The notes under the pieces are model-generated. The model did not search any database. It had not been told where the DNA came from and worked only from the letters and a program-made list of their open reading frames with translations. From a virus, in IMG/VR virus record IMGVR_UViG_3300029987_000038, positions 1 to 29,032 of that record: a DNA stretch of 29,032 nt. One strand, given 5' to 3'. Made by a program: the position numbers and the translations under genes. Positions 1-29,032 of this stretch are shown here, in pieces (positions within the stretch are counted from its first letter, which is position 1; every line of letters starts with the position of its first letter).

Positions 1-558
1 CACACCCTTGGCCCGCGCTTGGTCAAGGGCCTCGGCCGTTGCCAAATGCTTCTCGCGGATGAAGAAACCGCCGTTCTTGCGGAACGTGTATTCATCAATT
101 TTCTTGGCTTCGTCCAGGCTCAAATCGGTGCGGATAACGCCGCGCAGGGTCCGGCCCTTGCGGGTGACATGTTCTACGATCTCGTGCTTCTTGGCGGCAG
201 GTTCGTCAGCGGTGGCGGTCTGCTCCGGTTCTTTCTTCTCTGGTTCTGACATACCAAGCTTCTCAATAACGTCCTTGGGCTCAACGCCGCCCAGCGCAGC
301 CATGGCGTCAATCAGTTTCGCCCGATGCTCTGGCGTCATGGACTCCAACGACGTTTTGACATGACCGGAACCGCCATGCTTGGACAGGAATTCGTTCAGA
401 GGGGAACTGTTGGGCAACGGAATGCCAGCTTGGCGCGGATCATGAGTCGTTTCAATCTTCCGCTTACGTTTCGCCAGATGCGGTTTGACCACCGTGCCAT
501 CAGACCGGGTGAAGCCATGGACATACGTGGGAGTAGAACTCAGCGGACCAGTCGTCAT
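1..558 (-). CDS. Hypothetical phage protein, possible polyvalent protein (partial, runs off window)
   Basis: A minus-strand frame opens at ATG 558 and stays open to base 1, giving 186 codons with the C-terminus outside the window. A ribosome site (GAGGTGA) lies just before the ATG, and a phage promoter lies 20-40 bp upstream. Residues 12-27 contain GFTRSDGTVVKPH, a motif also present in the next upstream gene. The middle is rich in Lys and Glu. The visible end (KGRTLRGVIR, YTFRKNGGFFIRE) resembles modules that I associate with large polyvalent phage proteins, which suggests that the gene continues for a long way. That resemblance is from memory and is an inference. No catalytic motif is visible in this part. 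Confidence 0.75.
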   Translation of the reverse strand, partial: MTTGPLSSTPTYVHGFTRSDGTVVKPHLAKRKRKIETTHDPRQAGIPLPNSSPLNEFLSKHGGSGHVKTSLESMTPEHRAKLIDAMAALGGVEPKDVIEKLGMSEPEKKEPEQTATADEPAAKKHEIVEHVTRKGRTLRGVIRTDLSLDEAKKIDEYTFRKNGGFFIREKHLATAEALDQARAKGV

Positions 559-579
559 ATCTCACCTCTTGATTCCGAT

Positions 580-596
580 ATAATCCACTCACGACG
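580..596 (-). promoter_or_regulatory. Phage-type promoter upstream of the leftmost gene
   Basis: Reading the minus strand, the box CGTCGTGAG is followed by 2 nt and GATTAT, matching the repeated layout TGTCGTGAC-N2-NANNAT. The predicted start is near 573. This leaves a leader of about 15 nt that carries a good GAGGTGA ribosome site before ATG 558. Confidence 0.6.
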
Positions 597-638
597 CAAG
601 CAAAAGGGCCAGGAATCACTCCCCAGCCCTACGTCCAG

Positions 639-773
639 TCAAGTCGGAACCTGATTCGCTTTCGAATATTTCGTGTGATCGATCTTCGTTCGCTTGCCAG
701 ACGGCATTATGATGGGGTCACGACACCCCACACAGGTATCACCACTCAGATCGACCGCTGCTCGCCCTGTCAT
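639..773 (-). CDS. Small Cys-containing protein (44 aa), tentative
   Basis: This minus-strand frame starts at an ATG inside the 3' end of the upstream gene (35 nt overlap) and ends at TGA 639. It encodes 44 residues with one C-x2-C pair (CVGC), followed by a basic stretch ending DHTKYSKANQ. The codons read like real protein and it fills an otherwise empty gap. However, I see no convincing ribosome site, and a promoter-like motif lies within it. It could be a small zinc-knuckle protein or a chance frame. Confidence 0.4.
   Translation of the reverse strand: MTGRAAVDLSGDTCVGCRDPIIMPSGKRTKIDHTKYSKANQVPT
709..725 (-). promoter_or_regulatory. Promoter-like motif inside small ORF
   Basis: TGTCGTGAC is followed by CC and CATCAT (minus strand), a full match to the repeated phage promoter layout. 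It lies within the tentative 44-aa gene, so the match could be partly coding. It could supply extra transcription of the leftmost gene. The flanks GGGGT and ACCCC also make a short stem around the box. Confidence 0.4.
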
Positions 774-1254
774 CCAGTTCGCGCTCAATCATTTTGTGCA
801 ATTTGGCATCGTTCTTTCCGGTGCGCCCCTCAAGCGCCTTGAGCGCAAGCTGAAGTTTCTCCTTCTTCACCGTCTCCAGATATTCTTTCGCCTTGGTTCC
901 AAGGCCGCCGAACCTAGTGACAAAGTCTGTGGTAACTTTATGCTCTTGTCCCGGCTGTTCCTGGGCACCGGCACGACCATCCTCGTGCGGCTTCACATAA
1001 GTGCCGTCCGAACGAGTATAGCCCTCGACGTGTGATTTTACAATAATCACAGATTTCATGACCTTAGACTTCCCCTCGCGTTCCGCATCTTCGTATTCCT
1101 TCAGTTCACCTTCCTGCTCATCAGCCTCTTCCAAGTCATCCTTGTGAGACGGGGAGCGCAGCACAGCGACTAGCCGTTTGTGTTCCGACACCAGTCCGGA
1201 CACCGGTTCGGTTATGGTGGGTTCGCCGTGAGACTTCAAAACCATCACACGCAT
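739..1254 (-). CDS. Hypothetical structural-region protein with G-Y-TRSDGT motif
   Basis: 171 residues from the ATG at 1254; a GTG one codon earlier is an alternative start. The ATG overlaps the TGA of the head-morphogenesis gene (TGATG), so the two are probably translationally coupled. The N-terminal third is acidic (roughly residues 37-60, rich in Glu and Asp). Near residue 77 comes GYTRSDGTYVKPH, nearly identical to the motif near the start of the next gene downstream. The C-terminal half is a Lys/Glu-rich, probably helical segment. The position after portal and head-morphogenesis genes suggests a virion-assembly role, such as a scaffold-like or internal protein, but no family signature proves it. 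Confidence 0.7.
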   Translation of the reverse strand: MRVMVLKSHGEPTITEPVSGLVSEHKRLVAVLRSPSHKDDLEEADEQEGELKEYEDAEREGKSKVMKSVIIVKSHVEGYTRSDGTYVKPHEDGRAGAQEQPGQEHKVTTDFVTRFGGLGTKAKEYLETVKKEKLQLALKALEGRTGKNDAKLHKMIERELDDRASSGRSEW

Positions 1255-3458
1255 CACTTCTTACCCCCGGTGCGGCCCAACACCTCATCCATCCAATCGG
1301 AGAACGCGGGATCAACTGGACGAGTACCTTGTTCTATGGTTAACCATCTGCCGCGACAATTATGAACTACCATACCAGTTCCGGTAACATATGATTCGTC
1401 ATCATCAACACCGAAATTATATAGTTTTACTGGCTTCCTGCACGTTTTCCACTTCACAATGTCTACTGTAACGCTGGAAAATATGTATTCTCCAGAATGA
1501 TTCATCGCTACACGGATAATTTTTTCCGCGACATCATACGGATTATTCTTGGCATCAACAGAGCTAAACCTTAACACAGTCCACCCTTGAGATTTCATGT
1601 CTGCATCGCGGGCTCGGTCTCGAACGTCATTACCCATGCGATCATGCCATGGCTCACCATCAATCTCTATGACGATTTTTTCGTCAACTAAAGCCATGTC
1701 AGCCCACCAATACCTTGGGCACCCGCGAGAGTCTCTCTCAGTCTTCGGAATGCGATATTGTAATTCAGGCTTCCTTCCAAGACCTTCAATGATTTCGGCA
1801 ATATGCAATTCAATTGCGCTTGGCGCGTAATTATTTGTAGATGCCGCAACACCCATTCTGTGACGAGAGTCCGGGTCCATAAGATGTGCATAACCCTTTA
1901 TAGCCCCTGCTGCGCGAGCAGCTGCAGTTATTTCTCTGCGCTGTTCTACAGTCATGCTCTTCATGCGGCGTTTGTTAGCCACAGCAGTTTTCAAAACCTC
2001 AGCATCATATTTTCTCTTGTCATCAGTTGAAAACTGGTTTTTACCGCTTTTAGGCACGCATTTGTCACAGCACCATGTAGTAGTGCGAAACTTTGGATTG
2101 ACGAAATGTTTTCCGCATGTGGGGCACACCTTTGCCAGGGCGATTATTCCGTCCCCAGCATTAATGTCTTTGGCCGCAACCCACCCGTTTGTCGTCAGCA
2201 CTGGATGCTCAGGAGTCATATCTCCACTTGATGTGTGGTTCCGCCCATCAAATGATAACCCAAACCGTACAACTTTTCCAACATAGTTGGCAGGTTCATC
2301 AAGAACCCAGTTCACGGTGCGGAATCTACCCTTGTGGGTTAGGACACTATCGCCTACACGAATTGTACTAATTGGTCTCCAGCCACTGTCGGTATAAATC
2401 GGCATTCCTGGAAATGTGAAACAATTAGGATGTGATAACCCGCTCGGCAACCAGTACATCTCATCTGGCGTCCGCTCCACCAACTGATCGCCGATACGCT
2501 TACGCGGCGAGGCCGAGCGCCCAACGTTATTTTTCCCAACCCAAATCGATTTCGTCCCGTCCTTATCGGGATCGTCCGGCGACACCACGGTGGCCACGAC
2601 GCCATCAATCGACTTGCAGTACGGGCAAACCCCGCGGTACTGCTCGATACGCTTTACCTTGGTCCCGGTAGCCAGTGCCGCGATCGCGCCCTGGTTATAC
2701 GCCTCGCCCGCCTCGGTTACAGCAATCCGTCTCCAATCGCGATTCATGGGGGCAAGTGAATCGAATAACCGCTGCTCCAGAGAACCGCCAGACCGTGTCT
2801 TGTCACCCAGGATCATAGCTTCGGCATGATCCGTTACAATCCCCCGAATCCTATGGCGAAACGCATCGGTAACCGCAGTCACGTTCTCGGCCGCCCTGGC
2901 ACTACTGAACTCCAGAGCGGTGCGCTGAGCCGGTTTCATGCCGGTTGATGGCGGTAGTGGTGCTGCCATCAACTGAGCGACCTGAGCCGTGCTGGGAACC
3001 GCTGTCATGGCCGAGCTGACCCGTGCCATCATGTTCGACCGCGTTACCAGCCAGTCGGCATCGGTACGCATGTCATCGGCCGGTAGATAGCGCTGCACCA
3101 CGTAATCTACAGCCATCATCCAGTCGTCAAGCGTGTACTCACCGACTGGCAGCGAATTCAGGTACAGCCTGACCAGGTCAAGTTCTTCGCCAGACCATCG
3201 CGCCATTGCGCCAGCAGGACGTGGAACACGTTTCCCCGCAGCGCGGTGACCAGCTATACGACGCAACTCATCAACGACTCCGCGGATTCTGGTCAGGCCA
3301 CGCTTCGTGAAAATCTCGACAAGCTGTCTGATCAGCGGATTCGGATGTGGATCCCAGATCGCGTCACCAGGATCGTCACCCTGGGCCTTGGCGATGAACT
3401 CCAGTGTCGCGTCGCTGTGGTGTTCACACAGGCATCCGATGTCGATTAGTGTTGGCAT
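1254..3458 (-). CDS. Phage head-morphogenesis protein (Mu gpF / SPP1 gp7 type) interrupted by an intein
   Basis: The 734-residue precursor carries an in-frame intein at residues 346-700. Removing it leaves a 379-residue protein. The N-terminal extein ends with the typical head-morphogenesis signature: CPYCKSIDG near residue 285 and then LSHPN, which joins to CRGRW after splicing to restore the conserved HPxCR motif. Proteins of this family are minor capsid components at the portal vertex, and the portal gene lies upstream, as expected. The start ATG has no Shine-Dalgarno. It lies exactly 14 nt after a TGTCGTGAC box, so a leaderless transcript is predicted. The insertion directly before the conserved Cys supplies the nucleophile for splicing. 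Confidence 0.88.
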   Translation of the reverse strand: MPTLIDIGCLCEHHSDATLEFIAKAQGDDPGDAIWDPHPNPLIRQLVEIFTKRGLTRIRGVVDELRRIAGHRAAGKRVPRPAGAMARWSGEELDLVRLYLNSLPVGEYTLDDWMMAVDYVVQRYLPADDMRTDADWLVTRSNMMARVSSAMTAVPSTAQVAQLMAAPLPPSTGMKPAQRTALEFSSARAAENVTAVTDAFRHRIRGIVTDHAEAMILGDKTRSGGSLEQRLFDSLAPMNRDWRRIAVTEAGEAYNQGAIAALATGTKVKRIEQYRGVCPYCKSIDGVVATVVSPDDPDKDGTKSIWVGKNNVGRSASPRKRIGDQLVERTPDEMYWLPSGLSHPNCFTFPGMPIYTDSGWRPISTIRVGDSVLTHKGRFRTVNWVLDEPANYVGKVVRFGLSFDGRNHTSSGDMTPEHPVLTTNGWVAAKDINAGDGIIALAKVCPTCGKHFVNPKFRTTTWCCDKCVPKSGKNQFSTDDKRKYDAEVLKTAVANKRRMKSMTVEQRREITAAARAAGAIKGYAHLMDPDSRHRMGVAASTNNYAPSAIELHIAEIIEGLGRKPELQYRIPKTERDSRGCPRYWWADMALVDEKIVIEIDGEPWHDRMGNDVRDRARDADMKSQGWTVLRFSSVDAKNNPYDVAEKIIRVAMNHSGEYIFSSVTVDIVKWKTCRKPVKLYNFGVDDDESYVTGTGMVVHNCRGRWLTIEQGTRPVDPAFSDWMDEVLGRTGGKK
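1359..2423 (-). mobile_element. Intein with zinc ribbon and Vsr-like (EDxHD/DUF559-type) homing endonuclease
   Basis: This 355-residue insert begins with Cys and ends with VVHN followed by extein Cys, the canonical junctions. The splicing blocks are CFTFPGMPIYT with GDSV (block A), TPEHPV at intein residues 70-75 (block B), and LYNFGVDDDESY at 334-345 with VVHN (blocks F/G). Between them lie a Cys cluster (100, 103, 118, 119, 122) that fits a zinc ribbon, a basic linker, and a domain at about 203-305. That domain contains ADMAL, IEIDGEPWH and GWTVLRF, the layout of Vsr/DUF559-type nucleases; likely metal or catalytic residues are D242, E253, D255 and H260. No LAGLIDADG motif is present. The DNA looks more AT-rich than the flanking extein, consistent with transfer. 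Confidence 0.88.
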
Positions 3459-3464
3459 AACCGT

Positions 3465-3481
3465 AGTGTTAGGTCACGACA
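3465..3481 (-). promoter_or_regulatory. Phage-type promoter, leaderless head-morphogenesis transcript
   Basis: TGTCGTGAC, then CT, then AACACT, then six bases and the ATG at 3458. With a standard 6-nt gap after the -10 hexamer, transcription would begin on the A of the ATG. No ribosome binding site is present between box and start. Confidence 0.65.
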
Positions 3482-3607
3482 ATTGGCGTGTATCTGATGT
3501 TATGAGGCAAGACACTCATCATCCTTCGTGACTTACCAAGCGGCATTTACTGAAATGCAAACCTATGGCTCCACACACGTACACAAAATAGCGCAATTGA
3601 ACTCTCG

Positions 3608-4867
3608 CTAAGTAATGACGCTGACATATGGAGCAATAGCATCTTCTATTCGGTTTCCGTAGTACGAGCAGCCAGGATCATTTGCATGTACGTTGTCTGG
3701 TGATATTAATCTCCCGGACACGTCCGTTCCATTTGCATTTGAGGTGTTTGTTGTCCCTGGCATCCAGTTCCCGCTTGGATCACTATACAGGGGTATCCAT
3801 ACAGTGTTTGGATCGTTGAAATCCGATACTGCACCACCAATCAGAGTATCAAGCGATAACGATGTTGGTGCATCATGCCCTGGCTGTGGCCAAGCCCCGA
3901 GAATAATAAACTTCGCATATGGTTGCAGAGCGCGTGCCGCCTTAAATGTCGATAACGCTTTGGCTCTAAGGGTTGAGGTGTAGGCGGTGTCGTTTGTACC
4001 CACAGCAAACACCACAACGTCAAATTGGCTCCCGCTGAGGGCTGGAAGCAAATCCTGAATGCAGCCATCGCCGTTTGGCCCTGTATTTACATACCCAATA
4101 CCGGCAATCGCGATGAGCTGGGCCTCCCAGCCCAGTTTGTTAGACGCCAAAATAGCTGGCACTAAGTGGGAAAAGGATGCTGCGCCGTTAGCGCTATAGC
4201 TGTCACCCAGCCACGCCGACTTCACAGTGGCAAATGGCCCCGGGTTATGGATTATGTACGATGGCAACACCGCAATAGATCGGAGCGTTGGTGTTCCCGG
4301 CCCATTAATCCCAAATTCAATTCTGATTTTGCGCTCAACTGTAGTCTGAAATGTCAGTTGCACATAGTTTGACACTGATGTCCCTGCGCTAAACGCAATA
4401 GGCGCTGCGGTGGTGTATGCCCAAGGGCCACCATCTTCTGATACAGCGATACGAAATTTCGTGCCCAGAGCAGGGTAAATGCGAAACTGTACATTCGGGC
4501 TGTCTGTTGCGATATGGTGTGCGCAGGCGTTCTGATACCGCCCACTATTTACGTTTCCGCCAGTGCCGAGAATATTGGTGCATGACAGCGCAATAAGCCC
4601 ACCATTCGTATTATCAAAAGCAGCTTGCGTTCCGCCAACGGTGTAGACTTTGTCAGCATTTTGAAGGGATGTTCCGATTGTGTATAAAACAGTCAAGGCG
4701 GCGTTGGAAGATGCCGACACAACAACCGTAGGTGGGTTCCCCATTACTGGATTAGACGCCAAATTGCTGACAGCCGCGCCCAAAAGAGCTGCGGAAAGCT
4801 TTGAGGATAACCTTGCCTGTGTCGCAAACGATTTAAAACTTGAAATGGATAGCGGGGGAGCTGCCAT
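3608..4867 (-). CDS. SGNH/GDSL-family hydrolase, tail appendage-type
   Basis: 419 residues. The C-terminal half is an SGNH hydrolase with the catalytic blocks in order: GDSY at 221-224 (nucleophile Ser223), the Gly block AGIGY near 255, GTND at 290-293, and DNVH with Asp391 and His394. The first 210 residues are Ser/Thr/Asn-rich and beta-like, as in phage fibre or tailspike N-terminal parts. The family hydrolyses esters, commonly O-acetyl groups on surface polysaccharides. In a phage this fits receptor modification during adsorption. It starts one base after the stop of the upstream virion-type gene. I see no signal peptide. Substrate is unknown. Confidence 0.85.
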   Translation of the reverse strand: MAAPPLSISSFKSFATQARLSSKLSAALLGAAVSNLASNPVMGNPPTVVVSASSNAALTVLYTIGTSLQNADKVYTVGGTQAAFDNTNGGLIALSCTNILGTGGNVNSGRYQNACAHHIATDSPNVQFRIYPALGTKFRIAVSEDGGPWAYTTAAPIAFSAGTSVSNYVQLTFQTTVERKIRIEFGINGPGTPTLRSIAVLPSYIIHNPGPFATVKSAWLGDSYSANGAASFSHLVPAILASNKLGWEAQLIAIAGIGYVNTGPNGDGCIQDLLPALSGSQFDVVVFAVGTNDTAYTSTLRAKALSTFKAARALQPYAKFIILGAWPQPGHDAPTSLSLDTLIGGAVSDFNDPNTVWIPLYSDPSGNWMPGTTNTSNANGTDVSGRLISPDNVHANDPGCSYYGNRIEDAIAPYVSVIT

Positions 4868-4868
4868 G

Positions 4869-5414
4869 TTAATTTCCTACTTTCACAACTGCAACTTGAT
4901 TAGATGTTGGGCTCTTTATGTAGATGTCGCCAATAGGCGCTCCAGTTTGAAAATTTTCGTAGGCCAAAATACCGATGCCATACGTGTCGGCTGGGGCTGC
5001 GGCGCCTGCGGGGACTACTGTCCACTGAATATCATAAACAGTTGCGGTAGGGATTGACGAAATCCATAGCGCCCGCGTCGATGCCGTAACCGTGGCGACC
5101 TTTGTCCAGGTGTTGGCAACGAGGGTGAAGGGAGAACCGGTAACGTTGGTGTAGGTGATAGGCGGGTTATGCCTAGACTGATCACTGCCGTCAGACCCAA
5201 CCAATTCCACCAGCGCGACACCCGTGGCGGTACGCCCCTTTGCCTGCATCGGAGCGCTGGTATCACGGTCAATCAAAGTTACAGTCAAGTCGTCCTCCAC
5301 CGAAGGGAAAATAAACGTTATTGGGCTTACCGGCTTACCTGGTATTGGTAAGTCAATAACATTAGAGCACACACTTGGTGTGGACCAGTAGCGGCCAGCA
5401 AATCGAATTCCCAT
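4869..5414 (-). CDS. Putative tail/fibre-region protein (181 aa)
   Basis: 181 residues with no family that I recognise. The composition (Thr, Val, Pro, Asp; few Lys or Cys) and alternating hydrophobic pattern suggest a beta-rich structural protein. It lies between a phage promoter and the SGNH hydrolase gene, one base from the latter, so the two are probably co-transcribed and may belong to the same tail appendage. A purine-rich GGTGGTGAAG about 15 nt upstream may act as a weak ribosome site. Confidence 0.65.
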   Translation of the reverse strand: MGIRFAGRYWSTPSVCSNVIDLPIPGKPVSPITFIFPSVEDDLTVTLIDRDTSAPMQAKGRTATGVALVELVGSDGSDQSRHNPPITYTNVTGSPFTLVANTWTKVATVTASTRALWISSIPTATVYDIQWTVVPAGAAAPADTYGIGILAYENFQTGAPIGDIYIKSPTSNQVAVVKVGN

Positions 5415-5443
5415 TTGTTGACCATCACTTCACCACCGTGTTT

Positions 5444-5460
5444 ATTATCAAGTCATGACA
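5444..5460 (-). promoter_or_regulatory. Phage-type promoter of the tail-appendage pair
   Basis: The box is TGTCATGAC, with A in place of the usual G, followed by TT and GATAAT, which is one base from the consensus -10. It begins immediately after the stop of the upstream gene and predicts a start near 5437 with a leader of about 23 nt. Confidence 0.6.
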
Positions 5461-5943
5461 TCACGCCTGAACCGGTGACGTTACGTTAACCCCGTCAGTC
5501 TGAACCGCAATACGATACACAACTCTACCGTTATTAGGATTCAGTATCTGACCAACTAGATTTCCAGAATCATCAAAAACGAATATTGGATTATCTGTTG
5601 TGTCTGCATACGATCGCTCAACGTGGCAGTTCCAAATCTTAGCCGTGGTGCCAAGCGCCAGGCCAACTATAACGGTAAGACCGCCGCTAGCACCTGACGC
5701 ATTCACAGTTATGACGCGACCGCAATCTGCCTGTGTAGCAGGGTAATTCGCAGTCTTGTCAGCGCCAGCCCTAGCCGTTGTCTTGAACGCGGCCGCGGCG
5801 TCACGTTTAAAAATAGGTGCAGTCTTGTACGAGTTGTTCGCCGGATTGCTGGTGTCTGAACCGGACTGCAGACGTTCGACATAGATCAGATCTAGGTCAT
5901 CAAGCGTCGTGGCAATGGGGGTAATAGATGGAAGCCTCGGCAT
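5461..5943 (-). CDS. Hypothetical virion-type protein (160 aa)
   Basis: 160 residues, unrecognised. The start (MPRLPSITPI, then a TTLDDLDLIYVERLQSG stretch) resembles N-termini of phage fibre or decoration proteins that list parameters before a beta domain. The rest is Thr/Ala/Asn-rich and beta-like, with no catalytic motif. It follows the portal stop by 3 nt, and GAGGGGTAGG, which overlaps that stop, serves as ribosome site, so it is co-transcribed with portal. A head decoration or tail role is an inference from position. Confidence 0.65.
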   Translation of the reverse strand: MPRLPSITPIATTLDDLDLIYVERLQSGSDTSNPANNSYKTAPIFKRDAAAAFKTTARAGADKTANYPATQADCGRVITVNASGASGGLTVIVGLALGTTAKIWNCHVERSYADTTDNPIFVFDDSGNLVGQILNPNNGRVVYRIAVQTDGVNVTSPVQA

Positions 5944-5946
5944 GAC

Positions 5947-7686
5947 CTACCCCTCAACTCGATATATATCAGGCAGGCCATACTGGGTGCCGATGTCTAG
6001 TGTGCCCGCCACGGGTGCCGGAGCGGCCAGAGACTTACCAACGTCTGGTTTATCCTTGGTGGTGGCCTTTGGTTTCTTCGCCTTACCGAGCAGACCTAAA
6101 TCGTTTTCCTGGTCACCACCAGCATCGGCCCCACCACCGGGCTGCGTGCCCATTCTCTCAACCTGCCACGCCTGCATCAGAACTGGATTCATCGGGGCGT
6201 CACCAAGGTCGCCATCGATAGAATCGTAACCACCGGCTTGGCGGAACTCATTCCAGGTCAGTCCCAGTTTCTTATTCTCATGGCGCTGCAGATCAGACTC
6301 GCCGTCAAGTCCGACAAACCGGAACATGTACTGCGGGCTGAATTCTTGCAGCACGTAATCAGAGAACGTATTTTCGTAATATGCTAGGAGCGGACGGAGG
6401 CCCTTATCGTTCGAACTGACAAGCTTTTCTTCCGTGTCGTTGCCACCACCGATCGATGACCCGCGCGTGGTGAACGACTCCATCGCTATTTCTTCCGGCG
6501 CGATTCCGTAGATCGAACATGCAATGGCGGTCAGCAGCGTCATCCACTTGCCGAACGCCATTTCATTCATCTGTCCGCCGATCTCAGCGAACTCGGCCTT
6601 GGAATCCTGGTCCTTAGATACCAGGACTGGAAGGTTGTGGGCGTTCTGGATACCCTTAACCATGGACATCAGGTAGCGCCGGAACGCCGCCAGGTCTTCC
6701 GGGCTGTAGTTACCAGAGAGGTGAAGCAAGCCGCGCGGGATCGAATTCTTGTCGAAGAACGACCCGTTGTAAGTCATTGTGTTGAGCAGGTAGGTCACGA
6801 CCCTGATCAACATCTCGGTTTCGGACTCGCCGTAGCCGCACGCCATGACATCGGTCCGCGGGTTTCTCACCTCATAAATCAGATCATCGTAGCTGTACGC
6901 CGTTCTGATCTGGCCCTGGAGCACCTGGAGCGCGAAGATTTCGTCATCGCCCTCGTACCCGTGCTCGGTACAGAGCCGAATAGTGCCACCGTCCACGGCG
7001 TAGAACCCGTCTAGGCCCAGCGCACGGTTGCGCTTGAACTCTGTTTCGATCGGCGCCGCGTCCATGGTCAGACTATCCGCCACGGACTTAGACATGAAGG
7101 TCGACAGGGTGTCACGCTTCATACGCTTGCGGCGACGCGCGTTGAATTCCCAGCCGCCGTTCAGCATGAATAACTGGAGTTGCTTGATCGAATTTTGCTG
7201 TTCGTCGTTCAGTTCAACCGTCTTATCGACGTGGCATACCACGAATCCGGCTTCACTCTGATTCATCTGTGGCCGGCAAAACCGCTGGACCTGACGAATT
7301 CTGGTGCGAATGATGGAATTAAGCAGTGGTGTCTGTGACACCATGGCCCGCATCGAATCGAAATTCAGTAGGCCGGGCCGATCCCAGTACTGGCCTTGAC
7401 TAACCACGCCGAAATCATCCAGTGACACGGACTGCATACCACGCTCGCCCGTTTGGCGCCCAGATTTACTCGGAAACGCCACGATATTGCTGCGCGCCTT
7501 GAACAGATTTGACTGTTCCATCTGATCATTGATGTAATCAATAACCGGCGCCATCTCAGCGCTTGGGATCAGTAGGTTGTGCAGCGCGGACTTCGTTACC
7601 TCGGCCTGCGCATCATAGCGCTCACCCTCCGGTGCGGCCGGGTTGGTAGCAATGGCGGCAGCGGATTCTGGTGCGGATGTGGCCAT
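5947..7686 (-). CDS. Phage portal protein
   Basis: 579 residues. The central part shows the portal pattern: DDLIYEVRNPRTD near residue 265, then a helix running into NGSFFDKNSIPRGLL and SGNYSPEDL, then a Gln/Ser-rich stretch ending in EEIAMES. This matches the HK97/PBSX-like portal group that forms the dodecameric DNA entry ring. The C-terminus is Pro/Lys/Gly-rich and probably disordered. Its place between terminase and head-morphogenesis genes fits, although a replication/tRNA block separates it from terminase here. The start has no Shine-Dalgarno and lies 14 nt after a TGTCGTGAC box, so a leaderless mRNA is predicted. Confidence 0.88.
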   Translation of the reverse strand: MATSAPESAAAIATNPAAPEGERYDAQAEVTKSALHNLLIPSAEMAPVIDYINDQMEQSNLFKARSNIVAFPSKSGRQTGERGMQSVSLDDFGVVSQGQYWDRPGLLNFDSMRAMVSQTPLLNSIIRTRIRQVQRFCRPQMNQSEAGFVVCHVDKTVELNDEQQNSIKQLQLFMLNGGWEFNARRRKRMKRDTLSTFMSKSVADSLTMDAAPIETEFKRNRALGLDGFYAVDGGTIRLCTEHGYEGDDEIFALQVLQGQIRTAYSYDDLIYEVRNPRTDVMACGYGESETEMLIRVVTYLLNTMTYNGSFFDKNSIPRGLLHLSGNYSPEDLAAFRRYLMSMVKGIQNAHNLPVLVSKDQDSKAEFAEIGGQMNEMAFGKWMTLLTAIACSIYGIAPEEIAMESFTTRGSSIGGGNDTEEKLVSSNDKGLRPLLAYYENTFSDYVLQEFSPQYMFRFVGLDGESDLQRHENKKLGLTWNEFRQAGGYDSIDGDLGDAPMNPVLMQAWQVERMGTQPGGGADAGGDQENDLGLLGKAKKPKATTKDKPDVGKSLAAPAPVAGTLDIGTQYGLPDIYRVEG

Positions 7687-7692
7687 GGCAGG

Positions 7693-7709
7693 ATTATCAT
7701 GTCACGACA
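7693..7709 (-). promoter_or_regulatory. Phage-type promoter, leaderless portal transcript
   Basis: TGTCGTGAC-AT-GATAAT, then six bases and the portal ATG. This is the best -10 of the set. It directly follows a terminator-like stem, so portal transcription appears to be insulated from the upstream unit. Confidence 0.7.
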
Positions 7710-7749
7710 AGATAAAGGGGCGGCACCGGAACTCACCGATAACCGCCCC
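7709..7749 (-). terminator. Terminator-like stem before the portal promoter
   Basis: On the minus strand GGGGCGG (7749-7743) pairs with CCGCCCC (7723-7717), with a further CGG/CCG pairing inside, followed by TTTATCTT. The stem is strong, but the U-tract is imperfect. Confidence 0.5.
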
Positions 7750-7964
7750 GAACGCTACTAAGGGTGCCGCCGTGACGCGACCCCGGATGAATCCTACCCC
7801 TCGGTCTGGCCGAGTCTCAGATTCGGTACTCCCCACCGAGTTACCAGTGGGGCGGCAGAAGTCATTCCGGACCTGACCCGGATCGGCGTTACCGCGCCGT
7901 GGCACAGCGTTCCAATCAACCCGGTAAGGTCTCAGGAGCCAAAAGTCAGCCACACCCTGCAAGT
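7717..7964 (-). ncRNA. Candidate structured non-coding RNA
   Basis: This stretch of about 250 nt lies between a phage promoter (predicted start near 7964) and a terminator-like stem at 7717-7749. It contains further stems, including CCCCAC/GTGGGG around 7837-7858 and CTCGG/CCGAG around 7800-7815. A 93-codon frame spans the whole interval, but it begins and ends inside the flanking promoter boxes, has no ribosome site and has an unconvincing composition. A short RNA transcribed on its own is therefore the better explanation. No known RNA family is recognised. Confidence 0.4.
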
Positions 7965-7970
7965 GTTTGT

Positions 7971-7987
7971 ATTCTGGTGTCACGACA
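7971..7987 (-). promoter_or_regulatory. Phage-type promoter of the candidate ncRNA
   Basis: TGTCGTGAC-AC-CAGAAT on the minus strand. The first T of the box is the last base of the U-tract of the preceding terminator, so termination and re-initiation are placed back to back. Confidence 0.65.
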
Positions 7988-8015
7988 AAAAAAGAGGCCG
8001 ACCGGAGTCGACCTC
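7987..8015 (-). terminator. Rho-independent terminator after the tRNA-CAT gene
   Basis: On the minus strand GAGGTCGAC pairs with GTCGGCCTC (9 bp, one G-T pair) around a TCCG tetraloop and is followed by seven T residues. It lies about 35 nt downstream of the tRNA and ends that transcription unit. Confidence 0.85.
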
Positions 8016-8049
8016 AGTTGAGCACCACCATGCGTACCGCGCCCGGATC

Positions 8050-8124
8050 TGGTTGCGAGGTCAGGAATCGAACCTGAGACCTGCGGCTTATGAGGCCACT
8101 GAGCTACCACTGCTCCACCGCGCA
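8050..8124 (-). tRNA. tRNA with CAT anticodon (Met or lysidine-Ile), first copy
   Basis: A cloverleaf can be folded by hand. The acceptor stem is TGCGCGG with CCTCGCA (one mismatch), the D stem is GAGC/GCTC, the anticodon stem is GTGGC/GCCGC around CTCATAA, and the T arm is TCAGG-TTCGATT-CCTGA. CCA is encoded. The anticodon stem lacks the three G-C pairs of initiator tRNA, so this is an elongator Met tRNA or a tRNA-Ile read after C34 modification. A phage promoter ends 5 nt upstream of the mature 5' end. Confidence 0.88.
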
Positions 8125-8129
8125 AAACT

Positions 8130-8146
8130 ATACTCATGTCACGACA
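8130..8146 (-). promoter_or_regulatory. Phage-type promoter between two tRNA genes
   Basis: TGTCGTGAC-AT-GAGTAT on the minus strand, placed directly between tRNA-Leu and the tRNA-CAT gene. The predicted start falls at about the first or second base of the mature tRNA, so little or no 5' leader would need removal. Confidence 0.65.
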
Positions 8147-8148
8147 TC

Positions 8149-8233
8149 TGGTGCGAGCGGCAGGCTTCGATCCTGCACTTCTTTCGAAACCGGGTTTTAA
8201 ACCCGGCGCGTCTGCCATTTCCGCCACGCTCGC
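8149..8233 (-). tRNA. tRNA-Leu (TAA anticodon)
   Basis: A class II tRNA with a fully paired acceptor stem (GCGAGCG/CGCTCGC), anticodon stem CCGGG/CCCGG around TTTAAAA, a long variable arm (TTTCGAAAGAAGT), T stem GCAGG/CCTGC and encoded CCA. The T loop reads ATCGAAG, with A where T54 is usual. It lies 8 nt downstream of a small gene and shares its transcript. Confidence 0.9.
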
Positions 8234-8241
8234 CGCCGTGA

Positions 8242-8436
8242 CTACACCTTGAACTCGCCCAGCGCAGCATCCAACGCGCCCTGCAGTTCGGTCCGAACCG
8301 CTTCGATCTCGTCCGCCGTGTACGCGTAGTTCGGGCCAGCAAGATTCGACAGCACGCGGAACCGGTCAACGATGTCAGCCACGCGTGCATTCGCCAAGCG
8401 ATGGAACTTGTCGGATTTGGATTCTTTGTCTGCCAT
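8242..8436 (-). CDS. Small conserved-type phage protein (64 aa)
   Basis: 64 residues, predicted mostly helical: KFHRLANARVADIVDRF, then NLAGPNYAYTADEIEAV and LQGALDAAL. Small phage proteins with a helix, an N-Y-Y-T turn and a second amphipathic helix are familiar, but their function is not known. GAGGAA precedes the ATG. It is the last protein gene before the tRNA-Leu gene and appears co-transcribed with the 50-aa gene upstream. Confidence 0.65.
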   Translation of the reverse strand: MADKESKSDKFHRLANARVADIVDRFRVLSNLAGPNYAYTADEIEAVRTELQGALDAALGEFKV

Positions 8437-8447
8437 GGGTCTGTTCC

Positions 8448-8600
8448 TCAGTTTTTGTCCACGAACCGATAATCCGGCCCAGCGTCATACCAGTCCTTAC
8501 GTTCGAGTGTGATACCAAGTTTGTCAGCCAGCGCCTGGATAACGTCCAGGATGTGTTCTGGTGCCACTCCTTGGATGTTGAACTTCTCCCACTTGAACAT
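8448..8600 (-). CDS. Small hypothetical protein (50 aa)
   Basis: 50 residues starting MFKWEKFNIQ, with an Asp/Lys-rich helical middle and ending YRFVDKN. The ribosome site GGAAGGG overlaps the end of the acyl-carrier-like gene, whose stop lies 5 nt upstream of this ATG, so the two are coupled. No family is recognised. Confidence 0.65.
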   Translation of the reverse strand: MFKWEKFNIQGVAPEHILDVIQALADKLGITLERKDWYDAGPDYRFVDKN

Positions 8601-8605
8601 CGCCG

Positions 8606-8842
8606 TTACCCTTCCACCGCGGTCCGAACGAACTTCACGACGTCGCCGACTGTGATGAAATTGTCAACGTCATAGGCACTGGTCTCGGTGCCAAATTCAT
8701 CCTCAATTTCTTCCCGAAGCTCGTCAATGGCGTCTTGGGTGAATCCGAGGTCTTCAAGCTTACTGTCGTCACGCACGTCCTCATCATCCATGAACAGGAC
8801 TTCTGCGATGATGTGGCGAATTCGTTCTGCTGTGTCGTCCAT
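8606..8842 (-). CDS. Acyl-carrier-protein-like protein lacking the phosphopantetheine serine
   Basis: 78 acidic residues that align by eye with acyl carrier protein along most of its length: an initial helix (ERIRHIIAEVL), DDSKLEDLG, a helix ending in EEIEDEFG, and TVGDVVKFV. In ACP the segment after LEDLG is A-D-S-L, where Ser carries the 4'-phosphopantetheine arm. Here it is F-T-Q-D, with Gln36 at the Ser position. If the alignment is right, it cannot be loaded with acyl groups. It may act as a decoy or as a structural or interaction partner. It sits between ssb and small phage genes. Confidence 0.7.
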   Translation of the reverse strand: MDDTAERIRHIIAEVLFMDDEDVRDDSKLEDLGFTQDAIDELREEIEDEFGTETSAYDVDNFITVGDVVKFVRTAVEG

Positions 8843-8883
8843 GGTAGTGCCTGTATGGTTGTGTTTGATGTAGGAATTTATAC

Positions 8884-9342
8884 TTAGAACGGTATTTCGT
8901 CGTCAATCTCGGTACGGCTGAACTCAGTCGCCGCGACGTGCGTGTTCTGCGTCTGCTGAGCCTGGCGCTGTTCGCCAGAACTAGATCCGCGAGGTTCGCC
9001 CAACAGTACCAGCTCGCCGCGGAAGCGGTTGAGCACGACTTCGGTCGAGTATTTCTCGACGCCGTCTTTATCGGTCCATTTGCGGGTGGTGAGCTGGCCT
9101 TCGAGATAGACGCGACTGCCCTTGAACAGATACTGCTCGGCGATCTTGGCCAGACCTTCGTTGAAAATAACAACGCGGTGCCATTCTGTTTTTTCTTTCT
9201 TCTCGCCGCTCGATTTGTCCTTCCACGATTCGCTCGTGGCTACGGACAGATTGGCGATCGGTTCACCGCTCGTCATGCGCCGCACTTCAGGGTCACGCCC
9301 AAGCGTTCCGACGATGATCACTTTATTGACGCTACCTGACAT
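8884..9342 (-). CDS. ssb: Single-stranded DNA-binding protein
   Basis: 152 residues with the classic bacterial SSB fold: [16 protein letters not shown], then [13 protein letters not shown], then [12 protein letters not shown], then [20 protein letters not shown] Gln/Ser-rich linker follows, and the acidic tip DDEIPF recruits partner proteins in bacterial SSBs. The DNA-binding domain is about residues 1-110. GAGGGAAAC precedes the start. It lies in the same block as the sliding clamp, so it probably serves phage DNA replication and keeps contacts with host repair and replication proteins through its tip. Confidence 0.95.
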
Positions 9343-9357
9343 GTTTCCCTCGGTTGT

Positions 9358-9434
9358 TGGTTGTCCCGCCAGGACTCGAACCTGGGACCAATCCGTTATG
9401 AGCGGACGGCTCTAACCAACTGAGCTACAGGACA
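9358..9434 (-). tRNA. tRNA with CAT anticodon (Met or lysidine-Ile), second copy
   Basis: Acceptor TGTCCTG/CGGGACA, D stem GCTC/GAGC, anticodon stem GTCCG/CGGAT around CTCATAA, T arm CCAGG-TTCGAGT-CCTGG and encoded CCA. Its sequence is clearly different from the first CAT tRNA, so one may be elongator Met and the other Ile. A phage promoter lies about 20 nt upstream and ssb starts 15 nt downstream. Confidence 0.92.
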
Positions 9435-9456
9435 CTATGCTTACTTACTAAATTAA

Positions 9457-9473
9457 TTCGTACACTCACGACC
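9457..9473 (-). promoter_or_regulatory. Phage-type promoter of the second CAT tRNA
   Basis: The box is GGTCGTGAG, followed by TG and TACGAA on the minus strand. The match is weaker at both ends of the box and at the last -10 base. Orientation and distance to the tRNA (about 15-nt leader) fit the set. The same transcript may continue into ssb. Confidence 0.5.
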
Positions 9474-9484
9474 GGCGCCGTCAG

Positions 9485-9970
9485 TTACGCGCGAGTGACG
9501 GTTTTGTGATCCGGGTTGACCCACCACGCAACGCCGTTGGTGTCTGCCACAAGAGACGGCTGAGTAACGACAGTTCCAGGATCGAACCGTGGCGCCACTT
9601 CAGTCGCCACAGGCGCAACACGCTCCAACATACGCAGGACCATGTTTGCATTCCGTTCCGCCCCGGTGTAAACCGTTTCGACAAATTGCCGAGGCGTGCG
9701 AATTTGGGACCACACCAATAGTTCATTGGCGAACTTACGCACCGCTGCGTCGTTGCGGTATGCGTCTGCCACGATGTAGTCGCCGATCAGGAATGACTTC
9801 ATCTCGCATCCGCCATAGCCGACTTCTGGCTTGACACACGTCAATGTGTTGCTGTTGTGAACTACAACAACGTATTCGCCGTTGAGATACGTGGAATCGT
9901 TTTTTGGGTCTTTGACCAATTTCTGCAGGAACACAAACGCCCCTGTCAGATCATTCATATTTACAGACAT
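9485..9970 (-). CDS. Hypothetical protein (161 aa)
   Basis: 161 residues, unrecognised. The N-terminal half alternates beta-like stretches (GEYVVVVHNSN, FLIGDYIVADAY). The middle (residues 78-115) is helical with RTPRQFVETVYTG, and the end carries WWVNPDHKTVTRA. The ATG at 9970 was chosen over longer versions because AAGGAA lies 6 nt upstream. A structured, apparently non-coding stretch of 300 nt precedes it. No domain indicates a function; it is placed with replication genes. Confidence 0.65.
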   Translation of the reverse strand: MSVNMNDLTGAFVFLQKLVKDPKNDSTYLNGEYVVVVHNSNTLTCVKPEVGYGGCEMKSFLIGDYIVADAYRNDAAVRKFANELLVWSQIRTPRQFVETVYTGAERNANMVLRMLERVAPVATEVAPRFDPGTVVTQPSLVADTNGVAWWVNPDHKTVTRA

Positions 9971-10272
9971 GATGCGTTCCTTTATTTCAAACCAACCAAG
10001 ATCAGACCGACACGACTGGCACCACGCGCTGGAGGACCACGATGAAGCCACCCTCTGCTGAGGGACGCGTCCCAACCCATCGCGCCGGTCTGAACTAAAT
10101 TAAGAACTGCGGCGGTAGAGTGCTCTCTGCACTGCGCTCTTGTGGTGTCATGTTCTGGCCTGTTTATCGTAGACACTTTGCAGTGCCCGTTTCCACCAGT
10201 GTACACACCCTCTACTGACAGCCCTTAGCCAACCCTCACAGGCTACCGCAGTATCCGGCACGGGGCCGGAAT
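9971..10272 (-). other. Intergenic region of about 300 nt with hairpins, no convincing gene
   Basis: This stretch contains several stems: CCGGC/GCCGG starting 3 nt after the upstream stop (10255-10269), AGTGC/GCACT, CCCTC/GAGGG at 10052-10065, and the perfect 12-bp palindrome GGGACGCGTCCC at 10062-10073. A 74-codon frame from a GTG runs through the region, but its composition is not protein-like. It may be a long 5' leader, a small RNA or a regulatory region. A weak relative of the phage promoter box (AGTCGTGTC) lies near 10005-10013. Confidence 0.4.
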
Positions 10273-10599
10273 TCAACAGAACTTGTAACGGTCACGGAAC
10301 CGGCGTTGCGGCCCGTAATACCACTGCTCGCCGTCGAAATCAGGTGCTTCGCTTTCAAGTTCACCGTTGAGAGAGGCGATGTCATCTGGTGTGGCGTCAA
10401 ACGCGATCGCAACCATGCGACTCAGATCTGTTTGTTCGTGGAATTCGTCATTGAATTCAGCATCAGCGCCAGTATATTCGAACCCAACTGCGTCAAGTGC
10501 AGTAAGTGCCAAATCCTTCGTTGGGACATTATCTCCCAATACCAGCCAGAACACTTTCGCCGCCGCAGCGAACGCGCTACCTACGTGGTGGTTTCCCAT
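10273..10599 (-). CDS. Hypothetical acidic protein (108 aa)
   Basis: 108 residues from ATG 10599, 2 nt after the sliding-clamp stop, with GAGGGT as ribosome site overlapping the clamp's last codons. The protein is acidic and contains an N-terminal helix (AFAAAAKVFWLVLG) and a Trp/Tyr-rich end (EQWYYGPQRRFRDRYKFC). No family is recognised. Tight coupling to the clamp gene makes a replication-associated role possible, but this is only context. Confidence 0.65.
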   Translation of the reverse strand: MGNHHVGSAFAAAAKVFWLVLGDNVPTKDLALTALDAVGFEYTGADAEFNDEFHEQTDLSRMVAIAFDATPDDIASLNGELESEAPDFDGEQWYYGPQRRFRDRYKFC

Positions 10600-10601
10600 T
10601 T

Positions 10602-11708
10602 TCAAACCCTCATCGGCATCAGGACATACAGCACGCCCTGTTCAGCCGGATCCGTGATCACACTGGGCGAACCGGAGTCACCCATGGCGATGTCAACTTG
10701 GTCACCTGTGATACCACCGAGAATCCCTGCAAGGTACTTGTGATTAAAACCGATTTCAAGCGCTGCGCCAGAATATTCAGCTTCCAGCTCCTCGACCGAT
10801 CCAGCGCTGTTGGCACTTGACTGGGCGGTCAGCGTAACGCCGTCACCGTTCAGCGTGAACTTCACGGCAGCGGGTCCGTCAAAAATGACACCGGCACGAT
10901 CAACGGCAGCACTGAGCGCCTTGACGTCTGTGCGTATGTGATTAGGCGGTTCCTTGGGAATTACCCGCGTGTAGTCCGGAAACGTGCCGTCAATCAGTTT
11001 GGACACCAGTGTGATGCCGCCGAACGTGGTGCGGATTTTGGTATCACAGACTGTGATCTCAATATCGCCATCACCGCCACGCAGAAGCCCGGCCAGCACC
11101 GTACATGTGGTGCGGGGCAGAATGATGCCTGGGATTTGCTCGGCCCCGACCGGTAGCGATGTGTCGTATCTGGTCAGGCGGTGCCCATCGGTCGACACCG
11201 CACGTAACTGGCCATCGCTGTTGTGCAGGTAGATGCCGTTCAGGTGAAATCTGGTTTCTTCCGTCGACACGGTCGGAATAGTCCGGCCGATCAGGTCACG
11301 CAGTTCAGACACCGCCATGGTGAACACGGCTTGGCTCCGGGCCACCGCCATGGTCATCACTGGGAAATCTTCGCGCGGCAACGTGGCAAGTTCGAACCGC
11401 GATCGACCCGCTGTGACCCGCGCCGAGTTATCGGCCGTTTCGAACCCGACCTGCGATCCCTTCGGAAGTTTCCGCACGATGTCGGACAGGATATGGGCCG
11501 GAACCGTGACAGCGCCGGTGGACAGTATGTCGGCCGCGACAGTTTCCGTCACCTCGATATCAAGGTCAGTCGCGGTCATGGTAAGGCCGTCAGCCGTCGC
11601 CGTGACCAGCGTATTGCCAAGAACAGGGATGGTGTTTCGCTTCGACACGATGGCGCGGATATGGTCCAGCGCGGCAGTCAGTGCGGATTGTTCAGCGGTG
11701 AATTTCAT
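10602..11708 (-). CDS. dnaN: DNA polymerase III beta sliding clamp (DnaN)
   Basis: 368 residues, the usual length for bacterial beta clamps. Landmarks run in order: MKFTAEQSAL, KRNTIPVLGN and ATDLDIEV in domain I, RFHLNGIYLH and AVSTDGHRLTRYD in domain II, DGTFPDYTRVIP at the II/III boundary, and the C-terminal VLYVLMPMRV. Three domains are complete, so it should form a homodimeric ring that tethers polymerase. It looks like a full bacterial DnaN rather than a phage T4-type clamp, so it was probably acquired from a host. No polymerase gene is in the window, so it may work with host DNA polymerase III or a phage polymerase encoded elsewhere. GAGGATG precedes the start. Confidence 0.95.
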   Translation of the reverse strand: MKFTAEQSALTAALDHIRAIVSKRNTIPVLGNTLVTATADGLTMTATDLDIEVTETVAADILSTGAVTVPAHILSDIVRKLPKGSQVGFETADNSARVTAGRSRFELATLPREDFPVMTMAVARSQAVFTMAVSELRDLIGRTIPTVSTEETRFHLNGIYLHNSDGQLRAVSTDGHRLTRYDTSLPVGAEQIPGIILPRTTCTVLAGLLRGGDGDIEITVCDTKIRTTFGGITLVSKLIDGTFPDYTRVIPKEPPNHIRTDVKALSAAVDRAGVIFDGPAAVKFTLNGDGVTLTAQSSANSAGSVEELEAEYSGAALEIGFNHKYLAGILGGITGDQVDIAMGDSGSPSVITDPAEQGVLYVLMPMRV

Positions 11709-11717
11709 GGCGCATCC

Positions 11718-11918
11718 TCAGACCGGAACCGAAACGGCGAGCGTGCCGCAACCGATATAACTGCCGTTGCGCTGCAGTTGCAGCCGGCCACGAATTACGT
11801 TCCGCGGCAGGTCGCGCCATACCAGATGGTTACGGCGTGCATGGTTGCGCCGGTCAGCGCGGCTCGTGGCGGCAGGCAGATACTTCACTTCGGCAGTCGC
11901 GTTCATCTCTGGTTCCAT
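11718..11918 (-). CDS. Small basic hypothetical protein (66 aa)
   Basis: 66 residues, rich in Arg and Asn, with RADRRNHARRNHLVWRDLPRNVIRGRLQLQ in the middle (described here only as an Arg-rich segment). It ends 9 nt before the sliding-clamp start and would be the first gene of the clamp operon after a 360-nt gap. The start could also be ATG 11906. A nucleic-acid-binding role is conceivable from charge alone. Confidence 0.5.
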   Translation of the reverse strand: MEPEMNATAEVKYLPAATSRADRRNHARRNHLVWRDLPRNVIRGRLQLQRNGSYIGCGTLAVSVPV

Positions 11919-12005
11919 TTCTATGTCTCGTGCAAATCATTACGCCGTAACCAGCCTCGTGTCTAGGATTATTTTGGGTATTACAGGGTAATGGCGGGCG
12001 TCTGA

Positions 12006-12064
12006 GGTTTAGAATGTCGCCGTGAAGTGTAGTGGGGCTACGTTTCTGGTGTAAAATCTAAACC
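12006..12064. repeat. Inverted repeat GGTTTAGA / TCTAAACC
   Basis: GGTTTAGA (12006-12013) and its exact reverse complement TCTAAACC (12057-12064), 43 nt apart. This could be paired operator half-sites or the base of a large stem. Confidence 0.5.
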
Positions 12065-12144
12065 GGCCAGATAACCGATAAAACGCGCATTACGCCCCTT
12101 AATGACTGTCATATCGTACATAATATCGGACTTACGGACGGCAC

Positions 12145-12163
12145 GTCATAGTAATTCTATGAC
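12145..12163. repeat. Perfect inverted repeat GTCATAG-N5-CTATGAC
   Basis: Seven-base arms around TAATT. The size and spacing are typical of an operator for a dimeric regulator. As RNA it would be only a short hairpin without a U-tract. Confidence 0.6.
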
Positions 12164-12177
12164 CTACTGGCCCAAAA

Positions 12178-12225
12178 TGTTACAAAACGTCTACAGTTAG
12201 ACCTAATTGTCGACAGTTTGTAACA
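12178..12225. repeat. Inverted repeat TGTTACAAA ... TTTGTAACA
   Basis: Fourteen-base arms (12178-12191 and 12212-12225) match at 12 positions, with a 20-nt centre. The outer nine bases are perfect. It could bind a regulator or replication initiator. Confidence 0.6.
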
Positions 12226-12280
12226 AATATGGGTACAAATCGGTGACAACCACTATCGATCGTGGACACCACCCCACGAA

Positions 12281-13048
12281 TCACCCAACGTCAACCACTA
12301 AATCAGGGTCAAACGACCGATTCTCACACCCAGCGCCCTGCCAATACCCTCGCGGGTTACAGACCACAGTGGTGCCGTCGACCTCGTATCGGAAACTGTC
12401 GTGGGTGTGGCCGTGGAACCAGGCCAGGGCGGACGGAATCATGAGGTCTAGGTCGGACGAATAGCCGCCATTCATGTGGTAATCACGCTGGTACCGCGGC
12501 GGTGTGGCACGCCGGGACGGGGCATGGTGCGTCACCACAACGGTCGGAACCCCATCGCTAAGCACGGCCCGTAGCCTATCCACCGTCTCGTAGTGCAACG
12601 CCCTGGTATCGCTTGGCCTCATCCGCCAGTGCTGAACCGACTTCCGAGACACCAACCGATAATCATTCATTCCATCAGCCAGAGTCCGCTCGGTAAGCGG
12701 ATCGCCCTTGTTACAACTGGTCCACAGCGTGGCGCCGAAGAACCGCTGCCCGGCGATCGTCACCGTTTCGTTCTGCAGAAAATGCACATTACTCAGTCCT
12801 GACACCATCTCACGCAGGGTGTCGTCCACCCGCTCAATGTCGCCATGGTAGTATTCATGGTTGCCCGCCACGTACACCACCGCGGCGAACTCATCGCTGC
12901 ACCGTGTCAGAAAATCACGCGCAACTGGATGAGCACGAGTCGAGCACAGGTCGCCGGCGATAACGAGGATGTCAGCACCGGCGTTGGCCGGCGTGTAGTC
13001 GGCGCCGTCGAATTCTAGGTGTAGGTCGGATATGGGTTGGATTTTCAT
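12281..13048 (-). CDS. Calcineurin-like metallophosphoesterase
   Basis: 255 residues with all metal-binding motifs of the family in order: D-L-H (SDLHLEF, residues 7-13), G-D (IAGDLC, 30-35), GNHE (AGNHEYY, near 72), a histidine in VVVTHHAPS (near 180) and GHTH (WFHGHTH, near 218). Such enzymes use a dinuclear metal centre to cleave phosphate esters in nucleotides, RNA or proteins. Substrate cannot be told from sequence. The start at 13048 was chosen because it begins directly at the conserved first strand (MKIQPISDLH) and lies 5 nt after the terminase stop. Co-transcription with terminase is likely. Confidence 0.9.
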   Translation of the reverse strand: MKIQPISDLHLEFDGADYTPANAGADILVIAGDLCSTRAHPVARDFLTRCSDEFAAVVYVAGNHEYYHGDIERVDDTLREMVSGLSNVHFLQNETVTIAGQRFFGATLWTSCNKGDPLTERTLADGMNDYRLVSRKSVQHWRMRPSDTRALHYETVDRLRAVLSDGVPTVVVTHHAPSRRATPPRYQRDYHMNGGYSSDLDLMIPSALAWFHGHTHDSFRYEVDGTTVVCNPRGYWQGAGCENRSFDPDLVVDVG

Positions 13049-13053
13049 GGTGG

Positions 13054-15174
13054 CTAAACTCTCACAAAAAACGGGCAACCAGGATCTTTGGCCTGCGCAA
13101 ACATGTTCCGATACGAGCACATGTGTGTCTCGGCATTGAACGCCTCGCAGGCACCACAGACTTCACCTTCTGGCGTGGCCTGCATCATCCCAACGACCTC
13201 AGTTGGCAACCCAGGCATATTCATGGCTACGGCTGTGGCGCGAGACGCATCGCGCGTGCTTCCTGCTGGCGGTAACATGAACGACGATGCTCCCCATGAC
13301 CTGGCCCACGCCACGTCGCATAGCATGTTCGCATAGCTTGTATGCGGATCAATTTGCACCTTCAAGACGCGACGACGGTACTTCTTTAGCTCACCGTTCT
13401 TTTTCTTCTTTTGACCGTCATCACCGGTGGCGGCTGCGATCTCAGTTACGAGGGCCGTTTTTGTAAAATGTAGGAACGCTATGTCACGCAGCACAGGCAT
13501 GCGTTTACGCGCGCCCTTCTCCAGAACCTCCTGGACCAGCAAATTAGGGTCAGGAAACAAGCACTCCTTGCGGGCAAATCTGGCGAAAGACACCTGCATG
13601 CACTTGTACTGATCAAGCGTCACCGTGTACCTGTCACGGGCCTCCTCAGATGTGCGTCGCTCAGACGTGTTTAGCTTTGGCGCGTCACCCCAGCGCAGCA
13701 TCTCATCATCAAGATCAGTGTAGTTCGCGAGAAACACTTTACCATGGTGACGCCGTGCGAAACTTTTCGCCGAATCGTAATTCGGTAGCGTTTCAACCAC
13801 GCACACCTCAACGCCATATTCCTTCATTAACTCATCACATCGGCGCCAAGGAGACGCGTCAGGGTCTTCAGGCGTCGGAGATATGTAGATATACTCAATA
13901 TGACAGACTGCTTGGCGCCCATCTGGTAGCCGCTCCTTGATAATGGCGACCACAAAGTTCCCCATTTGGTCGAGCCCCATCGAGGCCCCGCGTGTGGTTT
14001 TCTTCCACTGAACCCCAGCCTCGCGACCAGCAGTGACGCACGCGTTCAACATCTCAAGGGTTACGGGTATCTGTGCAGGGTCAGCCCACGGGCGACCCAT
14101 GACTCTGTTTTCAAAGCTTTGTCGGTCTGTAGCGTTCTCCCATTTCCGCATGATTTCGTCAGGCGTAACAGTTGGGGACAACATTTGGTGGATGTGAATA
14201 CTCTTGATAAATGCATCAGGATATTCCGCCACCCATTCACCCTGCTGTGGGTCATCTATCCATGATTTGCACAACGTACAAATATATCTATGGCACCCAC
14301 GCTCGTCATCCCATTTGATGCAGTCAGGGAACGTAATATCAAGTCTTGCTGACTTTCCGCACGTCGGGCAGTGGGTATAGAACTCCCACCTCTGGCCAAG
14401 TTTGAACCAGTAGTCAATGTCTGCGTCTGGCCAGTGGCATGTGGACCCAGCTATTTGAAACTTTATCTTTGATCCGCTGAGACGCTCTGCCGTTTTTTCC
14501 ATATCGGCAACAAGCATCTCCTGGACTTCGTCAAACGAAAGCACATCTAAAGGAAATGACTCAGTCATCGCCTTACCGGATGTCCACAGAAAGTGCAGAC
14601 GTGACTCGCCAAGCTGGCGGATCATCACGTTACCCTCTCCGCGCTTACGTCCGCCGTCATCACCTTCCGTTGTGAGACGTTCGTAAGCCGCTTGTATTGT
14701 CCTAATGATCGGCATGAATCTGACTGTGCTTTTGGCGGCGGCCAGCTTCATATCAGGAAGATACATACCAATGAAGCATGGTTCCCATTTCAGCGCCACG
14801 TATATGGAGTAAAGCATCTCCATAAGCGTGAAACCCATCTGCGCCGCCTTGGACAAAACCAGCATGTTTCCGCGAGCTTCCTCTACGGAACTTGGCAATT
14901 GAGAATAAATCCACCGCATAGCCGGACGATCGTCAAGGCGGAACGGCTTTCCGTCCACCTTCATCCCTTCGCGGCCAAGACGCTCGCACCATTCTACGAA
15001 CGTCTCGTCATCGCCAATCACCTTCTGTTCAGGCGTTACCCGGTAACCGGTCTTGACCTCAAGCCGCGCCAAGGCATCAGCAAACCCGGACCTCGGGTCA
15101 ACTGCCTTGGTCCCACCGGTGCGCTTGTAGAGCGGAGGGTTACCGCGGGGCTTAGAACTGGGGCGACCAGCCAT
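13054..15174 (-). CDS. terL: Terminase large subunit, gpA-like
   Basis: 706 residues. The ATPase domain shows SKAAQMGFT at 108-116, a deviant Walker A like that of lambda gpA-type terminases, and a Walker B ending in FDE (Asp216-Glu217). A zinc-ribbon-like set (Cys270, 273, 300, 303) follows, as in the gpA family. The nuclease part contains SMGLDQMGNFVV near 400, a likely metal-binding Asp, and VVETLPNYD near 470. The last 35 residues hold a further Cys cluster (CGACEAF, MCSYRN, DPGCPFF), possibly a metal site. It packages DNA into procapsids at the portal. The start overlaps the small-subunit stop (TGATG). Confidence 0.93.
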   Translation of the reverse strand: MAGRPSSKPRGNPPLYKRTGGTKAVDPRSGFADALARLEVKTGYRVTPEQKVIGDDETFVEWCERLGREGMKVDGKPFRLDDRPAMRWIYSQLPSSVEEARGNMLVLSKAAQMGFTLMEMLYSIYVALKWEPCFIGMYLPDMKLAAAKSTVRFMPIIRTIQAAYERLTTEGDDGGRKRGEGNVMIRQLGESRLHFLWTSGKAMTESFPLDVLSFDEVQEMLVADMEKTAERLSGSKIKFQIAGSTCHWPDADIDYWFKLGQRWEFYTHCPTCGKSARLDITFPDCIKWDDERGCHRYICTLCKSWIDDPQQGEWVAEYPDAFIKSIHIHQMLSPTVTPDEIMRKWENATDRQSFENRVMGRPWADPAQIPVTLEMLNACVTAGREAGVQWKKTTRGASMGLDQMGNFVVAIIKERLPDGRQAVCHIEYIYISPTPEDPDASPWRRCDELMKEYGVEVCVVETLPNYDSAKSFARRHHGKVFLANYTDLDDEMLRWGDAPKLNTSERRTSEEARDRYTVTLDQYKCMQVSFARFARKECLFPDPNLLVQEVLEKGARKRMPVLRDIAFLHFTKTALVTEIAAATGDDGQKKKKNGELKKYRRRVLKVQIDPHTSYANMLCDVAWARSWGASSFMLPPAGSTRDASRATAVAMNMPGLPTEVVGMMQATPEGEVCGACEAFNAETHMCSYRNMFAQAKDPGCPFFVRV

Positions 15175-15857
15175 CAGACCCTCGCGTGAACCGTGAAGCC
15201 GCGCTCGTTATTCAGGGCGTTGAGCCGGTCCAGGATACGCCGTTGGGTATCGGGATCGGCACGGCCAATCTCTTCGATGATGGTGTCGTAGAATTCCGAC
15301 ATCTTGCGAAGGTCGTAGAACTCCTGCTGACCCTTAAGCGCGGTTCCGAGCACGTCGCATTTCAGGCGTACCGCGTTCATGAAGTAGTGGACGTTCTTGA
15401 TCTTCTGCTCGCCCCAGTCGTCCGGATCGGCTAGGGCCCAGTCGCGTATCTTGCGAACGTCGTCCAGCATCTCATCGACGTGGGACATGAAGTCGATGGT
15501 GTGCCGCATCTCTTGGGCGTTTTCCGCCGTGGCGATGATGTTGGGACTCGGTGCCACCGGAACGACTTGGCCGAGCGTGATCTGCTTGACGGACTTGATC
15601 GCGGCGCGAAGGATTTCAGAATCAGGTGTGCCGGCCTTGACCTTGGCCACCATGGTGAAGAAGTGTCTCCGTGGCACCGTGGGGTGTTTGGCCATGATCT
15701 CGGACCAGTTGAAATGACCTTGTCCGGCCTGGCCGTCACCACGATCGCGGTCACTGGCCTTGACCGAATCGTATCTGATGCGGATGTCTGCGAGGCAGGC
15801 CAAGCGCGTGTCTTGGAGATGGGCGATTTCTTCGGCTGTTTTTGCGAATTTTGACAT
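15174..15857 (-). CDS. Putative terminase small subunit
   Basis: 227 residues directly upstream of and overlapping the large subunit, the standard place for the DNA-recognition subunit. The N-terminal third (IAHLQDTRLACLADIRI, then FNWSEIMAKHPTVPRRHFFTMV) looks like a helical DNA-binding region. The middle and C-terminus are long helices (HVDEMLDDVRKIRDWAL, EFYDTIIEEIG) suited to ring formation. I cannot assign a named family, so the call rests on context, length and architecture. The ATG has no ribosome site and lies exactly 14 nt after a TGTCGTGAC box, so a leaderless mRNA is predicted. Confidence 0.72.
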   Translation of the reverse strand: MSKFAKTAEEIAHLQDTRLACLADIRIRYDSVKASDRDRGDGQAGQGHFNWSEIMAKHPTVPRRHFFTMVAKVKAGTPDSEILRAAIKSVKQITLGQVVPVAPSPNIIATAENAQEMRHTIDFMSHVDEMLDDVRKIRDWALADPDDWGEQKIKNVHYFMNAVRLKCDVLGTALKGQQEFYDLRKMSEFYDTIIEEIGRADPDTQRRILDRLNALNNERGFTVHARV

Positions 15858-15863
15858 GCGGTT

Positions 15864-15880
15864 AGCATGCGGTCACGACA
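15864..15880 (-). promoter_or_regulatory. Phage-type promoter, leaderless terminase transcript
   Basis: TGTCGTGAC-CG-CATGCT, then six bases and the ATG at 15857. The box overlaps the stop of the truncated ORF upstream. It would drive terminase and probably the phosphoesterase. Confidence 0.65.
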
Positions 15881-16031
15881 GGTGTGACGTGGAACAGAAT
15901 TCGCACCGGAGCGTATGTTTGATGGTTATTTGGTTGGGTTGATTGGTAGACAGAACCGCCAGGCACACCGTCACCGCCAGGCGTTGCGCCTCGGTCATGC
16001 CGTTGCGTGATCCGGTGTACCCGATTTTCAT
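15873..16031 (-). pseudogene. Truncated SLOG-like / nucleotide-binding protein fragment
   Basis: The frame starts MKIGYTGSRNGMTEAQR, which reads like the first strand, Gly-rich loop and helix of SLOG/DprA-type small proteins. Those continue for about 100 or more residues with a HHGDC-type motif. Here the family-like sequence stops after about 20 residues and a 52-codon frame ends inside the terminase promoter box. The remaining tail (IKHTLRCEFCSTSHLS) shows no relation to the family. I read it as a 3'-deleted remnant, though a functional micro-protein cannot be excluded. It overlaps the preceding membrane-protein gene by ATGA. Confidence 0.5.
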
Positions 16032-16129
16032 GGAATCAGACTCGCTGCGTACCACTGCAGACCAGCACCAACTGCCAGAAATGCCAGGGCCACAATCATT
16101 AGGATTCGTAACACCAGACGGTCACTCAT
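16028..16129 (-). CDS. Tiny single-span membrane protein (33 aa)
   Basis: 33 residues: a short polar start (MSDRLVLR), one hydrophobic helix (ILMIVALAFLAVGAGL) and a short end (QWYAASLIP). Both ends overlap neighbours by ATGA, which argues strongly that it is translated. Function unknown. Confidence 0.65.
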   Translation of the reverse strand: MSDRLVLRILMIVALAFLAVGAGLQWYAASLIP

Positions 16130-16428
16130 ACCCGCTCCACCCTAACCTTGACGGCTCGCCAGCCCGCGCGATAGGCACGCTTCCAGCCCCGTTCCCACGT
16201 TTCGTAATCGGATGCCCGGCCCTCACCAATATATTTCTGGACATCATAACGGTGGGTGCGCACCGAACCCTCGTGGATAAACGGTACAGGCGTCCCGAAT
16301 GTACACCACGCGGCCCAAGCGATCGGGCGCATGTTTCTAGCGCTGGGATTGGCACCACGCCACGAGTTATCGCCGTGCGATGCTTCGTATATCGCCCGTG
16401 CTCCGATTTCGATCAATTCTCTGTTCAT
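16126..16428 (-). CDS. Hypothetical protein (100 aa)
   Basis: 100 residues from ATG 16428, which overlaps the upstream stop (TGATG). Residues 1-45 (ELIEIGARAIYEASHGD, then MRPIAWAAWC) resemble a small helical phage protein. The C-terminus is Arg/Trp-rich (YETWERGWKRAYRAGWRAVKV). No family with known function is recognised. It belongs to the coupled small-gene train. Confidence 0.7.
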   Translation of the reverse strand: MNRELIEIGARAIYEASHGDNSWRGANPSARNMRPIAWAAWCTFGTPVPFIHEGSVRTHRYDVQKYIGEGRASDYETWERGWKRAYRAGWRAVKVRVERV

Positions 16429-16823
16429 CACTTCGGCCTCTCGACCAGAGAATCTTCGGGCGCACAGGTGCCGGGGACGAAGGAGGAGAAGGCGTTGGCG
16501 AGTTGGTATTTTGGTTGAGACATCGGAGCCCATACGGGGTATCCGCCTGTCATAGTGAACGGCAGAACGTCCGTAAGAATCCAATTACCACTGGAATACA
16601 TCATACACACGAACTCCTTCGCCACGTGGTCCCAGTTGATCGAGGGCTTGGTCACGGCAATGCGGTAGTCGAATGTTGCCCAGTCCCAACGTGGCGTATC
16701 CGAGCTAGGTGAGAACTGTTTGTATTTACAATTTTCACCAACCCATCCACGTAATTTTAATTCGACAGGCTTCCCATCCAGATACGCCTGCATCACGGCG
16801 ATCTTCTCTGCGGTCGTGGTCAT
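16428..16823 (-). CDS. Hypothetical phage protein (131 aa)
   Basis: 131 residues beginning MTTTAEKIAVMQAYLDGKPVE and containing PRWDWATFDYRIA near residue 50. This pairing of an initial helix with D-G-K-P-V-E and a later W-x-W...D-Y-R-I is a recurring arrangement in small phage proteins of unknown function. A duplicated beta-like half follows (NWILTDVLPFTMTG). A 15-nt gap separates it from the upstream gene, with AAGGAG as ribosome site. Confidence 0.7.
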   Translation of the reverse strand: MTTTAEKIAVMQAYLDGKPVELKLRGWVGENCKYKQFSPSSDTPRWDWATFDYRIAVTKPSINWDHVAKEFVCMMYSSGNWILTDVLPFTMTGGYPVWAPMSQPKYQLANAFSSFVPGTCAPEDSLVERPK

Positions 16824-16838
16824 GTAAAATCTCCTTGG

Positions 16839-17222
16839 TTATCTGGGACGAAACAAACGAACGCCGGCGATCACGGGGTGATATTCGCGCGCCTCTTTCA
16901 GAAACTCGTTAGCCTTGTGATAGGCAGTATCGTCTTCATCACTGCCATCGATTGCGTAAAGCACTAGGCCAGAGAAATATCGGTTGATATCAGGGAAGTT
17001 GAACCCAGCGCTACCGTCTTGGTCACGTAAGCGTTGGTAATAGGTGTCAATCGCCTCAACGATTCGCTTGCTGCGTAACGTGAGTGGTCGGAAATCTTCA
17101 ATGAGCCGGCCAGACGTGACGGTGAACCCATCGCCGAACTCGGCAATACCATCGTCACGAATATCCTTGATCTGTCCGGTCTTGAGTCCGTACACAACCC
17201 AGTCACCAATCTTAAACGTCAT
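16839..17222 (-). CDS. Hypothetical protein (127 aa)
   Basis: 127 residues from ATG 17222, overlapping the upstream stop (TGATG). The N-terminal 35 residues (FKIGDWVVYG, QIKDIRDDGIAEFGDG) look like a small SH3-like or KOW-type beta barrel. The rest is helical (RIVEAIDTYYQRL, ANEFLKEAREY). Function unknown. Confidence 0.7.
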   Translation of the reverse strand: MTFKIGDWVVYGLKTGQIKDIRDDGIAEFGDGFTVTSGRLIEDFRPLTLRSKRIVEAIDTYYQRLRDQDGSAGFNFPDINRYFSGLVLYAIDGSDEDDTAYHKANEFLKEAREYHPVIAGVRLFRPR

Positions 17223-17476
17223 CAAACACACTCCTCTTCCATATCCCACTGCGGTGGGCGCTTACGATATCGGCTCTTTTGCCACATTCTACGCCGTGAC
17301 ACAAGCATAAAATCAGGTGGCATAAACGTGATAATGATACCTGATTTCACCACGGGATAAACATACGTGTCGCATAGTTTCCACGCGAAGGTGTCGCCAC
17401 GATCTGACGACCTGACCCGCACGGCCTCACCGTCTCGTACCGCGGATGCGATGCCACCGAAGTCTGCCGTCGTCAA
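17222..17476 (-). CDS. Hypothetical protein (84 aa, TTG start)
   Basis: 84 residues. The TTG at 17476 is the only sensible start and has AAGGA 7 nt upstream. The sequence (VRDGEAVRVRSSDRGD, SGIIITFMPPDFMLV) is beta-like, followed by a basic stretch (SRRRMWQKSRYRKR). Its stop overlaps the next start. Not recognised. Confidence 0.6.
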   Translation of the reverse strand: MTTADFGGIASAVRDGEAVRVRSSDRGDTFAWKLCDTYVYPVVKSGIIITFMPPDFMLVSRRRMWQKSRYRKRPPQWDMEEECV

Positions 17477-17485
17477 TTCAAGTCC

Positions 17486-17536
17486 TTAACGCTCGCGCGC
17501 CCTGGCCCGGGCATGCGGCGTGAAGAAGAAGGTCAT
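17486..17536 (-). CDS. Micro-ORF (16 codons) filling the coupled chain
   Basis: ATG 17536 overlaps the upstream stop by ATGA and the frame ends just before the ribosome site of the TTG-started gene. The peptide is MTFFFTPHARARARER. It may only carry ribosomes across the gap. Confidence 0.25.
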   Translation of the reverse strand: MTFFFTPHARARARER

Positions 17537-17862
17537 GCGTTGGCCTCCGTCATACGTGGTGACGTCTCGAACGGCTGGAATACGCCAGCGCTGAACACCT
17601 CGACCTGCACCGGGAACGGCCCCTTACGACCGTCCTGCCACTTGGTGTAGAACATGCGGCCACGGCGGACCAGAGCTTCGACCGTGGGCGTGCCACAGGT
17701 CCACTGCAGGTGAGGGATGCGACCGGGACATCCTGGCCACGACCAGAACCCTCCGGGGTGGCGGACCAGCACGCCAGCGTGGTTCTGTGCTGTCTGGAGC
17801 ACGTATGTCATCGCGGGAGTTAGTTGGTTGGTGCGTGGGGGTGTCATAGCGGATGCCCTCAT
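17533..17862 (-). CDS. Hypothetical protein (109 aa)
   Basis: 109 residues. The start at 17862 is preferred because it overlaps the upstream stop by ATGA. The core (GGFWSWPGCP, then TPTVEALVRRGRMFYTKW) has a helix-then-beta-hairpin pattern like a small winged-helix or DNA-associated domain, but without a firm family. Pro and Trp are frequent. Unknown function. Confidence 0.65.
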   Translation of the reverse strand: MRASAMTPPRTNQLTPAMTYVLQTAQNHAGVLVRHPGGFWSWPGCPGRIPHLQWTCGTPTVEALVRRGRMFYTKWQDGRKGPFPVQVEVFSAGVFQPFETSPRMTEANA

Positions 17863-18197
17863 ATCTGTTTCGCCATCTCGGTAAGCGTGGCACAGCGTCC
17901 GATAATGGCTTGCAACTCGCGCCAGATGTCGACCTTCATGTCACTCAGTGCCACGACGCTGAGACCTTCGACGTCGAGGTAACCACGTGCCGTTGCGGCG
18001 TCGAACAGACCGGCCATCGCGATATCGTTGGTGTAGCCGTGGGCCTCGGGTCGAAACCATCCGCCGTGCCTCCGAATGAAGTACTGTTGGCCATCACGGA
18101 TTTTATGGCCGGCAGCGGCTACGGCGCGGTTTCGAGCGGCGATGTTCGCCTCAGCGCTGGAGTGTGTCTGGCGTGCCCGTGCCTTGATTTCTTTCAT
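17859..18197 (-). CDS. Hypothetical protein (112 aa)
   Basis: 112 residues. A basic N-terminus (MKEIKARARQTHSSAEANIAAR, described as residues 1-22) is followed by YFIRRHGGWFRPEAHGYTND and AGLFDAATARGYL. The G-G-W-F-R-P...G-Y-T...A-G-L-F-x-A-x-A-R arrangement recurs in alphaproteobacterial phage proteins of unknown function, to my recollection. It is preceded by the 46-aa gene with a 3-nt gap. Confidence 0.7.
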   Translation of the reverse strand: MKEIKARARQTHSSAEANIAARNRAVAAAGHKIRDGQQYFIRRHGGWFRPEAHGYTNDIAMAGLFDAATARGYLDVEGLSVVALSDMKVDIWRELQAIIGRCATLTEMAKQI

Positions 18198-18200
18198 AGC

Positions 18201-18341
18201 CTACGTCCCGAACACGCCGCGCGGCGCCTGGTCGCGAATGGACAACGGAATAAACCCGAACAGGAACCAACCATCCATGTCACGCGCATACTGTTGCGAG
18301 CTTGGATGGTTTTTCTGTCTCCACTGCTTATACACAATCAT
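18201..18341 (-). CDS. Small hypothetical protein (46 aa)
   Basis: 46 residues starting MIVYKQWRQKNHPSSQQYAR and containing DGWFLFGFIPLS. The start is fixed by the strongest ribosome site seen in the window, AGGAGGT, 5 nt before the ATG. It overlaps nothing and ends 3 nt before the next start. Unknown function. Confidence 0.65.
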   Translation of the reverse strand: MIVYKQWRQKNHPSSQQYARDMDGWFLFGFIPLSIRDQAPRGVFGT

Positions 18342-18359
18342 AACTTACCTCCTAACGGG

Positions 18360-18560
18360 CTAAGCCGCCTCCGTCGGTTCCGGCGCGGATCCTACCGCAG
18401 ACCACTCGGGCGGGTCAAGACGGAATCCTTCGACCGCCTTTATAGTGAACGTGACAACACGTTCCGCCGTGCAACTATGCGTCTTCCTGACGTGGGTTCC
18501 GCCGCACTCGTAGCGGTCGAGGTCACCCTTGGATGAGTCTACGATTACTAGGGTGGTCAT
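18360..18560 (-). CDS. Hypothetical protein (66 aa)
   Basis: 66 residues beginning MTTLVIVDSSKGDLDRYECG; middle beta-like (ERVVTFTIKAVEGF). The ATG directly follows the stop of the HNH endonuclease gene without a gap. Not recognised. Confidence 0.6.
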   Translation of the reverse strand: MTTLVIVDSSKGDLDRYECGGTHVRKTHSCTAERVVTFTIKAVEGFRLDPPEWSAVGSAPEPTEAA

Positions 18561-19130
18561 TCAAGCGGCCTCCGATGGGAAATAGTGGTTGTCTGGAAAA
18601 TCCCACGTTGGATGGTATCTTCGTTTATTTGATCTCATATTTACGTGTTGCCTGCACAAACCTGAACGGAGACCAGCCCTCTTACCGCACATGTATATTT
18701 TACATACAGAAACCGATGATCTGGCCGCTACTCTTGCGTTAAAATGCTTTCTACAAAGTAAGCGCTCAGTGTAGTATGATATCTTAACACCACACTCCAC
18801 ACAGCGTGGTCTGTTTGTTTTCCTTTTCTTGAACTGTGGCCAATCGGGAGATTCAGCCAGCCTCTCATGAAGTAATCTGTGGTATGAGTGCCCACAGACA
18901 AGAAGATTAACAGGACGGTTATCATGTTCAATGCCATTCACATGATGAACCATCTCTCCCCTCTTGAGCCCGCGGCCAAGAGCAACAGAAGCAACATATG
19001 TGTGTTCGTATACATAGCCCTCCTTTGTTGCGTTTGGGTGAGTAGGACAGCGCAACCTTACGTACCCCTTGGAGTGGCCATTTTTCTTACCAGTTATTGG
19101 CCACAATTCCTTCGCCTCGTCTTCGGTCAT
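18561..19130 (-). CDS. Free-standing HNH endonuclease with two Cys/His motifs
   Basis: 189 residues from ATG 19130 (ATGA overlap). The nuclease core is HHVNGIEHDNRPVNLL followed by CGHSYHRLLH, a typical HNH_3 arrangement with the His pair, Asn and final His. After it come two zinc-finger-like units, C-x2-C-x13-C-x2-H (starting CVEC) and C-x4-C-x10-C-x2-H (starting CKIYMC), which probably bind DNA. The reading frame is clearly more AT-rich than its neighbours. Such free-standing genes usually spread by cutting DNA near their insertion site. It sits cleanly between small coupled genes. Confidence 0.88.
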   Translation of the reverse strand: MTEDEAKELWPITGKKNGHSKGYVRLRCPTHPNATKEGYVYEHTYVASVALGRGLKRGEMVHHVNGIEHDNRPVNLLVCGHSYHRLLHERLAESPDWPQFKKRKTNRPRCVECGVKISYYTERLLCRKHFNARVAARSSVSVCKIYMCGKRAGLRSGLCRQHVNMRSNKRRYHPTWDFPDNHYFPSEAA

Positions 19131-19318
19131 ACCGTACCCCTCATAGATATCTCGCGCCGGACCGCACGCTCGCGATCGCACTGCGCCACGTATTCCTGTG
19201 TCGTGCCCTCGAAGAAATCACGGCACTGGTCCCACACCGCGCTTTCCAGTTCAGCGTTCAGTTCCGCCAACGTCATGTTGGTGAGGGACGGTTTCTGGAT
19301 TACCACGTCATCGTACAT
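19127..19318 (-). CDS. Hypothetical protein (63 aa)
   Basis: 63 residues from ATG 19318, two bases after the upstream stop. Largely helical and charged (LAELNAELESAVWDQCRDF, CDRERAVRREI). The stop overlaps the HNH start (ATGA). Unknown. Confidence 0.65.
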   Translation of the reverse strand: MYDDVVIQKPSLTNMTLAELNAELESAVWDQCRDFFEGTTQEYVAQCDRERAVRREISMRGTV

Positions 19319-19319
19319 C

Positions 19320-19481
19320 TCAGCCCTCGAATTCCAGGTAAGCGATAACACCACCGCGTTTGCTGATGGGCACGACAGTAACCAAGCGCCATCTGGCACC
19401 ATTGGCATCAAAGAATGCATTCAGAGCCGTAACCAAGTCAAGATGGGTTTCGGCGGCTACGATGTTTACTTTCTTCCGCAT
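19320..19481 (-). CDS. Hypothetical protein (53 aa)
   Basis: 53 residues starting MRKKVNIVAAETHLDLVTAL and continuing with FFDANGARWRLVTVVPISK and VIAYLEF, a helix followed by beta strands. GGAAAGAGATAG precedes the ATG. Unknown function. It reads like a small alpha/beta phage protein. Confidence 0.65.
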   Translation of the reverse strand: MRKKVNIVAAETHLDLVTALNAFFDANGARWRLVTVVPISKRGGVIAYLEFEG

Positions 19482-19532
19482 TTCTATCTCTTTCCGGCTT
19501 CCGCCTTGCTCATAACAACCCGGATGTGTGTG

Positions 19533-19823
19533 CTAAGTGGTTTGTATCGCAGCAGAAATTAACGCGTCCAGTTCTGCGTCGGACGTGTAGTCGGACGTTG
19601 TCGCAGGGGTGTGGTGACTCAGACGTTCAACATTCCAGGCTTGCGCCGCTTCGATTGTGTCGAAGTGCTTCAACAGTAATTCATCGTTGGTGTAAGAGAT
19701 ACCGACACAGCCATCTTGCACCGCATCGCCGTCCGGTGTCGCTGGGACCGTAACTTCGCCGTTACAATGCTGTGTGATCACCGCGTCAAGTATGCGACCG
19801 ATTTTTTCCAGAACATTATCCAC
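19533..19823 (-). CDS. Hypothetical acidic protein (96 aa)
   Basis: 96 residues. The GTG at 19823 is chosen over a GTG two codons earlier because GGAGG is then 6 nt upstream. Contents: helix (NVLEKIGRILDAVITQH), beta section (GISYTNDELLLKHFDTIEAAQAW) and an Asp/Ser-rich end. No family recognised. An approximately 120-nt gap upstream (19824-19946) holds no gene; a CAGCGG/CCGCTG stem followed by TTTTATTTT lies in it. Confidence 0.6.
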   Translation of the reverse strand: MDNVLEKIGRILDAVITQHCNGEVTVPATPDGDAVQDGCVGISYTNDELLLKHFDTIEAAQAWNVERLSHHTPATTSDYTSDAELDALISAAIQTT

Positions 19824-19946
19824 GCTCACCCTCCAAAATAAAACGGCACAGCGGCCCCACCATCAAACCCACCGCTGGCGGCCTAAGCCCCGTATGCAGC
19901 AGATCCGCCCTGTACCCGTGTGGCTACTTCCACCACACCCCGTCAC

Positions 19947-20159
19947 TCACGGCGCCACGACTTCGCCCAGCAACTGTCCGCCTCCTAGTGTCGGGGTCAA
20001 CGGACCGGTCTTGGTGCGCGTCACACGGCCTGAGAACAGGTCATATAACGCGCATATCACGAATTCACGGTACTCGGCAAACATGCGAGACTGTTCGGCG
20101 CCTGGAACCGGCAGCAGTTCGAACGGCTTGTCGTCATTCCTGATCTGGGTCACCACCAT
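19947..20159 (-). CDS. Hypothetical protein (70 aa)
   Basis: 70 residues from ATG 20159, overlapping the end of the upstream gene by 26 nt. It contains FELLPVPGAEQSRMFAEYREF and LYDLFSGRVTRTKTG. A longer frame exists but would lie within the upstream gene. Unknown function. Confidence 0.55.
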   Translation of the reverse strand: MVVTQIRNDDKPFELLPVPGAEQSRMFAEYREFVICALYDLFSGRVTRTKTGPLTPTLGGGQLLGEVVAP

Positions 20160-20436
20160 CGTCCCCAACGCACACATCGCCCAACGCGATAATCTGGTCC
20201 TGCAGCGCTGTACCAACCTTAATGGCGAGCGTGACGCGACTCTTATGGGATTGCGAGGGATCGCGCAACGCTTCGATCGCGCCGGCCGCACCTAGGATGA
20301 TAGCGAACAGCAGGGCGCCGTCGTTACCTTCGGTGCGGTTCTGTTTCGCCAGTTCCATGATGCCGAACGAGACGCGCTCCATCAGGGCGTGCTGTTCGGG
20401 GTCGATGGCGGGAGTGGGTTGGTCGTCAGTGGTCAT
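20134..20436 (-). CDS. Hypothetical protein (100 aa)
   Basis: 100 residues, ATGA overlap with the upstream gene. Acidic start, then helices (ALMERVSFGIMELAKQN, LLFAIILGAAGAIEAL) and an Asp/Gly-rich end. The second helix is hydrophobic but probably internal. Its function is not recognised. Confidence 0.6.
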   Translation of the reverse strand: MTTDDQPTPAIDPEQHALMERVSFGIMELAKQNRTEGNDGALLFAIILGAAGAIEALRDPSQSHKSRVTLAIKVGTALQDQIIALGDVCVGDDGGDPDQE

Positions 20437-20771
20437 GTGGGTTCCTTAGTTGGTACGGATTCGGTGGGTTCTGCCCTGGCCTGCGCCACCACGTCCCAAG
20501 CCGCGGCACAAGCAGCGTCCCACTTGGCGCGGTCCGGGGCACGGCCGAGTATGTCAACAGCGACAGCCGTGGCGTACATCGCGGCGAGGGTCAGCAGGTT
20601 GTGGCACTGTCCAGTGATAGCCCATTCCACGGGGACACCGACGTCGATCAATGACTCGGCGCCGGCAAGAAACGTGGAGTCGAGATCGGAATACGCCTGG
20701 AGCACCAGCGCCTGAACCGTTGGATCGTCGGTTGAGTACTCGGGTTGTTCGGCGGCGGGTGAGTCGGTCAT
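20433..20771 (-). CDS. Hypothetical Ala-rich protein (112 aa)
   Basis: 112 residues from ATG 20771, which overlaps the membrane-protein stop by ATGA. It is Ala-rich and helical (QALVLQAYSDLDSTFL, HNLLTLAAMYATAVAVDIL, WDAACAAAWDVVAQA) with charged ends. It resembles its downstream neighbour in overall character. Unknown. Confidence 0.6.
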   Translation of the reverse strand: MTDSPAAEQPEYSTDDPTVQALVLQAYSDLDSTFLAGAESLIDVGVPVEWAITGQCHNLLTLAAMYATAVAVDILGRAPDRAKWDAACAAAWDVVAQARAEPTESVPTKEPT

Positions 20772-20923
20772 GACAGCCACCGGCATACGCTGAGGAAAGC
20801 CGCAACCGCAAACGCAGCACCGATGCCAAGACATACACCGTAGAATGCGCAGTTTATGATGATGTTAAGAACACTCAGTAACGCATCACCAGCCGCCTTG
20901 GCGGCAGTCTTCAAGTATGCCAT
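20768..20923 (-). CDS. Small membrane protein (51 aa)
   Basis: 51 residues: a Lys-containing start (MAYLKTAAKAAGDALL), then a long hydrophobic stretch with Cys (NIIINCAFYGVCLGIGAAFAVAAF in outline, residues 20-43) and CRWLS at the end. One or two membrane spans are likely. GGAG lies 5 nt before the ATG and the stop overlaps the next start. Function unknown; a holin-like role is possible. Confidence 0.65.
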   Translation of the reverse strand: MAYLKTAAKAAGDALLSVLNIIINCAFYGVCLGIGAAFAVAAFLSVCRWLS

Positions 20924-21004
20924 ACCGACTCCAATCAATGTTTCCGTCTCACCACACCACGTAACCGCGTCGCCGTCAAGAGGTAACGCGGTGCGTGGCG
21001 GGAT

Positions 21005-21184
21005 TTATTTGGTTGGAACGGTGGTAGTTTTGATCGCCGTTACGTGGTCGCGATAAGCCGCGCGCACCTGATCCATGATTAGATCAGAAGGAATGCCGAT
21101 ACTCGGATCGGCTTCGTACTCTTTACATGACAGGACTGCTTCGGCTTCAAGCGCCGCCGTGAGCGTGGGTTCCTTCGTTTCCAT
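21005..21184 (-). CDS. Small acidic hypothetical protein (59 aa)
   Basis: 59 residues beginning METKEPTLTAALEAEAVLSC and containing DQVRAAYRDHVTAIK. It starts one base after the stop of the coiled-coil gene. Its first codons read like those of many small phage helical proteins. Unknown. Confidence 0.6.
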   Translation of the reverse strand: METKEPTLTAALEAEAVLSCKEYEADPSIGIPSDLIMDQVRAAYRDHVTAIKTTTVPTK

Positions 21185-21185
21185 G

Positions 21186-21569
21186 TTACACCTTCACCTG
21201 CGGCGTCGCCTTGGCCATGGCGTTCTGGAGGTGGGCGTGCAGGCACAGCGCGTCGATCGTGCGCTCGCCCACCGCAACGCCGGCATCAAGCAGGGCAGCG
21301 GCGCGGGCCCGCAACAGTTCGACTTCGTATTCGATCTTCGCCAGTTCGAATTCGGCCAAGTCCTCAAGCGCAGCGATATCGCGTTGGTACGCAGCGCTGG
21401 CACGCTTCATCATGCCGTTGACTGAGCCGGTGCCGTATTCCCATTCATCATGCACCGCGTTCTTCGCCGCTTCGAAGTCGTTTTCGACGGTGAGCAGCGC
21501 CTTGCCGAGATATTCACCGACCGAGGTTGAGGTCAGGCGGTGCCATGCCAGTGTCAGGTATTTGAACAT
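21186..21569 (-). CDS. Hypothetical coiled-coil protein (127 aa)
   Basis: 127 residues, nearly all helical, with heptad-like Leu/Ala/Glu repeats through the centre (ALEDLAEFELAKIEYEVELL and LLDAGVAVGERTIDAL). No catalytic motif. It is the first gene after phage promoter 21626-21642, with a leader of about 50 nt containing AGGA. Function unknown. Confidence 0.65.
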   Translation of the reverse strand: MFKYLTLAWHRLTSTSVGEYLGKALLTVENDFEAAKNAVHDEWEYGTGSVNGMMKRASAAYQRDIAALEDLAEFELAKIEYEVELLRARAAALLDAGVAVGERTIDALCLHAHLQNAMAKATPQVKV

Positions 21570-21625
21570 TTCATCACGTCCTGCGTTGGGTTACTTCCTG
21601 GCACGAACACCGCGCCTCTTAACAG

Positions 21626-21642
21626 ATCGTTTGGTCACGACA
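21626..21642 (-). promoter_or_regulatory. Phage-type promoter of the coiled-coil gene unit
   Basis: TGTCGTGAC-CA-AACGAT on the minus strand, start predicted near 21619. It would serve the chain of small genes from 21569 downwards. Confidence 0.6.
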
Positions 21643-21652
21643 GGTTTCGCTC

Positions 21653-21706
21653 GCTACGACACACCGTCCGACTTGGTTACGCGCTTGGCTACGGACACAC
21701 CGTCCG
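21653..21706. repeat. Short direct repeat upstream of the promoter
   Basis: GCTACGACACACCGTCCG (21653-21670) recurs at 21688-21706 with one inserted G, 35 nt apart. The interval 21643-21749 has no plausible gene. The repeats may be activator sites. Confidence 0.5.
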
Positions 21707-21749
21707 CCGTGCTGTCGCGCAACGCCGAGCCAAGCCTAGGCCGAAGTCG

Positions 21750-21815
21750 TTACCGCGGCACTGGTACGCCGCTAGCAGCATGGTTCGTAATTGGGTGGTG
21801 TTCGGCTATGGTCAT
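21750..21815 (-). CDS. Micro-ORF (21 codons) at the end of the coupled chain
   Basis: ATG 21815 overlaps the membrane-protein stop by ATGA and the frame runs 21 codons (MTIAEHHPITNHAASGVPV...). Only the coupling supports it. Confidence 0.25.
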   Translation of the reverse strand: MTIAEHHPITNHAASGVPVPR

Positions 21816-21985
21816 GACAGTGTCCTGTATGCCCACGATGCGGAACGTTGCTGTAATCGCTTGATTGCGCCGAGCGGAATCCCAATATCCTGCATTACCA
21901 ACATTGGTAATGTCAGGATAGCAATCACGAACAGTAGCCCAGCAGCTAACGTTCCTATGGCCCATTTTTGATACCGTATCATCAT
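21812..21985 (-). CDS. Small membrane protein (57 aa)
   Basis: 57 residues: MMIRYQKWAI, a hydrophobic helix (GTLAAGLLFVIAILTLPMLV, residues 11-30), then a basic cytoplasmic-type tail (AIKRLQQRSASWAYRTLS). The start overlaps the DnaA-domain stop (ATGATGATA). It lies 0.7 kb downstream of the wall hydrolase in the same operon, so a lysis role is conceivable but unproven. Confidence 0.65.
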   Translation of the reverse strand: MMIRYQKWAIGTLAAGLLFVIAILTLPMLVMQDIGIPLGAIKRLQQRSASWAYRTLS

Positions 21986-22395
21986 CCCATTCCTCTCAAA
22001 AACCGGCCAACACAGGCCGCGGCATACAGCCCGTCTTCGCAACAACGAACAGCGGCGCCACTCGGTAACTGTCGCCATGACCTGTCACGGATGTGGTCGA
22101 CCAATCCCGTAATCTGTTCCACGGCCTCGCGTGTACCGCGGTTCTTACGCACGCCATCATAGATACGCCGTCCCGCGTTCATGACTGTGGTATGATCTGT
22201 CAGGCCAACGTCTCGCGCAATCTCAGGTAGTGACTTGGTGGTCAGGTCGCGCGCCAGATAGCACGCCACCATCCTGGGTACGGCAGAATACTGCGATCGA
22301 TCACCACCTGTAATCTCGTCCAGAGGCATGCGGTAATAGACCGATGTCGCGGCCAGGATTTCTGACATGGATGGTTGGCGGCGGATCAGTGTCAT
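21982..22395 (-). CDS. Stand-alone DnaA domain IV (DNA-binding) protein
   Basis: 137 residues from ATG 22395 (ATGA overlap). Residues 9-82 match DnaA domain IV: ILAATSVYYRMPLDEITGG, then AVPRMVACYLARDLT, then LPEIARDVGL, and the signature DHTTVMNAGRRI at 67-78. In DnaA this domain recognises 9-bp DnaA boxes. The AAA+ ATPase, oligomerisation and helicase-loading domains are absent. The protein could bind host oriC or DnaA-box promoters and compete with DnaA, or act at a phage origin. The last 40 residues are unrelated. It is co-translated with a small HTH protein. Confidence 0.88.
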   Translation of the reverse strand: MTLIRRQPSMSEILAATSVYYRMPLDEITGGDRSQYSAVPRMVACYLARDLTTKSLPEIARDVGLTDHTTVMNAGRRIYDGVRKNRGTREAVEQITGLVDHIRDRSWRQLPSGAAVRCCEDGLYAAACVGRFLRGMG

Positions 22396-22592
22396 GACGT
22401 CGTCACTGTGCGTAACGCTGGCGGCGTCTTGAACGCCAAGCCAAGTTCCTTGGCGATCTGTTTGATGTAATCGACAGAGTAATCTAGCCGGATGGAAATC
22501 TGTGTGGAATTCAGCCCAGATAACCATAGCGCAGCCACACACGCCCGTAACTCGTCATGCGACAGGCGGTTGCGGCGCTGGGCTCCAGTCAT
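22392..22592 (-). CDS. Small helix-turn-helix protein (66 aa)
   Basis: 66 residues, with SHDELRACVAALWLSGLNST, then QISIRLDYSVDYIKQIAKEL, a helix-turn-helix of the type that scans DNA in small regulators and transposase N-termini. It starts with ATGA overlap after the 32-aa membrane protein and its stop overlaps the DnaA-domain start. Likely a DNA-binding partner or regulator. Target unknown. Confidence 0.7.
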   Translation of the reverse strand: MTGAQRRNRLSHDELRACVAALWLSGLNSTQISIRLDYSVDYIKQIAKELGLAFKTPPALRTVTTS

Positions 22593-22687
22593 TTGTGCCA
22601 CACCACGTAATACAGTCCGATGATCAAAAAACCAACAACAACGCAAACGATAACCGTGATTATAACTACCTGATCTGAAACATTCAT
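22589..22687 (-). CDS. Tiny single-span membrane protein (32 aa) coupled to the wall hydrolase
   Basis: 32 residues: MNVSDQ, a very hydrophobic span (VVIITVIVCVVVGFLIIGLY) and VVWHK. Both ends overlap neighbours by ATGA, and the upstream neighbour is the SleB-type hydrolase. The position suggests a holin- or spanin-like helper, although 32 residues is very short for known holins. Confidence 0.65.
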   Translation of the reverse strand: MNVSDQVVIITVIVCVVVGFLIIGLYYVVWHK

Positions 22688-23109
22688 GGCTTCCACTCCC
22701 CTTTGAAATATACGTTGCCCCCCAACTGTCCCACCCTCACCAATTTCCTGGCCCACCGCGGCCGGTCCCACGCCGCCGTAAAGTACAGCGAACCTGATGT
22801 AATACCCCTGCCATCACCGGCCATAGCACGACGGGCCAGGGCAACCACATGGGCCGGGGCCTTCTTGCCATGCCCGTCAAACTGAGACCGGGCCCGGACC
22901 AGAGCGCAAACGCTCTTACCAGATTGCTCGGCCCGGTTCAATACCACATCGGCCACGGCCAACATCGCCACCTCGCCGTCACCGCGGGCCTCGCCCCACA
23001 TCGTGGAGGCCAGGCACCTGGTGTCTCGATCGTACAACGGGGTGGCAGTTGCTGAACCAACGGTCATTAATCCAGCGATGATGGCAGCGGCCAGGGCGGT
23101 CACCCTCAT
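22684..23109 (-). CDS. SleB-type cell-wall hydrolase (endolysin candidate) with signal peptide
   Basis: 141 residues. Residues 1-22 form a signal peptide (MRVTALAAAIIAGLMTVGSA, cleavage after A-T-A). The mature part is the Hydrolase_2/SleB domain: CLASTMWGEARGDGEVAML with catalytic Glu40, VADVVLNRAEQ, and the GSLYFTAAW/GGNVYFKG end. These enzymes cleave peptidoglycan glycan strands. The signal peptide means that export is Sec-dependent. The start overlaps the upstream stop by ATGA, and a 32-aa membrane protein overlaps its end. Endolysin is the likeliest role. Confidence 0.88.
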   Translation of the reverse strand: MRVTALAAAIIAGLMTVGSATATPLYDRDTRCLASTMWGEARGDGEVAMLAVADVVLNRAEQSGKSVCALVRARSQFDGHGKKAPAHVVALARRAMAGDGRGITSGSLYFTAAWDRPRWARKLVRVGQLGGNVYFKGEWKP

Positions 23110-23543
23110 CGCTTGATATCCCACAACCGGTCATACAGGGCCAGGAGAGCCTCCAGGGCGGCCACTGTCTTGGGAAGGTCTTCGCGGTAGTGCGGATCAG
23201 CGGCGAGGCTCCTGACCGGCTCCACGGTCGCGTGGGGCGGTAAATCGTCCAACACCGAGGTCACGGCGATCTGTTTCAGGGCGTGTTGCCATGGTGTGGT
23301 CAATAACTCCTCACGCACATCCGCGTAAGGGATTCCAAGACCGGCGTCAAGTTCAGCAATACCTTCCTCGATCGCCAACCAATCGGCCTCAGCGGCGTCA
23401 GATTCGGACTCCGCCTTGTTTCCAACAACCCGGATACTGCCGGTTACAGCGTTGTCGCCAAACGACGTTTCAGGCTCGTGCCACGCCGTGTCGCATGTAT
23501 TGTCGGCTGTGCCGAGCAGTTCGGTAGCAGTTTTACACGTCAT
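23106..23543 (-). CDS. Hypothetical acidic protein (145 aa)
   Basis: 145 residues beginning MTCKTATELLGTADNTCD. Acidic with helical middle (ADWLAIEEGIAELDAG, then WQHALKQIAVTSVLDDL) and end (TVAALEALLALYDRLWDIK). It overlaps the winged-helix gene upstream by 11 nt and the hydrolase gene downstream by 4 nt. No family recognised. Its place next to the CtrA-like protein is the only clue. Confidence 0.65.
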   Translation of the reverse strand: MTCKTATELLGTADNTCDTAWHEPETSFGDNAVTGSIRVVGNKAESESDAAEADWLAIEEGIAELDAGLGIPYADVREELLTTPWQHALKQIAVTSVLDDLPPHATVEPVRSLAADPHYREDLPKTVAALEALLALYDRLWDIKR

Positions 23544-24027
23544 GGGTGTTCTCCTGTGTGGGTTTGGGCGCAAACACACGAGCGCCGTTTGGGACTGGGT
23601 CGGTCGCTAACCGTAGCGCCCATCCGTCGCCTTGGTATGTGTCGATCACGATTCCGAGTGGGAATAGCTTCTGCCGTAACCGGCGAATAATGGTTTGGAT
23701 ACTACGAAAGCCAGAATCAGGCTCCGCTGACCGCCGCGGATACATCTCACGGAAGATAACACGTTTATCAATTACGTGCCCACGAGCAGCCCCCAGCATC
23801 TTCAGAGTTCTACACTCCATTTTTGTAAGCCATTCGGATTGTACGCCATTTAGACGCACAACTGATAACTCCTTGTCAAACCACAATTCTACAGTGAAGT
23901 TGTGTAAATTTGTATTTTCTTCTTGTTGTTTACATTCCACACCAAACTCCTGTTCAATTACCTGTGTACCGATTGGTTTTCCGGTTAACGATTCTCCGCA
24001 TATCGATGTCAAGTTTCCTTTACACAT
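23533..24027 (-). CDS. CtrA/OmpR-type winged-helix DNA-binding protein without receiver domain
   Basis: 164 residues. Residues 66-140 form an OmpR/PhoB-type C-terminal DNA-binding domain: LTKMECRTLKMLGAARGHVI, KRVIFREMYP, the recognition helix FRSIQTIIRRLRQKL, and the wing IDTYQGDGWALRL. This is the layout of CtrA in alphaproteobacteria. The phosphorylated receiver domain is missing and is replaced by about 45 unrelated residues, so activity would not depend on the phosphorelay. The 5' half of the gene is visibly AT-rich compared with neighbours. It overlaps the GcrA-like gene by 8 nt. It may bind host CtrA sites or phage promoters; neither is shown. Confidence 0.85.
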   Translation of the reverse strand: MCKGNLTSICGESLTGKPIGTQVIEQEFGVECKQQEENTNLHNFTVELWFDKELSVVRLNGVQSEWLTKMECRTLKMLGAARGHVIDKRVIFREMYPRRSAEPDSGFRSIQTIIRRLRQKLFPLGIVIDTYQGDGWALRLATDPVPNGARVFAPKPTQENTHDV

Positions 24028-24286
24028 CGCCTACACCTGGTTTCGCACCTACAAACGCGAACTCCGTACTAGCCGGCCTCTTGCCTCGCTTCACGGCCCT
24101 GCTATCCCAGTCATGGCAGGCGCAGTACTTACTACCTGGGATGGCATCACTGGCGCAGAACCGGAAATCGGTTGAGTCGACGTGACCGGTTGGCCAGCGA
24201 CACTGTGGCTCGCGACCGGGTGACCGGGGACGTAGCGCCATGATCGCGGCCTGAGCAGTGAGCGTGTCTTGATCGCGGTAGGTCAT
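24020..24286 (-). CDS. GcrA-like sigma-interacting domain protein
   Basis: 88 residues. Residues 29-58 carry the GcrA C-terminal signature: C-x-W-P-x-G (CRWPTGH), D-F-R-F-C (residues 40-44) and Y-C-x-x-H (YCACH). In Caulobacter GcrA this region binds domain 2 of sigma70, while the separate N-terminal domain reads methylated GANTC. Here only about 28 residues precede the motif, so the DNA-binding domain is absent. The protein should therefore contact the host sigma factor without its own site reading, unless it works with another protein, for which the overlapping winged-helix gene is an obvious candidate. The ribosome site is weak. Confidence 0.8.
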   Translation of the reverse strand: MTYRDQDTLTAQAAIMALRPRSPGREPQCRWPTGHVDSTDFRFCASDAIPGSKYCACHDWDSRAVKRGKRPASTEFAFVGAKPGVGDV

Positions 24287-24326
24287 GGTGCTGTGGTCCA
24301 AGCGGTGAAAAATCGGTTCGGTACGG

Positions 24327-24869
24327 TCACGGGAAGACTCGGCCGGGCGGACCACCGGTGCCCCAGATGTGCGGGACAGGGTCCGTGTTAACTGATTCGA
24401 TAAACGATTTGATATCGGGTGACCACGCGCCGTACCGGGCAACGATGGCGTTGAATTCGGTGACGTCATGCTCAACGATGCAGTACACCGGATCACCGGT
24501 CATGCGGTTGGCACGGGGGCACCCGTCCTTGTCGATGGCTTGGCGCGCGTGACACATTTCGTGATCCATGAGGATCGTTTTTAACCTGTCATCAGCCTCG
24601 TTCCACCACTCGGTTTCGAACGTGAATAGGAAGTCAGGCACGTAACCCACGGTTTGTTCCAGCATCCAGTCGAACAGTTTGGACTGCCGGCCATTCACAC
24701 GCGGCATAGAGCAGGTTCCTAGAACCTGTTTGCCCCCGAAGATTTCCTGATAATCTCTCATAAGAAACGCCACGGACGGTTCGTTGGCTTCCAGATCGGG
24801 ATGGAACTGCAGCAGGCGCTTGTAGAACACCATGGGGTGATGCGGTGATTCTTCTGGGACATGGAACAT
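24327..24869 (-). CDS. Putative phage zinc metallopeptidase (HExxH)
   Basis: 180 residues with HEMCH at 103-107, followed by ARQAIDKDG, and HDVTEFNAIVARYGAW at 134-149. This matches the putative phage metallopeptidase type, where the HExxH pair binds zinc and the downstream His-Asp or Glu completes the site. No signal peptide, so it acts in the host cytoplasm or in the virion. Substrate is unknown. Processing a host regulator or a phage precursor are both possible. It lies directly upstream of the GcrA-like gene, with a 40-nt gap. Confidence 0.8.
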   Translation of the reverse strand: MFHVPEESPHHPMVFYKRLLQFHPDLEANEPSVAFLMRDYQEIFGGKQVLGTCSMPRVNGRQSKLFDWMLEQTVGYVPDFLFTFETEWWNEADDRLKTILMDHEMCHARQAIDKDGCPRANRMTGDPVYCIVEHDVTEFNAIVARYGAWSPDIKSFIESVNTDPVPHIWGTGGPPGRVFP

Positions 24870-24875
24870 ATCGGG

Positions 24876-25265
24876 TTACCGGTTGTATTCTGTTGCTACG
24901 ATTTCGGCCGGGCTCATTCCGGAGCGCCGAGGGTTTGGTACGCACTTCAGGCCAATTGATTTGCCTTGACCCACTGAACCGTCACGCCTGTGGTTCGGGA
25001 AACGCATACCGCAACAGCACACGGCGTGCAACGTGTCCGCGGTTGAGCCACACACAGCGCAACGGAACGTGGTGTGATCTTCGGACTCCAGGATACGGCC
25101 AAAGCATGACGCGCAGCAGTGTTCGGTGAACCGCCACAGCCCCTCGCTGCCGTGGATGGGTTTATGGCGATGTGCGACACGCGGCTTGGGAACCCGCGGT
25201 CTGGCGCGAAACACGACTGGTTGTGCCTCGAATTTGAACGCGGGGGGGTCACGCGTTATCGGCAT
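24876..25265 (-). CDS. Zinc-finger-type hypothetical protein (129 aa)
   Basis: 129 residues from ATG 25265, with GGGGAGA as ribosome site and 17 nt overlap with the upstream gene. The centre has two Cys-pair ribbons (HCCASCFGRI ... FRCAVCGS) and a third Cys cluster (AVCCCGMRFP), suited to one or two zinc sites. The N-terminus is basic (VVFRARPRVPKPR). Probably a nucleic-acid- or protein-binding zinc protein. No named family is recognised. Confidence 0.7.
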   Translation of the reverse strand: MPITRDPPAFKFEAQPVVFRARPRVPKPRVAHRHKPIHGSEGLWRFTEHCCASCFGRILESEDHTTFRCAVCGSTADTLHAVCCCGMRFPNHRRDGSVGQGKSIGLKCVPNPRRSGMSPAEIVATEYNR

Positions 25266-25539
25266 CGTCCGTCTCCCCGTCCAGTACGTGATCCACGATG
25301 TCATTCAGTTCGCCAAGATGACGCTCGGGTATGTTCTGGCCTAGGTGACGGACGCCGTCGCTGTAGACCTCGACAAGATGCCAGAAATTACCGCGGTCCG
25401 GCCTTGGCTTCCAATAGTACAGCGTAGCCCTGAACATGCGGCCATCTTGAATGGTGCAGCGAACTGTTGAGCCCTCACTGTTCTCATATTCGTACCACTT
25501 GAACACAGCGGCGGGTCTGGCGTCACGGACACAGGTCAC
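25249..25539 (-). CDS. Hypothetical protein (96 aa, GTG start)
   Basis: 96 residues. The GTG at 25539 overlaps the upstream TGA (GTGA) and has AGGGGAG 6 nt before it, so it is preferred over a longer ATG version. Beta-rich first half (AVFKWYEYENSEG, RMFRATLYYWKPR, FWHLVEVYSDG), then an acidic tail (DIVDHVLDGETDDADNA). Not recognised. Confidence 0.65.
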   Translation of the reverse strand: MTCVRDARPAAVFKWYEYENSEGSTVRCTIQDGRMFRATLYYWKPRPDRGNFWHLVEVYSDGVRHLGQNIPERHLGELNDIVDHVLDGETDDADNA

Positions 25540-26132
25540 AGCAGACTCCCCTGGCGAATAACATCTGGTTTCACGGCTCGCCATTCCGGGCTGATCTGAC
25601 CTGGGGTGAGCCGCATGACGTGGGCGATAAGCTCTTGGCGGTCACAGGCGTGCCTGACGTGGATCCGGTTTGGGGCGCCGTCAACGGTGTAGGCCAGATC
25701 AAGCTCTTGGACCATGCGCAGCGCTACGGGTTCGGTCCCCTTGGCGTTACGGCCGGATAACGATTCGCGCTCACGGTTGTAGCATGAGATACAGCGCCGC
25801 TTATGAATCATGCGGGTGGTACCGGTTCCGCAGCGTGGGCAGATTTCGGTGCCGAACAGCCAGTTGTAGTGGATCAGGGGTGTGCCGGTGTGACAGGCCC
25901 CGATCGGACAGTCACGGCATACCGATAGACGTTCGACCAGGCCACGCGTTGCGGTCTGGGCGTCACGGTGGCGCTGGGCACAGCTCGCCGTGGACAGGGT
26001 CGCCGATAGCGGTTGGCATCGAAATAGCCGGATGTCGGTTCCGGGGTATGTGGTATAGGCCACGCCCGGTGCCGACGTCGGTTCGCCATGACGCGGTGTC
26101 GCTGGTTCCGGGGTGGGTCTACGTTTCGCCAT
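25536..26132 (-). CDS. Zinc-finger-type phage protein (198 aa)
   Basis: 198 residues. The N-terminus is Pro/Arg-rich. Residues 36-85 hold the F-R-C...L-S-T-A-S-C-A-Q-R arrangement ending in VCRDCPIGACHTG, which I recall from alphaproteobacterial phage and prophage proteins of unknown function. A C4 ribbon follows (CPRCGTG ... CISCYNRE, about 98-120), and the last third is helical (QELIAHVMRLTPGQIS). It is probably nucleic-acid binding. It is the first gene of the leftward 21-26 kb operon, with the divergent control region upstream. Confidence 0.75.
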   Translation of the reverse strand: MAKRRPTPEPATPRHGEPTSAPGVAYTTYPGTDIRLFRCQPLSATLSTASCAQRHRDAQTATRGLVERLSVCRDCPIGACHTGTPLIHYNWLFGTEICPRCGTGTTRMIHKRRCISCYNRERESLSGRNAKGTEPVALRMVQELDLAYTVDGAPNRIHVRHACDRQELIAHVMRLTPGQISPEWRAVKPDVIRQGSLL

Positions 26133-26281
26133 GCCCGGAAGTTACACGGTAAGCCCGTGCGTTGGGAAGTGGGAAAAGAATGACGCGGCGGGGCCGGTGG
26201 GGGTGTGGGTTGGTTGGTTGGGGTGTGGGATGGTTGGTAGGGTAGTCGGGCAGTGGGAAAAAAATCGTTATTCGTGATTTC

Positions 26282-26310
26282 ATTGTATATATGAAACGTT
26301 AATGTGTTGA
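26282..26310 (-). promoter_or_regulatory. Candidate sigma70-type leftward promoter
   Basis: TCAACA (26310-26305) and TACAAT (26287-26282) on the minus strand are separated by exactly 17 nt. The -10 matches the consensus in five of six bases and the -35 in four. It would transcribe the 21-26 kb operon with a leader of about 140 nt. Confidence 0.45.
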
Positions 26311-26408
26311 TCTATATATATTATTGGTTCTGGTGAATTATGATAGCATAAATATCATGTCCTATGAGATATAATGATACCTTAATTCATTGATCTATCT
26401 ATATTATT
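26307..26408. repeat. Direct repeats TTGATCTATMTATATTATT
   Basis: Two 19-bp copies at 26307-26325 and 26390-26408 differ at one base and lie 83 bp apart. Between them ATGATA and TATCAT form an inverted pair (26340-26357). They overlap the leftward promoter and may be operators. Confidence 0.55.
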
Positions 26409-26614
26409 ATATATGGTATAAATGGTATAAGTAAGTAAGGCAAGGTATGTGCTACATAAATACATGATATTGTTGAATTATATGTGCTGGTGGAAGTGGT
26501 ATACGGCTTCTTGAAAATATACATACCCCCACCACGCGCGACCCCGGCCCAAGAATCAGAGAGAGGGTGTGTGAGAGATGATGAGAGGGATATATAAAAG
26601 GAGAGGGGGGTAGT

Positions 26615-26815
26615 GTGTGGAAACGGGTATTTTTTCCGCGTATGCCGTTAATACGTAACAAAACAAATACTTACACTGTTAGACAGCGGTACTATCGCTG
26701 CTTTGAATGTTTTTCTGATTCCGTCAGCGCTCTTATTCGTTTAAAATCAATACGATGTGCAGACAGACAGCGGATAAGATGGTGGCTTAGAGGTGTGGAC
26801 GTGACACCAGAATAA
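26615..26815 (+). CDS. Small basic Cys-containing protein (66 aa), tentative
   Basis: GTG 26615 follows an AAAGGAGAGG tract, and the frame runs 66 codons to 26815. The peptide is very basic, with TVRQRYYRCFECFSDS in the middle (one C-x2-C pair) and RQRIRWWLRGVD near the end. It has some flavour of a zinc-ribbon regulator, but a complete zinc site is not visible. ATG 26642 is an alternative start. Its 3' end contains the promoter box of the RHH genes, so it may be a chance frame. Confidence 0.3.
   Translation: MWKRVFFPRMPLIRNKTNTYTVRQRYYRCFECFSDSVSALIRLKSIRCADRQRIRWWLRGVDVTPE
26797..26813 (+). promoter_or_regulatory. Plus-strand copy of the phage-type promoter motif
   Basis: GGACGTGAC-AC-CAGAAT on the plus strand, with the same box, spacing and -10 features as the minus-strand set. 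It points towards the only rightward genes. It lies just upstream of a consensus sigma70 promoter, giving a tandem arrangement. Confidence 0.45.
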
Positions 26816-26821
26816 AAAGTA

Positions 26822-26850
26822 TTGACATATCAATGGTTATTTGATAGAAT
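26822..26850 (+). promoter_or_regulatory. Strong sigma70-type promoter of the RHH genes
   Basis: A perfect TTGACA (26822-26827), a 17-nt spacer and TAGAAT (26845-26850). The predicted start is near 26857, giving a leader of about 50 nt to ATG 26909 with GGAAGGAAG as ribosome site. This suggests expression by unmodified host RNA polymerase soon after DNA entry. Confidence 0.85.
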
Positions 26851-26908
26851 ATAAAAAATAGACGTAATTGTGCGTCTGTGTGAGTATTATTGGAAGGAAG
26901 TTACAGAT

Positions 26909-27436
26909 ATGAGGCCGAAAATGGCTCATTACACCATGCCGGATGAGGTGCTTGACCTGGTCAATGCCATGGCGAAGAAACACAAGGTGTCGAAATCGCA
27001 GATCGTGACATGGGCAGTGCTGGATTATGACGAGTGCCATGACCGGCTGGCGGCTCGGGTCAAGGCCGAAACGGAAGCCCGACAACGCATCGTGATGCGG
27101 TTTTCGCGTCCAGAACCGCCCAAGCCACGTCAGGCCCCGTCCGGGTCATCCCCTAAGGTCGATTGGGGAAAGGTCAAGAAGACTGGCCTAAATGCGCCTT
27201 GGACCCATGACAAGACGTTTGCACCGGTAGTATCCGATGGCATGATGGCATCCGTTTTCATCCCGTATGACGACAACGACAGCCGGATGACGTCCGCCCT
27301 GGTGACCGGTCGAATCAGGGCTGGTATCAATGCTTGGAAGAAATCCAGGAACATGAACAACGTGGTGTTCCACACCGCGCGGTGCCGAGATCCGCAAACC
27401 GGGACACACGCGTTCGAAGTCTGGAGGGAGGTATGA
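26909..27436 (+). CDS. Ribbon-helix-helix protein with C-terminal domain (175 aa), copy 1
   Basis: 175 residues. The ATG at 26909 is preferred over an upstream GTG because GGAAGGAAG lies 8 nt before it. Residues 5-45 (AHYTMPDEVLDLVNAMAKKH, VSKSQIVTWAVLDYDE) fit a ribbon-helix-helix DNA-binding domain: a short strand and two helices. After a Pro/Lys linker, the C-terminal 75 residues (ASVFIPYDDNDSRMTSALV, GRIRAGINAWKK, AFEVWREV) resemble the same part of the next protein. Likely a dimeric repressor or DNA-organising factor acting early. Autoregulation at the divergent region is plausible. Confidence 0.78.
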   Translation: MRPKMAHYTMPDEVLDLVNAMAKKHKVSKSQIVTWAVLDYDECHDRLAARVKAETEARQRIVMRFSRPEPPKPRQAPSGSSPKVDWGKVKKTGLNAPWTHDKTFAPVVSDGMMASVFIPYDDNDSRMTSALVTGRIRAGINAWKKSRNMNNVVFHTARCRDPQTGTHAFEVWREV

Positions 27437-27855
27437 GTGATAAGGAATGGGTCAGGGTCACGGGCCCTGCGGCCGAAGTGATGACCGGTATCTCGATGCG
27501 TGAGGCCAGAGACCCGGCTGAGGTGGTAGAGTCCGCACTGCGTGAGTACTACGCCATGCGTTACGTCTACACGCCACAGCACGTTATCTCGATGCGTGAA
27601 GAGGTTATCAACAACAACGAATGGGTGGAAGTTCCGACGCCCAGATTCAACCCATGCGCCCTCGCGCCAGGCAATAAGAAATCCTCGGTTGTGGTGCCGT
27701 TCGATAACGGCGATCCACGATCCTGCTCAACGTTGTTGTGGAACCGGATCCATGTCAGCATTGATCGCGCCAAGAACCAAGGTAAGGTCGGGATGGGTGC
27801 GATCTTCACGGTGAAGCCGGTCGACGGCGGTTACGAGGTCAGGCGCCTGAAGTGA
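27433..27855 (+). CDS. Ribbon-helix-helix-like protein (140 aa), paralogous copy 2
   Basis: 140 residues. The ATG overlaps the stop of copy 1 (ATGA) and follows GGAGGGAGG. The N-terminus (EWVRVTGPAAEVMTGISMRE, then DPAEVVESALREYYAM) again fits strand-helix-helix. The C-terminus (SSVVVPFDNGDPRSCSTLL, NRIHVSIDRAKNQG, GYEVRRLK) parallels copy 1 in order and spacing. The pair probably arose by tandem duplication and may form heterodimers or divide early and late functions. A 9-bp stem lies 9 nt after the stop. Confidence 0.75.
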   Translation: MSDKEWVRVTGPAAEVMTGISMREARDPAEVVESALREYYAMRYVYTPQHVISMREEVINNNEWVEVPTPRFNPCALAPGNKKSSVVVPFDNGDPRSCSTLLWNRIHVSIDRAKNQGKVGMGAIFTVKPVDGGYEVRRLK

Positions 27856-27863
27856 CGCGGTGT

Positions 27864-27893
27864 CGGGGCGGTCCGGTTCAGACCACCGCCCCG
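27864..27893. terminator. Strong stem between convergent units
   Basis: CGGGGCGGT (27864-27872) and ACCGCCCCG (27885-27893) form a perfect 9-bp stem with a 12-nt loop. It lies between the ends of the rightward RHH genes and the leftward genes. It has no U-tract on either side, so it is a weak or Rho-assisted terminator at best. Confidence 0.45.
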
Positions 27894-27931
27894 ATCGCCT
27901 CTCTGACGCGTTGGCGCCAGTATGTGATATG

Positions 27932-28108
27932 TTATTCGTCCAAGGCCGGTTCTGACACACAGTACATGAACCGCATAAATGGGTTGTCGTGCTCGTCGCC
28001 TTGTCTGAGGGCGTGCAGGTACGCCTACTCAGCCGGCTTACGTTCTTCCCCATACAGCGACGCAGCCGCCGCGAGTCGGTGGATGGCTGCTCGGTCTTGT
28101 GGGGTTAT
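27932..28108 (-). pseudogene. Decayed phage gene: lost start codon and in-frame TAG
   Basis: Directly after the upstream gene one frame reads I-T-P-Q-D-R-A-A-I-H-R-L and continues protein-like to GEERKPAE. It is then broken by TAG (28027-28025) and resumes in the same frame with AYLHALRQGD, DNPFMRFMYCV and SEPALDE before TAA. Where the ATGA overlap used by its neighbours would be expected, the sequence is ATAA. A single G-to-A change would have removed the start while keeping a stop for the upstream gene. TAG is a normal stop elsewhere here (portal, terminase), so recoding is unlikely. Confidence 0.55.
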
Positions 28109-28545
28109 GACACCACATCCATGATCTCACCGTGGCCCAACCCGGTAGCGCGCTGGATAGCCACGAACAACGGAACGGCTTCTGCGCTCCACCGATTGGC
28201 CGGCTCAGGCGGATCGTAACGGCTCGGCCGTTCCTCGTCATAGGCGTCGTGCATGTGCCGGTAGCAGTCGGTGAGTAGTGATTTGAGCGCGATAAGTTCG
28301 GATTCAAGTGAGAGGGCATAGCTGGATATGGCTGGCCCCGCAGCACGGGCCTGAGCGATGAATGCCATGTTGTCTGTGATAGGCAGACCCGCTCCAGCCC
28401 CGCGGGCGCGGCAGATGTCTTGATCGGCGACCATTTCTTCATTTGGCCCCCAGATATAACAATCGTCATTTCCTGAGTGCCACGGTTCCGGCGTCGCCCG
28501 TCCCGCCAATGCCAAGAATCCTTCGATATCAGGTCTGTCAGTCAT
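28105..28545 (-). CDS. Hypothetical phage protein (146 aa)
   Basis: 146 residues from ATG 28545 (ATGA overlap with the upstream gene). It begins MTDRPDIEGFLALAGRATPE with PWHSGNDDCYIWGPNEEMV and DNMAFIAQARAAGPAI. The combination of A-T-P-E-P-W near the start and D-x-x-F-I-A-x-A-R is common in phage-encoded accessory proteins of unknown function. The C-terminal half is helical. A longer frame upstream overlaps the preceding gene and is not supported. Confidence 0.75.
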   Translation of the reverse strand: MTDRPDIEGFLALAGRATPEPWHSGNDDCYIWGPNEEMVADQDICRARGAGAGLPITDNMAFIAQARAAGPAISSYALSLESELIALKSLLTDCYRHMHDAYDEERPSRYDPPEPANRWSAEAVPLFVAIQRATGLGHGEIMDVVS

Positions 28546-29032
28546 GACTGGTCTCCATCGTTTATAATCGTCGCCGCGCGCATGCTGGCCGCTGCGTCCG
28601 CCTTGTAGGTCGCAGCGTATCGCATCATGGCTTCGTAACGGGTTTCGCCGGACGGTATGACGGTCGTGTTGGCCCAAACAAGGGCGGCCTGGTAATCGGT
28701 GTAGCAGTCGAACGTCATTTCTGCCTCGCCCGTAAAATCGTTGTAGATCGTGACCGGCGTGTCGTCGTACCGAGGATGAGGTTCACCCAGCGCCCTGCAT
28801 GGCCGCTGGCGCCACGACAGATTGTCATTGGTGGCATTGGCCTCGAACCGTTCCAGGCCATCCAGACCTTCCCGGACGCCTTGAACGCGGAACTTACCAC
28901 CAACAACGGCAATAACGACAGCCGGGACAGCGTAGTTTTTGCTGTAATTCGCGGCGGGTCTAGCGATATACATTACGCGGTCACCGGGGTTGTAGGCGAA
29001 CGGGAACGGCTGGCGGGTGGTGTCGGTGATCA
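28542..29032 (-). CDS. Hypothetical protein (partial at window end)
   Basis: The frame stays open from the stop at 28542 to the window edge. The first in-frame ATG inside is at 28973, but the codons before it read sensibly (TRQPFPFAYNPGDRVMYIA), so the true start probably lies outside. The N-terminal part (PGDRVMYIARP, AVVIAVVGGKFRVQ) looks like a small SH3-like/KOW-type beta barrel. The C-terminus is Ala-rich and helical. Function unknown. Confidence 0.65.
   Translation of the reverse strand, partial: ITDTTRQPFPFAYNPGDRVMYIARPAANYSKNYAVPAVVIAVVGGKFRVQGVREGLDGLERFEANATNDNLSWRQRPCRALGEPHPRYDDTPVTIYNDFTGEAEMTFDCYTDYQAALVWANTTVIPSGETRYEAMMRYAATYKADAAASMRAATIINDGDQS

Follow-up and report, generated by a model that had tools for sequence, protein, structure and literature searches.

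Gene content of the region

The window analysed here is the complete IMG/VR virus record IMGVR_UViG_3300029987_000038, of 29,032 bases. On its minus strand, a run of genes is arranged in the following order: a metallopeptidase; a protein of 88 amino acids (aa) that apparently consists of only the σ-interacting domain (SID) of GcrA (24020..24286); a 164-aa receiver-less winged-helix protein (wHTH) of the OmpR/PhoB type (23533..24027); a 145-aa open reading frame (ORF) with an AGGAG-like site upstream (23106..23543); a cell-wall hydrolase of the Hydrolase_2/SleB type, a probable endolysin (22684..23109; PF07486, 3e-12; PHROG 938 endolysin, 6.5e-13); a 66-aa helix-turn-helix (HTH) ORF (22392..22592); and a DnaA-domain-IV-only protein (DnaA-IV) of 137 aa when read from the ATG (21982..22395, or 21982-22542 from the furthest GTG). 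The initial annotation had described the SID, wHTH and DnaA-IV genes as a cluster of stripped-down cell-cycle regulators; the three ORFs are indeed found on the minus strand where it had placed them, and all their Pfam matches exceed the curated cut-offs. The cluster is real as well, but its three genes are not all adjacent, with three ORFs, namely, the 145-aa ORF, the endolysin and the 66-aa HTH ORF, lying between the winged-helix and DnaA-IV genes. The start of the winged-helix gene overlaps the end of the SID gene by 8 bases, and overlaps of a few bases also join the winged-helix gene to the 145-aa ORF and the 66-aa HTH ORF to the start of the DnaA-IV gene.

The 145-aa ORF stays below threshold for all Pfam and PHROG families, and the endolysin, like the trio, is missing from all 21 large terminase relatives (21/21). 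The PHROGs hold no named function for the SID and winged-helix proteins. The 66-aa HTH ORF is the top window ORF for a hidden Markov model (HMM) of the GcrA DNA-binding domain (E 0.022), with an hhalign probability of 34% that is little above the 26% of an unrelated phage HTH, so the resemblance is faint, a lead rather than a result; the same holds for the notion of a split GcrA in which this ORF would be the separate DNA-binding domain.

The terminase has its best matches at 39-60% identity, and its kin include phages of roughly 90 kb from Aeromonas, Pseudomonas, Enterobacter, Yersinia and Bordetella, along with 73 environmental loci; given the genome size of these phages, the window is probably about a third of a phage genome, of which some 60 kb would be missing. 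It also encodes a portal protein, a single-stranded DNA-binding protein (SSB), a DNA polymerase III β clamp (DnaN), a metallophosphoesterase, a 734-aa protein with intein-like and nuclease-like domains, and three tRNAs. The plasmid and chromid matches listed for the β clamp all come from Alphaproteobacteria (20 of 20, at 40-47% identity, from Sinorhizobium, Shinella, Sphingomonas, Sphingosinicella, Azospirillum, Paracoccus and Erythrobacter), the matched records overall belonging mostly to other groups. GcrA is native to Alphaproteobacteria, and the presence of a GcrA-type protein together with the plasmid and chromid matches of the clamp makes an alphaproteobacterial host likely. Avoidance of GANTC sites was considered as a further clue to the host and proved uninformative (97 sites observed, 105 expected).

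Domain composition of the three proteins

The 88-aa protein matches the GcrA family PF07750 with 32.1 bits (curated cut-off 26.9; 1.8e-7) over positions 107-141 of the 155 in the profile, with the C-F-C-Y-C-H core conserved; profile positions 1-106 are uncovered, that is, the N-terminal DNA-binding domain of GcrA is missing from this ORF. A custom HMM of the C-termini of host GcrAs ranks the protein first among all window ORFs (5e-9, the next being 1.2), and the NCBIfam GcrA equivalog NF050816 yields 19.3 bits, under its 280-bit cut-off. In the AlphaFold model, the core (residues about 31-60) has a pLDDT of about 91-92, the mean for the whole chain being 69. A Foldseek search of the PDB with this core returned seven matches, among which the only ones with E < 1 are the GcrA structures 7ye1, 5yix and 7ye2 (the reference sequence of GcrA was verified on the PDB chain); their E-values of 0.05-0.09 are modest, which is unsurprising for such a small core. 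On 5yix, the structure of the SID with σ70 domain 2, the core aligns with an rmsd of 1.7 Å over 38 columns (probability 1.00). Host GcrAs were part of the alignment, so that the evidence from fold and that from sequence are not fully independent. Judging from the profile matches and the predicted structure, the 88-aa protein is the C-terminal SID of GcrA only, in agreement with the original description of a σ-binding domain without its DNA-binding domain.

The winged-helix protein matches PF00486 (Trans_reg_C) with 28.7 bits (curated cut-off 26.2; 1.4e-6), and its PDB matches are to the DNA-binding domain of ArlR (E about 3e-3). This protein had been taken for a CtrA-like domain without a receiver. 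The winged helix is real and the receiver is missing, neither Pfam nor NCBIfam giving a Response_reg match, but the identification with CtrA does not hold: the CtrA model NF045991 gives no match at E<=10, and the PhoB and TorR models come first. The same model scores 9e-56 on a real CtrA DNA-binding domain, a positive control whose sequence is itself confirmed as CtrA by the model at 2e-123. By its profile matches, the protein is thus a generic, receiver-less winged helix of the OmpR/PhoB type, not specifically CtrA. Exact CtrA sites (TTAA-N7-TTAA) do not occur in the window, which is a weak test because the targets may be in the host.

For the 137-aa protein, the match to PF08299 (Bac_DnaA_C) reaches 64.6 bits (curated cut-off 31.5; 8e-18), and the PDB matches are the C-terminal domains of DnaA proteins. 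The protein retains the equivalents of R399, P423 and D433-H-T-T of Escherichia coli DnaA, residues that contact the DnaA-box DNA. There is neither an AAA+ domain nor N-terminal domains in this ORF, and the full-length equivalog TIGR00362 is matched over profile positions 338-434 only (67.9 vs 343.9 bits), so its description as DnaA domain IV without the ATPase is borne out. The window, which is a genome fragment, shows no enrichment of DnaA boxes (16 sites with <=1 mismatch, 18.9 expected), and none is clear in relatives. The lack of DnaA-box enrichment and of exact CtrA sites in the window decides neither for nor against a target in the host.

Hence, the three master regulators of the Caulobacter-type cell cycle that had been recognized here are reduced to two, represented by parts of GcrA and DnaA, whereas the third is a receiver-less winged helix of the OmpR/PhoB type. 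The loss of regulatory domains holds for the entire trio: no receiver, AAA+ domain or GcrA DNA-binding domain is present in these ORFs.

Occurrence of the trio in other phages

Conservation of the trio in relatives, as initially envisaged, fails for the terminase-related records (0 of 46 above the cut-off for each of the three Pfam families), but the trio recurs in a separate phage group. Within the 46 records, a 602-aa frame contains a single weak Trans_reg_C match (E 0.002). Searches for close relatives with the window GcrA-like or winged-helix protein alone found nothing, and the relatives were reached by a scan with the DnaA-IV protein, which led to other viral contigs and then to their alignments. 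In records of the separate group, an overlapping SID-only gene comes straight after the DnaA-IV gene. When the viral collection was scanned with the SID alone, a DnaA-IV gene was found to adjoin it, with overlapping frames, in 17 of 17 contigs, some of which are near-identical. Fusions of DnaA-IV with SID were not seen. In Bradyrhizobium phages, the small overlapping genes after DnaA-IV do not encode SIDs.

In four records, a receiver-less winged helix was detected upstream of the DnaA-IV/SID pair in a Trans_reg_C search, below the Pfam cut-off, and in many contigs the winged helix lies 0.4-5 kb from the pair. These proteins are about 127 aa long, with a helical N-terminus; in the PDB, their family profile finds regulators of the OmpR/PhoB type, and their predicted fold matches the DNA-binding domains of SaeR, ToxR and YycF. 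A scan of the viral collection with this winged helix alone yielded 41 contigs, several of them near-identical or short, of which 22 carry DnaA-IV, 20 a GcrA-type gene and 29 at least one of these. Both are present within about 5 kb in 13 of the 41, the GcrA-type gene being SID-only in 11 and full-length in two; four of the 13 supplied the winged-helix seed, so that 9 of 37 is the fairer figure. The genes come in two orders, either with the winged helix first and the DnaA-IV gene followed by the SID gene, or with the SID first and DnaA-IV followed by the winged helix. In the Caudoviricetes record MW202640, the winged helix is present, and DnaA-IV and SID genes were not found in the stretch read.

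Co-occurrence in other phages is thereby supported, and wHTH, DnaA-IV and GcrA SID form a gene set that recurs in two phage groups. As a control, the three domain models were run on 1.14 Mb of loci from terminase relatives and matched nothing there, which makes a chance cluster very unlikely; most of these loci probably do not come from alphaproteobacterial phages, so that the control gauges how often the models match falsely and not how common the trio is in other phages of Alphaproteobacteria. A profile comparison of the winged helix of the window with that of the relatives (hhalign probability 47% over just 26 columns) does not distinguish closer homology from a common fold, so the two phage groups may have put the module together independently.

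Other forms of the GcrA component exist as well. In two loci, the winged helix and DnaA-IV are accompanied by a full-length GcrA; in some phages of the set, the gene for a full-length GcrA lies on the other strand at a distance of 5-6 kb; and in the protein QWY83191.1 of Rhizobium phage RHph_X2_24 the SID is joined to a non-GcrA HTH. The presence of full-length GcrA in the same neighbourhood and of a SID joined to a different HTH indicates that the DNA-binding half is exchangeable. SID-only ORFs of 61-80 aa are also found in alphaproteobacterial genomes (four loci), and many such genomes encode a stand-alone DnaA-IV-like protein in which DR(S/T)T replaces DHTT.

Possible functions of the trio

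The joint presence of the same three kinds of genes in a phage group unrelated to this one gives them the look of a recurrent toolkit for the control of host transcription or replication, and, as initially suggested, the trio may act on the host cell cycle. As the likeliest explanation, we propose tentatively, with a probability of roughly 0.45, that the trio is a recurrent transcription-takeover module of alphaproteobacterial phages that resembles σ appropriation. The SID protein would bind domain 2 of the host σ70 and, alone, would be unable to choose promoters; the choice would come from the separately encoded DnaA-IV protein, the receiver-less winged helix, or both, and the SID with its DNA-binding partners would steer the host RNA polymerase without GANTC methylation, phosphorylation or ATP. 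Such a mechanism would follow the logic of a two- or three-part σ appropriation, as with AsiA plus MotA of phage T4, but via σ domain 2. What the analysis establishes is which domains are present, which are missing and that the genes lie together in two phage groups; the binding of σ70 by the SID, its contact with the partners, the sites targeted and whether the effect is activating or blocking are all predicted.

The SID of GcrA is a module separate from the DNA-binding domain, with an unstructured linker between the two, and binds σ domain 2 (PMC7403470). Because these modules are separate, a free SID could either compete with the host GcrA or serve other DNA-binding proteins. We favour its role as a σ-binding subunit because of the overlap of the SID and DnaA-IV genes in the relatives and the exchange of the DNA-binding parts. 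Several observations count against the takeover proposal: in the window, the SID gene overlaps the winged-helix gene and not the DnaA-IV gene; no fusion links DnaA-IV and SID, and DnaA boxes are no more frequent in the window than expected; and part of the winged-helix contigs lack the other two genes.

Conceivably, albeit with rather low probability, the SID protein blocks the host GcrA at σ70 domain 2 while the DnaA-IV protein covers DnaA boxes at oriC and at DnaA-regulated promoters, so that host cell-cycle transcription and replication initiation halt and resources are diverted to the phage, with no need for joint action. Indeed, each of the proteins is a binding module without an effector or regulatory part, the box-contact residues of DnaA are kept, and the phage has its own sliding clamp and SSB; moreover, the absence of DnaA-box enrichment in the window DNA fits a host target and keeps interference with the host alive as an explanation. 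However, related modules sometimes have a full-length GcrA or a SID fused to another HTH, which suggests activators over blockers, and the overlapping DnaA-IV and SID genes suggest that the products act together.

A doubtful possibility is that the trio is a split, re-targeted GcrA, in which the SID, as a free subunit that grips σ70 domain 2, has free DnaA-IV and the winged helix as partners, and these partners stand in for the methylation-dependent DNA-binding domain and direct the host polymerase to DnaA-box-type sites. If so, recruitment would be independent of CcrM methylation, of the nucleotide state of DnaA and of CtrA-type phosphorylation, and transcription takeover would be tied to the control of replication initiation.

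It seems quite unlikely that the trio controls merely the middle or late promoters or the origin of the phage itself, the likeness to host regulators reflecting only the origin of the domains. The genes of the relatives do lie downstream of apparent replication genes, a common place for phage regulators, and the stand-alone DnaA-IV and SID-only proteins of alphaproteobacterial genomes imply that these domains circulate as spare parts, but the pairing of a σ-binding domain with DnaA-IV exceeds what would be expected of random regulators. Finally, all three proteins are truncated relative to the host ones, as functionless fragments of captured regulators would be, but the reading frames are unbroken and their starts overlap, many contigs have the combination, and divergent phages retain the core residues of the domains, a conservation that largely refutes this highly improbable explanation.

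Comparison with known systems

Compared with GcrA of Caulobacter crescentus (5yix, 7ye1, 7ye2), the phage SID shares the C-terminal σ-interacting fold and the C-F-C-Y-C-H core, at 22-29% identity over the structural alignments, and, unlike its counterpart, lacks the N-terminal methyl-GANTC DNA-binding domain and the linker. The phage DnaA-IV has in common with domain IV of DnaA the HTH with the DnaA-box contact residues, but without domains I-III it lacks the known DnaA means of ATP hydrolysis, oligomerisation and helicase loading. Similarly, the winged-helix domain is shared with the DNA-binding domains of OmpR/PhoB response regulators (ArlR, SaeR, PhoB), which, by contrast, come with a receiver; next to the winged helix, the window protein has an N-terminal part of about 48 residues, and the relatives have a long helix.

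Phage-borne GcrA has been published for phiCbK (PMC3556154), brucellaphage Y17 (PMC11836647) and phiLM21-like prophages (PMC12429752), and the homologues in phiCbK-like phages have been proposed to act on the replicative state of the host (PMC3556154). The latter belong to the same phage-encoded GcrA family but keep the DNA-binding part (they match residues 2-157 of GcrA), whereas in the window the SID stands alone, close to genes for DnaA-IV and a winged helix. RHph_X2_24 QWY83191.1 likewise places a GcrA SID in a phage, but fused to an HTH within one protein. In the open-access literature, we found no description of SID-only forms or of the combination of SID, DnaA-IV and wHTH. Thus, whole phage GcrA is already known, and the new part is the SID-only form accompanied by DnaA-IV and the winged helix; as far as can be judged from sequence, it points to phage capture of GcrA-type σ control, cut down to the σ-binding half. 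These small, defined proteins lend themselves to testing to what extent activation by GcrA is separable from DNA recognition.

The proposed logic, whereby σ-binding and DNA-binding phage proteins jointly redirect the host polymerase, is shared with AsiA and MotA of T4 (PMC6755090). The likeness would be one of analogy, the T4 proteins not being homologous to the trio: AsiA binds σ domain 4, and the SID of GcrA binds σ domain 2, so that the trio, if the takeover proposal is true, would be a σ-appropriation system that acts through σ domain 2.

Variants of the regulator modules in phages and Alphaproteobacteria

The C-terminal σ-interacting domain (SID) of GcrA also occurs in other arrangements. 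In Rhizobium phage RHph_X2_24 (locus L199, positions 3719-4228), it is fused to a non-GcrA helix-turn-helix (HTH) domain, a naturally occurring swap of the DNA-binding half. SID-only GcrA-like ORFs of 61-80 aa are present in alphaproteobacterial genomes (L200, L201, L203 and L205), and Microvirga Mcv34 by itself carries two to three such ORFs. Within the window, the top match to the profile of the GcrA DNA-binding domain, albeit a weak one, is a 66-aa HTH ORF (22392-22592, minus strand) that overlaps the gene for the stand-alone DnaA domain IV; this ORF could be one half of a split GcrA or else an unrelated HTH protein.

In the winged-helix proteins of the other phage group (loci L224-L278), the receiver is replaced by a helical N-terminal segment that is conserved (LRDRIAELEEEVRQLR). 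This segment could plausibly form a coiled coil through which the winged helix would dimerise independently of phosphorylation.

Many alphaproteobacterial genomes (L207, L209-L217) encode, in addition to the true DnaA, a stand-alone protein resembling DnaA domain IV; these proteins are roughly 120-190 aa long and have DR(S/T)T in place of DHTT.

Other genes of the window

Inserted in the 734-aa protein (1254-3458, minus strand) are a domain of the Hint/intein type and a nuclease-like domain (DUF559/MTES_1575), which together are likely an intein with a homing endonuclease. Two neighbouring plus-strand ORFs (26870-27436 and 27334-27855), which run divergently from the remainder of the map, have similar C-terminal halves (PYDDNDSR.../PFDNGDPRS...) and look like a tandem duplication of one uncharacterised protein.

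The phage further encodes, both on the minus strand, a β sliding clamp (DnaN; 10602-11708) and an SSB (8884-9342). Among the matches listed, all plasmid and chromid relatives of this DnaN come from Alphaproteobacteria, and DnaN is also encoded by Rhizobium phages 16-3, RR1-A and others.
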